Positions 1 to 64,000 of a DNA stretch of 64,000 nucleotides are shown one piece after another. Both the position numbers and the translations under genes were made by a program. Position 1 is the first letter of the stretch; each line of letters opens with the position of its first letter. The notes under the pieces are model-generated. The model did not search any database. It saw nothing but the letters and a program-made list of their open reading frames with translations, and had not been told where the DNA came from. The DNA is taken from positions 42,485,843 through 42,549,842 of the forward strand of contig CM037867.1 in assembly GCA_021292105.1 (NCBI GenBank), in the 5' to 3' direction. Source of the stretch: Anadara kagoshimensis. Taxonomy: Eukaryota; Mollusca; Bivalvia; Arcoida; Arcidae.

Positions 1-232
1 ATTTTGTTGAAGCAATAAGAAAATAACCTATTGGTAGTATTTTAATCAAACACAAACATAATAGTCCACGCCAGTAACGACTACTGAAGCCCAACGCTTA
101 ATTAAGACTGGACGAGACGTCTTTATTTTTGGTATTATAAAATAATATTATTCTCAAAATTGAACTTGACTGAACAACTGTATTTGATTTCGCGTCTGGA
201 GCCCTAGTTTTCTGGACTTCAGTAGGGGTTGC

Positions 233-360
233 TACACATGTCCAAATCACAGTCCCAAAAGAAAGGTGAAAACTATGAAAATTGAAAATTAACTGAACCA
301 CGTAAATTGCACCAGGGAAGTGAGACTGAGTTCTCCAGAAGGTTTAGCGTGTAAATGAAC
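233..360 (+). repeat. Dispersed repeat R1, copy 1
   Basis: Diverged copy of a ~150-bp family that recurs more than ten times here in both orientations. Hallmarks are a GTCCGAATCACA-like start, an AAGCAAAGTGAAAAC block, then CACGTGAACTTCCA, GTGAGACCGGGTGCTCCGGAAGGGTAAGC and a CTCCTGTTTAGCTAGC end. No coding capacity. Best copy is 36,520-36,690. Confidence 0.6.
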
Positions 361-1519
361 TAGGCGTATTTAGCGGTGTACTGATTTTAGCAATTTTTGT
401 GATAATACAGTAGCGCTAATTTAAATCCACCACCAAATTAAGTAAGATCCTAGTACACAAGATGGCCTAGAAGATTTATGCTTATTTATGTCGCCGTGAG
501 CTTAACTTCATTATTAAATTATAATTTACCCTAATCTTAACTGACCTGGTATTACCAGACGGTCATCCATCAAAATGACGTTGCTTAACTTCGGTGATCG
601 GACGAATACCGGTGTTTAAGTTTTGATGATTGGACGAGAACCAGCGTTTTCAACGTGATTTTTGGCAGATATTTGCAAAAACTAATATTAATACATTTTA
701 AGTAAACAAGAAACATTGTTCTGTAGAAAAAGTTTGATAAACCAAAACTGTCGCAAATGGGCTATTCAATCTCCGGTTTTATTAGAGATGTTTCTCTATC
801 CGGTTACTATAAAAACCGAAGCCAAACACTTTAAAAAAAAACTTTACGGCTTTATTGACATATCCGCAGTGTTTGGCTCCAACTTTTCATTGAATATTGT
901 TACGAATAATAAATAAATAAATAAATAAATAAATAAAATGCCCCCTTGATAGACAAAACTAACGTATACTATCTCCGATTTGAATAGAGATGTTCATCTA
1001 TCCGGTAAATGTAAAAACCAAAGTATAAGAAAAAACTTACATACACATACAAACACTGATTTTTTAAGTTTTGTTGGAAAATACGCGTTGTTCAGCACCA
1101 ACATTAATTTTGTTGAATCTAATTTCAAATAAACTAGATACACGTAAATCATTAAAGTGACATTTTTGCTTTCATCTTGTTCTTGTTCAAAAGCTTTACA
1201 AAACCTTGCTTTAATATAACACAATATCTAAATAACATGTGATACACAAATCATCATCGCAAGGCTTGTCGCTGTTAATAAATAAAATAAAATATTTATA
1301 TACCTCAACGTTATATCATTTACTACTCCCATATGCTAATTAGGTCATTAAAATTCAATTTTTCAAAATTTAAATTGCAAAATGTGTTTCTTCAAGTTTT
1401 TTTGGCGAGTATATTTCATGTAACAACCATTACACTAGCAGTGTATATGTATAGAATTGTTATAGCTGTAACTTTTATGCTTGTTTTTTGCTTTTTCTGC
1501 CGGTTCTACAGGTGTAAGG
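361..1519. other. Intergenic DNA with a diverged duplication and (AAAT)n
   Basis: No gene is supported. Positions about 767-905 and 968-1120 are a diverged direct duplication sharing TCTCCG, GAGATGTT, TCTATCCGG and AAAAACC(G/A)AAG in the same order. An (AAAT)n microsatellite at about 906-938 lies between them. Confidence 0.4.
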
Positions 1520-1521
1520 GA

Positions 1522-1560
1522 AGCTTGTAGCTCAGTTGGTAGGGTCTTGTTTGAAGACAT
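1522..1560 (+). repeat. tRNA-like A-box fragment
   Basis: TAGCTCAGTTGGTAGGG is a good tRNA A-box/D-arm, but no B box follows at tRNA distance. It is most likely the 5' head of a truncated tRNA-derived SINE, not a tRNA gene. Confidence 0.35.
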
Positions 1561-1929
1561 TTCACTTAAAATCAAAATGACACACCACATTTCGCTAAGA
1601 CTCATATTACTATTTTTATCTTAAAATTTTATTGCCATGTTTGTGCATTTATTTTATTTTTTCCTATAGGGTACAAACTGAAATTGTACCCTGGTAAAAA
1701 ACATGTTTATTTTATGCCGATAAGTTGTTTTTGTACCAAACCTATAAATTGACAACAAAAATTGCCTTGCGCTACTCATTTAAAATTACTTGCTTTACTA
1801 GTATTTTCTTGACGTCACATTTTAGAATACGTCTGTATTATATCTCTCCTTCAGAAACAATAAAGCGAATGGTAGACAAGAATGCTTCACATATTATATT
1901 TAATATTTGGAATGTTAATTAATGAAATT

Positions 1930-2575
1930 GTCACCAATTGGATATTATCACATTGGCCCAATTATATGGCCTCAGTTTGTCATATTAGACCAGTTATTTG
2001 GCTTCAGTTTGCCATATTGGGCCAGTTATTTGGTCTCAGTTTGTCATATTGGACCAGTTTTTAGGTGTCGGTTTGTCATTTGGCCTCAGGTTTTCATATT
2101 GGACCAGTCATTTGGGCCCAGTTTGTCATATTGGACCAGTCATTTGGGCCCAGTTTGTCATATTGGACCAGTTGTTTGACCTTAATTTGTCATTTGGACC
2201 AGTTATTTGGCCTGTTTGTCATTTGGACCAGTTATTTGGGCCCAGTTTGTCATATTGGCCTAGTTATTTGTTCTCAGTTTGTCATATTGGCCAATTATTT
2301 GGTCTCAGTTTGTCATATCGACCCAGTTATTCAGCCTCAGTGTGTCATACTGGACCAGTTATTTGGCCTCAGTATGTCATATTGGTTCATTTATATGGTC
2401 CCAGTTTGTCATATTGGACGAGTTATTTGGCCTAAGTGTGTCATATTGGCCTATTTATATGGCCTCAGTTTGTCATTATGGACCAGTTATTTGGCCCAAG
2501 TGTTTCACATGGGACCAGATATTTGGCCTTAGTTTGTCATATCGGACCAGTTATTTGGCATCGGTAAGCCATAGT
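1930..2575 (+). repeat. Minisatellite, ~32-bp unit
   Basis: About 20 diverged copies of a unit built around CATATTGGACCAGTTATTTGG and CCTCAGTTTGT. The unit is not a multiple of three and contains no stop in any plus frame, so long ORFs appear in all three plus frames. These are artefacts of the repeat. Confidence 0.9.
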
Positions 2576-2579
2576 AGCC

Positions 2580-4630
2580 AATGGATAGGTAAAGAAGAAA
2601 ATACTTTAGGTTCGTTGGATATACACCGTGATTGTGTATTGGCAATAGATAGAACGAAATATGATATATAGATTAAGTTCCGCAATAAATCATGTCTCAC
2701 ATTAAAAAGGATTCGAGGATGTAAACTTTGCAGAAAGGAAAAAGAGAATAAAAATAGAATACGTTTGTTATTATTATTATTATTATAATTAAAATCTGTT
2801 TAGCTTACATTAGTCTTGATTTTAAACATGACACTTATTCAAATTGAAAAGTCATCTAATTGTCAATTCTTCCCTTGAAGAAAATTCTTTGTAAATGAAA
2901 TCACAGAAATAAATCATGATTACGGCTTTTTTGCTTGGATATTTAAAACAGTGCGTTTGTATCTCTCGTTGGAATGAAATTAGCTTTTCAAGTGAAAAAA
3001 AATGATTTACAAAAATTTTTTCTACCCTTGGTCTCTTCAAACAAACATTGACCTTATTTTATCCAACAATGAACCAGCAGCATGGCATGAATATGTTGGA
3101 GTACAATTATTCAGAACAAGATGTAAAGTTCGCATCGACCAAAAGATTTGGTGGGTTTTTATATTCTAATTCAGCAAGTGGTATATAAATTATATACACC
3201 TCAATGAATTTATCTGACAATCTATTCTTCATGATTATTTGCTGTATTTTTCAAATATAATATTTTTTAGTAAAATCATTCATTTTATCAATCTAGTGAC
3301 AAAATGCATTCGTTTTATACATCAAATATAATATATATAATACAATCACTTGGAATTTTAATAAGTTTTTTTTCTATCACGCTGACATAATTTTATTATT
3401 AATTCAAATTACGCTGTTTTGTTGATAACATACCCAGCATGTCAGAAATGATCTGTGAAGGCATGAGTTAGCATTTTGAATTCTACACATTTAGCTAGAA
3501 TAAAACCACGATAGAACTTTAGTGACTGTTGTAATTTCAATTTCTGTCTAAAGTACCAAGTGCTTTCATGGATAATCTTCCTTTGAAGCATAAATGTAAA
3601 TGAATGGGACCGTGACATCAATTAAGTTTTATGGAATTATGTTTTTATGAAGTGTGAAGTCTAGATTCTACATTTCGCTTGGTTTTTTGGATTTCACTTA
3701 GCCTTATCCAACCCGTGTTAGCGTATTGCTATCGAAGTTATCACACTGTGTCTCGTTGAAGTATCTGTAGTGATTGGGTGACAACATGAAAATTAACACC
3801 AAAGTCAATACTTAAGTAATCTCAAAATTACGCGGATTTTTTCAATAATAAACATATCAGGTCTGAACAAAATTTTAAAAGGTTCGGATCCCACATAAGT
3901 ATGCTATTATTGAACAGGTTATAACTGAAATGGGATGTGATTTCAAAAGTGCCAACAACCCGCCCATCCCCTAAACGCAAGCTGAAAACCCCCAACCATA
4001 TGCATGGTTTAAATTGAATAGCCGATGGCAGATCTACTCATCCCAAAACAGTTTCTGCGAGGTTTCATAAAAATGTTGAATAGTTTTCGAGAAAATTGGT
4101 GACCAAAATTTTGGCAAAAAAATGGAGTAAACACTAGAGGTCCTCCACTTCATTTGGGGGACATAATAATAATATATTGTTAGACGACTGGTAATTTCGA
4201 CATATTTCAAATTCAGTGCTTTATGTGAAACTGCAAGTATGTGTTCTTTTATCGTCACTGCAATCAAAACACTGAGCTAACGAAATAGAGTCGAAGCTGC
4301 TGAGTGGACGACATATGGATAGTTAGTGACACAAAAAGCTGACGAGCGATACATAGCAGACGCCGAAAAAACTGTCGAGATATAGATAACGAGGGGTCGA
4401 TTGGTTAGCTCTGTACTGTATGATTACAACAGATTGTAAAATGAAAATGCTTCTGATAAAATAGATGGCAATTGATTTAAATATTCCCAAGTTTTGGATC
4501 TTGATTTGTAAAAATAAATAGATAAATTAATAAATGTGGGTGCGGGTGTTTGGCTGGGTTGGTGGGTGTTTATCGGGTGTTATTCAATATGTCCGGGTGA
4601 TGTCACGTCGGGTATATAGTAGAGTTTGTG
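2580..4630. other. Intergenic DNA, nothing recognised
   Basis: A+T-rich sequence without a credible ORF, RNA gene or clear repeat. A short (TTA)n run is at 2,768-2,786. Confidence 0.5.
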
Positions 4631-4633
4631 TAA

Positions 4634-4815
4634 ACAGGCCTGTCGAAAGTTTAACATTTTGTTAACTAATTAGTGCAGCTCAACTCGGCCCCTCATTGGC
4701 TATAGCGACATCTCTTCGACAGCTGCTTTCTATCTCTCGGCGACTAAGGTTTTCATATCTTGAGTTTCGGCTCATTGTCGTTAGATCAGTGTTAAACTTT
4801 CGACAGATCTGTGCT
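4634..4815. mobile_element. Palindromic MITE R2, copy
   Basis: Begins with CAGGCCTGTCGAAAGTTTAAC and ends with GTTAAACTTTCGACAGATCTG, imperfect inverted termini. The interior carries recurrent family text (CGGCAGCTC, TATCTCGGC). The same ends recur at about 5.4, 5.8-6.2, 11.8, 13.1-13.4, 53.8-54.1 and 61.9-62.2 kb. No coding capacity: a non-autonomous DNA element. Confidence 0.65.
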
Positions 4816-4867
4816 TTATTTGTTTCTTTTATCGTTTAAAAACATCCTATGACCTATTGAGCAGATA

Positions 4868-5215
4868 GGATTGATTGATGTAATGGGTGTGGTTTACGCC
4901 CAAGTTAAGAATATTTAACTTATATCGGGACGGCACCGGCTATAGGTGAAATGGCAGAAATTGTAACCCTTGCAGTACAGGTCAGGGCAATGTGCAGTGA
5001 GTTCTTTAACGTGCCACTCCTGCCGTGTGACACAGGTATCGCATTTTTGAGGCCCTTTGCGAAGAACCCCTTGACTTTCAATTCTGAACACCGAGTGCTT
5101 GGCGGAAAAATGGTCACTACCTATTCTCTAATCTTAATTAGACCCCGACCGAGGCTCGAACCCACTACCTCCCACAAAAGAAACGAACCCCTCTACCAAC
5201 TGAGTAGATAGGAAT
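4868..5215 (-). mobile_element. tRNA-derived SINE S1 (diverged, minus)
   Basis: Read on the minus strand it starts with a degenerate tRNA head (CTACTCAGTTGG A box, GGGTTCGAGCC-like B box), continues through the CACTCGGTGTTC/GCCAAGCAC region and ends in the tail resembling GACGTCTCGATATAAGTG and the CTTGACTGGGACGTTAAAC motif. The intact relative is 56,299-56,634. Two short ORFs on opposite strands inside it are incidental. Confidence 0.65.
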
Positions 5216-5436
5216 AAATGAATAAGAAATAAACACATTGGGCGTATACAATGATGACGAAAACGTGTGTTATCTCTGAAATTCCGATAATCTCAGGATT
5301 AAAGAGCCTCGTCATTTTGGTGATTTATGATATGTTAATATTGGTATAATAGAGTTGAGTTAAATCTACACGGAAATACTTGATCATTAAACCTGTGCTG
5401 ATCTACAGCGAAATGTATGGTTACATGCAGTACAGA

Positions 5437-5660
5437 CCTGCTGAAAGATTAACAATAAACTAAAGAAGCTTGACCGTGTCGATTTGCCGAAATATGGATA
5501 ACTAGTGACTGAAAAACTGCTGATGGATTTATAGCAATGCAGCTAACAAAAAGCTTCGAGATATAGGTTAATGGGGGGTGAGGGTGGGAGCGGGGGTCGG
5601 CACTAATTCAGTGTCCCAGTGTTAAACTTTCAGCAGGTTTGTACTGCAGATCCTGCATCG
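5437..5660. mobile_element. MITE R2, diverged copy
   Basis: Termini CAGACCTGCTGAAAGATTAAC and GTTAAACTTTCAGCAGGTTTG are inverted relatives of the R2 ends. The interior is A+T-rich and non-coding. Confidence 0.55.
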
Positions 5661-5788
5661 ATTTACGGCTGACATTTCGAAGTCGGTAATCTTCGTAAAT
5701 ATAGACATCCTCACGGAAATACTTGATCTCTGAACCACTACAGATTTACAGAGAAATGTTTATACCAGTGTTCTTGGTAAAATCAAAG

Positions 5789-6212
5789 TACAGGCCTGTC
5801 GAAAGTTTAATACTAGGCTACCAAATTAGTGGCGAATCGGCAGCATATTTCGGCCCTAGTTAGCTAAAATGCAAACGTATTTAATTTCGCGTGTATTTAT
5901 TTTTGCGATAAAGAAAATTAAGATATATCCGTGTAGATAATTTTTTGCGTTTTTGAAATATGCACTATAACACGATAAGCATGATTTAATTTTCGCTCGG
6001 TATTTATTTTCGCGCAAAACAAACGGCCGCGAAATAAACAAAAATTAGTATACCGCGAAAATTAATAAGTTTACAGTATATCGACAGCTTTTTCGGAACC
6101 TGTAGTTTATCTCTCGTTTGCTTTTCGACTAATAGCTGTTGATTCCTCTGTAACCGAGCTTTAACGCCATTTCGTCATATTATTGTTAAACTTTCGCCAT
6201 GCCTGCACTGTA
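5789..6212. mobile_element. MITE R2 split by a second palindromic insertion
   Basis: The left R2 end (CAGGCCTGTCGAAAGTTTAA) is at about 5,789 and the right end (GTTAAACTTTCGCCATGCC) at about 6,185-6,212. Between about 5,865 and 6,085 lies foreign A+T-rich DNA with repeated TTTCGCG/CGCGAAA motifs in inverted orientation, itself a probable MITE nested in R2. Confidence 0.5.
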
Positions 6213-6494
6213 TATATTTTTAATCCGTTAGGGAAATACTTGATCACTGTTCCTGTATCACCCCGTACACTACACTGATCGTTAAGTACCCGGATTTAAT
6301 TCTTTGATGTTTACTTTATATAATTCATTATCTATATTTAACACAAAGACAGTTTTAATATATATATAAATATATTTTAGTTGTCATAAAATTTATATTT
6401 TTCCCACAATATGATCGACACAGGGTTACATTGGGCGTTGTAGTCACATATTTCTATCTCCATGTTGCATGAATGCCTTGTTTTGTCATATAGA

Positions 6495-6595
6495 TCTCCT
6501 ATCGTACAGAGCTTTCGGATGGAGCTCTATTCATTGGACCTTAACGGATAGAGCTCACCCTGAGCTCTTTTCGTTAAGGTCTATTTATCTGGATT
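6495..6595. repeat. GAGCTCTATCCGTTA motif cluster, left arm
   Basis: Contains several GAGCTC boxes, including TTAACGGATAGAGCTC, in inverted arrangement. The same motifs recur in inverse orientation at 11,225-11,365. The two clusters bracket the 4-kb TIR element and may be ends of an outer, older element. Confidence 0.4.
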
Positions 6596-6630
6596 AAAAA
6601 ATTTAAGAGAATCTTTAGGTATTAGTGACG

Positions 6631-6900
6631 CTTAAAACGAAACATGAGTTTACGAATCATTCCTTTAGATAAGATTTTAACTTAAATTTCGCAATTTTTG
6701 GTAATTTTTTTTTGGAACTACTGATGAATATTTATGTCTAAACTAATACAAATGTTTTAATCTAGAACTGACCTTAAGAATAGCACCTTAAATTTCTGAA
6801 TATCTTGACAATTAACAAAATTATGAAAGTTTTGAAATTTTGCAAGATTTAAGTAAGTGAATATCTCAGCGAAGGAATGATTGTTAAACCGGGGTCTGTG
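6631..6900. mobile_element. MITE R3, diverged copy
   Basis: Left part contains ATCATTCCTTTAGATAAGATTTT and the right end is GGAATGATTGTTAAACCGGGG, the inverted ends of family R3 (consensus CCGGTTTCACAATCATTCC). Other copies are at 14,383, 33,950 and 39,693. Confidence 0.55.
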
Positions 6901-7070
6901 TCTTTGTTTGAAGGACAAGACTGTGTTACTATCCATATATATAACATGTCTAAAAAATAACAAAGAACCTTAGAATGATAGAACGGGTATAACTAGAGCT
7001 TAGAATAAAACTCAATCTGGAATATAAAATATTCAACATGCCCCGGGGCAAGTTTCTTTTATTTATACAA

Positions 7071-10000
7071 CACCCATTCTCAGTAATAAGGCCCAAATAG
7101 TGTTATATTACAGTATAATGAATTGGCTTTGGAAAAGACCAAAGAATAAATGTACCAACAGAAACTACACATTATATCTACAATTATCAATCACAGTTTT
7201 CTAGTTAATCCATGTATTTGATTATTTTCCAATCTCATAAACCTTCAAAATGATACAAACGTTACTGTTACCGGGTAAGGTTTTTATGTTTTAAATCGCC
7301 AAATCTTCAATATTTGGAAAGTAACAAAAATTTAAAGAATTGCTTTTGTTAATGCTGCATTGTTGTCATATCTAAAACTGGTTTCTGATGACAATGCAAG
7401 CTATTGGTAAAATCTGGTGCCAAATAAAGATGTGTTACCAGCTGTCGGATACAAACGTTACCACATATAAAACTGTCTCCATGGTTATCATATATTAATG
7501 TCATACTTACCACTGACGTGGGCAAATTGAAGCTTATCTTACGCATACTTAACGGAACAATAAAATTTTCAACGTGAGTCGCTATTGGGCCTGAACAAGC
7601 ATGACACAAAATTGAATGGAAGGTTTTATTTTCATCAGTACTTACGTTACGTCATTCATGTGGTTAAATATTTTATCCAAGTCAAAATTAATATATTGTC
7701 AAACGAAGTACTTTGATATAATATTTAAAATATATCATCTTTATTCCGTACAAGTTCCTATTATTTAAACCACATATTGTAACAGTTGAAAAAAATACAT
7801 ACGTTACCGATACATGCGTGATAACATCATATAAAAATACCCCTAAATCACGTCAAGTGACCACTATAATTTGTATAGTTCTAGATTTAAATTATAGAAA
7901 TGTGCATGTGAAGTTTTAACCACATCGATTGTTGTTAAAATAAAAATTTTCAAGCAAAAGTGAAACAGTCGAAGGTGACCTCTTTGGATGGCAAGAATCC
8001 ATTCAAAAATTTCAATTTGAAATAATACATCTGACTATATAGATAATAAACCTTGTCATTTCCATCAAACCCATGATGGCATGTCTACCCTTGATCCATA
8101 GTCTGGAATTCATTTTCCAAAAAATGATATATACGTTACTATAGGTAACGTATGTAATTAACACAAGTAACGTATGTATCAGTACTTTCATTTCAATTAC
8201 AATGAAATAGTTAAGCAAACTGTCATTAGATACAACAATAAACAAACACTTAAAGTTTCTAGTTTAGTTACGTGTAGAGAAATTAAACAATTTTCAACTT
8301 CAAATTGGATTTTGAAACGATAGATGTCACTGGTCTAATTTATTTGGATAATTTTCTCATAGATTTGAATACAACATTGTTCATTTTAATATTTGTTATA
8401 CATACAAATCAAATACCTGCAATTTCATAAATTCTGATTATGAAAGTGTAAATGCAGCGTAAAACAAAACTTCAATGGTCAAATGGGTGGTCAATATACA
8501 TCCATATATCTGCAGACCCCCAGGTAACGTAAGTATTGGTATCTACGTTACTGGTCTGAATTACAAACACAGTTGCTGTCTAATGTTTCATGATGGATAA
8601 ATCATGTCTTGAAATTCAGTCAAATTACAGAGATAAAGAAAATGGGATATGATCGGAGTTCTAAATTGAAGAGAAACTAAGAATTAAACTAAAAAAACAA
8701 ACCTACTATTCCATGTGTCCGAATCACAAATCCAGAAGCAAAGTGAAAACTTTGAAACTGACAAGTTAAGTTAAACACATGAACTTCCAGAACAGATAGC
8801 CGCCAAGGATGTTTCAGATAGTGGTTATCTCTTTGGAACCAGTCCCTGTTACGTCATTAACAACAGTGGTCATACTCTTCTTAGTTTTAGGTTACCTTCT
8901 ATTTAAACTAGGGGTAAAAACTATACAAGTTCTGACAAGAAGCTAAGAGGGAAGCTTAATGTAATGTATCTAAAGACGTTAAAATTTTAAAAGATAAATC
9001 ATGAGAAAGAAATTTCAGATAGAAAACTTTCATATTAGAAAGGATAAAAGAGTTACATTTTCAAATGAGAAGTTAACATTATGAAAGCAAACAGAAAGTG
9101 ATGTATCCATTATTGACTTGACACCCAACAAGCGAAGCTCAGCAAGAAAAAGTTCTTCTTGGTAACACCTTATTGACAAATATTAAATACATGTATAGTG
9201 ATAGAATCAACAACAAAATATGAGTGATTTTGAAAGACACCATATACATGTTATGTTTAGCAATATAATTTTCCAACAATAATCGGTAATGGGCCTAAAC
9301 TGTGCATCATTGCTGGCTGATTTATTTCATATTGCAGCAGAATTTATGTAAAACCGTTTTTAACTTGAAGGATGACTGTAACAAAACCATTTAACTCCAC
9401 ATATATACAGATACATGATGTCTGGTATAGGATTTTATAATTCTAAATTCGAAGGCTTTTGTGAATGTCATCTATCTTAAGGATATTGAAATAAAAGATA
9501 CAACTGATCCTTCATGTTCTGCTTCATATTGGGACTTGTACCTCAACTATGGCACCCACGTGGACTTTATAAAACGAAGCAAACTGCTTGATTACTAATA
9601 CCAAAATACAATGGACATTGTTGATTTGTTCTCACTTTCCTGGTGAAAGTTCGTGTGTTTAACTTTATTTGCAAATTTTCAACGTTTGTTCTCTGCTTTG
9701 GGATTATGAAATTGGCATGGATCGGTATGAGAGACATTTTAAGTCACATGATTGATTAAAAGATAATTAGAAGAAAAAGAGATCGACTTTAAATAAATTG
9801 ACTGGTATAGACAGTAAATGTTTGTAAAAGGCACATAGCATGTAAGATTTTTCAGTCTATCCTGAATTTAGAAACAGTATAACCAATCGGGTGGAGAAAA
9901 AAGTTGTTAGAAATAAAGGATAAGTCCAGATTTCAGGTTTAAAAACTAAATATGAAAAGTACTACTGGAGAGAAAAATACAGACAGTGGTTCCTTTAAAG

Positions 10001-11087
10001 ATATGACATTTTAATCAGCAATTAAGACTTTCTCATTCCATTAGCCTTGTTTTTTAGAATGTAACTCGGGTATATTTTATTGAATTTCTTTAAAGGAGGA
10101 CACTGAGTGAAGAAGTTTTAAACCCCAGTATGTAATTGTTACATACGTGACTAAACAGTTACATACGTTACTTACTTAATTAATTATTTTTGTCACTAGA
10201 AAAGTGAACATTTACATCGTGATAATTGATAATTTTAAAGGCTTTATATCTCTTGTTGTCTTAATAAAGAAATTGAAGACTTCATTGTAAACGATACCAT
10301 GTACATAATCTTATTATCGGTTAAACTGTTACATACGTTACCGATAAATAGTTTTTGTCATTTCGCTAGAAAAGTGAACATATATACCAATATCATGTGT
10401 TCTATTGATAAGTTTTACAATTTTATTATGGAAAACAAGAGTTAATAATTTGTAATATAATATAATTTAGCTGTCTTTATATTGACTCAAAGTCATCTAG
10501 AGGTGCTACATACGTTACCGAATACACTGTTTACTTAAGTGAAAATTATCTTGAAGATAATAAGTTTTGTACAGTTCTTTTGGTTAGCAATTTCATCAAG
10601 ACATATTTGCATTTTGATTTGATGTTGATTAATGACTACCTGTTTGAAATTTTGTTTCTGTTACCAACTTGAGAATACAGAAATAAATTTATTGTATTTT
10701 TGCGTAAAAATACTTTAATTTCTGTAGACTACAAACATCGTCATTATCATTTCGATATGCCGAAGTGGTCTCAAGGCACATTTTAAATTAATAACAATGT
10801 AACCTAATGTTCAAGCATAATAAACATATAAATACTACTACCTGGTAAGAATATGATGAATTTTAACTACGGTCACGTAAATATCAACTCATTTAAATAC
10901 AAATGGTATGTATGTAACAATAAAGTGAAATTACAACCAAAATAATCAATTGGTGTTAATAATTTTGTTGTTTCTGAATCTTCTGATATGTCCAGTCTCT
11001 GAAAATACCAGAAGTTCATTGCTTGTAAGACTTTTATTTTTCATCATCTTGAAATAGTGAATTGGGCCTTATTACTGAGAATGGGTG
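7071..11087. mobile_element. 4,017-bp non-autonomous DNA transposon, 26-bp TIR, ACAA TSD
   Basis: The left end 7,071-7,096 (starting CACCCATTCTCAGTAATAAG) is the perfect 26/26 inverse complement of the right end 11,062-11,087. ACAA directly abuts both ends (7,067-7,070 and 11,088-11,091), a 4-bp target duplication. Four-bp duplications and CAC-starting termini are found in CMC/Chapaev-type transposons, but assignment by ends alone is inference. The 4 kb interior has no ORF longer than about 90 codons, so it cannot encode its own transposase. R1 fragments lie inside at 8,712-8,805 and 9,640-9,722. Twelve ACGTTAC/GTAACGT motifs are spread through it. Confidence 0.8.
7259..10518. repeat. Cluster of 12 ACGTTAC motifs inside the 4-kb element
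   Basis: Exact ACGTTAC occurs at 7,259, 7,455, 7,644, 7,801, 8,133, 8,545, 10,165, 10,335 and 10,512, and its complement at 8,145, 8,167 and 8,524. Several extend to ACATACGTTACCGATA. Chance expectation for a 7-mer on both strands of 4 kb is about 0.5. The spacing is irregular, so this is not a tandem array. It may be a transposase or host-factor site set (inference). Confidence 0.7.
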
Positions 11088-11224
11088 ACAAATTAAATTT
11101 GGCCGAACAGATTCAGAGGAAATGATGAAAAAATGTAACGTACATCGCACAATGATCAGCAGACAGAAAGCCATCTGAGCCTTTGGCTAACAATTTACTC
11201 CCTTTGTGTCGTCATTGGTAATCG

Positions 11225-11365
11225 GAGCTCTATGCGTTAAAATTTGACATCTTGACCTATAGAGCTCAAGCCCCCTTCTTTGTTGAGCTCTATCCGTTGC
11301 AGTCATCAACGACTAGAGCCCCGATCCCCTGCGATCTCTACAAGGTGGTCGCTCTGTACCGCATA
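11225..11365. repeat. GAGCTCTATCCGTTA motif cluster, right arm
   Basis: Inverse-oriented counterpart of 6,495-6,595, with GAGCTCTATGCGTTA, TATAGAGCTC and GAGCTCTATCCGTTG. The CGGTACAGAGCG end also matches the CGTACAGAGCTT start of the left arm in inverse orientation. Confidence 0.4.
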
Positions 11366-11451
11366 ACAATTCATTTTCTTTTAGAGCAGAACTGTGCTTT
11401 TCAGTTAGCGTCCCTTACACTACACAAGGTTATAACAGGTGCCACTGTCAC

Positions 11452-11700
11452 TTAATTTATCTCTATCTCTGTGTTGCTTATGTAGTCAAATGTTTGCATT
11501 TTCTTTATAATGGAGAAGCGTTTTTCAGTCAGCATTCTATACCAGAATACAAAAAATTGTCTAAGTTCCGCTGGCCTTTTCATTAGAACATGTTCTGACA
11601 TAACGTATTTACTGTAAAACAAATACACCACAAGCTGGAGAAGCAGATATATTGTTGCATAGAAAAGGAATGTTAACAATAGAAAAATTAAAGCCATCAT
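11452..11700 (-). CDS. Possible small membrane ORF, 82 codons
   Basis: ATG-initiated reading frame whose first ~30 residues are strongly hydrophobic (a MMALIFLLLTFLFYATIYLL start) followed by a basic, aromatic-rich tail. It could be a single-pass membrane peptide. No family is recognised. The region is A+T-rich, where hydrophobic codons arise by chance, and no nearby poly(A) signal or splice sites were found in support. Treat as a weak candidate. Confidence 0.15.
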   Translation of the reverse strand: MMALIFLLLTFLFYATIYLLLQLVVYLFYSKYVMSEHVLMKRPAELRQFFVFWYRMLTEKRFSIIKKMQTFDYISNTEIEIN

Positions 11701-11774
11701 TCAAATCTACAATATAGCCATATGAAGGCCAAGTCAATACAACATACATGTATAGAAATGTCAAAAGTTTAGCA

Positions 11775-11962
11775 TTGAGCTGACGGAAAGGAATGGAAGC
11801 TCAGCTGTCAACTAGCCGCGATATGGATAGCTATTGGCCGAAAAACTGTCTAGATACTAGTATTAGCTGCCAAGATATGTTAACGAGGGGACAGAGATGA
11901 GATGCCGATTCGGCACTAATTCGTTGGGTTAGTTTTACACTTTCGACAGATGTATATAGTGT
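11775..11962. mobile_element. MITE R2, copy with decayed left end
   Basis: Interior R2 text (GCGATATGGATAGCTA, GCCGATTCGGCACTAATTCG) and the right end TTTTACACTTTCGACAGATG are recognisable. A further R2 fragment is at about 12,355-12,430. Confidence 0.5.
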
Positions 11963-12639
11963 GTATTTATTTACAGACATTATATTAAATCTTGATTAAT
12001 GAAGGACAGACGGACATTATTATTTCTTTACAAAAAGGTCATGAAGGTTATTTATTCAATTCATTTCCCTCTTATACGGGAAAACATGCAATTAAAAACT
12101 TAAATGCTTCGGACCTCGTCTTCAATTTTATACTTAGATCATCTTCAAACTTTTTATCTTCAAAATAATGTCCATGAAGGTAACTTTAACTTGTGTCCAT
12201 GTGTATTAGTGGGGTTTGCATACCATGTAATTGATACCGTCATACCGTTTACAAGTAAGGGTGTTTTTGGAATGTCACACATGTCTAGAATGTAATTGTT
12301 TTCAAGGAAAATATTAATGTCTTTTCATATGAAAATATTTGTTCTGCACAGACGTTGAGGTATCAGGTAACGAAGGGCCAAGATTAACGTTCGATTCGAC
12401 ACTCATTCGTTAGCTTTCTATTAAATTTTTGAGAGGCCTGGACTGTAACCGAGAATACACGAGATGTTGAGAATTCCATTTAAGGAAAATTGTGTTACAA
12501 GAATATTTGGACTATATCAAAGTTTACCAAATCATTTGGTCAAAATGTTTTAGTGACGTCATATAACTGGCGCTGTTAAAATTTTTTATTTACACTTACC
12601 ACAACTTGTCAATTTCCAAGTCAAACAACTGGAGTTCCC

Positions 12640-12930
12640 CAAAACACCGCGAGATAACCCATTACGTTTGTGCTAAACAATGATCCCCATAGAATATGGA
12701 ATCAAATTTTCCCCCGTAAAAACGACGATATTCTGGGAATTTGCGACGTAAACGGATTCTATATCAGTCAGGACAAACGTTATTAGACCTTGATCATGTG
12801 ATGTATATACTGGCCAATTCCATTGCAATGCGTTATACATGTAATTTTGTTTTTTCTCCGGAATGATATGAGAGATTGTTTGAGTATGCCATGAGAACAG
12901 TGTCCACCATAGCGGTGTTATCGTCATGCA
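12640..12930. repeat. Dispersed palindromic repeat related to 28,871-29,081
   Basis: Contains CCCGTAAAAACGACGATATTC and GGGAATTTGCGACGTAAACG, which match in inverse orientation the core of the MITE at 28,871-29,081. AACACCGC near both ends suggests short inverted termini. An 84-codon minus-strand frame here is not credible as a gene. Confidence 0.4.
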
Positions 12931-13072
12931 TCATGAGATATATATATCATATGGATGATGTTTGTTATTTCTGTAAACAGTTTCAATCTTTCCTGGGAAA
13001 TAAAAGGTAAGATTCTTAAAATTATTAAATTAAAAAATCTAGTTTTGTTATCAGAGCTTCTGATATACAGTA

Positions 13073-13430
13073 CAGACCTGTCGAAAGTTTAACATCGAGC
13101 TAACAAATCGGTTCCGAATTAGCAGCTCATATTGGTTCGTTGTTACTCTATAGCTTTTCAGCGACTTCTACTATATATATAAATCCCTTGGTAGTTCTTC
13201 GGTCACTCGCTATCCACATCTATACAGACCTGTCGAAAACTTAATCCCGAGCTAACGGATTAGTGTCGAGTCGGCAGCTCATTTTGGATCCTCGTTACCT
13301 TTATCTCGGTAGCTTTATATATCCCTTGGTAGCTTTTTGATAACTAGCTATCCATATCTCGGCTATTTGACACAAGAGCTTAATCCTTTTCGTTAACTCG
13401 GTGTTAAATCTTTTGACAGGTCTGTACTGT
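13073..13430. mobile_element. Two adjoining R2 MITE copies
   Basis: ACAGACCTGTCGAAAGTTTAAC at about 13,074 opens the first copy. ACAGACCTGTCGAAAACTTAA at about 13,225 opens a second, which closes with GTTAAATCTTTTGACAGGTC near 13,428. Interior phrases (CGAGCTAAC, GGCAGCTCATTTTGG, CTCGTTA) are shared by both. Confidence 0.6.
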
Positions 13431-13786
13431 GTGCTATTTTGTTTTGTTCCTTCATTATTCTTGTTATGTTCGATTTGCTGCCTCTACGTGTAGTTCTAGT
13501 TATTACAATCTGGAATGTAATATTTATGATTGGTATGCCAGGCCAAAATACCAACACATAAACCAATAGCATCAAAGATGTAAATTTAAAGACAATATCC
13601 CTAAATATGTCTTCGAACATGGATCAACATGGATAAAGAAGGTGTTGAGTATTGTTTTACACTGCGTCAGCTACCATTTAGCTATAGACGACTTCACACT
13701 TCGTTGTTGTAAGCGACAAATCGGTAAGGGCAAAGGGGAAAAGTCGCTAACGTCAAAGAAAAAAACATGACTTGTAATATTAGCAG

Positions 13787-14179
13787 GTGATTGGTATCAT
13801 TCAAGTTAGTAGCAATTTTAAAGAAATCCAACACCGTGGAAACGCACACAGCTCTTCAGAATTTATAAATGCATGTCTTCTTTTCATCAGGCACTTGTTA
13901 AAATATTTCATACAGGCTTTTTGTACTAAAAATCCTTCTGGAAGTCCATGCATGTCAGCCATGCTAATGATGTTACCGCGAAATATACATTTTGAAAATG
14001 AGTCGAATGACACATCAATACCAAGATCACATATTTATGAAGAAAAACATTCAGTCCCAACGTATTATTTAATTCTTCTGTCTATATTGGATAAAATGTC
14101 CGAAGCCTTAAGTGATATGAACTGTGATAATGTCTATGGCTATGCCCATAAATTTCAAGCCCTTTTCGACTGGAAATAA
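13787..14179 (+). CDS. Candidate 3'-terminal exon of an unknown gene
   Basis: Open frame of about 130 codons that begins right after an acceptor-like TAATATTAGCAG and has no convincing start codon of its own (the first codon, GTG, abuts the AG). It ends in TAA at 14,177-14,179, and AATAAA follows about 30 bp downstream, as expected of a last exon. The peptide is soluble-looking and mixed in composition, with several cysteines (FCTKNPSGSPCMSAM segment) and a DWK C-terminus. No domain is recognised. An upstream donor-like AAAAG|GTAAGA at about 12,998-13,009 exists, but the obvious frames do not join without a stop. Could also be a chance ORF; a shorter antisense ORF overlaps it. Confidence 0.3.
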   Translation: MIGIIQVSSNFKEIQHRGNAHSSSEFINACLLFIRHLLKYFIQAFCTKNPSGSPCMSAMLMMLPRNIHFENESNDTSIPRSHIYEEKHSVPTYYLILLSILDKMSEALSDMNCDNVYGYAHKFQALFDWK

Positions 14180-14382
14180 GAATCATATATTTGTCGGATT
14201 GATTTCAATAAATAACAACAAAACATCTTATGTAAATCAAATCACTGAAATATTTATTATTGTATGTTTTCACATAGATCTAATAAACAATTAAAGATAC
14301 ATAATTTACTGTTAACTTATTTACTTTTCAAACAAGAACAAGATTGGACCTCTACTGATAATTTACTTTGCAAGTAGCACCA

Positions 14383-14621
14383 GGCCCCAGTTTCACAATC
14401 ATTCCTTAGCTAAGATTTTGCTTAACTTATATTTAGCAAATTTATGTAATCTCTTTTTGGAATTACTATTGAACATTTATGTCAAGATTAAATACAAATG
14501 TTTTAATCTAGATTAGAAGTGATCTTAAAAAAATGACACCTTAAATTCCTGAATATCTTGAAAATTAACATAATTATAAAGATTTGAAATTTTGCAAGGG
14601 AATGATTGTGAAACCGGGGCC
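14383..14621. mobile_element. MITE R3, near-complete copy
   Basis: 239 bp from GGCCCCAGTTTCACAATCAT to ATGATTGTGAAACCGGGGCC, imperfect inverted termini of at least 20 bp. The A+T-rich interior includes CTTAAATTCCTGAATATCTTG, shared with other R3 copies. A 60-codon minus ORF overlaps and is incidental. Confidence 0.75.
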
Positions 14622-14629
14622 AGGGAGTA

Positions 14630-15960
14630 GAAACTTGTACAAAAAGGGATACTGCATATAATGTGCAAACTGATCTTACTTAAACAAACACAAAAGTACC
14701 TATCCATTGATCAACAAGAACTGAAAAATAACGGACGCATTATCAAAAATCCACAAACCCCAAGTTAATGGAGGCGAGACCAGGTTCTAAGAAAGAGTAA
14801 GCACCTTCTGTTTTGCTAGCGACACAAGTCATGACTTAGAAATTTATTAAGAAAATAACGAGAATAAAAATAATTACAAAATGTATAATAAAACCCCAAT
14901 TGAGAATGAAACCTAATAATAAGTCTGATAAAGACCCTTTAGAAATATTGCATATGCCAACAGCAAGAATAACATCTCTTGATATAAGTAAAAAAAATTA
15001 CATATAGTAGAATACTTAAACTAAATTAGGGATTTTCAACAAACACAGTGTAAAGATTCTTTGTACCCTTATTATAAAGTAATTGGGATTGTTAGGGCCC
15101 TACACAAGTACATAAACCACACCACTTGACACCAGTTCATCTGGTGTATGTCCAAAATCGGGAGTTGTATAAATCAGTAGAATGTTATTATTTCTTTACT
15201 AGATCATAGATGTATTCTTGGTGCTCTGGCTGTTTCCATGTTTATTCCGCTACAATTTTATTTATCATTTTATCCTCAGTGCATCTAAATTATTTTTTTG
15301 CTGTTACTGTTAGCTTTAAATCATAATAAGACCTGCTAAATACAACACACCATTTGTTACACTTAATGTTGCTTTCATGAATATTTCTTATATTTTTGAA
15401 ATTTCAAACAAAGGAGTGTACATCAATATACACTATGCGTATCTTATTTGCATACCATTTTAAAACTGATAGGAAAAAAAACCCTCTGGATTTAAGTCGT
15501 CATTGTTGAAATATTAGCTGCATGTTGTGCAATTTTAATAAAAACTTTGCTACTAGTAACTTCTAAATGAACTTTTGTTGATTTTAGGACATCATTTTTT
15601 TTTCATTTTAATAACCTTCCCAATAAGTACATTTCTGACAGCTTTCTTCAAGAGAATGGTGTTATATATATATATATAGATATATGCTCCTATGTTTGAT
15701 TTATTATGGTGATAATTTTTGTTGAATTTTTATAAATTAAATGGTGTGTTGTGTTTGACTGGCATTCTTACAGTGTAATGCATCAATTCAAATTATGTAC
15801 AAGCAACACACACAAATACTTCACAAATCAACAAAAGTAATACTGAATCATTTATTCATTACAAATTGGACATTTTAAGATATCTGTCTATAATTTATTT
15901 TCAGATATTCAGTTTATCGGTATAAATAAGTTGATTTAATATACAGTTTATTTCATTCAT
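14630..15960. other. Flank upstream of the THAP transposase
   Basis: A+T-rich, with no credible gene. A (TA)n run at about 15,665-15,685 is the only microsatellite. I could not identify terminal inverted repeats pairing this flank with sequence 3' of the transposase. Confidence 0.4.
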
Positions 15961-15998
15961 TGTTTATGTGATTGTTACCAGTTTCTTTTGTGTTGTGA

Positions 15999-17511
15999 TG
16001 TCTAAAAAACTATCACGAAGAAGTTGTTCAGTACTTTCCTGTACTAACAGTTGGTACACACTCGAACAATGGAGCAAAACATATGTGAAAAATACAAATG
16101 CAATTTGGGCCAAGCGTCATGTGTCTGCCCTCCTCCATATAAGCTTTTCCCTTTCCCAACTGAACGAAAGAATCCACAGGGTCGGTTAAAATGGATAAGT
16201 CTTGTGAATAGGAAGGAAGGATCAGCTAACTGGATTCCAACAACAGAATCCAGAATTTGCTCAAAACACTTTGTTGATGGAGAGCCCAGTCAAATGCATC
16301 CCTTTCCCACTTTGGAGCTAGGGTATTTGCCTTTTGCAGAATTCAAACCAGCAAGACCAGTTCCACGTGACAGATCAGACCAAATACCCAGAAAGAAAAC
16401 AAAATTTGAAGAGAACACTTCACTGCAATCATATAACTTAAATGTAAATAAAGAAAATATATGTGGGCAATCTGATCATGATGATAACTATCATGTAAAA
16501 AGAGATCATGATTATACATGTATTCCAAAATGTGAACTATGTGTCAATAAATCAAATGAAATAAAAAGATTACATAATAAAATTAAAGATTTGACAGAGC
16601 AGGTTGATTTTTATAAAAAGAAATATGAAATTAAAACTAAAAAAGAATTTGTAGTTAGCACAGTGTTGAAGGATGACAAAAAGTGTAAGTACTACACAGG
16701 AATCCAAACAATAAATTCCTTCAACAAAACATTCAAAATAATAACAAAGAAAGTAAAAACTATTAATTATTGGAAAGGTCCTAAAAAAACATGCAACCCA
16801 CTGAAGACCAACAAAAAAGTCATCACACAAAGAGAAAGGTGTTTAACCAGAAAAGATGAATTTATTATGACTCTTATGAAGTTAAGATTAGGTTTAACAC
16901 TGGAGGATTTGTCTGACCGTTTTGGTATATCTACTGCTCATGCTTCCTCTATTTTTACAACTTGGGTAAAATTATTGGCTAAAACACTAGGAGCTATGGT
17001 TTTCAATCTCCCTAAGGAAGTTGTCAAGTCCAGCTTGCCCCCATCCTTTAAAAATCATAAATATAGTAATGTAAGACACATTATTGATTGTACAGAGGTA
17101 TTTTTAGAAACTCTCAATAATCCAAATTTGGCTTACAAAACTTGGAGTGATTACAAGTCCCACCACACAGCCAAATTTTTATTAAGTATAAACCCATCTG
17201 GTTTAATTAATTTTGTATCGGACTGCTATGGTGGTAGACACAGCGACAAGTTCATAACTAAGAATTGTGGCTTCATGGATATGGTACAAATGTATGACGC
17301 CATAATGGCTGATAAGGGATTTTTAATCAGAGAAGATTTAGCCCTTAAGGGAGCTGAACTGTTGATACCACCTGGTCATAGAGGTGCCGCTCAAATGTCA
17401 TCTTCAGATGTTAGATTGACAAAACAAATTGCCAATCGAAGGATACATGTTGAGCAGCCTCTCTTGGATGATATGTTTCGTTTTACCGGGGTTTTCCCCT
17501 TTGACCTTTGA
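15999..17511 (+). CDS. THAP-domain DDE transposase (Harbinger/ISL2EU-like), frameshifted and truncated
   Basis: The main frame (16,051-17,511; first ATG 16,069) encodes about 480 residues. Order: an N-terminal THAP-type zinc finger ending in RICSKHFVDGEP (C-x2-H ligands, residues ~73-76), a basic linker with a probable coiled coil (KIKDLTEQVDFYKKKYE, ~180-200), an HTH_Tnp_4-like helix-turn-helix (LTLEDLSDRFGISTAHASS, ~285-305) and a DDE_Tnp_4 catalytic core. Candidate catalytic residues are D346 (DCTE), D421 (MADKGF) and E468 (RIHVE). It would bind element ends and catalyse cut-and-paste transposition. Two defects show. A typical THAP start, RRSCSVLSCTNS, sits in another frame from ATG 15,999, implying a 1-nt frameshift between about 16,041 and 16,090. 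The protein also stops about 18 residues after the catalytic Glu, earlier than usual. Probably a dead copy. Confidence 0.8.
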
Positions 17512-17649
17512 CCTCTGAAGAGCGAATTAAAAAAGGTAGAGAAAGTATACATCACTGAAGTCGTCTATACACGATAGAAAGATTTTTTTATTTCAAGGAT
17601 TCTTGTTCCTAAAGGCATACTATTGTCAATTTATTAACATACCCATCCA
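17512..17649 (+). other. Short 3' flank of the transposase
   Basis: Begins with a TTTGACCTTTGACCTC-type motif at the point where the transposase loses homology, suggesting that foreign repeat DNA replaced the 3' end of the gene. Confidence 0.3.
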
Positions 17650-17762
17650 TGCTCAAATCACAGTCCCAAAAGCAAACATTAAGTTAAACACGTGGACTTC
17701 CACCAGTGAAGTAGAGCCAGGTACTCCAGAAAGGTTAGCATCTCCTGTCTAGCTACAGTTAG
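17650..17762 (+). repeat. Dispersed repeat R1, copy
   Basis: Shares CTCAAATCACAGTCCCAAAAG, TTAAGTTAAACACGTGGACTT and the CTCCTGTCTAGCTACAG end with other R1 copies. An internal segment is missing. Confidence 0.6.
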
Positions 17763-17802
17763 CTGAACATATTTTAAGACAGTAAATACATGTACTTTCA
17801 CT

Positions 17803-18064
17803 AGAAGGGGGTTTTACCGGAATAATTGCGAAATTCCGGAATAGTTAGACGCTTTCCGTAATCTTTGCAAAAAACCGGAATGTTTAGATAAAATCCGGAA
17901 TTTTTATACCAAATCCGAAATAATCAGACAAAATCCGGAATAATTGGTCAAAATCCGGAATAATTAGAATATTTTTACGGTAAATTTTTCGGATTCTAAA
18001 AATTCCGGTAAGTCTCTGATTATTTTTCCGGATTTTCGCAATTATTCCGGTAAAACCCCCTTCT
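17803..18064. mobile_element. MITE, 262 bp, with long perfect TIR
   Basis: Starts AGAAGGGGGTTTTACCGGAA and ends with its inverse complement (TTCCGGTAAAACCCCCTTCT). The perfect inverted match runs about 30 bp, through TAATTGCGAAA. The interior repeats a ~20-bp module containing ATCCGGAATAATTAGA about six times. No target duplication is visible in the flanks. Non-coding. Confidence 0.85.
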
Positions 18065-18129
18065 TGTGTTTACATTAGTATTAAGAATATCATATGTCAG
18101 GCTGTCGATATCTCTATCAAATAAGTGTT

Positions 18130-18640
18130 AGTTTATTGCATCAAAACTTTGGATGGAACATGAGTGGATGGCATTTCCACACCTTGATCAGGCTGTTTTT
18201 AAATGCATTGACACTGTGTTGAATATACTGTTTCAATTCAATTGGTAGATTGTTCCAGTCATCTATAAAACACGGAAGCCAAAGAATTTTTTACCGAGAC
18301 CTGATTTTATTTGGTGTTTATACAGCTTTTTTCTTGTGACTTTTTATAATATTTTGTTTTGGTTGGTACATGTACGTTTACGTTCAGATGGTTAACATTA
18401 TCAATTTCATTTACTATTTCAGAAAATTGGATCAGATCGTTTCATTTTTGTCTGTATTCTAGTGTTGGTAGCCCAGTGTTTTTATTCTTGCCCATTAAGG
18501 GGGGGGGGGGGGTTAGATAGTCCACAGACTTAGTCGTTTTGTTGTTCTTCTTTGTACTTTTTCTATCTGTTGTTTGTCTTTTCTGTAAAGGGGGCTCCAG
18601 ATTGTTGCTCCATATTCTAAATATGTATATCCAGTATAAT
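18130..18640 (-). pseudogene. Decayed LINE: C-terminal part of a non-LTR reverse transcriptase
   Basis: Minus-strand pieces in different frames spell the usual order of a LINE RT C-terminus: LEYGATIWSPLYRKDKQQIE then KVQRRTTKRLSLW (about 18,515-18,620), TGLPTLEYRQK (about 18,470), and DDWNNLPIELKQYIQHSVNA then FKNSLIKVW ending HPKF-stop (about 18,150-18,270). A poly-G tract at 18,499-18,512 and in-frame stops break the frame. It is a 5'-truncated, inactive copy. Clade is not assignable from this stretch, though it is jockey/CR1/L2-like in style. Confidence 0.8.
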
Positions 18641-18666
18641 AATAATAATAATAATAATAATGATAA
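18638..18666. repeat. (AAT)n microsatellite
   Basis: About eight AAT units next to the LINE remnant. They create a poly-Tyr stretch in a minus-strand ORF that is not meaningful. Confidence 0.9.
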
Positions 18667-19340
18667 TGTAGTGTTATAATTTGTTTATTTGTCATGTTAT
18701 AATTTTTTTTTAAATATTTTGTTCACAAAATTTTTTGCAACCGCGATAACAAGAGGCTAAACGCTGTGAATATTCAATAATGTCTGTGTATTACTGGACA
18801 TGTTGAAAACCTCCAGGTCAAAACAAGACTAAAAACAGCTATAACTCAATAATTAAAGGATTAGCCAGGTTTTACCGCGACAAGTCATCATTAAAATAAC
18901 CGAACTTTTCTCCTTAAATAGCATCATTAAAATGTAAAGTTTATAATGAATATGAATCGCGTTTATAATGTACAAATACAGTCAATAAATCAAACAGTTT
19001 TAAAATTTTAATTCAATTTATTTTCCACACCTTGATTGAGATTTATCATTTAGGTTTTTCTGCGTCCCAGGCAAAACTTGTATTAGACTAAACAAATCTA
19101 ATGTGATACTGTTATTGACATTAAGATAACTATATAATTCTATCATTACCTCATTGTTAATCAAACGGATTTACGAGTACCGACTTCGGTTCGAGTCCAC
19201 ACATTTAGATATGGCCCTGCACTAACTGCATTATATATAGTTACCTAATAACGCTGTAAGGTGCACATGTAGAAAAAAAAAAGTTTAAACCATTTATAGT
19301 GCATCGGGAAAAATACTTATACTGTCATGGAAACGTCAAA

Positions 19341-19392
19341 ATGGATTTATTTCGGATTTTAAATTTGATAATTCTTTTCGGAATATCACAAG
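19341..19392 (+). CDS. Candidate signal-peptide first exon 1 (phase 1)
   Basis: From ATG 19,341 the frame reads MDLFRILNLIILFGISQ and one further base, ending at a strong donor (CAAG|GTAAGA, GT at 19,393). That is a short hydrophobic signal peptide with a phase-1 exit, the same architecture as the exons at 41,677 and 50,965. An out-of-frame ATG 14 bp upstream (19,327) begins METSKWI, which echoes the MExxKWI start of those two exons but hits a stop after 11 codons. Either translation starts at the inner ATG or this is a frame-damaged relative. TTTATAG at about 19,292 could be a TATA element. No downstream exon was identified. Confidence 0.4.
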
Positions 19393-20035
19393 GTAAGATT
19401 TATTTATTTAAACTTTGTCTGGTACATGTTTAAGACCTCCCGTTTTGTATCCGCATCCATTATATTCTATGTAAATTTTTTGAAAAATCAGTTTTTACAG
19501 AAATGTTCAAAATGGCTTGAAACTGTCATTTTTAGACTTTTTTCAATCAAAATAAAAATTTTAGTGGAGGATACAAATGAAAGTCTTTCCCTTTGTCTAA
19601 AATAAAGCGTAAACTGGTTATGTACTATACTATGTATGTAACATGAGATGCCACTAAAGATACGAAATCTGATATTGAGTCAGGTGTAGCAAACCTTGAA
19701 AAATGAAGCATAATATCTCAGTATTGACACAACGAAAATGCAATTTCACTACGTGCGCACACACGCGCGCGTACGGAGAAATACACAGACTCGGAGACAT
19801 AAAATATCTAAATCACGACACCAGTCAAAAAAATTAATCTATTGTTTTTTGTCAGTCGGAGATATAAATTGGTTACCATGGTGAATAGGATCAAAACTGT
19901 AATTGTTGGCTGGTTGTAATCAGTTTCCGTGATATTGTCCTAATACTGCAAAGACTTCCTGCAAAACCACCAAGTGAATTGTGCACTTGCTTCCATAACC
20001 AGTTTAAACAAGAAGTTGAATTCTAACAAACAAAC
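19393..20035. other. Putative first intron or intergenic DNA
   Basis: A+T-rich, with no exon, RNA gene or repeat recognised. Confidence 0.3.
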
Positions 20036-20039
20036 ATGG

Positions 20040-20909
20040 ACATCCCAAGCCAAGTCAGTTACTAGAGACCAAATTCAGGTAGTTGAAAAGGTTGGTGAAT
20101 TCTGAGGTGGTGGGGAAACCGGGATGTCCGGTTAAAGCTTGCTCAGACTAGGTCCGAGCAGGATTCGAACCCTAGGCTGTGAAAGGCGCTGCCGGAGATC
20201 ACTCGGCCACTGATTAAGAAAGGGGTGCAGTATTGAGAGAGTTTGCCCCCGTGAGGGCTGAAGGTGGATAGCTACTTGATTAATCAAGCCACCTTCCCAT
20301 TTCACAACGGAGATTGCTCCGACAGTGTTGTCATTGAAACCGTCGTATTAATTAACGGTCTCAAACAGACTAGCATGGGAAGGAATTATTGGCTCATAAG
20401 AAGATTTTATGATTAAAGTACTAGCACAAAAAACCTCCACTGCGGTATTTTGAAACAACTTCTTCAATTATTTCATTAAAATGTGCTTTACCTATTACAA
20501 TTTAATTTTATCAAGTCTGGCATATAAACTATTATTTTTTTCATATATTTTAATTTTGCTATACGATTTTAATTATTCTTTAATTGATGAAAATACAGAT
20601 AAAAATTAAAATAAATAAATAATCACATTTGACCAAAGATCACGATATCTCCTTAGGGAACAAGTCAGACAACTCCCATTGGCCACGCCCCCTGTAGCTT
20701 GTATCATGTTAAGTATACAGGACCCCAACTACCAAGTTTGATTAATTTACATTGGCTTGAGATATTTTGCGGTGCATAAGACACGCATACATTCACGAGT
20801 ACGAACATTGGTATGCATAACACACACACACACACACACGCACACGCACATTGTGGCATTAAATAAACACAGACGCATTTATACATACTGTGGTTTTTGA
20901 TACACAAAG

Positions 20910-20994
<85 letters not shown>

Positions 20995-21000
20995 AAAAAA
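20040..21000 (-). repeat. Long dispersed repeat D, copy 1, with tRNA-like module
   Basis: Collinear with 31,795-32,895 over about 1 kb: shared phrases include GGTCCGAGCAGGATTCGAAC, GAGAGAGTTTGCCCCCGT, CAGACTAGCATGGGAAGGAA, ACCAAAGATCACGATATC and GTTAAGTATACAGGA. On the minus strand, GTGGCCGAGTGATC (A box, about 20,196-20,210) and GGGTTCGAATCC (B box, about 20,161-20,172) resemble a tRNA-Ser/Leu pol III promoter. The module is embedded in more repeat on both sides. Ends in CA, GA and GT microsatellites. Confidence 0.7.
20817..20992. repeat. Compound (CA)n, (GA)n, (GT)n microsatellite
   Basis: CA repeats at about 20,820-20,850, GA at 20,911-20,948, GT at 20,949-20,980, then GA again. They generate low-complexity ORFs that were discarded. 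Confidence 0.95.
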
Positions 21001-21130
21001 AATTAATGCGATATAAAATCCACGTCTAACTATAGATAAGATGTTACACTACTTAAATCTACAGTTCCGGGTTGAGTGGAATAATGCTATCTTCAAAGTT
21101 GCTCGCATGCAGTACAGTTCATTTACAATG

Positions 21131-21363
21131 TACAGTTAAACCTGTATATAAAGACCATCCAAGGTAACCAATTAAAGTTGCCTTTATGACCAGGTGGTCT
21201 TTATACCCAGGTTCAAATAATATGAATAAAGAACAATATGGATACAGTTATACTGGCCTTTATAAGCAGGTGGCCCTATTATAATGGTGGCCTTTAAGGC
21301 TGGTTGGACTGTTTAAGCAGGGGACCTTTTATAGAGGTGGTCTTTAAGGCTGGTTGGGCTGTA
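21131..21363. mobile_element. MITE R5, 233 bp
   Basis: TACAGTTAAACCTGTATATAA at the left and TTAAGGCTGGTTGGGCTGTA at the right are imperfect inverted termini. The interior repeats GGTGGTCTTTA/AAGACCA motifs in both orientations. A truncated relative lies at 63,003-63,162. A TA duplication is possible but not secure. Confidence 0.65.
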
Positions 21364-21514
21364 TTTACATTAATTCGTAAGATTTCCAACCATTACCTGA
21401 AGAAAAAATAAAATTAATTTTTTACGTCAAAATGGAGAAGTCATGAACACAATTTACCTTTTAATAACAATCTCTGCCTCTGTACTCCTTCTGTTAGTCC
21501 TCAGAACCCCGGCT

Positions 21515-21790
21515 GTAGTCTGAACAAGACTTGAAAATAGTTACCGACTGTTCTTTTGCCCAAGCACTGGGTATTTAGAAATGAAAGCCACGACGTCCTT
21601 CGGAAGAGACCTTAAAATTAATATCCCGTGTCATGGCAGGCGAGGCACGATAAAGAACCCTACTACATATTGCCCTGAGCGGAATTTCTGCCACTTCACC
21701 TATAGCTGATGACGTCTCGATATAAGTTAAATAATCTTGACTAAAGCGTAAGACTCCATTCGTTTAATCAATCAAGTCCCTAGATAGAGG
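21515..21790 (+). mobile_element. SINE S1, 5'-truncated
   Basis: Lacks the tRNA head; carries AAGCACTGGG, GAAATGAAAGCCACG, GGCACGATAAAGAACCCT and the tail GACGTCTCGATATAAGTTAA, GACTAAAGCGTAAGACTCC, ending AATCAATCAA. Collinear with 39,285-39,580 and, inverted, with 56,299-56,634. Confidence 0.8.
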
Positions 21791-22048
21791 AATATTTTTA
21801 TTAAGATTTAAGTATACACCAAAGAAACGAATTATATCCCCAAATGGCTTGCAACCGAACATTAAATGCAATGTGCGTTGATAGTATTTAGCTCTTTCAA
21901 AAAGATCTTTGCAAAGTTTTTTATTCTTATAAAAGATTATAATGAGTTATTAATAGATTTTGCACGCGTGAGTTCACAAAGTTAAGAAGATGGCTAGTTG
22001 CTTTAACTTCAACAATTCCTCAGCTATACTCTTCATTATTTTTCATAC

Positions 22049-22140
22049 TTATTTTCTTCGTGCCTCCGAAAATAAATATTTTCTTTTCTAACTAAGAATA
22101 AAAACACAAACATATTTTAGGAAGTGCATAGTTGCAAGAT
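22049..22140 (-). repeat. DIRS split direct repeat B2 (92 bp)
   Basis: Terminal 3' repeat of the element, identical by eye to B1 at 22,462-22,553 over 92 bases. Flanking DNA diverges immediately outside. Confidence 0.93.
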
Positions 22141-22252
22141 TTATATAATATTATCAACATAATCAACAAATTACAAATTGTATGTCATCGACGAGATAAT
22201 TAATATATTCAGCAAACCTGACACCTATGTAAATAAGGGTAGGGAGGGTGGG

Positions 22253-22465
22253 TTTTACATTAAAATACTTGAACAACTTGTTACTCTCTTGCAACTAGCT
22301 CGAATGACACGAGTGAGAACACTCGCGTTTTTATCCACGCACGGATTTTAACATCGTGTATTAACCAATTAACCAATCATATGATACGCATTTTATCGGT
22401 ACTTAAAAACCCGAAACATTCCGAATTACATAAACACAAAATAGAACGCAAAGAAATTAATTTAT
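22253..22465 (-). repeat. DIRS split direct repeat A2 (213 bp)
   Basis: Identical by eye to A1 over 213 bases. It abuts and overlaps B1 by four bases, recreating the junction expected of a circular intermediate that joins the two element ends. Confidence 0.93.
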
Positions 22466-22553
22466 TTTCTTCGTGCCTCCGAAAATAAATATTTTCTTTT
22501 CTAACTAAGAATAAAAACACAAACATATTTTAGGAAGTGCATAGTTGCAAGAT
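22462..22553 (-). repeat. DIRS split direct repeat B1 (92 bp)
   Basis: Begins about 20 bp after the recombinase stop codon. Same 92 bases as B2. Confidence 0.93.
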
Positions 22554-22572
22554 CGAATAAATACAAAGGAAT

Positions 22573-23596
22573 TTATAAACCGAGATTAAGGGAAACCAAT
22601 ATTTTATTGGGTAAATCGTCTTTTATATATCCGTCTTTTGCTATGTCGGTAACCCACCTACCATGAGCTTTGATCAGCCTGTCAGGAACTTGATGGTTAG
22701 CAGCTGCGCTAGCCCCACCACTACGTAAACTATGGAGACAGTATTTTTTAGGATCTAAAGCAAGCGTTTTTAGGGACGTAATAAGATTTCTCTTGCTCTT
22801 GTATAAGATAAACCTTTATTTTTATTCGTGGCTTTGTATGTGTCAGATTTGCTTGAATAATTTATAGCAGTGAACAAATATTCGCTCGAGTCTTTGGATA
22901 ACCCTGCTTTTAAAATATATTTATTTAACCATGAAACCGGGCACAGTTTGTTGCCAGTCTTTGCAATTACTATTTCGTTTCCTCGTCTATAAGTATCCGT
23001 TTTACTTTCTCTTATAGAAATTTTAACATAACCCTGCTCAAAACACAGATCACTCATTTTGATATTAGCAAGTTCATTATATCTAAGAAACCCTGAAAAC
23101 CCTAGCAAACATAAAACGCAAGTCCGAAGATTAATCAAATTATTTTCGTCTTTTCCAAAATGATCCACCAGATTGTTTAAAATATCAACAGTAATTGGTT
23201 CTTTTTTCATAATAGGTTTTCCGAGAATTCGTTTACCTCCTTCCATTACTAACTTCAACAAGTTATCCTCACACGGATTAGAGTTCAACGAAATTTTGTG
23301 AAACCAATTTATGCTATAAAAATATGATTCCAACACAGCATTAGAAACTCCTTGTTGAATTAATCCACAAAGAAACAAAGACACAGCTGGCACAGATGCT
23401 GGTAATGACACAAAACCATTTAAGATACACCATTTTTCAAACTTCAAAAAATAACTATCATATTTCTTATTTGTTGATTCACTTCTGGCACTTCTTACTA
23501 TTTTAGGCAACAAACTAGCAGATAATCCGAGGTTTTCATGATCTTTATATTCGTTTAAGGTTTTCCAATGACTTGTGCTAAACGATATTCCAAATT
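22573..23596 (-). CDS. DIRS tyrosine recombinase (YR), one frameshift
   Basis: Would integrate the circular cDNA by site-specific recombination. The first frame (to 22,770) has a SAM-like N-terminal core-binding region (STNKKYDSYFLKFEKWC) and the catalytic domain start with LRYNELANIKMSD (first Arg) and RESKTDTYRRG (Lys region). It then hits a stop after TRAREILLRP. The next frame continues without a gap: LITSLKTLALDPKKYCLHSL, RSGGASAAANHQ, HGRWVTDIAKDGYIKDD, giving the HxxR, W and nucleophile Tyr (DGY) motifs, and ends at 22,573. One missing base in the T-run at 22,787-22,789 (an A-run on the coding strand) explains the break. No ATG lies near the N-terminus: an in-frame TAA is just upstream, and an acceptor-like TTTTTGCTAATTACAG precedes 23,596, so it may be reached by splicing from pol. 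Confidence 0.88.
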
Positions 23597-24159
23597 CTGT
23601 AATTAGCAAAAATTAAACGAAATTAGTATATGTAAACAATTATATTAAAAACTAAATAAAACACTAAATGCTGAATTTCAACGATTTCCTTAAATAAACA
23701 CAAAAATAACTTCGTTTACTCTGGAGTACAGTCCTCCATTAAAGTAACACAATTTCATTAAATTGGAGTACAGTCCTCCATTAAATTAACACAATTTCAT
23801 TAAATTGGAGTACAGTCCTCCATTAAACTGACACAATTTCATTAAATTGGAGTACAGTCCTCCATTAAACTGACACAAATTCTTTAAATTGGAGTACAGT
23901 CCCCCATTAAACCGAAACTATTTCATTAAATTGGAGTACAGTCCTCCATTAAACTGACACAATTTCATTAAATTGGAGTACAGTCCTCCATTAAACTGAC
24001 ACAATTTCATTAAATTGGAGTACAGTCCTTCATTAATATAATTTGACCTCAATAAACAATGATTATAGTCCTCATTAACAAAATATATAATTTAATAAAC
24101 AGAAGTATAGATTATAACATGTTACTTATTAAAGTCTATATACAAAACCACTACATTAC
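23597..24159 (-). other. Possible spliceosomal intron joining pol to YR
   Basis: On the coding strand a donor-like ATAA|GTAATG near the end of pol (GT at 24,159-24,158) and the acceptor TTACAG (AG at 23,598-23,597) would remove 563 bp. Joining leaves the frames in phase: ...QQKFI then KFGISFSTSH of the recombinase. It would also delete the pol stop and the 42-bp repeats. The donor is weak; this is a hypothesis. Confidence 0.35.
23721..24056 (-). repeat. 42-bp tandem array (8 copies) with a hairpin per unit
   Basis: Units start at 23,721, 23,763, 23,805, 23,847, 23,889, 23,931, 23,973 and 24,015, an exact 42-bp period. Each holds TGGAGTACAGTCCTCCA, an inverted repeat with 5-bp arms and a 7-bp loop. 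It lies between pol and the recombinase. One minus frame is open except for a TAG in the 23,889 unit. Confidence 0.95.
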
Positions 24160-26569
24160 TTATGAATTTCTGTTGCGCAAAAACAGAATTTTTGTCTGAA
24201 CCAGGTACAAAGAAATTAGATGGCTTCAAATACTCGATCGAGTCCCTTACAAATGATTTGAAACTGCCATCAAAATTCTTAATTTTCGGCCAGAAATCTG
24301 ATGATTTCCATTTTGGAACAATTAAAACACCTCTACACTTAAAAAGCTCAGCATGAAATAAAGTTTGTGTAATTAACTTAACTGGAGGTACAATCCAACA
24401 AAATTCACTAGACCAATTAAATGCAAAAGCATCTACTCCACTAGTCCCTGGCGTCCAAAACTGAGAATAAAATTTTTGGACTTTGAAATTGCTGGAACTT
24501 GCAAACAAATCACACGTGAATGGTCCCCATTTCTTATTGAAAAACTCAAAAATATGAGAAGAAACTCCCCAGTCGTCCCAATCAAAAACCTTGCTGTATA
24601 AATCAGCCTCAGTGTTAAGCTCTCTTGGTACCCATGCAACACTTAAGTTTATGTCAAATAGCACACATAATTGAAAAATATCTACAGCAAACGAATGTAA
24701 CGAGGATGTCATACTGCCCTTATTTATAATGCGTACAACGTTCTGATTATCTGTAAACAATTTAACATATCTACCTCTCAACTTATCTTTAAAAGCAAGA
24801 ACTGATAGCTTAACTGCTTTAAGCTCTCTGTAAGTAGAGCTCTGTAATACATCATTTTCGTCCCACATAAAATGTGCATGTGAGTTTGATTCTTGCAACA
24901 ACACTGCTGCACCTGCAGCGTCACTGGCGTCAGTAAATACAATTCGTTCTACTTGTCTAATAATTGGTGATATAACCCTTAATGGCAAAATCTCTAAATT
25001 ACTTTGCCAGAATTTTAATTCGAATTGTGCAAAATGATCAATTTCAATATCTGAATCCCAGTATATCCGGGATAAAATTAACCTTATTAAATTTCTGGTA
25101 AATAATTGACAAATTGGACCTAGAGCTGGTTTTAAAGAAATAATTTTACCTACTATACACGCAATTTGTCTGGCAGTTGCATGTTTATTTGATAACATTG
25201 TCACAACAAGTTGAATGATTTTTTGGATCTTATCCAAAGGAACCTCTAAAACAGAAGTTTCAAGATTCCATATAAAACCTAACCATTCCATTATTTTTGA
25301 AGGATAAAAATTGCTTTTTTCCTCATTTATAACAAAACCTGCGTTTGCAAGATCACTTTGAATTTGTGTGGCCATAGTATTACAGTTTGCTTTTGTATCT
25401 GTAGCCCATCCGTCATCAAGATACACAATTATCTTGAAACCCATTCCACGCCATCGCAAAACCAAAGTCCTCAATACTTTAGTGAAAATATAACCAGACT
25501 GGGATAAACCAAATGGTAAAACAGTAAAAACAAAGTATTTATATTTGTCACCAAATTTCCAAGCAAATCCTAAATATTTTTGATGATCAGGATGAATATC
25601 TATGTGATGATAACCAGATTTAAGATCAAATTTTATCATAAAATTGTCTTTTTCGGCAAATAATAAACCTTCTGGGACACCTTCAAATTTAATTCTCATT
25701 TTTGATAAACACATGTTGACATGCCTTAAATCTAAAACTAGTCTTTCTTTACCACTAGCTCGGACGGAAACTGTCAATGGATTAACACAAAAAGGGGGAT
25801 TTTTAACTTCTATTACACAACCATTTTTCAACAAATCAGCAATGGCCTGTTCAACAAATAAAGCATGTTTCTTCGAAGAAGCATTGTTTTTAAGGAAAAC
25901 ACTGGATGGTAAATAATCAAAATGTAACATATATCCGTATGTTACTACATTATATATATAGTCATTTGCTTTCAATTCATTTTTCCAAAAACTGTGACAT
26001 CTAGCTAAATTTCCTTTAACACTTACAGATTTTATTTCAGAGTTACTATTTTTAACATATTCTGCATTTTTAAGGACATTGTTCAGTGTTATAAAGTTAT
26101 ACTCATCTTTATTGCTGATTGTCTCTGTTTGTTGGTCCTGTAACTGTCGCTGAGATGTTTCCAATTGTTGACTTTTTTGTTTGTGTTTGACCTGTGTATG
26201 GACACTCTCTCGCCATGTGGCCTGGAAATCCGCAGTAGAAGCAAACTGGCAACTGCTGTTGTTGTTGCTGCTGCTGTTGCTGATAAGGGAACGGCCTACT
26301 GAATTGTGGCCTCTGGATGAAGTTGCTGTTCCTGTTGTATTGCTGCATTGGATATCGGGGGTTCCTAGCTGTTTCAAAGCTACGAAAAAGCTGATTATCA
26401 GACATGCTATCAAAATAATTATTTTGCGTTTTTCGAAAACCTGTCGCATAAGGATGAAACCTGTTACGCTTAGCATTAGAAATATTAATTGCATTACGGA
26501 GTTTAGCTGCATCTTCTCCGTCATCAGCAATGGGATCATCGGAATACTCTCTTGCCGTATCCCACCCAT
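24122..26569 (-). CDS. DIRS pol: reverse transcriptase - RNase H - DNA methyltransferase-like
   Basis: Replicates the element through an RNA intermediate. The open frame is 815 codons, but the first ~150 overlap gag in the +1 frame and are probably not native; true translation likely begins near the gag stop (26,109) by reinitiation or frameshifting. RT motifs: RLVLDLRHVN (~270), FDLKSGYHHIDIHPDHQKY (~310), VLPFGLSQS, and the catalytic box YLDDG (~383). RNase H: FTDASDAAGAAVLLQ (~545), SSTYRELKAV, LFTDNQNVV, and PRELNTEADLYSK. C-terminal methyltransferase-like part of DIRS elements: CDLFASSSN, FWTPGTSGVDAF, and VPPVKLITQTLF (~690-740). Length and domain order match PAT/DIRS elements with a methyltransferase domain and not Ngaro, which lacks it. 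No internal stop. Confidence 0.93.
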   Translation of the reverse strand: MGGIRQESIPMIPLLMTEKMQLNSVMQLIFLMLSVTGFILMRQVFEKRKIIILIACLIISFFVALKQLGTPDIQCSNTTGTATSSRGHNSVGRSLISNSSSNNNSSCQFASTADFQATWRESVHTQVKHKQKSQQLETSQRQLQDQQTETISNKDEYNFITLNNVLKNAEYVKNSNSEIKSVSVKGNLARCHSFWKNELKANDYIYNVVTYGYMLHFDYLPSSVFLKNNASSKKHALFVEQAIADLLKNGCVIEVKNPPFCVNPLTVSVRASGKERLVLDLRHVNMCLSKMRIKFEGVPEGLLFAEKDNFMIKFDLKSGYHHIDIHPDHQKYLGFAWKFGDKYKYFVFTVLPFGLSQSGYIFTKVLRTLVLRWRGMGFKIIVYLDDGWATDTKANCNTMATQIQSDLANAGFVINEEKSNFYPSKIMEWLGFIWNLETSVLEVPLDKIQKIIQLVVTMLSNKHATARQIACIVGKIISLKPALGPICQLFTRNLIRLILSRIYWDSDIEIDHFAQFELKFWQSNLEILPLRVISPIIRQVERIVFTDASDAAGAAVLLQESNSHAHFMWDENDVLQSSTYRELKAVKLSVLAFKDKLRGRYVKLFTDNQNVVRIINKGSMTSSLHSFAVDIFQLCVLFDINLSVAWVPRELNTEADLYSKVFDWDDWGVSSHIFEFFNKKWGPFTCDLFASSSNFKVQKFYSQFWTPGTSGVDAFAFNWSSEFCWIVPPVKLITQTLFHAELFKCRGVLIVPKWKSSDFWPKIKNFDGSFKSFVRDSIEYLKPSNFFVPGSDKNSVFAQQKFISNVVVLYIDFNK

Positions 26570-26987
26570 ACTTGTCAGCTACTCTCAAAACTTTATTTCT
26601 ATTGTTTATTATTTTAATTTCTTTGTCAATTATGCAAGAAACTTCTGAAATATTGCCCGTTTTACAGTTCAGTTCAATTTCATTAAGAGCGTTTACACGT
26701 TCTTTATTAAAATTAAATTGAATTTTGTTTCCCTCGCTTTTAAAAGGAATATTAGATATACTTTCCTTTCTCTTTGTAACACTGGTTAATTCTTCTAAAA
26801 TTCTTTTCCTCTGTATATCAAGGGCGTTGTCCAAAGTCTGATTAAAAATGGCTACTGCCTCATTAGTAGTGAAATACTCCGTATCACGCCTTTCTCCGCT
26901 ATCTCGTCGTGACTTTTTGGAATGCGAATCTCTTCTGTCTCTACTTCTGTCTCTACTGTTTCTATCTGAATGCTCTACATCCGACAT
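26109..26987 (-). CDS. DIRS gag-like protein with CCHC zinc knuckle
   Basis: 292-residue structural protein of the DIRS element, expected to bind element RNA in ribonucleoprotein particles. The N-terminus is rich in Arg, Asp and Ser (SRDRSRDRRDSHSKKSRRDS, about 10-30). A helical middle follows, then a poly-Gln run of about 10 residues (CAG/CAA codons, about 238-247), and a zinc knuckle CFYCGFPGHMARECP (about 249-263; C-x2-C-x4-H-x4-C). The ATG at 26,987 is unambiguous: the A1 repeat ends on the first base of the start codon, so A1 is the 5' leader. It overlaps the pol frame by about 460 nt in a different phase. Confidence 0.9.
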   Translation of the reverse strand: MSDVEHSDRNSRDRSRDRRDSHSKKSRRDSGERRDTEYFTTNEAVAIFNQTLDNALDIQRKRILEELTSVTKRKESISNIPFKSEGNKIQFNFNKERVNALNEIELNCKTGNISEVSCIIDKEIKIINNRNKVLRVADKYGWDTAREYSDDPIADDGEDAAKLRNAINISNAKRNRFHPYATGFRKTQNNYFDSMSDNQLFRSFETARNPRYPMQQYNRNSNFIQRPQFSRPFPYQQQQQQQQQQLPVCFYCGFPGHMARECPYTGQTQTKKSTIGNISATVTGPTNRDNQQ

Positions 26988-27199
26988 TTTACATTAAAAT
27001 ACTTGAACAACTTGTTACTCTCTTGCAACTAGCTCGAATGACACGAGTGAGAACACTCGCGTTTTTATCCACGCACGGATTTTAACATCGTGTATTAACC
27101 AATTAACCAATCATATGATACGCATTTTATCGGTACTTAAAAACCCGAAACATTCCGAATTACATAAACACAAAATAGAACGCAAAGAAATTAATTTAT
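26987..27199 (-). repeat. DIRS split direct repeat A1 (213 bp)
   Basis: 5' terminal repeat and presumptive promoter/leader of the element; it runs into the gag ATG. No difference from A2 was found by eye over 213 bases. Confidence 0.93.
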
Positions 27200-27259
27200 G
27201 TAGTACTTGACACCTGCTACGCTTTACACAAATTATTTTTAGATAAAAGTATGCGACGA

Positions 27260-27500
27260 ACATGTACATTTGTTGATGCCGTTCTTGAATGTTGCTTAAC
27301 GTCGCATCAGCAATTTTCAACTATTGGCAACGAGAACTTCTTTATTAATCTGTAGATCTTTGGATTAATATTAATCTATGAACAAGTTCGTGTAGTATGC
27401 ATGTGAAGTGCGAATGTGTTTTATGGTCTGCCTGGTACCAGCGTGCACCCAGGCTGACTTTTAGATGCTAGCCAACCGAGTCAGTATGCCGCAGACAAGC
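27260..27500 (-). mobile_element. SINE S2, 3' part, minus
   Basis: On the minus strand carries GGCAGACCATAAAACACATT, then the ATGAATAGATTAATATTAATCC-type region, ending TTGCTGATGCGACGTTAAGC and AACATTCAAGAACGGC. It matches the 3' half of 30,358-30,740 in inverse orientation. The tRNA head is missing. Confidence 0.65.
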
Positions 27501-28250
27501 GACATGTACACTTGTACATTGACAACTAAACGCAATAGACGACAATGGAAATTGTGTAATGGCCTTACAATGTATGTTGATATCAGCCAAACTGAACCCT
27601 AAAACATTCGTCTTGTTTAATTTAAACTAATGCCGTAACCACAAGGCAACCATAGCCGAGGGACACAGGATGCTCATTGCATGCAATAGGCAGCAAATTG
27701 ACCATGCATGGACCTTGTAATTAAAGACAGTAGGCAATCGTAAGACCAGAGGCTAGCAGCACCAATTGCACAATGCAAAAGTAAGAAAGCCGGGAAACTA
27801 AAAAGGCAGAAAGGGAATAAGAATTGAGAGAGCGTCCCCAAAAGGGGCGAGTGGTCAAAACATCCATCACGGATATAATGAACCACATTCCCGTAGAAAT
27901 CGGAGTGTCTTCCGACTTCTTACTCTGTTCCGATAACAAGAACAGCACGAGAAAAAAAAAAAGATCATCATTGAATTATGTTGTATTGTAACGATATCTG
28001 ATATCACTTCTTTTTGGTGTCTTTTAATAATTTATTTAAAATCTTCTTTGTAGATCCATGTCATATTTTATGTTTAATTCCGATATAAAGATATATAATA
28101 TTTTAATTTTTTTAAATAGGTTTCTTCACAGCGTGTTTTGGCTTATTGAAATATAAGGTAAAATACAATATAAATTATTCTTGGTTGTGCCATTCCACAT
28201 AACTCTTAACTGCCGAAGAATAATTAATTAATAAATGGTGAGCACAGTTC
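27500..28250. other. Intergenic DNA, nothing recognised
   Basis: Two overlapping 70-75-codon minus ORFs near 27,674-27,948 contain hydrophobic runs but match no family; judged incidental. Confidence 0.4.
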
Positions 28251-28254
28251 TAAA

Positions 28255-28375
28255 GTAGAAGAATACTTACCTTATTGAAAATGACAACCTAATTTGTAAA
28301 GACTTACCTGTATGAAAAATGACATGTACTCGAATTTGTAAAGACTTACCTGTAACGTATTTTGTAGCAAAACAA
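28255..28375 (-). repeat. Short tandem repeat with three donor-like sites
   Basis: ATTTGTAAAGACTTACCTGTA occurs twice, with a third diverged unit before it. On the minus strand each gives a (C/A)AGGTAAGT splice-donor-like sequence. No exon is evident in front of them. Confidence 0.5.
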
Positions 28376-28394
28376 TACGGCAAATTCAAAATAT

Positions 28395-28418
28395 ATTTTC
28401 ACACACACACACACACAC

Positions 28419-28450
<32 letters not shown>

Positions 28451-28452
28451 GT
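28395..28452. repeat. (CA)n microsatellite
   Basis: About 28 CA units with one CG interruption. Explains three low-complexity ORFs on both strands. Confidence 0.95.
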
Positions 28453-28489
28453 GAATAATTTTAAGTGGTATTTTTTTGAAGAGGAAGAA

Positions 28490-28800
28490 TTGCAAAATAT
28501 TGAAGACTGTTCGTCTCCAGAGCGGGAGTTCGTGGGTTCGAACCCCAGTCGAATCATACACATAGTTTTTAAATTTGAGTTATTGCTTCCTCGAACGACG
28601 TTCGGCATAAAGAGGAAGAGTATCACCTGCTGTCAGCATAACGTTTCTTAGGTCGGTGTTAGTGGCATGCTTGTCTGCGGCATACTGTCTCGATGATGTA
28701 ACGCCACATAATGGTGTTGCCGCATAAAGCAGACCATAAAACACATTACACTCATACACGGATTTATTATTAACTTGCTGTCATTGCAGAAACATTGTTA
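28490..28800 (+). mobile_element. SINE S2 copy with inserted TIR-like fragment
   Basis: GTGGGTTCGAACCCCAGTCG (28,530-28,550) is a good B box. The S2 body (CTTGTCTGCGGCATACTGTCTC) and GCAGACCATAAAACACATTAC follow. Between them, 28,698-28,730 reads GTAACGCCACATAATGGTG then TTGCCGCATAAA, a close match to the terminal repeat of the transposon at 47,954-48,615, probably a solo remnant. Confidence 0.6.
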
Positions 28801-28870
28801 AACAACATTACAACCAACATTTCAAGCTTGTCTATGATTATTGGTATATGGGTTCATATTGTGAATTCAT

Positions 28871-29081
28871 CATTAAATTGGGTTCGCCGTCGTACCACAT
28901 GATCAATACCTCTTAACGTTTGTGTGGAACATTTTGGAAAACGTCAACGTCACAAATTCCCGGAATAGCGTCGTTTTTACGGGAAAACGTCATATTGCGC
29001 GATTCCGTGTCCATTTGAAACAAGCGTTTCACAGACACGTTAGAAGGTATCACGTGGTACAGCGGCGAACCCCATTCAATG
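28871..29081. mobile_element. MITE, 211 bp, ~50-bp imperfect TIR
   Basis: Left CATTAAATTGGGTTCGCCG pairs with right CGGCGAACCCCATTCAATG; pairing continues through GTACCAC(A/G)TGAT and TCTTAACGT. The core holds CGTCGTTTTTACGGGAAAACG, shared with 12,640-12,930 and about 45,370. An 80-codon ORF crossing it is incidental. Confidence 0.75.
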
Positions 29082-29900
29082 TAAAGAATTATAAAACATT
29101 ATTCTACAAACAAATGACCGAGCGAAGCCCGAGCCCAGATATGGAATTTACTGACCCCGTATAAACCATATTAGGTCACCAACACACTGTGTAACGATTA
29201 TATCCTACCGATCACCCTAAAGAGTTACGTTGGCGGTTGGGTGCCTGTACACAATCATACACGGAGACAGAGACCGGAGATTAGTTCTTCGTGAGAAACT
29301 ACTGGATGATGTAGTAACCCATACTTTCTGTGTTGACAAACCAAATTAACCTTTTTATATACCACATTATGTCACTTAAACACTGTGTAACGATTTTATC
29401 AAACCGATAACACCAATAACTCATTAACAAAAACCAATATGAATGTATCCACACATCGACATATGACTGATGACTGGTTTAGAAATACCGCCGTTGGGCA
29501 TTCTGTCACACAAAATGCTAAAAATAATAATCAATTTGACTTTCTAGCAACTTCCGTCAAAGAAATCAATTGCACAATCATCCTTGGTAATCAAATATTT
29601 TGTTTCAGTATCATCACATCTTTACTAGTGTCCGTTTTTGCGGTAAATACTTGTGATAAATACATACGTGTTTACTACCAAGCGGCCGCCATTGACGTTG
29701 GTCAGGGGAAGTAACTCATACTGACTAGATATGGAACAGACCTGCCCGATATGGATTATATTAGGTCACCACGTGACCGATATTGTCGAAACTAGTGAGA
29801 GGTAGGATATTGCTTGATTCCATGTGTCTGTATCGAAGGTTATCCTGGATGTGTTGTTATCCTATAGTCCTATGTTTCTCTCATTCTCAATTTTATTACA
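29082..29900. other. Intergenic DNA
   Basis: A weak repeat: AACACACTGTGTAACGATTATATC at about 29,180 and AACACTGTGTAACGATTTTATC at about 29,378 lie in similar context. A 91-codon plus ORF (29,439-29,714) has one hydrophobic segment and no recognised family. Confidence 0.35.
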
Positions 29901-29904
29901 CATA

Positions 29905-30295
29905 AGGCGGCCGTAGCTAGCTTAACAGGAGACGCTTATCCTTCCGGAACACCCGGACTCACTTCCCTGGAGTAAGTTCACGTGTTTAACTTAAATTGCA
30001 AGTTTTCAAAGTTTTATTTTTTGCTCTTGGATTGTGGCATGGAAATGGTTTGATTGTACTTAGTAGCACCACCGATAAACATGTGTGAAGTATTTTTTCA
30101 TTTTATAAATCTTTTTATGAATTTTTAACTTGCAGCGTAATCTTTGTCATCTGAGCAATGATATGACATTATACTACTTAGAGTACTTTAGTTTCCTCTG
30201 CCATTTCAAGCTTAAGATTAATTTAATACGTGTAACTTAATTAACCAGTTTTCAAAGTTTTGACTTTGCGTTGTGCTTTGGACCTGGATCGGTAA
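29905..30295 (-). repeat. Dispersed repeat R1, two minus copies
   Basis: 29,905-30,045 reads as an inverse R1 (GCTAGCTTAACAGGAG, CTTCCGGAACACCCGG, TCACGTGTTTAACTT). 30,230-30,295 is a second partial inverse copy (GTTTTCAAAGTTTTGACTTTG, TGGACCTGGATCGG). Confidence 0.65.
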
Positions 30296-30357
30296 GTTTG
30301 CTTTTTATGTTATCGGTATAGTAATATTTGAGGGCATGAGTGTAAGTCCATCCGTCT

Positions 30358-30740
30358 TTGAGAGGCTGCGATGGCCTAATAAATAAGGCGTCAGTCTACA
30401 AATCCAGGGTCTCTCACCGCTGTGAGTTCAAGTTCCGCTCAGACACCATGTGGGAAAGTAAATTTTCCTTGTCGTTGGCTATAACTGGTTCATCCTGTGT
30501 CAGTATAATGCCACTGGGAGAATGGTACGCAAGTCTGCAGCGCACTGACTCTGTGGGCTAGCACCGTAATGTCGCCCTGAGTGCGTGCTGGTACAAGGCA
30601 GACCATAAAACACACTCGCACTTCCCATGCATACACGAAATTGTTCATAAAATAATCCATAGATTAATGAAATAGTTCTCGTCGCGAATAGCTGAAAATT
30701 GCTGATGCGACGTTAAGCAACAATCAACAACAACAACCAT
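30358..30740 (+). mobile_element. SINE S2, full-length, tRNA-Arg-like head
   Basis: The head GGCTGCGATGGCCTAATAAA then TAAGGCGTCAGTC has a tRNA-Arg-like A box, and GTGAGTTCAAGTTCCGC is a B box. The body includes CTGCAGCGCACTGACTCTG and GGCAGACCATAAAACACAC. The tail GATGCGACGTTAAGCAACAA ends in a simple CAA-rich stretch. Pol III-transcribed, non-autonomous retroposon; not a functional tRNA. Confidence 0.8.
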
Positions 30741-30834
30741 TCATTTTTGATATATAGTTGATGCATGTACATAACTTCTACTTTCTAGTTGTGACAGAGA
30801 AGTTTACATGGTCTCGTCTAGAGATACTGTATGT

Positions 30835-31560
30835 TGTTAACTTACTGTCCGTTTACTCGGCTGGAGAGAAAGGAATAACGCTAATATCTCAAAGATTTGA
30901 ATGGCACGGTTAAAAATCAAATAATCATTTACTTTCATAAGCCGAGTCGTTGCCAATAATCCTTATTTCGATCTAATCCGTGCATTATAACTCCTTTAAT
31001 GCACCCAAACGTGTTTTGGATGGGTGTTTACAATGGTAAAAATTTTGACAAAATGGCGGCGTCTTTCGTGTGACGTAATGATGACGGAAGAATTTATTAT
31101 TTACGTAGGTTCCCGAGGGGTACAATGAAGGGTAGTTCAAAGGTCGGGTTGAGTTTAAAAGTTTGAATTTACGTCATTTTTTTCAAAAGTGTGAAAATGC
31201 AGAAAGGTAGTTCACTTTATTACTTTATTAAATCGATTTTGATCATTCCGGTTACGCAAAAATCAATCAGTTCTTGAGTTGCACTAACCTACGTAAATAG
31301 TCGACTCTTTCGTCATGACCACGCAACATAAAGAACCCCGCCATTTCGTAAAAAAGATTACCATTGTAAACACCCACCCAGGTTATATTTTGTCGCATAA
31401 AATGATATATTAAGCAAGGATGAAACCGAAACAAAAATTTTCAGTTACGACTCGGCTCATGTAAGTAAAAGAATCATTGATTTGTACCCGTCGTATTGAA
31501 ATTTATAGAGTATTTTGCGATCTTGCTTTCTCCGAAATAGGCTAAATAAACAGTAGTAAA
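30835..31560. mobile_element. Long imperfect inverted repeat (~0.7 kb, foldback-like)
   Basis: The arms pair along most of their length: outer GGAGAGAAAG/CTTTCTCC, AAGCCGAGTCGT/ACGACTCGGCTC, and inner GGGTGTTTACAATGGTAA/TTACCATTGTAAACACCC with AAATGGCGG/CCGCCATTT. Arm identity is about 70-80% by eye outside the inner block. The centre is short and non-coding. Precise ends and any target duplication are unclear. Confidence 0.65.
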
Positions 31561-31794
31561 TGATATATCATTTATGAAATTGAGCATGTAAAATTGAATA
31601 TATTTCATAAATGGTATTTCAATTTATAAAAACCAGGTCATAAACATTTTAATTTAACACTGGATATCCAATTTACACGTGGACATTTGAATAATTGGTC
31701 CATAAAGTAGGAGGATTCAATCCATAAGCCAAAAATAATTATCACTTCGATCTATACGTTTAGAATTTATTGATAGATGTAAAGTACAAGTGTA

Positions 31795-32843
31795 CCAATG
31801 TACAGACCAACTACGGATAGTTGAAAAGAGTGGTCAGTTCTGGGATGGTGGGAAAACCAGAGTGCCTAGATTCTGGGATGGTGGGAAAACCAGAGTGCCT
31901 AGATAAAACCAACCATCTCGACATGTCCATTCAGACTAGGTCCGAGTAGGATTCGAACCTAGGTTGTGAAAGGTGCTGTAGCAGACCACTTAGTCACTGG
32001 TAAAGAAAGGGGTGCAGAATTGAGAGAGTTTGCCCCCGTAAGGGCTGAAAGTGGATCGCTACTTGACTAATCAAGCCACCTTCCCTTTCCACATTGGAGA
32101 TAGCTCCGACAGTGTTGCCATTGAAACCGTGGTATAAACAGACTCAAACAGACTAGCATGGGAAGGAATTGTTATCTCAGCAAGAGATTTTATGTTTTAA
32201 ATACTAATATGTAAAACCTTCAGAGCGGTGTTTTGAAAAGAGCATCTTCAATTATTTCATTTAAATCTGATGTACATGTTACAGTTTTATTTTATCAAGT
32301 CTGGTATATAAACTATTAGTTTTTTGATATATTTTAATTTAGCTGTACGATTTGAATTATTCCTTAATTTATTAAAATACAAAAAAAAAATAAATAAATA
32401 ATCACCTTTGACCAAAGATCACGATATCCCCATAGGGAACAAGGCGGACAACTCTCATAGGCCACGCCCCTGTAGTTTAATAATACATGTTAAGTATACA
32501 GGACTCTCCCCCCTCCCCCCCAACCAGGTTTGTTTAAATTGCATTGGCTTTAAAGTTTTATGTGCTACTTTAGAATTTTTATGAAATTTTATGATTAAAA
32601 AGTAAATTGTTCTGTGCTACTTTTGAATTATATTATTTCATAAAAATTCAAAAGTAGCACATTACAAAAGCAATATAGTCACACACACACACACGCGCGC
32701 GCGCGCCTGTACTACTTTGGTGTATAAGACACATACATGCATGCTTGCGAACACTTGATATGTCTAACACGGATACAAAGACAAATTGTGGTATTAAATA
32801 AACACAGACGCACAAACATACTGTGATACACAAACACACACAC

Positions 32844-32892
<49 letters not shown>

Positions 32893-32895
32893 CAT
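31795..32895 (-). repeat. Long dispersed repeat D, copy 2
   Basis: Collinear partner of 20,040-21,000 with the same tRNA-like module (B box about 31,949-31,960, A box about 31,983-32,000 on minus). It has a 34-bp internal duplication (TTCTGGGATGGTGGGAAAAC at 31,837 and 31,871) and ends in CA/CG and GA microsatellites (32,682-32,705; 32,847-32,890). Confidence 0.7.
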
Positions 32896-33945
32896 ATCTA
32901 ATAATCGGTGATAAGATGTTACATTGCTAAGAATTGGAGTCGCACACATTTAAAATAATTCTATCTTTAAAGTTACTCGCATGTAGTGAAGTTCATTTAT
33001 TTCAATTTATTAAGTTCTGGGATGATGAAGTAAACCGAAGTACCGAAAAAAACCTCCGGCCATCGAAAAGCGTACTGACATACTGGCGAGAAGCTCTGTT
33101 ATCCGTTAGTCTATGAACTCTCATTGGCAGTGTAAATGGTCACTCACTTGTCCAGACAATTTAAGTGATCTCTCTGGCACAGGCTATTTTAAATATTCAC
33201 TCATTGGTTCAGAGTAATGTAGTTTCAGTTTTCGCCCATTAGTTCCAAGTAGTCTACATGTTCTGTGTTCGGTTCAGACTTATCTGTAACGTTTTAGCGG
33301 AACCATTACTTCATTGAATTTATAAATTGAAAAAGAATAAGCTAATGTTTTTCCGTAAAATTGTTTCATTTCGAGAATTACGACGTTGACGTTTACACGA
33401 ACGTTAAGGAGTACTGATGACGTAACATGCCCATGGATTCTATTGTGATATTTATTTATGTTTGTGTATTTTACTGTTCTAGGGAACTCAACCCACAGGA
33501 TTAAAATCAAGTACGTGTTTTTATTGTATCATAGCATTTAGATTTTTGTTGAGGCAGGTTACATAGGGTTATTTGTTTTTAGTTTGATTTATGGTGGTAA
33601 AACAAGGTACATGTACATTTGTCGTCAACAGAAGTCAAATTTGTTTTCTTGTCAATTTAGGTGTGTATTTTATAACTCGCAGACCCTTGTTTAAAAATTC
33701 AGGGTGTATTCATTAAAATTAGGAGCATTTTAAATTTTAGTTATTTATTACGTTTTTAATTGGAATGACAAGTAAAACCAATACTTTGACATGACTATGT
33801 GACTACATATAACGCCTGTAGCAGTATTTATTAAATATTATGATAATGTAAACATATATTTGATTTACTGGGATGCAATAAAGTGGGTTTTATTCTCAGT
33901 CTGTGCTTTAAATACAATGATTCAGTGTTGTGTATTAAAAAGGAC
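32896..33945. other. Intergenic DNA, nothing recognised
   Basis: No credible ORF, exon or repeat found. Confidence 0.4.
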
Positions 33946-33949
33946 AGAC

Positions 33950-34218
33950 CCCAGTTTCACAATCATTTCTTAACTAAGATTTTCTTAACTTAAATCTGGC
34001 AAGTTTGAAACCTGAATAACTGTGTTAGTTTTCAAGATATTGATGCATCTAAAGTGTCATTTTGACGATTATTATTAATAAAAACAAACATACTGATCCA
34101 TGTCCGAATCACAATCCAGAAGCAAACTTACCGGTAAGTAAAAAGTTATAGCACCTGTATTCTTTTGTATACCACAATCTGAGTTAAGGTATGGTTGTGA
34201 AACCGGGGCCTTTTTATA
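33950..34218. mobile_element. MITE R3 with an R1 fragment inside
   Basis: R3 ends CCCCAGTTTCACAATCATTT and TGGTTGTGAAACCGGGGCC flank an interior in which AAACATACTGATCCATGTCC and GAATCACAATCCAGAAGC (R1 start) replace the usual R3 sequence, so R1 inserted into R3. Confidence 0.7.
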
Positions 34219-35555
34219 CACAAGAAACATTCAAAGTAAATTTTCCTTACTTAAGACCGATACGACGAATCACAAGTATATAAGAGACCATAGACTTGCC
34301 CGAAAAACCTAAATACCCGAAAATAGGACAAAATCAACCGAAAACGCTAAAAACCACTAATTTGACATATCTATTATTATAAGAATATGAGATAAAACTT
34401 TTGAAATATACTTTTGACTGGCAAGTACGATATTATGATATTTCGTTTTTGTTTGGTTTGTCAGCTGTATCAGCCGCGATATGTAATCAGCGTGAACATG
34501 TGATTTCGGGTACATGAACATTGAGTGTATCACTTAACTTAACGTCGGTCGCGCCTATTATGTTTCGACACTGGTCGCCATGATTGTACCAAAGCAGCGT
34601 AACGGCAACTAATTATAACGAGTACTAGTGTCAGTGACGCCATTAAAAGGCACAATAAAGGCCGAGTTTTTATTCTTTTTGCATCCAATTCAAGCAATTT
34701 GTCTAATTTTTCTGAATATTGTGGGCGTGGCCGGCGATCCGTCAATTATACATTTGGCGATGACAGCATCATCATGTTCTATGACGTAACACCGAAGAAA
34801 CATTTTCAAATTAGACTTACAGTTTCTTTTTGAGGAAGCATGAAGCACTTAAGAACGCCGGACTCCAGTAATGAATTTCGCTTATCCAAGGTCGGTTGTA
34901 TTCTCCAGGCTCCTCGGTTTCCTCTGGGTTCCTCCTACATCCCTTAAATGGCCGTCTCGATATAAGCGAGTGAATTTTGACTGGGGCGTAAAACTCCATA
35001 GGGTGTATATTTGTGAAAAAATATTAATATTTTATAATTTACTGCTATATTATATAACATACGAAATATGAGTAACAACTCCCGACTACTTGTATGCACC
35101 GCTCTGATTTATTATAATGTAATACAGCAGTTCTTTATTCTTCTGTCGTTTCCGTACAATGAAGTAGTGTACTACAAGTTATATATATGTTATATAGAAG
35201 TAAAGTCATGTGTTATGAGACATAAACTACAAAGTCAATTCTATACAATTTTAACCTCTAAAATGTCAAACAAAAATTGCAGCAAAATCTGTCAAAAGCA
35301 GACGACAGAGAGCCGTCACTTCTTTGAGAAGGTCTCTTCTATACGTAACTTCGTTGACATTCCATGAAAGAAAGTTTCCGAAATACCGGATTTCTCACTG
35401 ATGCCCTCACCAAACATCAGTTTTTTTTAAATACCGGAATACCTTTTGCTTTTTTTTTTTTTGCATTATATCGCTAGTGTTAGCCAGATCACACTGTGCT
35501 ATTAATTCCTCCACCCTGATGTGATTTTGAGAGTTTCAGAATTTACCGTCCAACC
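34219..35555. other. Intergenic DNA with a SINE S1 tail fragment
   Basis: 34,925-35,005 contains GGCCGTCTCGATATAAGCG and TGACTGGGGCGTAAAACTCC, an S1-type 3' tail. The rest (including a 99-codon plus ORF at 35,068-35,367) shows nothing recognisable. Confidence 0.45.
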
Positions 35556-35559
35556 GGTT

Positions 35560-35668
35560 TATTTATCCTGGCATCAAGTAAGTCATGAAGGTCAGAACAT
35601 GCCCCCATTCGGGATTCGATCTAACAGGAGTCCGATGCTTTTCCAACTGAGCTACATTGTTTTTTATG
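35560..35668 (-). repeat. tRNA-like SINE head (decayed)
   Basis: Minus strand reads TGTAGCTCAGTTGGAAAAGC (A box) and AGATCGAATCCCG (B box). The anticodon arm is not well formed and the total is short, so it is a SINE remnant or tRNA pseudogene. Confidence 0.5.
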
Positions 35669-36515
35669 TGTTGACGTGATGGATTTGCATGTTGCGCTTA
35701 GGAAAGAAAAATTATCTGCGTTTGTGTTTGCTTTGTGTTTCCTCCATTTTCTTACTTATCTCGTCTTACGTGAAGAAAAGTAAGACAACAAAATATATCA
35801 TCTATCATTTAAGTTTCTACTGTGAGATACAATGGGTTATACCATGGTCATAGAACAGCACATGCGTACTCTACTTCCGGTAATTCTTAATCTGGTTCGA
35901 TTGCGTTCACAAATAAAAACAATTTGCAATACACGGAAGTAACCTTTTTGGATCTTGTAGTTACTGACTAGATGAACATCTCCAGTAAAACAAGAGACAG
36001 TTATAATTTTAGAGTCTTTATTTTAAAAGTGTGCTGTTTGTTATTTTTATGGTTGCAGTGGTTGTAAATTCCAGCTATGTAGCACTTATTTGATATAGCT
36101 AAACAATCTATACTGTCTGGAAAACAACTTAATTAATGACGGTAAAGAGGCCTTAAAACAAAACATCCAAAACTTAGTTCGATTCACTTCTAACAATGTG
36201 ACTTTAACGTCGTCCACATTTAGTTCGCGATGCTTATAAAAAGTTGACGTTAAGGCGGTTATATCGATTACATAATCAAACAAATTAAAGTCATTACGCA
36301 CCTGTATAATAAAATGGACGGTTTTCTTTTTCAATGCAATAAAATAAAAAAGAGACGACAAGGTAAAGAACATTTTTTATAGTTGCTTGATACATGGAGG
36401 CCTTTTGGACAAATTAAAGAGCTGGGTATTCTGCACACTGAATAGTTCCCAAAACCCTCTAATTCTTTCATATTTGCATATAATAGTTACAAAATTATTT
36501 CTATCTCTTATAATC
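35669..36515. other. Intergenic DNA, nothing recognised
   Basis: A 95-codon minus ORF (36,086-36,373) was considered; no motif or conserved feature supports it. Confidence 0.35.
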
Positions 36516-36519
36516 AAAC

Positions 36520-36690
36520 ACAAACATACTAATCCATGTCTGAATCACAATTCAGAAGCAAAGTATAAACTTTGGAACTGACAAATCAGGTTGAACACTT
36601 AAACTTCCATCAGGAAAGTGAGACCGGGTGCTCCGGAAGGGTAAGCGCCTCCTGTTTAGCTAGCTACACCTGCCAGGTGTGTAATCGAAA
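36520..36690 (+). repeat. Dispersed repeat R1, best copy
   Basis: Runs from AACATACTAATCCATGTCTG through AATTCAGAAGCAAAGTATAA, GAAAGTGAGACCGGGTGCTC and CGGAAGGGTAAGCGCCTCC to TTTAGCTAGCTACACCTGCC. Other copies match parts of this order in both orientations. Confidence 0.75.
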
Positions 36691-37600
36691 ATGTGTGAAA
36701 GGAAAATGAAACTATGGGACGTCAAATATATCCAGGACAATCCTAGACTAAGAGCATCAAAATTATCAACAATACTGTGATGCCGGCCATTAAACTTGTT
36801 TAGGGCCCTGATGAGCCTAGGCCTGCAAATATCCTTGAATTTGAATTAATTGAATATTTTAAACAACAAATCACTACTTTTACTTTTAAGGAAAATATTA
36901 GCTTAATTATGGCGTAGGGATATAGATGTCTTTATGTGTCTTTCATAGTAACATGACGTCACTAAACTCCAATTCTTTCATACAAAAGTGAGAGAAAAGG
37001 CAGAGCCAATCAAAATGCTTGTAACAAAGGAGAACTGAATTATAAGTTGATATGTATTGGATACCCTGAAATAGACTACGGTTATCCTGATGAATGGTGA
37101 AGTATTTCAATTCCCACCACCTCTTTATGTATAGAGAGTTATTATTTTGCAATTACTAAATAACTATCGAAAAACCTACATAAACCACAATTATCACACC
37201 TGTGTGTATACGGATTTTACTACTGTGGAAAAAACTATCATAGCACCTTGTTTGTTAGATTGGCGGTTTTTTATAGATCCATGCCACAAAATAAACAAAA
37301 ACATCACATTGAAGGAAGAAGTTTATTAGCTGTTTTCGTATAATGTAGATTTTAAACAAAACCACCGGACTTAAATGACATAAATACAACTTAAAATTTA
37401 ACAAAACCATGCCGTAATGAAATGCACGTCTTAGTCTCATGTAAATATAAACCATTTTAAAACATTATATATTAATGAAAAATTCTTTTGTCAAGAAATA
37501 TATTCACAAAACATTCTACAAGGAATAATTTATAATTAGTTAACTACAGTACAATTGTTTACTATAATTAGATACTATAGTTATAATGCAAACAATTAAT
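36691..37600. other. Intergenic DNA, nothing recognised
   Basis: A+T-rich, no supported feature. Confidence 0.4.
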
Positions 37601-37606
37601 AATTGT

Positions 37607-37608
37607 GA

Positions 37609-37661
<53 letters not shown>
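37607..37661. repeat. (GA)n microsatellite
   Basis: About 27 GA units with one phase slip near 37,620. Confidence 0.95.
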
Positions 37662-37664
<3 letters not shown>

Positions 37665-37724
37665 GGTTCTGGATATTCTGAACAACCGTCGCAACAAAAA
37701 TTAATATCTGTTTTATTCTGAACC

Positions 37725-38045
37725 CGTTCCAGTGATCACCATCGGGTATCCATGACTATGTCACTGGAAACAAAGTTTTGTCCAGCTAGCAATTGGAAAT
37801 CAGCTTTATTTCCGACTATATCATTAGACAACACCTCATACTGTACACCATTTCGTCCGGATATGGCACTGGACATCACTTTTTCCAGTTATGCTACTGG
37901 ACATCACATTATGTCTGGCTATTTGACTGGGCATCACCGTTATATCTTTCTTTGCTATTGGATACCGCCATTGTGTCTGCACATGCCTCTGGACACCGTC
38001 GATGTCCGTCTTTGTCATTAATTGGAAAACAGCGTTATATCTAGT
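37725..38045 (+). repeat. Degenerate minisatellite, ~33-bp unit
   Basis: Roughly nine diverged units around the phrase ATGCTACTGGACATCAC(A/C). Overlapping ORFs of 83-89 codons in three frames on both strands come from the repeat. Confidence 0.75.
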
Positions 38046-38114
38046 TGTTGAAGGTTGTTCTATGTGACAATGATGTCCGTAGTTAGTGCACTGTTTCTTC
38101 ATTTAAACGTCTTG

Positions 38115-38275
38115 TATTTTTTAACCTTTCTGATATGACCTTGGTTCAAGGCATGACACACTTTTGAACCATGAAGATTATTCATGTGAAGTTTTATGAC
38201 AGTTGTCCAAAGTAGCTATGAGATATGGCCCCAACACGATTTTACACGGACAGACAGACAGACAGACAGGGTGAT
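38115..38275 (+). repeat. Dispersed repeat with (GACA)n tail, copy 1
   Basis: TGATATGACCTTGGTTCAAGG, TTTGAACCATGAAGATTATTC, ATGTGAAGTTTTATGACAG and GATTTTACACGGACAGACAG are shared in order with 52,280-52,475. The simple-repeat tail suggests a retroposed element. Confidence 0.75.
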
Positions 38276-38804
38276 TCCTATATCTATATACCCCTCAAAC
38301 TAGTTTGCGGGGGGGGGGTATAATAAAAAGACAAATGAAAAATTACAACTAATATCCTGATTGATAATACAGAACCAACCACCAGGTAAACAACCAATTA
38401 AAGCAATTGTGTGCGTTGTTGTTGTTTTTGAAACCTTTCGCTGCCTATAAAAAAGGCACACATTAAAGTGAACACAAACGTTATAGGTGAGGTTTTGGAC
38501 CAATAAAGAAAATAATTTATGCTTTTTTCAAGGTTATCTTATATAAGCCTAATTTTTCTATTATGTCACGCTATACAAAGACATCTACGTCACGCTGGTT
38601 GGAGAGATTTTATTCAATATATAATCTGCAATGTATCATCATTAGATTTGCATTTTACATGAATTTTACATGTTAAGCAGATTAGAAAGAACAAATTTAC
38701 TTGGGAAACATGAATATTTTTATATTTTTGAATGATGAGGTGTTTAAACCTTTGAGAAAAACAGAAAATTGTCTCAACGCGAGAATTGAATGAAGTTTTA
38801 CTCC

Positions 38805-39020
38805 CCCCAGTCAATATTCTTTCATACTCATCGAGGTAGTCAGTTGAGAGATGGTGGAGGAAACCAGAGTGTCCGGAGAAAACCCCATAGACTTTCGTCA
38901 CGAACTGACAAACCTTTACAAATAAGGATCTGTCTCTTGTGAGATTTGAACCTAGAAGATGAGAGTCGCTATGATACGTAATCACCCGCTTTAGACCACT
39001 CGGACACCGAGGTCTCAGTT
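38805..39020 (-). mobile_element. SINE with tRNA-Ser/Leu-like head
   Basis: Minus strand: GGTGTCCGAGTGGTCTAAAG (A box) and TAGGTTCAAATCTC (B box), followed by GTTTTCTCCGGACACTCTGG and TTTCCTCCACCATC. The later phrases also occur in repeat D, so the two share a body module. Confidence 0.6.
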
Positions 39021-39284
39021 TGAACGTGGAATAATCTCTGTTTAAGCTTCATCTGTCAGTAATTTGGGTGTAGGTACTGTAACTTGTTAAAGCGACACCT
39101 TCCGATATTCTTGAAAATGATTGTGTAAAATTCTTAACTTTCGATTGATCTGTACTGTAGATGGCCATCTGCGATAAAACGATTTTGTCCCCAAATTGAC
39201 TTTGCAGGGTTTCATTTTACAGTTACTGCGGATATGGAAAATTGTATAAAAACACAAATTCTGAGAGTCGTTAGATTCAGATGT

Positions 39285-39580
39285 GTCTGACTCTGGGTCT
39301 GACCCAAGACTTGAAAGTGGGTAGTGACTGTTATTTCGCCAAGCACTCGGCATTACGAAATGAAAGTCACGGTTCTTTCGGATGGAAACTTAAAATAATC
39401 GAGGTCCCGTGTCACGGTGGGCTTGGCACGCTAAAGAACCCTGTTGTATAATGCTATCAGCGCAACGCACAGACAAAACTTCTATTTCTGCACCTTCGCC
39501 TATAGCTGGCGACGTCTCGATATAAGTGAAATATTCTTGACTGGGACGTTAAACACCATTACCCACTCAATCCATAGTCG
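39285..39580 (+). mobile_element. SINE S1, well preserved body and tail
   Basis: Includes GTCTGACCCAAGACTTGAAAG, GCCAAGCACTCGGCATTACG, GGCACGCTAAAGAACCCTG, CGACGTCTCGATATAAGTG and GACTGGGACGTTAAACACC, ending ACCCACTCAATCC. The tRNA head is decayed. Confidence 0.85.
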
Positions 39581-39692
39581 GTAGTTTTATCATCAATGGC
39601 AGATTTAAGACGTTGCTAGTTCATCGACGGCTTCTTTCACGTTTATGTATTTTGAGCAGACCTTTCCTTTATTTCATTTGTTTAACAAGAAA

Positions 39693-39932
39693 AGGCCCTA
39701 CTTCGGTCACAGTCATTTCTTAATGAAGATTTTCCTCATTTTAAATTTGGTAAATTTTATTAATCTTTTTTTAAAACTACAAAACTAAAACAAATGTTAT
39801 AAGTTTGATCTAGGATCGTCTTCAAAATAACACCTTAAATTCCTGGATATCTTATAAAAAAGATTAGGGTGTAAAGTTTACGTGATTTAAGTTAAAGAAA
39901 TCTTAGATAAAGGATTATTGTGAAACCGGGAA
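39693..39932. mobile_element. MITE R3, diverged copy
   Basis: Left GGTCACAGTCATTTCTTAATG and right AAAGGATTATTGTGAAACCGG are decayed R3 ends; the interior CTTAAATTCCTGGATATCTT is shared. Confidence 0.6.
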
Positions 39933-40360
39933 ACAGGTGTGGTTTATAAATAGTGTGGTGTTAGAAACTGCGTGAGTACATACATGTACATGTATCAGTC
40001 TGTTTGATCAATTCGACGGATTTATCTGCTTTTGACGGATTTCTACCATATAACGGATAAACGGTCAAACTAGACGGATTTTTCTCCATTTTTACGGTTT
40101 TTTACGATTGATTCGCTGAATTTACTGCAAAGGTGATAAATATGCCAAACTACTCATCTAAAACAAAAGTACTAAAAATTTGGACTTCTTGAATGGAAAT
40201 TGTACCAAAGTCTAACACTTAACGATAAAAAAGTACATTTGTACCTAAATGCCAAATGACAACATTGCACACTAAAAATGTATCGATCTGGACAAATAAG
40301 TAAATTTGATTGGTCAGGCTTTATATATACTAGTATGTTTTAGAACATGATTCGTAAAAA

Positions 40361-41165
40361 CCATTGGTCAGTGTCAATTTGTGTAAAGCAATTTAGAGTC
40401 TAGCCGTTCCACTTATTTAAGAATGAACCATTGGTCAGTGTTAATTTGTGTAATGTAACTTAGAGTCTAGCCGTTCCACTTATTTAAGAATGAACCATTG
40501 GTCAGTGTCAATTTGTGTAATGTTACTTGGTGTCTAGGTGTTCCACCACCATTGGTCAGTGTCAATTTGTGTAATGTTACTTGGTGTCTAGCTGTTCTAC
40601 TACCATTGGCCTGTGTCAATTTGTGTAATGTAACTTGGAGTCTAGCTGTTCCACTACCATTGGTCTGTGTCAATTTGTGTAATGTTACTTGGTGTCTAGC
40701 TGTTCCACTACCATTGGTCTGTGTCAATTTGTGTAATGTTACTTGGTGTCTAGCTGTTCCACTACCATTGGTCTGTGTCAATTTGTGTAATGTAACTTGG
40801 TGTCTAGCTGTTCCACTACCATTGGCCTGTGTTAATTTGTGTAATGTAACTTGGAGTCTAGCTGTTCCACTATAATTGGTCTGTGTCAATTTGTGTAATG
40901 TAACTTGGAGTCTAGCTGTTCCACTATAATTGGTCTGTGTCAATTTGTGTAATGTTACTTGGAGTCTAGCTGTTCCACTTGTTTAAGAATGAACCATTGG
41001 TCAGAGTCAATTCGTGTAATGTAAAATGGAGTCTAGCCGTAATAAACTATTGGTCAGAGTCAATTCGTGTAATGTAAAATGGAGTCTAGCCGTAATGAAC
41101 CATTGGTCAGTGTCAATTTGTGTAAAGTAACTTAAGAGTCTAGCCGTTCCACTTATTTAAGAATG
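40361..41165 (+). repeat. Minisatellite, 54-bp core with 67-bp flank variants
   Basis: Core units start at CCATTGGTC(A/T)GTGTCAATTT every 54 bp from 40,495 to about 40,930; flanking units are 67 bp and add TTATTTAAGAATGAA. Because 54 is a multiple of 3 and the unit lacks stops, both strands stay open (158 codons minus, 125 plus). Confidence 0.93.
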
Positions 41166-41558
41166 AAAGTCAAAGTAAATAAAAATAACATTAGCATTAG
41201 ACCGATATAAGTCATTTGTTAAAGCATATTGATAAATAATTTGTAAGCTGCTCTTACAACCGTAAAAATAATAGTGTTGTTGATTCGCTGATTTTACTGC
41301 AAAGGTGATAAATATGCCGAACTATTCATCTAAAAATATCGGGCATGAAAAACGTTAATGTATATCAGAAACTTGATTTAAAATGAGTATGAAAACTTAG
41401 CATCATTCATCCATGAATAATCCGACCGGTTATTTCTGAAGTAACATGCTAAATATGTAATAAGCAAATGTCTGTTGTGGGAACTGCCAGACATGCGCAC
41501 TAAGCTTCAAAATTCAGAATAATTGATATCCAATGTTCATTGATATTATGTATTAGTC

Positions 41559-41564
41559 TATAAG
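41559..41564 (+). promoter_or_regulatory. Possible TATA box for the 41,677 exon
   Basis: TATAAG within TCTATAAGAGCGGG, about 115 bp before the ATG. With a start site about 30 bp downstream the 5' UTR would be about 90 nt. Position-based inference only. Confidence 0.3.
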
Positions 41565-41676
41565 AGCGGGTCTTTCATTCGGGTGGAGGAATCAATTACT
41601 TAGTGAAATTAATTGGATTTATTTTCAAAAGTGGATTATTTTACAAGAGTGATTTTTTACGTTAAAAGCCTCCGTT

Positions 41677-41737
41677 ATGGAGGCTGTAAAATGGATTATT
41701 TTGTTAATTCTTGTGACTTTTTCGAAAAATATCAAAG
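41677..41737 (+). CDS. Signal-peptide first exon 2 (phase 1), paralogue of 50,965
   Basis: ATG 41,677 encodes MEAVKWIILLILVTFSKNIK plus the first base of a Gly codon, then a strong donor (AAAG|GTAAGA, GT at 41,738). The peptide is a classic signal sequence: charged start, hydrophobic IILLILVTF core, polar end. The exon at 50,965 encodes 15 of 20 identical residues. Of the 13 identical residues that have alternative codons, 11 use a different codon in the two copies, so selection has kept the protein while DNA diverged. The 5' UTRs also align (GCCTCCGTTATGGAGG versus ACCTCCGAAGATGGAGG). The mature protein and its family are unknown; later exons must lie downstream on plus. Confidence 0.68.
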
Positions 41738-42216
41738 GTAAGAAATCATTTTATTTCTTTTTTTAAATTAGTTTAAATTTTATTTTGAAAATGAAAAACC
41801 TGTTTGTGATTTTAAATAGCAAAATTAAACTTTAATATAAAATTTTATTTTGAAAATGAAAACTTTAAACGATTTTAAAAAGTAAATATAACATAGATCT
41901 TTATAAAAGTGCATCTTAAAAACGAAAACTTTCAAAAAATTAAAACAAAATCTCCCTTCTTTTTCTAAAATAGAATGTTGGTTATGATTAGTTTTTTTAG
42001 GTTCAAAAAAGTTTTTCTCTCTATTTCCAAGAATTATATAAAGTTTTTGACAATAACAATCATTATTATGCAGACCTGAAATTTTTTCTCCAAAGTTTTT
42101 CCGAATTTGGGCACGATAAAAAGATGATCAAAGTTCAAATTAATTTTTTTAACTTCACATATAGAATAAATGTTATATCGTTTTGTATGATGACTTTGGT
42201 GTTTTGTTGATTATTA

Positions 42217-42259
<43 letters not shown>

Positions 42260-43360
42260 GTTATTGTGCATTCCTGTAGACGCAAGTAAAGCTTGTTTGG
42301 TTAAACAGCAGTGTATATAAAGGGGATGGGCACTTAGATTATCCAATAGCGTTACACTGTCTTCGTGAATGTAAAACGTTTTAACGATCCAGTAAACTTC
42401 AGCATCAAACCTCTTCTTCTTCTTCTTCGTCTTCTTCTTCTTATTATTATTATTATTATTATAAAATAAAATAAAACATGTAGATTTTAATTTAAAAACA
42501 TTATTACAGATTTTCGAACTTTCGTAACCGATCTTGCCCTTCTATTACCTATTAACCTAGCTAATAACGCGTTTAGAAATTTGGCAAATTACAATATTTC
42601 GGTAAATGTCAATGTATGAATTTTATGGAAAAAACTAGCAAAAAATAAAATTATTTGTCTACAACTCGCATATGAAGCAACACGTACAACAAACTAAATG
42701 TTTATCATTACAATCATACATTATTAAAATATTGCTTAGCAATGGAGGGAATTTTCAAAATAAATTCACATACCCTTATACAAGACTTTGGTCCGTTATT
42801 TCATTAACATAACACTATTAGGACACATCAATGACTTTTTAATATACAAGTCATATCGATTGTAAATTTTAATGTATTAATAATGGAAGTTATGTTATAA
42901 TGAAAAAAATATCTTGATTGTTATCTCAAAAACGTTTGATTGTGTAAAATCACTCTGTTCTTCTGGTCATTGGGTTGTAAAAAAATGTAGGATATGAAAG
43001 TTTAATATAGACTGGTATATGATTTATAATCACCCATTATGGTTGTACCTTTGGTGGTGAGTGACTGGGTGGATGTACAATGTCTAATGTGGTAAATGAA
43101 AGGGATTGGTGGAGTATAGAATCTTATAAAGTCTTGTTAATAATATCTTAAATGAGCCATGTTTAATATATTGTATAATAGTTAATTATTCGCAGTTAAC
43201 TAGAATGTGCATGTCATTATTAATAACACCTACACGCTGTATATTGACTGTTATAAGTGTCATATACCACTTTTTGAATGTCATTTATGATTAAATTAAA
43301 ATAGTGGTATATTACATAAGTAATGTCGTCGTGTTGATTAATTTGGGCGTCTTGGTGTAA
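41738..43360 (+). other. Putative first intron of the 41,677 gene; TTA and TTC microsatellites
   Basis: A+T-rich. (TTA)n at about 42,212-42,260 and (TTC)n(TTA)n at about 42,412-42,462. No second exon recognised. Confidence 0.4.
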
Positions 43361-43364
43361 ATTT

Positions 43365-45095
43365 GTTAGAGGGTTCTATGCGCCAACGTGTTGGTTAATT
43401 GAGATTCTTTGGTGCTAGTATATTGGTTAGTTGATGCGCTTTTGTGCTAGTGTGTTGGTCAGTTGATGCGCCTTGGTGCCAGTGTTAGTTAGTTGTTGCG
43501 CCTTGATGTCAGTGTGTTGGTCAGTTGATGCGCCTTGCTACCAGTGTAATGGTTAATTGTTGCGCCTTGGTGTCAGTGTGTTGGTTAGTTGATGCGCCTT
43601 GCTGCTAGTGTGTTGGTCAGTTGATGCGCCTTGGTGCCAGCGTGTTGGTTAGTTGATGCGCCTTGGTGCCAGTGTATTGGTTAGTTGCTGCGCCTTGGTA
43701 CCAGTTTATTGGTTAGTTGTTGCGCCTTGGTGCTAGTGTGTTGATTAGTTGATTTTCCTTGATGTCAATGTGTTGGCTAGTTGAGGCTCATTGGTACCAG
43801 TGTGTTAGTAAGTTGATGTGCCTTGGTGTCGGGGTGTTGGTTAGTTGATACCCCTAAGTGCCAGTGTGTTGGTTAGTTGATACGCCTTGATGTCAAAGTG
43901 TTGGTTAGTTGATGTTCCTTGGTTTCAGTGTATTGGTAAGTTGATGTTCCTTGGTACCAGTGTGTTGGTTAGTTGATGCGCCTTGATTTCAGTGTGTTGG
44001 TTAGTTGATGCGCCTTGGTGTCAGTGTGTCGGTTAGTTGATACCCCTAAGTGCCAGTTTGTTGGTTAGTTGATGCGCCTTGTGTTAGTATGTTGGTTAGT
44101 AGATGTTTCTTGGTGTCAATGTATTGGTAAGTTGATATTCCTTGGTGTCAGTGTGTTGGTTAGTTAAGGTTCCTTGATTTCAATGTGTTAGTTAGTTGAT
44201 GTTCCTTGCTGCCAGTGTAATGGTTAGTTGATGCGCCTTCGTGTCAGTATGTTTGTAAGTTGATGCGCCTTGGTACCAGTGTGTTGGTTAGTTGCTGCGC
44301 CTTGGTGTCAGTGTGTTGGTTAGTTGATGCGCCTTGGTGTTAGTGTGATAGTTAATCGAGGTTCCTTTATGTCAATGTGTTAGTTGGTTGATGTTCCTTG
44401 CTGTCAGATTGTTGGTTAGTTGCTGCGCCTTGGTGTCAGTGTGTTGGTTAGTTGAGGTTCCTTGGTACAAGTGTGTTGGTTAGTTGATGCGCCTTGGTGC
44501 CAGTGTGTTGGTACGTTGAGGTTCCTTGGTACAAGTGTGTTGTTCAGTTGATGCGCCTTCTGTCAGTGTGTTGGTTAGTTGATGCGCCTTGGTGTTAGTG
44601 TGATAGTTAATCGAGGTTCCTTTATGTCAATGTGTTAGTTGGTTGATGTTCCTTGCTGTCAGATTGTTGGTTAGTTGCTGCGCCTTGGTGTCAGTGTGTT
44701 GGTTAGTTGAGGTTCCTTGGTACAAGTGTGTTGGTTAGTTGATGCGCCTTGGTGCCAGTGTGTTGGTAAGTTGAGGTTCCTTGGTACAAGTGTGTTGTTC
44801 AGTTGATGCGCCTTCTGTCAGTGTGTTGGTTAGTTGATGCGCCTTGGTGTTAGTGTGTTAGTTAGTTGAGGTTCCTTGATGTCAATGTATTGGCTAGTTG
44901 AGGCTCATTGGTGCAAATGTGTTGGCTAGATGGGGCTCATTTGTGCTAATGTGTTGGTTAGTTGGGTTCTTGTTGACAGTGCGTTTGCTAGTTGAGGCTC
45001 ATTGGTGCAAATGTGTTGGCTAGTTGAGTCTCATTAGTGCTAATGTGTTTGTTAGTTTAGGGTTCTTGTTGACAGTGCGTTGGCTAATTGAGACT
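43365..45095 (+). repeat. 1.7-kb minisatellite, ~32-bp unit with ~255-bp higher-order repeat
   Basis: Over 50 diverged copies of GTGTTGGTTAGTTGATGCG followed by CCTTGGTGCCAGT. A block starting TAGTGTGATAGTTAATCGAGG at 44,341 recurs almost exactly at 44,596, so eight-unit blocks have duplicated recently. No long ORF. Confidence 0.95.
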
Positions 45096-45430
45096 AAAAT
45101 TACATAACTTGTCTTGGCAAATATAAAATCAAATTGAAGATTTAAATAAATCAAGAATCATTTAAACATTATAACGTCACCTGCGTTGTAAGAATTGTTC
45201 ATCAAACCTCCGAAATCTTCAAAATGGTTTTTAGTCTTGTAGCCTGAATGTAATCATTTTACGATTATTTTTGCAGAAGTTCGTCTCTGTACAACGTGAT
45301 ACCCTGTAACATTCGTGCAGAACAATTATTTCCAATGGAATTATATTAGTTCACGTTTTAACGTAATATGACGTTTTTTACCGGAATTCACGACGTAAAC
45401 GATTTTCAATCGACCCACGCAATCGTTAAC

Positions 45431-45618
45431 CAGGCGCGGATCCAGACGGGGGCACACCCGGCCTGTGCCCCCCCCCCCCATAAATTTCGCAGTCTCTTCA
45501 CCACACTATAAAATGGGTGAGGACTGTTCTATATAGCTTTTGTCCCCAAACACTGTCAGTGTGACACCACCCCCCCCCACCCCCCACCCTCCAACATAGA
45601 ATCCTGAATCCGCCACTG
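45431..45618. mobile_element. MITE, 188 bp, TTAAC target duplication
   Basis: Left CAGGCGCGGATCCAG and right CTGAATCCGCCACTG are imperfect inverted ends of the widespread AGTGGCGGATCCAGG type. TTAAC flanks both sides (45,426-45,430 and 45,619-45,623). The interior has two poly-C tracts. Confidence 0.8.
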
Positions 45619-45623
45619 TTAAC

Positions 45624-47064
45624 GGGTTTTGACCACGTTGAACAACCCCCATTATAAACAACATTAATCAATGTCATAAAACACCAATTTGTCTTATGAT
45701 GTAACAGACGGCAACGTTTGCTCCCCGATATAAATTCGCGGTAAATTTAATCATATCTGGGGCAAAATCAGAGTCTGAATTTTCAGCAATGCTTAAAAAT
45801 CGTTGTTTTGTTTGGCATTTGCATATATAGTTTGAAAGAAAAGAACAAAAAGTTTATAGACCAAGGAACATTGAGTTTGTGACATGGTGGATTTTTAGCT
45901 TGGGGTCTGTTTCGAAATTAAATAAAAATAACTTAGAAATAACTTAATTAAGAGGATGGATAGAAATCACTAAGTAAATACCCACCCACCCTTCCGTAAC
46001 AAATACGATGTTATCAATATATATATTATGCTTTTTAAGGTTTAAACAAATAAAATAAACCTTCTGTTTAGGAGAAATTCGACGCCGATTTTTATCACTC
46101 CTATTTTATTTTGTTAAAGAGTAAACTATTTAATTTAAAGAAAATTTTATTTATTTATTTACTATGTGCATTAAGTAATAGCCAGTCCCAAAGTCAAACA
46201 AACGATATTGGATTTTGATCAAGTATTTTCTCCTTGTGACACGCCCTTTCGTAATTTTTGAGTCTCGTTTGAGGAATGGTTAATTTTTACATTAGTGCAA
46301 GGGAACGTTTTACATAACAAAACATATAGATAAACATTGTCAAGCTTTTGAATGACTTGCTAGATCTTTTTATCAAAAAATAATTAACAAGATGGTCTAT
46401 TTATCAAAGATAGTGATCACACAGCAGTGTGTACATGTGTCGTACTATTTCCCGCTGACAATAACATAACCAGTTAAACGCTAATCTACCGTAAATAGCT
46501 ATATTTTTATTCTACAATAATAAATGCATTCTTGTCTATTTGAAGATGGCCTCAAATTTAAAACCGGTTTTCAATTCGCGAATTCAGACCCAATTTCGGC
46601 TTCGGCTTTATAACAAGACCTGAGCCTTGTCGTCATTGCTGTAATCTACAACTGCTTTATTCTAATTTTCTTGGACTGTTTTTGTTGTGTTTACATTGGC
46701 CGTTTGTTTCTTTTTTGTTTGTTTCAAGAGACAGTTTTAGTTTATTTTGTTTTGATTACGCATGTGTCTTTTTTTGTTTTTGTTTGCGGACTGTTTCTTT
46801 CATTATATTTATGTTTTCTGTTTTTGATTGCATTAAATGTTATAATTATATGCTTGTCATGATCAGCTACTGATGTCCTTCTAGTTTATTTTGTTTTGTA
46901 TCGTTTGTTTGTTTTTCATTTGTTCTCTGTTTTTGCTAAAAGATTGATATGCAAGTAAAAATGTAGTTGTACAGACGGTTTATAGATTTTGATAACATTC
47001 GTCATTTCTTTGTTTCCATTAGACTTTATATTAACAAGCAGGAATGAGCTATGAAACGCCGTTT

Positions 47065-47065
<1 letters not shown>
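45624..47065. other. Intergenic/intronic DNA, T-rich
   Basis: No gene recognised. Overlapping 63-codon plus ORFs at 46,671-46,873 are phenylalanine/valine-rich and reflect T-richness. Confidence 0.4.
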
Positions 47066-47149
<84 letters not shown>

Positions 47150-47272
47150 GGTTCTCAATCTGTCATCTTTTGTTTTCTCTCTCTCTCTCTCATCTTTTGA
47201 TCTCTCTCTCTCTCTCTCTCTCTCTCTGGTTCTCACTCTGTCTCTGTCTTGTTCTCTTTCTCTCTCATTTGA
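47066..47272. repeat. (TC)n microsatellite, interrupted
   Basis: Long CT/TC tract with short interruptions. It produces an Arg-Glu repeat ORF on minus (46,916-47,344) that was rejected as a gene. Confidence 0.95.
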
Positions 47273-47839
47273 ACTTGAAATGATGAACTTGTATGCAAAT
47301 AATATCCTTTTAACTTGTAAAAATTTTAAGACTAACTCAAACATACAAATGTATGCTATAATAGTAGTTTAAACGCACATACATAATGTAGAATAGATCC
47401 TTCATTGCCAGGAAACAGTCAACTCTGCCTGTTGCTGGGAAAATTCACTAAGGAACTCCAGTAAAAATATTAAATTTTAATAATTCAAAGTCTAGTAGGG
47501 CTACAAATCAACCAGGGATCTTAATTAATTTGATATTGAAAAGTAAAATACAGGATCAATCGTGACAGAGAGAAGAATTACTTGGTTGAGGCATTTCCAA
47601 TAATGTCCTTATCATTGAATTAATTTGATATTAATGAAGTATTGAAGTAACGACTACTACAATTATAATGTGCCTATATGTTCAATTAGAAATAAATTGT
47701 ATCTAAAAACATATATAAATATTGTAAACCGGGGAATTTTCGCGCCAGGTCATGTTTGAGAGAATCGTCATTTCAAGGCAAAGTGAAACCCTTCTATATT
47801 CTGGACACCCTCCGGGCGAGGCATTTTGCCCGGTTTAGA

Positions 47840-48706
47840 GAGTTGAGTTGAGTTGAGTTGAGTAATGGTGTTTAACGTCCCAGTCATGAATATTCACTTA
47901 TATCGAGACGTCGCCAGCTATAGACGAAGGTGCAGAAATTTTACTTGTGCGTTGTTACGCCACATAGCGGTGTTGCCGCATAAACGTGTTCCAACACGTC
48001 TATGCGGGGAATTTCAACACATAAAGAGAATGCTTTCATGCGACAAAAAGGCTACATTCCGCCGCATGAAGAAAACAATTACTATCATCACCTGCATTTA
48101 CACCTCCATCATTATTACAACCTTCACAAAAAGCACCACCACCATCGTGATGATAATATTATTATTATTTTTTTTATTATTAAAGCAAAAGTCGAAATTC
48201 TGCCAAAATCACAATTTAACGATCATCAACATTACAGTCATAATCGCCACCGCCGTCGGCACGACGACGGTAACATCGTCGTCGCGCTCTCATCGTCCCT
48301 GTCCCCATCCTCGTATTATTATTACCATTATCAACAACACCAACACCATAAATTCTCAATTGTCACCGTCGTCATCATAATTTATATCACCATCGCCGTT
48401 TTTGTCTAGATATCAGCTCTTTTTAAATTTCATACCAACTCGTTAAAATTAGCCATCGTTATGCGTCAAAAAGGCAGCCTTGCGCCGCATATAAGCAACA
48501 CATCTTTATGCGTTGAACGCCGCCGCATAAACGTGGCGGACCTCTTTATGCGTTGGAATTCCCCGCATAGACCTGTTGGGTGCGGTTATGCGGCAACACC
48601 GCTATGTGGCGTAACAGTGCGTTGCGCTGATGGCATTATACAGCAGGGTTCTTTAGCGTGGCAAGCCCACCACGGACACGGGACCTCGTTTATCTTAAGT
48701 TAGAGA
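47840..48706 (-). mobile_element. SINE S1 interrupted by a TIR transposon
   Basis: The S1 tail (minus) starts at 47,840 with a (TTGAG)n run, GTTTAACGTCCCAGTCATGA and TATCGAGACGTCGCC. It is cut at 47,953 and resumes at 48,616 with GTGCGTTGCGCTGATGGCA and GGGTTCTTTAGCGTGGCAAG. The uninterrupted order is visible at 56,299-56,634. Confidence 0.85.
47954..48615. mobile_element. 662-bp TIR transposon (non-autonomous), ~8-bp TSD
   Basis: The first and last 30 bases are perfect inverse complements (GTTACGCCACATAGCGGTGT ... ), and weaker pairing extends to about 76 bp (TCTATGCGGGGAATT on one side, AATTCCCCGCATAGA on the other). TGTGCGTT precedes and AGTGCGTT follows, an 8-bp target duplication with one mismatch; the empty site is known from intact S1. 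Subterminal GCCGCAT/ATGCGGC motifs recur in both orientations. Eight-bp duplications are seen in hAT and P elements; superfamily is not settled. The interior is His-codon-rich low complexity, so the 171- and 135-codon ORFs are doubtful. Confidence 0.85.
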
Positions 48707-49235
48707 GGTGTCCGGTTTAAAGAGGCCGGTGGAAAATGTATCTCCTACTTTTATTGTCGCGTTGTCGGGTGAATGCTAGTGTAAATGCATGTGGATTCAA
48801 ACAAAATCAAATATTCGCGAAAGCTTTTAATGTCTTGCTACTCTTGCGAATTTATGCGAAAATCAAACGAATGCAATGTTTCCCAAATTTACAGAACTTT
48901 GCAATACCCAACGCAGCTTAGAACAAGATACATGAGACAGCAAAATAAATCAAACAAACACGCTTTAGAACCACTGATTACAAAACCCCTGACTTCGGAC
49001 GGGTACAAGAGTAAATGTCCAGACATATAGGTAGGTAGAGTAAATGGGTTTTACTCTCCGAACATGTTGTTTATTTGTAACTAGGTGTGATCGTAGAGGG
49101 AGGAATTCCCGGAGAAAAACACATTGCAAAGAAGCAGACAAACATGTGCGAACTAGGATCTTGCCAAGTATGATTCGGATCTAGGCAGTAGAAGGCTATG
49201 ATCCATTAGTTCACATTTTAAACACCTGATCACCA
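48707..49235. other. Intergenic DNA
   Basis: Begins with GAGAGGTGTCCGGTTTAAAG, a motif that also flanks the SINE on its other side (CCCGGTTTAGAGAG at 47,829), so S1 may have inserted into another repeat. No gene. Confidence 0.35.
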
Positions 49236-49239
49236 TTGA

Positions 49240-49322
49240 CATAGAACATTTGAAGACTGGTGACGGCCAGATATAAATGAAATAGTATTGACTAAGATGT
49301 TAACCCCAATCAATTAATCAAT
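49240..49322 (+). repeat. SINE S1 3' tail fragment
   Basis: GACGGCCAGATATAAATGAAA, TTGACTAAGATGTTAACCCC and AATCAATTAATCAAT form a decayed S1 tail. A second scrap, GAGTTGAGTTGGGTAATATCG, is at 49,868 in the opposite orientation. Confidence 0.55.
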
Positions 49323-49954
49323 ATTTTGAATATAGTCTTAGTGTACTGGGCATGAGATACCTGTAATATGCTTGCGTTTTTGTTAGTCAGTAAGTCCATT
49401 AATAAAGCTTAGTGATTTCTGAATGGCTAAATGGCTGAATAGTTGTATGTACCAGCATGAGACGTTACTTTATAGTATGTGTGACAAATTGTGTACATGT
49501 ATTTTACGTTAATACATGCGAAATGTAATAGCGATATATAATGAATGTCTCGTGTTATATAACCAAGTCTTTGTAAACAATTTGTATACAAACTGGGAAT
49601 GTTCTTACTGAAATACTACCAAACATCAATATCTAGAATCGATACTTCAGGTGAGAACTAAAATTGGTTCTCAATCATTAATAACGTTGATGACTCGTGT
49701 AAAATATAACAATTTTACACTTTATATATGATAGTGACATGGATAACTAATTTTAACTCCATGATATAGCACTCAAACATGTAGCTTTTTATTACATACT
49801 GCAGTACAGACTTAGCTAAAAATACCAGCTCAAGTGCCAAATCACCAGCTTTTCTTGGTCACTTTAGAGTTGAGTTGGGTAATATCGTTTAACAAATACG
49901 TTTAACGTTTGCGTCTGACAAATACGTCATTTGAGAAAGTTTTTTTTTACTTGT
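49323..49954. other. Intergenic DNA
   Basis: Nothing beyond the SINE scrap at about 49,868-49,890. Confidence 0.35.
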
Positions 49955-49956
49955 CT

Positions 49957-50045
49957 CGGTGGCGCAATTGGTTAGGGCGCGGGTCATTCTTATGCTAGGC
50001 GTTTTGGTGTCGAAGGGTGTACATGCACGTTCGAGCCCCTAGAGT
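49957..50045 (+). repeat. tRNA-like element head
   Basis: CTCGGTGGCGCAATTGGTTAG is A-box-like and CGTTCGAGCCCCTAGAG is B-box-like, about 75 bp apart, then A-rich sequence. The acceptor stem does not pair, so it is a SINE head or pseudogene, not a tRNA. Confidence 0.45.
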
Positions 50046-50261
50046 GGCAAAAAATATTATCTTTAAAATATCGTTTAAAATCACAATTTTCGTTAGCTTT
50101 TGACGGGTCTTTATTGTATTTTAGTATATGACCTTATCTGTCCGCTTGTAATACTGTACATACATATGTTTTGAATAATACTAAATGTCCAAAATCTTAT
50201 ATTAGCATATTATATAATAGAATATCCAGATCCAGTGTCTTCTGTAGGGGTTGTAGATCTA

Positions 50262-50590
50262 AAAAAACAAAATCATACCTGTCCATGTCAAAAAAACAAA
50301 ATACAAAAGCAAAGTTAAAACTTGAAAGCTGGCAAAATAAGTTCTTCACATGAACTTTAACCTGCAGGAAAGGTAACCGAGTGTTCTGGAAGTGTAAGCA
50401 CCTCCATTGCACGTGGGTACTCCGGAAGTGTAAGCATCTATTGCACGTAGGTACTCCGGAAGTGTAAGCACCTCCATTGCACGTGGCTACTCCGGAAGTG
50501 TAAGCATCTATTGCACGTAGGTACTCCGGAAGTGTAAGCACCTCCATTGCACGTGGCTACTCCGAAAGTGTAAGCACCTCCATTGCACGT
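50262..50590 (+). repeat. R1 copy whose end has expanded into a tandem array
   Basis: R1 body at 50,262-50,395, then GTACTCCGGAAGTGTAAGCA recurs about six times to 50,590 in ~34-37-bp units, alternating CACCTCCATTGCACGTGG and TCTATTGCACGTAG, so a ~70-bp dimer is the higher unit. Confidence 0.85.
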
Positions 50591-50964
50591 GGCAAAAAGA
50601 GTAAACATAACTTTTTATAACCAGGATCCGTATTTCAATAAAGAATTAAGGTTTTTTTAAATTTCAATTTATTAATTTTACTCGTCAGATTCTGTAAGCG
50701 ATTACTTTAAACATGTGGGTGTAATCTACGCTTCCGTTACTCTATCAATCGAGGTTATAATTGATTTTAAATTTTGAATAAGTCTTGGCCAATCAAGTTT
50801 TATTCCTTATAACTGTAGCAATTATTGAAGGTGGGGAAAGTGGTATATTAAGATCTTTATGTCTTGACCAATCAAATCAGAGTTGTAATTATTTTCACAA
50901 TTACTTGTTAGGTAGAAAAATAAAGATTTGTGAGTTTTTACTTTTTCGCGACTAACCTCCGAAG
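50591..50964. other. Presumptive promoter region of the 50,965 exon
   Basis: A+T-rich; AAAAATAAAG at about 50,916-50,925 is the only TATA-like element near the ATG. Nothing firm. Confidence 0.2.
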
Positions 50965-51025
50965 ATGGAGGTAGTCAAGTGGATAATATTATTGATATTG
51001 GTAACATTTTACATCCAAATTCAAG
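50965..51025 (+). CDS. Signal-peptide first exon 3 (phase 1), paralogue of 41,677
   Basis: ATG 50,965 encodes MEVVKWIILLILVTFYIQIQ plus one base, then donor CAAG|GTAGGG (GT at 51,026). Exon length (61 bp), phase, start context (CTCCGAAGATGGAGG) and peptide match the exon at 41,677, while nearly all silent positions differ. This argues for coding constraint on a secreted or membrane protein with a cleaved leader. The two exons are 9.3 kb apart on the same strand: tandem paralogues or alternative first exons. No later exon was recognised downstream to the window end. Confidence 0.68.
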
Positions 51026-52270
51026 GTAGGGTTTTATTTTTGTTTTATTTATTGTTTAACTTATAGGATCTATACAAAATGTACTCAACAAAAACAGTGA
51101 GGGGCCAATGTAAGATATGAGAGAACAATCCTAGAACTGAAAAATATAAAAGCCAAATGTATTTTGTTCTTGATCTCTTCTTCTATCAAATGATGTATTG
51201 AATAAAAAAATTGTGCATGAAATCAAAACTCATTAAAAATTACGAGAAATGCAAAGATGAAATGATATGATTTATGTTCTACAAAATTATATAATGTTGT
51301 TGATGTGGTCTGCAACTTTTTTTGTTGAGTGTATTTTGCTTTCATTGTCCATTGATAAATAAATCTTATTTGGTGTGCCGAATTCTCTAAAGACTTGTCA
51401 GTTTATGACGTTTTACAGTGTTGCATGTTTAATATTGGTAATCATTGTCGCTTACAAATGCGTACCAGTTTTTTTATCCCAAGACTAGCTCATGATCAGA
51501 CGTCCCTAGCCTAGCATTAGTTTTGCAACAATGTGACAAAAATATAAGTAAGCAGTTTTTAATTTTGTAATCTAGAATAGATATTAGAGCAACCTGACTG
51601 ATAATGGTGCCATTAATACTATAGAAAAATAAAGCAAAAGATACCAATAATACCTAGTGATTTTGTAGAATTAAGTGCGTCAAGAAGAGGAAGAAATTCG
51701 TTTTTTCGTTGATGCAGAAAAGCTAGCTAAAAATTTGAAATTTTGAAACTTAGCGTAAAATCCCTGCAATCTGAGGAAGTGTAAATAATAATATGTAAAT
51801 AAAGATAAATCCGACGCCAGAACCCTCTTTTTGAATCTGTAGTTAAACCTTGTATAAGGTGAAGAAAGCGATGTACGGTGGCTGAATGAGGACATGTAGA
51901 AAACCGATTTCACGTGGAAGTCATAATTATTATTCCTCGTGCGCACGCGGAATTTTTTTCTGCATGGCCTGATTCAGCCGCCATACGATGTCTATGCAAT
52001 CTGGCATCATCTTCAATATTTTTACAATATGTTCATTTTGTGTTGGTCATTAAGCCTTCTTTTACACAGTTTTATAAACTAAGGTTAATAATCAGAATGT
52101 CTCTATCAACACATTGTTTAATTTTCTGCCACCCACAACCTAATTAAACCGTGACAATTTGAATGCTAAAATCTATACGTTTAATTCAATTATATGCAGT
52201 AAATCTAGATTTTCGGGTGTCTAAATAACTAGAACTATCTCTTGAGACCCAAAACTCCATGCCGGTTTAA
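51026..52270 (+). other. Putative intron 1, nothing recognised
   Basis: A+T-rich. ORFs of 77-88 codons on each strand at about 51,680-52,147 have no recognisable features. Confidence 0.35.
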
Positions 52271-52274
52271 TGTT

Positions 52275-52420
52275 TTCCTGTGACCCTGACCTTTCCGATA
52301 TGACCTTGGTCCAAGGCCATGGTACACCTTTGAACCATGAAGATTATTCATGTGAAGTTTTATGACAGTCTTCCAAAGCAATTACATGTATGAGATATGG
52401 CCCGGACACGATTTTACACG

Positions 52421-52467
<47 letters not shown>

Positions 52468-52477
52468 GGACAGATAG
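52275..52477 (+). repeat. Dispersed repeat with (CAGA)n tail, copy 2
   Basis: Same order as 38,115-38,275, with a longer tail of about 13 CAGA/GACA units (52,422-52,475). Confidence 0.8.
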
Positions 52478-52479
52478 AC

Positions 52480-53165
52480 ATGACGATTATTATATACCAC
52501 TTCAAACTAGTTCAATATAATAGTATGATAACTTTTAAATCGCCACTACATCTGTTCTTCTCCATCATTTAAACATGTAAAGACGGCTTTTTTTTACTGC
52601 CTAAACAATTTAGAGTTCAAAATATGTGTACGAAAGGATCCCTAACAAGACCTGTATGATACAGCTTTCTGGAATGGCAAAATTTTTCATTTGTTCGATC
52701 ATTTTAAAACATGTAAAGTTAGTTTTCGATACCTATCTCGTTAGACAATATTAATTTGCATGTCAATACCTGCATATGAAAATTTACAAATTTAAGAATA
52801 ACTGTGGTTTTTGAACTGTTTATCAGATATTGTGACGTACCCGTATTTGATAAGGGTGAAGCATGAATCATTATCCAATCACATCAAAATTAAATGTTAG
52901 CAATACACACCTTAAAATTAAAAATAAAATTATAAAGAATTTAATGTAATCTGACTCTAAGTCGGACTTCAATTATGTCTTATTTTAAAGGTGTATAGAT
53001 AGTGGTATAGATTTAATTAGTAAAATGCTATACGTAATTGTCTATTAACACATATTTGAGAATTTTTGGTTGTTTTAGAATTTGAAAGGTAAAGTGAACT
53101 TTTAAGTTAAGTAATAACGGTGTATAAAAAGAATAAAATGACTGAATTTACAAATTCATCTGAAC
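52480..53165. other. Intergenic DNA, nothing recognised
   Basis: No supported feature. Confidence 0.4.
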
Positions 53166-53184
53166 AATTTGTATTAATCGATAC

Positions 53185-53745
53185 GAAAAGATACCAATAC
53201 CAATACCATGGGGTACAATAGCAATTGAGTTGAGTTCAATACCAAGGCCAGAAAAGATAGTGTCCCAATACTAATTGGTACGTGAAACCAAGGTTAGAGC
53301 AGATAGTGGTCATGGTCCAATACCAAGGAAGTACAATATAATTTAATCCCAATACGATTATGGACGTGAAACCAATGTCAGAAAAGATAGTGGTCCAATA
53401 CCAATGGGGTCTAATACCAAGGCCAGAGAAGATAGGAAACTAAGATCAAGGGGTACAATACCACTGGGGGTTCGATACCATGGTCAGAAAAGATAGTGGT
53501 CCAATACCAAGGCCAGAGAAGATAGGAAACTAAGATCAAGGGGTACAATACCACTGGGGGTGCGATACCATGGTCAGAAAGGATACTGTTCCAATACCAA
53601 TAGGGGCGCTTTACCAAAGTCGGAAAGGAAAGTGTTTCAATGGTTCAAGCGTGTCCAATACCAATGGGGGATCAAAAACCAAGGTCACAAAAAATGTTGG
53701 TCAAATACCAAGGTCAGACATAAAAGTCAAGTTATATGGTGAAAA
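53185..53745 (+). repeat. Degenerate minisatellite (CCAATACCAAGGCCAGAAAAG type)
   Basis: Irregular units mixing TCCAATACCAA, GGGGTACAATACCA, GGCCAGA(A/G)AAGATAG. A ~107-bp block with GAAACTAAGATCAAGGGGTA occurs at 53,426 and 53,526. ORFs here are repeat-driven. Confidence 0.8.
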
Positions 53746-53804
53746 ATCATAGGGTCTATCCACTTAACACGCAAAAGTTAAAAAAAATTGTCAGTTCTAG
53801 TATG

Positions 53805-54120
53805 TACACTACAGAAACTAACTGATAATAACACCGACTCGGCAGCTTATTTTGACATCTCGTTAGCTATAACTCGGCATTAGCTGTCCATATTTCGAAC
53901 GCTTGACAGCCAAGATTTGACTCCTGTTTGTATACAGAGTGTTAAACTTTGGACAGGTCAGTACTGTATAAGGTCACTTGACAGCCAAGCTTTGACTCCT
54001 TTTTGCTAGCAGAGGGTTAAACTTTGGACATGTCTGTACTGTATCTCGGCGACTCGGCAGTCAAGCTTTGACTCCTTTTTGCTAGCAGAGGGTTAAACTT
54101 TGGACATGTCTGTACTATAT
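53805..54120. repeat. R2 MITE with tandemly amplified right end
   Basis: An R2 body (ACTCGGCAGCTTATTTTGAC, TCTCGTTAGC) runs to about 53,970. The terminal segment TTAAACTTTGGACAGGTC(A/T) with preceding CAGCCAAG(C/A)TTTGACTCC is then repeated three times to 54,120. Confidence 0.75.
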
Positions 54121-54399
54121 AAGGTCATAGGTTCCACCCTGTAGCTGTTTCTACACATCTTGTTAACATATAATACAATCCTGTACTATTGTTGTATTAA
54201 TAAAGGATTGATGTACCTTAGTGAAATAAAACTTGACATTTATGTCAAAATTATCAACGTTAAATCTAGCTAAGAACAACTTCACGATAATTGAAGAACT
54301 CTTAACGGTCGGTGGTAAATAGAGACACCAGACTAACAGGTGTAAATCATACCCGTCATCTACCTGTCAATCAAATCTCTGAAAAATAGTAAGAAAACT

Positions 54400-54735
54400 A
54401 AAATAACAATAAAATTGTAAATTGTATTTATATGGACTGTCTGGGTGCAGGCGGGTCATGGCATGGGTATTTTTAAAACATTTCTGTTCAGTCACTGTAA
54501 CGTAGTAACACTGTAATTGAGAGACAAGTGTTTCTAGGAATTAGTTTCTTTAAATTGTAAATTGAATTTATTTGGACTGACCGGTTGCAGGCGGGTCTTG
54601 GCATGGTATTCCACATGGAGTATCATTTAGTAAGAGACATTTTTAAAACGTTTCTGTTCAGTCATTGTAACGCTGAAACATTGTAACTGAGATATGCGTG
54701 ACTTATTCAAGCGCTTCTAGGAATTATTTTTTATA
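54400..54735. repeat. Diverged tandem duplication (~140-180 bp)
   Basis: TGTAAATTG(T/A)ATTTAT, GGTGCAGGCGGGTC-like, TTTCTGTTCAGTCA(C/T)TGTAAC and CTAGGAATTA recur in order at 54,416-54,545 and 54,556-54,730. Non-coding. Confidence 0.7.
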
Positions 54736-55255
54736 TTTGTTTTATGATGATTTTAAATGACCATAATATGCAAAAAGGCTCTTAAATAAAATATATTTGG
54801 ATTTTCCATTTTTGTTATGTTTTTGAAGCACCGACATTGGGTTCTAGAAAAAGTGAAATCACCTCAATTGTTTTACAGAAATGGTAAATTAATAACTAAA
54901 GTCATGTTTTTGTAACATACTATATTTATTGAATTCAAAATCTTTTTCCTGTATTATGATTAAATTCTTTTAAGGACTCTTAACTGTTGCCGTTAATTAC
55001 CAAGTAGATGTTTCTGCTTACCAGTGAATACACGATGGAAAGCTTGTTCCCATTACTGGAACTTCATAAAACGAACAGTCTGCTTTAAATTTTGATTCAG
55101 GGACATTGCAAGCTAAGACTTATCAAAGCGTTTTATGGCCAAATATCACAATCAATACTGATTATAAGTGTGATGTTTCTCTGTATCCTGGATACTCGTA
55201 TTTGACATCCTAAACTTATACAACTTATGTTCCTTTCATTCTCATTTTTGACTTT
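54736..55255. other. Intergenic DNA, nothing recognised
   Basis: No supported feature. Confidence 0.35.
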
Positions 55256-55259
55256 ACAC

Positions 55260-55585
55260 ATGGTATGGCGGGTGTAACCAGCTGGACAGGAGGTACACAC
55301 CTTCCGGAGCACCAGCACCCGGTCTCCCTTCTCTGGTAGATGACTACTTACTTACTTACTTACTTACTGCCCATTACACCCTCTGGCGTGTGGGGCAGCA
55401 ACGAAGTCTTTCCACTTTTGTCTGTCATTAGCCAGTTTTTGCAGATTGTCCCATGAATGGTGTAAATTGTTCATTTCTGCTTCAACGGTGTGCCTCCATG
55501 TAATCTTTATGACAATGAAGTTAACTTAATTTGTCCGTTTTAAAGTTTTTACTTTGCTTTTTGAACTATGATTTGAACATGTTCT
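55260..55585 (-). repeat. R1 copy (minus) split by a LINE tail
   Basis: Inverse R1 text GGCGGGTGTAACCAGCTGGAC and CTTCCGGAGCACC stops at about 55,340 and resumes at about 55,515 with GTTTTAAAGTTTTTACTTTGC. A 5'-truncated LINE lies between. Confidence 0.65.
55344..55507 (-). pseudogene. LINE ORF2 C-terminus with (TAAG)n tail
   Basis: Minus-strand frame reads WRHTVEAEMNNLHHSWDNLQ then KLANDRQKWKDFVAAPHARG, CNGQ and stop (TAA at 55,364-55,366), directly followed by a (TAAG)n tail. A Trp-x10+-LAxDRxxWK end is typical of non-LTR retrotransposon ORF2 C-termini. Only about 47 codons remain, a normal dead-on-arrival 5' truncation. Confidence 0.75.
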
Positions 55586-55774
55586 TCTGTAACTTACTCT
55601 TTGTCATGACAACATTTGCTGTTATTAATTTTGACTTCAATCATATTTTTTTTTTATTTTTTATTTCGTTTAAAATGTGCTTATCTGTAATTATTAATTT
55701 TTAAATAAATGTCTGCCCATTTTTTCAGGAGCCTTATAATCAGCGCTCCCAATAAGTGTATCAAAACAAACAAA

Positions 55775-55910
55775 TACATGTCCGAATCACAATTAAAAAG
55801 CAAAGTAAAAACTTTGAACCTGACAAATTTATCAAACACGTGATCTACCACCAGAAAGGTGGGGCCGGGTTCACCGGAAGGGTAAGCACCTCTTGTTTCT
55901 TTGCCTTTCT
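55775..55910 (+). repeat. Dispersed repeat R1, copy
   Basis: TACATGTCCGAATCACAATT, AAAGCAAAGTAAAAACTTTG, ACCACCAGAAAGGTGGGGCC and GGAAGGGTAAGCACCTC. Pairs in inverted orientation with 55,260-55,585 about 0.2-0.5 kb away. Confidence 0.75.
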
Positions 55911-56298
55911 TTCTTTTATTTGTTTCTGGCATAAACTTGTGTTTGTTGCGTTGAATGTTAATATTTACACGGTTTCTAGTTACATATCTTTCTTTTACAT
56001 AATCTTAAAGAAGAAGTGATTCTTACCCGTCAAACAATATAGTGCTGAATATTTAAAGCAATGTCATCATAAAGCTTTTCGGAACAGGTCTTTTTTTAAG
56101 TTTTTAAGAAATTCAATTTAAGTTGTGCAATATTTAAATTTTTAACTTTAAACATAACTTGGTATCAAGTCTTTTGATTGCATCTATCGGGGAATAAAAT
56201 GGCATTTAACTAACCATTAAATTGATTGAATGATTTTTTTAACTTTATTAGTTTTTACGTTAACTAGAAACTGGTTTTGGAGCTGTGAAGTCGTGTTT
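55911..56298. other. Intergenic DNA, nothing recognised
   Basis: No supported feature. Confidence 0.35.
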
Positions 56299-56634
56299 GA
56301 GTAATGGGGTTTAACTCCCCAGTCAAGAATATTTCACTTATATCGAGACGTCGCCAGCTATAGGCGAAGGTGCAGAAATTTTGCATGTGCGTTGCGCTGA
56401 TGGCATTATACGTCAGGGTTCTTTATCGTGCCACGCCTACCGTGACACGAAACCTAGTTGTTCTAAGTTCCCATCCGAAATTACCGTGACTTTCATTTCG
56501 TAATGCCGAGTGCTTGGCGAAAGAACAGTCACTTCCCACTTTAAAGTCTTGGGTCAGACTCGGTCGGGGTTCGAACCCACGTCCACCCACTTATGGAGCG
56601 CGCTCTCTGCCAACTGAGCTACCGCAGTGGCCCG
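56299..56634 (-). mobile_element. SINE S1, full-length reference copy
   Basis: Minus strand: tRNA head with GGTAGCTCAGTTGGCAG (A box, about 56,606-56,622) and GTGGGTTCGAACCCCG (B box, about 56,565-56,580); body with GACCCAAGACTTTAAAGTGG, GCCAAGCACTCGGCATTACG and AAAGAACCCTGACG; tail CGACGTCTCGATATAAGTG, CTTGACTGGGGAGTTAAACC. About 336 bp. Pol III-driven, LINE-dependent retroposon. The anticodon region is not a functional tRNA. Confidence 0.9.
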
Positions 56635-57600
56635 CAAGATAATAGAAATAATAGCACTATTAACGCCATCTCTAGACAGATGAATGATTATTTTGACATT
56701 TCACATCTTTTTATTTTAAATAAATATTTTAGTTTAATAATCCTGAAAGAAATTAGAAATACTATCGCTTCCGACACGTATGTCTAATTGCTAGAACAGC
56801 CAATGCATGACGTCACAAGTATATGCAAATCACACCATCAATGATAATTACAGCCTATATACATTTGGTCTCAAACTTTATTTTTTGTCTAAATCCAAAA
56901 CAAAGAAACAGAATTGTATTTAAAATGACCAAGAGACCAAAACATAACTTGGGACTCTTTCTTCAATGGTCTCTATTTATGGCCTATTAATGTACATGAT
57001 GATGATAGATCTAGAGTGGTATAAGAACATGAAACACGTGTCCTAAATGAGTCAATTTTTAAAATGTTTTTTTATTGAAATATTAAACCAGGGATTGTTG
57101 TGTAACAGGAAAAACTTGTTTTTGTGTTATAAATGGCTTTTAAACTCAGAGGGTTCAGTAAAATTGTGATATTTTCGTAACCTTCATGGATTACACAATG
57201 CCACAATATCATTTTAGAACACAAGTATTAGTTTATTACACAAATATGTCAGTGGTGAGAGTGGTGCCTTTGTATCCCATTTTTGCCATTTGAAAAATAG
57301 AAATAAATAGATAGAATGATCAAAATGACTTTATAAAATTATTTATGTATTAAGCATTTGTGGTTAAATGGAAGTTGAAAATGGAACTTAGAATGGTTTC
57401 TGATTTGTCTTATTTCGTCTTTTCGTAAGACACAATGGAAGAGTTCGTATGCAAGCTTTAGACAACTCAACAACTGAGGATGAGAAAACCCAAGCCAAAA
57501 AGACCAAATTTCAAAGAGAATGATAAAAATTTAATCATATTTCGATTTCAAAGCTACATCTTATATTCTGTATCGCAAATTGGTCTTGATGATGATACAT
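56635..57600. other. Intergenic DNA, nothing recognised
   Basis: A+T-rich, no supported gene or repeat. Confidence 0.4.
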
Positions 57601-57612
57601 ACGATGTTATTC

Positions 57613-57745
57613 CGTTAATGCAACACGTTGCGTCCGTTCATCTTTTAATGCAGCACGTTGCGTCCGTTCATCTTTTAATGCAACACGTTGCGTCCGTTCG
57701 TCTTTTAATACAGCACGTTGCATTCGTTCGTCTTTTAATGTATAT
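57613..57745 (+). repeat. 30-bp tandem repeat, ~4 copies
   Basis: CACGTTGCGTCCGTTCATCT with TTTAATGCAA, period 30 bp, so one plus frame encodes a repeating MQHVASVHLL. Judged non-coding. Confidence 0.9.
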
Positions 57746-57764
57746 CTAACGCATTGCGTTATTT

Positions 57765-58640
57765 TGTCTTTAAAACGTCGTATGGCGTAAATTTGTCTTT
57801 TTGTTTGGCACGTGATGTTATTTCTATTCAGATGACACATGATGTTAATTCCAATTTTCGGGTGAAGCATAATGTTAATTTGTCTTTTTGTGTGGCTTGT
57901 GACGTTATTTCTGTTCAGGTGACACATGATGTTAATTTGCCTTTTTGTGTGGCACGTGACGTTATGTCTGTTCAGGTGACACATAATGTTAATATGCCTT
58001 TTTGTGTGGCACGTGACGTTATTTCTATTTAGGTGACACATGATGTTAATTCTAATTTTCAGGTGAAGCATGATGTTAATTTGCCTTTTTGTGTGGCACG
58101 TGACGTTATTTCTGTTCAGGTGACACATGATGTTAATTTGCCTTTTTGTGTGGCACGTGACGTTATGTCTGTTCAGTTGACACATAATGTTAATATGCCT
58201 TTTTGTGTGGCACGTGACGTTATTTCTATTTAGGTGACACATGATGTTAATATGCCTTTTTGTGTGGCACGTGACGTTATTTCTGTTCAGGTGACACCTG
58301 CTGTTAATCTGCCTTTTTGTGTGGCATGTGAGGCTGTTCAGGTGACACATGCTGTTAATCTGCCTTTTATTGTGGCACGTGACGTTATTTCTGCTCAGGT
58401 GACACATGATGTTAATCTGCTTTTTTGTGTGTCACGTGACGTTATTTCTGTTCAGGTGACACCTGCTGTTAATCTGCCTTTTTGTGTGGCATGTGAGGCT
58501 GTTCAGGTGACACATGCTGTTAATCTGCCTTTTATTGTGGCACGTGACGTTATTTCTGTTCAGGTGACACATAATGTTAATCTGCTTTTTTGTGTGTCAC
58601 GTGACGTTATTTCTGTTCAGGTGACACAAATCAAAGCATC
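57765..58640 (+). repeat. 57-bp tandem array with CACGTGACGT in most units
   Basis: About 14 units carrying GTGGCACGTGACGTTATTTC then TGTTCAGGTGACACATG and TTAAT. Exact CACGTGACGT occurs at 57,953, 58,010, 58,097, 58,154, 58,211, 58,268, 58,376, 58,433, 58,541 and 58,598. Two higher-order periods are visible: 201 bp in the left half, 165 bp in the right. All periods are multiples of 3, so the plus frame (19-residue repeat PFCVARDVISVQVTHDVNL) runs from 57,754 to 58,677 with only two TAGs, 201 bp apart, and the minus strand is open for 266 codons. Confidence 0.95.
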
Positions 58641-58699
58641 AAGGCTCTTTGAAATGGAACTGCTTGTTTTAACTTGAATTCTTGCAACTTTTATAAATA

Positions 58700-59620
58700 A
58701 CCTGTTTTGTAAAGATTTGTAAATAAACACCAACACTTCCTGGTTCAGTATAAAAGAAATAAATAAATGTGTGAGCAAAAGTGTAATATATCAATAGATA
58801 TCAATGATTAACCATTTAATCGATAAATCATAAATGTCTGTGAAATGTTTAAAACTCTATTAATTACATATACTTTGGTACTTTATAATGAGTTAAAGAA
58901 TTTCTATTAAATGATCAATCTTGCTGTGTGCGCATGTTAAAACCCAAAACCAATTACAAAAGACTACATTACGATTACGGCATTCAACATTATCAAAATC
59001 TCATTCAGAATAGAAACACGTTGACATTTCGAAAAGGAAAATGTCACTTTGGTAGATATAAAAACAAAGTAACGTATTCAAGTATCATGGGCGTCACCAT
59101 TATCCGTCTTAATAGCAATGACGTGGAAATCACTAAATCATCAGAGAACCATTCGGACATATTTTGAATTTCTTTTTGTTATAGTTTATGTTTAGTTAAT
59201 GTCAATTTTTATGCAAATTCATTGAGATTGTTGTCCTAATTTCATCACATCTGCAAAACATGTCCTTGATGCATCGATTATGTCAGATATCATTTATCAA
59301 ACATGGGTTGAATAACTGTACATGCATATGTATTGGTGGTTTATAAAGCCACAAAACACTCTTTTTTTCTGAAACACTTGGGTACAAATAGTTAAAAACT
59401 CTTTATAGCGTTTTAAAGAAGAAGCTAGACGAAGCCACGTTATGTGTTATTGTTAACCAGAGATTGCAAGCGTTTTGGAACTTCGTTATGTGCCGAGTTT
59501 TCCGATACACGGGGAATGGGGGTTTATAAGATCTCTGTAACAACACCTAATGATGTCCGGGCTTCATTAGACGGACTTCATTAGGCGTTTGACTTTATTA
59601 GGAGCTGTTACAGATCTCTT
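58700..59620. other. Intergenic DNA, nothing recognised
   Basis: A 79-codon plus ORF at 58,928-59,167 is basic and Asn-rich with no recognised motif; ATG context is ordinary. Not supported. Confidence 0.35.
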
Positions 59621-59626
59621 TCGGAG

Positions 59627-59735
59627 GACCCCGTAACTTTCATTTTTAAATACTGAGTGCTTGGCGAAAGAACAGTCAATAGTTATTTTCAAGTCGAAGT
59701 CAGACCCGACCGGGGTTCAAAATCCAACCTCACAT
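59627..59735 (-). repeat. SINE S1 head fragment
   Basis: GAGTGCTTGGCGAAAGAACAG, AAGTCAGACCCGACCGGGGT and TCAAAATCC are the tRNA-proximal part of S1, inverse orientation. Confidence 0.65.
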
Positions 59736-59739
59736 ATAC

Positions 59740-61285
59740 ACGTTTTGATGTGGATTGCATTTTTAAATTCCAACATGGTAATTATATTCTAGATGTGTGA
59801 TAAGAATAGGCACAATAACAGACGTACGCGTACCCCTCCATTTCCCATAAGAAGTAGGTCACTTGTCGTAAGGTCATTTGAAAGGCAAAACGTAAGCTCT
59901 ATTTTCAGTAACCGATTTAAGCCAATCAAAGTGCTTGATTTGATAATGTGACCAGTTACCATAGAAACAAAATTGAAAAACACATTTACATCATATGTAA
60001 TTTCATCAAAATCAATCAATAAATGTTCGATAAAAGTGAATACGGTTCAGAAAATATGACAGAAAGTTAATTATCGGAATAAGATGAGAATATTAATATT
60101 TCGGTAAAAGATTTAGGAGGTGACTTTAATCACCTGCCACTCTTTTTAAAAGTAGCAGGTGGAATTTAAACAATTTCTCTAACTTAAAAATTGTCAATTT
60201 TACCCACGCAAAGACTACATAATATTATGAGTGGATTAAATAATAATTAGAATCTTTTTATTTATTATAATTTTAAGGAGTATCCCGTCCTAAGTCCGAT
60301 ATTTAATTAACCAAAAATAAAACACTTGATTAAAAATTCAAACTAGTTGTAACATAAACTGCTTCAGCGTTACAGTTGTTAGGCGGTGGATGTTAAATCT
60401 ATATAAACTAATGAAATTGAGTAATAAATATCCAGTTAACGGGAATTATCATAACATCTTTTATATATATACCACTTACTGAGATGTAATGATACGGGAC
60501 AATTTTAATTATAGCATGCATAAATAATAATGTATTTATTGACGGGAATTTTACGCTTCTTGAATTTCCATTCTGATTACTTAATCAACAACAACAATAA
60601 TGAACTAATTCCCCCTCTACAGGTGAATGTAAACGTCGTGACGCGTTATGTTTTTATGTTTGGTTTTTGTTTGTGACTTTCTTGTTTTGTCTTGGAGTTT
60701 TGTTTGTGACTTGTTTTGGCTTTTTTCTGGTTATTGTCATTTGGCCATTTGTCCCATAGGGAGTCATTTCTGAATATGATTTCCGGTAACCGTTGCATTC
60801 TCCGGTTTTGAATTTTACAATAATCCATTTCATGGTGTGTACAAATGATATTTTTGTAAGCGACAGATCGGAAAACATCCTATTTCCAGAAAAGCTGATT
60901 AACAAGTAGACAGGAAAGGTTGTCAAGGAAGGCTTGTCCTGTGGGACAACTTTACTATAATTAGTATGGAATGCCTTATTATTATTTAGATAAAATATAA
61001 ACTTAACAGTTCATGTTTTGAAGAAAACTTTAACCAGACGTTACAAGTCTTATCAAGTCGCACAATTGTGCCAGTAAATTCGGTATAATTGCAAATTAAA
61101 TACGGTTACAGCAATGTAAATGGAAAAAATACACTAAGCCATATGCATGTACTTCAATTGTACCCTTAATCCGCTTTATATTTATTTGAACCACACCACC
61201 ATTGTACACATTTATGTTATTATGTTAAATATACGTTTAAAGTCGGTAAGCTTACAATCAGTTTGTTCAATCAATGTAAGCGCCA
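59740..61285. other. Intergenic DNA, nothing recognised
   Basis: A 90-codon minus ORF (60,654-60,926) and an overlapping 60-codon one are Lys/Thr/Asn-rich and low in information. ATTTAAATT-type A+T-rich text elsewhere. Confidence 0.35.
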
Positions 61286-61289
61286 ACAT

Positions 61290-61615
61290 ACCAGTCCATT
61301 TTGAAAACACAATCCCATAAGAAAAGTTAAAACTTTGAAACCTGGCTAATTACATGAAAGTCAATCACGTGAACTTCCAGCATGGAATTGAGGCCGGGTA
61401 ACCCGAAAGGAAAAGCATGTGTGATAATTGTGGATCTTGTATTTGTTTCTATGCTGGATTGATTGGTTGTTTTATGCCTTTGACAAAATCCAAGTCATAA
61501 CTGTTCATATCACACAATTTTGATTACACACGTGGTGGGTGTAGCTAGCTAAACAGGAGGTACACAGTTTTTACATTGCTTCTGGATTGTGATACGGACA
61601 TGGATTAGTATGTTT
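61290..61615. mobile_element. Inverted pair of R1 copies
   Basis: Plus R1 at 61,290-61,420 (CATACCAGTCCATTTTG, ACTTCCAGCATGG, GAGGCCGGGTAACCCG) and minus R1 at 61,520-61,615 (GTGTAGCTAGCTAAACAGGA, GTGATACGGACATGGATTAG). The pair makes a foldback unit of about 325 bp. Confidence 0.65.
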
Positions 61616-61861
61616 GTTTTTCATTGAATGTTTTGATATTTTATTCGTACAAGCAGGGTTTATTGAACTTTATTCACCTAACTTCAAGACCCAGCGTATT
61701 CTATCAATATAAAAAGCATGCACTGATTTTCTCGATTGGAGATTTACCATAACATTAACCAAGCATTCATGGTACATTATGTACATAATAATCCTATACA
61801 GTTCGTGTAATATAGAAATGAGTTATTGACACTGCCTTAAAGCTTCGATCAGAAACACATT

Positions 61862-62230
61862 ACAGACCTGTCGAAAGTTTAACACTTAACTAACGAATCA
61901 GCGCCGAATCGACCCATCGTTAGTAACATCGATATATCGACAGTTTTTCGCCAGCTCTTTTCTATCTCTTGGCAGCTTTTCTGTCTCTAGGTATCAATGT
62001 CTCGGTTACAAGGCAGCTGAGCAACAGCTCCTTTTCGTAAGTTCAGTGTTAAACTTTCGACAGGTCTGTACTGTATATCTCCTTTTTTGTAAGTTCAGTG
62101 TTAAACTTTCGACAGGTCTGTACTGTATATCTCCTTTTCGTAAGTTCAGTGTTAAACTTTCGACAGGTCTGTACTGTATATCTCCTTTTCGTAAGTTCGG
62201 TGTTAAACTTTCGACAGATCTGTACTGTAA
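61862..62230. mobile_element. MITE R2 with four tandem right ends
   Basis: ACAGACCTGTCGAAAGTTTAA at 61,862 opens a complete R2 that closes at about 62,072. The right end, TGTTAAACTTTCGACAGGTC with TGTACTGTATATCTCC and the preceding TTTTCGTAAGTTC, then repeats with a ~52-bp period to 62,230. Both strands give short repeat ORFs. Confidence 0.85.
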
Positions 62231-62234
62231 ACAG

Positions 62235-63000
62235 ACATACAGGGGTTTATACACAATCACGGTAGTGCTGCTTAGATGAATTCTGAACGAACTTTTATGT
62301 AAAACTATGCAGGGTGAATGTACGCCCGTCTGTAATAATGTTGCCTTTTTATAATGTTTTTAAAAGTAAGAGTCCTACAGAGCTTATATCAGAACTTACC
62401 CGCCGTAAATAATTAGTCCAATCAATCAGGCATGTATCAGATTAACCCCTAGGTTGATGAACCTTCCGTCATCGAAATGTCAATTGTCATTTCAGAGCAT
62501 TGATTTCAAGATATAAAAAAGATATTAACATCTTCGATTACCATAGAATAATATTGCAAAAAGGAAAATGTTACCGCTTTTGCGATGGTGGCTTTTACAC
62601 CGGATATAATGACATTGGTGACGTATTATGTCCTATGCGCTGATTTCAAACTATCGTTCGTCGGATTTCTAAATCTTCAGTGATCTCTAAAGTCCCGGGA
62701 GATGCGTCATCTGACCAATAAGACTCATTTTCAGGATTTCATGTCGATTTTTTAGGTATAATTAAGTATAGTTCACAAAACATTTACTCCTCACATCTTG
62801 GCGAAAATTTGTCATTACGTTTGATGTTTGTCCGGTCTCAACAATGGCAAGCGGTCTAAAACAGCAGCTTACCGAGCACGGTTCCCTTAACTGACGGAAT
62901 GGACAGCTCTTATTTCAATCCGTTCACCGGTTTTGACTGTGACGGAAACCACCTTGCCGTTATTCTAAGGTCAAATCAGCAACACGACATTTTATTGAAT
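62235..63000. other. Intergenic DNA, nothing recognised
   Basis: No supported feature. Confidence 0.35.
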
Positions 63001-63002
63001 TT

Positions 63003-63162
63003 ATAGTCAAACCTGTCGGTAATGGCCACCCGAGGCTACCAGTCTTTATGGGCAGGTGGTCCTTATATATAGTTTCAAATAACATTAATATAGAGGAATT
63101 GGAATAAAGTTTTGCTGGCCTTCATAGAAGGTGGTCCTTATATAGAGGTGACCTATAACGCA
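63003..63162 (+). repeat. MITE R5, truncated copy
   Basis: ATAGTCAAACCTGTCGGTAA, GGCAGGTGGTCCTTATATA and AGGTGGTCCTTATATAGAGG match the interior and left end of 21,131-21,363. The right terminus is missing. Confidence 0.6.
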
Positions 63163-63164
63163 GA

Positions 63165-64000
63165 TAAATACTTCTTAAGCTAACCGTGTTGTTTTATGGC
63201 TCACATTTACATCTTCTGTGGATTTTACCGTTATTGTTCGTACATTTAGTAAGCGATATGATTGAAATAACTCATTGCTAACTTCGGTGTACATCATCCA
63301 CACCTTTCAATGGAATATTAAAATGAAACATGGAAAATGATAATTTTGCATCTAAATAACATCGTAAGTATAACACCTGTATATTATCCAGTACCTAACA
63401 CGATAGATAGCACTGACATCACTTTGAATTTTTTTTAAATTTAAAAGAATTTATTAGTTGTATATTCAAAGTGAAGATTCTTCTAAGCCCGACCCAGATT
63501 TACTAAGTGATAACGCTGTCATTACTTCATCCTTATATCAATCAATGAACAGTGATTTCTAAAGAATGACATTTCTTTCTGATTTATTTATATGTTTAAT
63601 ATATTTTTAAAAGAGAAGTTGTGCACTTCAGAATTCTTTTCTAAAGTGTATTTATGCTAATGAAGCTAAAAGTAGAATTTTAAAAAAAATCACAGACATA
63701 AAAGGAAAGCGTGAGAAGATTTAAAATACTATCTTGTGTAGTACAGACTGGCGGTGTTTGAAATATTTATTTAATAATTTTTATATTGATGTGCAAGTTT
63801 AAGTTTTTTTATCAAAAGGGTGGGTGGGGGGTAGGAGTTATGTGCTTCACACTTCAACGAAAATTAAATTTGTCTTTTGAAGTTATGGGGATCAGTAGTA
63901 TTTAAAATCGCAGAAATAGGTTATCCGAGGAGGTATTCAATTGTTACGTTTCATCATTTCAAGTTTTCAAATTGAACCGTGGCGCTAGCGCGTTACGATT
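63165..64000. other. Intergenic DNA, nothing recognised
   Basis: A+T-rich to the window end; no ORF or repeat supported. Confidence 0.4.

Follow-up and report, generated by a model that had tools for sequence, protein, structure and literature searches.

The locus described here raises the question of what two 61-bp stretches of DNA, A and B, are doing on the same strand, 9.2 kb apart, when they encode almost the same signal-peptide-like start in largely different codons. A sequence-only reading of the window (the whole 64,000-nt stretch of DNA that was analysed, G000:C11:42485843-42549842 in a 1.115-Gb assembly of 36 contigs) had taken them for paralogous first exons of equal length and equal phase (1). 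Their coordinates, lengths, start codons, phase and GT donors were rechecked on the sequence and are as claimed (Table 1). The 260 kb downstream of the window were examined as well, and the numbering of the window is continued there (C11 position minus 42485842). We consider it probable that one gene uses A and B as its alternative first exons, whatever exons they are joined to; which exons these might be is a separate matter, discussed below.

Table 1. Features at and downstream of the A/B locus; positions marked c are in continued numbering.
Feature	Position	Strand	Remarks
TATA-like site, candidate promoter of A	41,558-41,572	+	119 bases before ATG; matrix score 11.93 (attained at a fraction of 3e-5 of window positions)
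Leader exon A	41,677-41,737	+	signal-peptide-like first coding exon; 20 codons + 1 base, phase 1
Predicted splice donor of A (GTAAGA)	41,738-41,743	+	consensus score 5.0
CCAATCA, candidate promoter element of B	50,789-50,795	+	176 bases before ATG; the window has 10 such sites on its + strand
CCAATCA, candidate promoter element of B	50,868-50,874	+	97 bases before ATG; the window has 10 such sites on its + strand
Leader exon B	50,965-51,025	+	paralogous signal-peptide-like first coding exon; 20 codons + 1 base, phase 1
Predicted splice donor of B (GTAGGG)	51,026-51,031	+	consensus score 4.5
e1, mucin-like exon	90,356-90,508 c (G000:C11:42576198-42576350)	+	phase 1-1; scan score 12.7
e2, mucin-like exon	92,236-92,340 c	+	phase 1-1
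960-bp tandem array, one mucin-like exon per unit	99,327-105,027 c	+	phase 1-1
Leader-like exon, likely of semaphorin 5	247,755-247,890 c	+	phase 1; peptide ends in FDFRYTSYQ; top of the relaxed leader scan
Semaphorin 5 gene exons	275,176-304,735 c	+	encode sema and TSP1 domains, with a SEMA5B-like one among them; sema exons begin at 275,176

The peptides of A and B, MEAVKWIILLILVTFSKNIK and MEVVKWIILLILVTFYIQIQ, are identical at 15 of 20 residues, and different codons are used at 11 of the 13 identical residues that have alternative codons (Met and Trp excluded); both counts had been given before and came out the same on recount. At the nucleotide level the exons share 40 of 61 positions, with 18/21, 17/20 and 5/20 matches at codon positions 1, 2 and 3, respectively. 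Given 39 matches in 60 positions, the probability of five or fewer falling on third positions is 7.9e-6. The dN/dS calculation that had been suggested for the pair results in a dN of about 0.2 (0.20 by NG86, 0.18 by ML) and saturated silent sites, with dS undefined by NG86 and about 21 by ML, a figure that means only 'saturated'. Codon choice at the identical residues is a marginal signal, as 2 of the 13 use the same codon where codon usage expects 5.1-5.2 (P 0.051-0.057).

Both exons place a start codon and a hydrophobic core within about 20 residues (Kyte-Doolittle 9-mer mean 3.47 in each), and in-frame stops lie 9 codons (A) and 4 codons (B) upstream of the ATG. Beyond the donors, the two frames enter unrelated tails, and conservation stops at the donor. 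Their 5' UTR ends, previously described as matching, do so for about six bases (CCTCCG right before each ATG) and not further upstream, where the preceding 400 bases align at the random level (score 21, against a random-pair median of 20). The 400 bases that follow the donors align with a score of 29, which lies between the 95th (26) and 99th (32.4) percentiles of random pairs. The promoter sites in Table 1 are candidates identified by sequence match. Together, the codon-position pattern, the co-located donors, the upstream in-frame stops, the TATA-like site of A and the CCAATCA sites of B support the earlier view of A and B as real exons, which would be under purifying selection. Alternatively, they might belong to small open reading frames that are not spliced and that specify two related membrane micropeptides of 29 and 33 residues, given that neither frame meets a stop in the first few codons after the donor and that the conserved part is a hydrophobic helix; we hold this to be very improbable, because the conservation ends at the donor and good donors occupy the identical place in both.

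An accidental likeness, or a dispersed repeat, would be another explanation of the pair, and Ile and Leu codons are indeed favoured by AT-rich DNA. Over its two strands, the window contains 714 open 20-codon blocks that begin with ATG, and we counted the residues shared by pairs of these with 10/20 or fewer third-position matches: A and B share 15, and the runner-up pair shares 9. In 100 Markov-1 control windows, the best such pair shared 8-10 residues in 99 windows and 12 in one, so that shuffles reached at most 12/20, once in 100. Genome-wide, a search with peptide A matched A alone at E <= 0.001, and one with peptide B matched B and A at E <= 10; only two candidates passed the first look in both searches, and very diverged copies might therefore escape. 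The degenerate DNA pattern K-W-I-I-[LF]-[LF]-I occurs at four places in the genome (A, B and one each on C16 and C7), and a reversed control pattern at one. Since the C16 match has no in-frame start codon, and the C7 match, despite an ATG just before its Lys, has a Phe-Phe core and no Glu-x-Val start (by eye), both were taken as chance and rejected as a third leader. The leader pattern had no match in viral_contigs. The sequence-only reading would have been abandoned had the sequences recurred as a repeat in many unrelated genomic places; tested genome-wide, the peptide was found only at A and B, and so is not a repeat. Moreover, a recent repeat would retain its silent sites, and these are precisely what differs between A and B. 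Chance or a repeat is thus barely conceivable as the source of the likeness, and A and B would represent, as far as the searches reach, an old duplicate present in two copies.

What, then, do the two exons lead into? The sequence-only reading had offered a tandem family or alternative leaders of one gene. If A headed a gene of its own, the other exons of that gene should be found within the 9.2 kb that separate it from B, barring an overlap of the two genes. Between A and B, however, no separate exon set was recognised by Pfam, by an exon scan or by comparison of the intervals, methods that short or fast-evolving exons could escape. The Pfam scan of frames on the + strand (41,738-64,000) matched no family at E <= 1, save one meaningless match at E 0.2, and the same method detected a known retroelement as a positive control. 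A PDB sequence search with one of the three frames of the A interval returned only matches at E 0.64 and 0.82, which were disregarded. Scanning for exons by codon bias gave weak rows behind A, mostly in a 32-bp tandem array, and only a few weak rows behind B inside the window, in a scan that short exons can escape. Comparison of the A and B intervals at E 0.01 yielded, apart from the leaders, only repeats or tandem-array matches and no paralogous exon pair, and the cysteine-rich open frames behind acceptors were mostly repeats or low-complexity sequence, none of them convincing.

Because no exon for a gene A was recognised before B, and because no third copy was found, we prefer alternative leaders to a tandem family. 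It is unlikely, in our estimate, that A and B each begin a separate gene of an old tandem pair for secreted proteins, the remaining exons of which would be too short or too fast-evolving to be recognised. Such genes would agree with the shared strand, the 9.2-kb spacing and the equal exon length and phase, and families with a conserved signal exon, a phase-1 intron and fast-evolving mature exons do exist, as part of the account in PMC3862624 describes. Apart from the missing exon set, what speaks against them is that the conotoxin signal exons in that part of the account have low Ds too, and A and B do not. A point against alternative leaders is that no TATA-like site above the 0.66% level precedes B.

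When signal-like first exons of phase 1 were sought under strict criteria on the + strand between 30 and 276 kb, three were found, namely A, B and one in the 32-bp array. Each of 20 random sequences contained 0-4 matches, and in 3 of the 20 the core was as hydrophobic as that of A and B, so the scan by itself proves little. When relaxed, the scan returned 56 candidates over all phases, 23 of them in phase 1.

For alternative leaders of one gene, the exons downstream become the issue. The first strong phase-1 exons on the + strand after the leaders are mucin-like and lie 39-49 kb away. These exons (e1, e2 and those of the tandem array) are dominated by Ser and Thr, at 32 of 51, 21 of 35 and 95 of 137 residues, respectively. 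The phase 1-1 exon scan between B and e1 listed three other candidates, with scores of 4.0, 1.5 and 4.4 beside the 12.7 of e1, and with stricter splice sites 17 of the 21 rows from 51 to 275 kb fell in mucin-like exons, many of them nested; these scans are insensitive to short exons. Of the six array copies, five are open phase 1-1 exons of 411 nt; the sixth, which is broken, adjoins a 1-kb N gap at C11:42590870-42591869. As in a mucin-like gene, these candidate exons are Ser/Thr-rich, repeated and symmetric with a kept frame; no other mucin domain was found. Within the stretch before e2, an ATG (92,211 in continued numbering) begins a weaker hydrophobic start. No 3' end could be located for the mucin-like gene, and a search for a transmembrane terminal exon over 105-247.7 kb gave six weak candidates, none convincing.

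Relatives of the array exon elsewhere in the genome bear on its coding nature. Its first 152 bases have 25 genome matches: 6 lie in its own array, 13 in a further, oppositely oriented array at a distance of 0.8 Mb (98-99% identity) and 6 on C1 and C11 (77-87% identity). From five loci, seven diverged exons were recovered by their splice-site context, with a broken further copy at a relative locus left out. All seven are free of stops and divisible by three in length, with five values among them (183, 210, 219, 267 and 273 nt). Differences between these diverged exons are about equal over the three codon positions, with no third-position excess, so the comparisons show a kept frame and no constraint on residues. 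Near the diverged exon locus on C1, no leader candidate was found in the 8 kb upstream or the 10 kb downstream.

Farther downstream on the same strand lies a semaphorin 5 gene. The exon at the top of the relaxed leader scan, located upstream of its first sema exon, presumably resembles the start of Sema5, which we take as the comparison protein for this gene, and semaphorin 5 likely owns it as its leader. Semaphorin 5 was accordingly rejected as the gene served by A and B, which leaves the mucin-like exons as their nearest partner. A and B could still be alternative leaders of some other gene, such as one whose exons went unrecognised in the 51-247 kb interval. The exon scans would miss short exons of such a gene, and our link to the mucin-like exons is an indirect one; even so, the latter are the strongest phase-matched exons downstream, semaphorin 5 appears to be supplied with its own start, and we regard this possibility as quite unlikely.

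For the mucin-like exons themselves as the partner of A and B we see an even chance, a link that would rest on position, strand and phase. In this preferred scheme, A and B would be duplicated alternative first coding exons, each probably with its own promoter. Each would encode a signal peptide comprising a short start and the hydrophobic core WIILLILVTF, and ending at a phase-1 donor. Transcription would start at either A or B, and either leader would be spliced to the same downstream exons, most likely e1 and e2 followed by the tandem array. Joined to e1, A or B would yield the split codon G/GA (Gly). As the downstream exons are mucin-like, the gene would make a mucin-like glycoprotein that is either secreted or located in the membrane. 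Promoters, splicing, a shared gene and secretion are what we infer from the DNA. Signal peptides are generally cleaved after small residues at -3 and -1. Were the split-codon Gly the -1 residue of the cleavage site, -3 would be an Ile, which is not small (judged by eye), and this counts against the preferred scheme. Further points against it are that the strict leader scan also matches random sequences, that the mucin-like exons lack a third-position excess, that no 3' end was located for the mucin-like gene and that no leader candidate occurs in the 8 kb before the related C1 locus.

The single mildly surprising feature of the pair is how the hydrophobic core is conserved residue by residue. 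Ordinary signal peptides are thought to tolerate exchanges among Ile, Leu and Val, and yet all 8 such positions within residues 4-13 are identical (V4, I7, I8, L9, L10, I11, L12 and V13). This would be compatible with a sequence-specific function of the leader beyond export, such as that of a signal anchor or of a signal peptide acting after cleavage, although we rate such a function as doubtful. More generally, the locus illustrates that a single genome can suffice for recognising a 61-bp exon, since the protein persists in an old duplicate as the silent sites saturate. If transcripts agree, it would provide a clean two-leader gene whose forms differ only in promoter and in a near-identical signal peptide, raising the question of why the core is held residue for residue.

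Among the papers listed by full-text literature searches, none on this case was found, and the locus is best placed beside known gene layouts. Mucins are known for Ser/Thr-rich, repeated exons. The candidate downstream exons resemble them in being Ser/Thr-rich, phase-symmetric and partly arranged in a tandem array, and differ in having very little proline (none in e1 or e2, and four residues in the array exon). Conotoxin genes, according to parts of PMC3862624, have a separate signal exon that is more conserved than the rest of the gene and, in most superfamilies, followed by a phase-1 intron. A and B would likewise be separate signal exons with phase 1 at their ends. Conotoxin signal exons, however, conserve their silent sites (Ds 0-0.13 in Table 5 of that source), whereas dS between A and B is saturated, and no cysteine-rich mature exon was recognised behind A or B. 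A closer parallel comes from UGT1, GCNT2 and the clustered protocadherins, where PMC1885805 describes, in part of its text, tandem variable first exons that are similar, share length and frame and each have their own promoter. Like these, A and B are similar first exons that follow one another on the same strand, with equal length, phase and reading frame, the arrangement of multiple variable first exons. In UGT1, each variable first exon encodes a signal peptide plus an N-terminal domain, according to the same part of the source; A and B, by comparison, number only two and encode little beyond the signal peptide; their splicing to shared exons is a prediction. Duplicated alternative first exons are a known layout, of which A and B would be a small member if their splicing is confirmed.

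The mucin-like exon, a Ser/Thr-rich exon and candidate partner of leaders A and B (the paired signal-peptide-like first exons), occurs in two arrays that are 98-99% identical, lie on opposite strands and are separated by 0.8 Mb, with array 1 ending at a 1-kb N gap. This pair reflects either a scaffolding error or a recent inverted duplicate. Also downstream of the window lies a semaphorin-5-like gene, which likely includes a leader exon of its own.

Features in and downstream of the window (C11, contig CM037867.1, positions on the contig; others, window positions)
Feature	Position	Strand	Content
Mucin-like array 1	C11:42585169-42590869 (L005, L006)		
Mucin-like array 2	C11:43403918-43415590	opposite to array 1	
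Semaphorin-5-like gene	C11:42733597-42790577 (L021-L027)	+	sema, TSP1 exons
Short local repeat	41614-41655		5′ of leader A
Tandem array	43388-45057		32-bp unit, ~52 copies; between leaders A and B
Dispersed repeat	39290-39569, 47858-48703, 56294-56566	both	single family
DNA transposon	16048-17511	+	long open frame; THAP, HTH_Tnp_4, DDE_Tnp_4
Retroelement	22573-26993	-	domain matches

Around the leaders, TGGATTATTTT is present in the short local repeat and once more within the leader A exon. The window holds many tandem arrays besides the 32-bp one. Judged by its encoded domains, the long open frame belongs to a DNA transposon. The retroelement matches reverse transcriptase, RNase H, Dam-like and zinc-knuckle domains, with a tyrosine-recombinase match below the cut-off, and resembles an element of the DIRS type.
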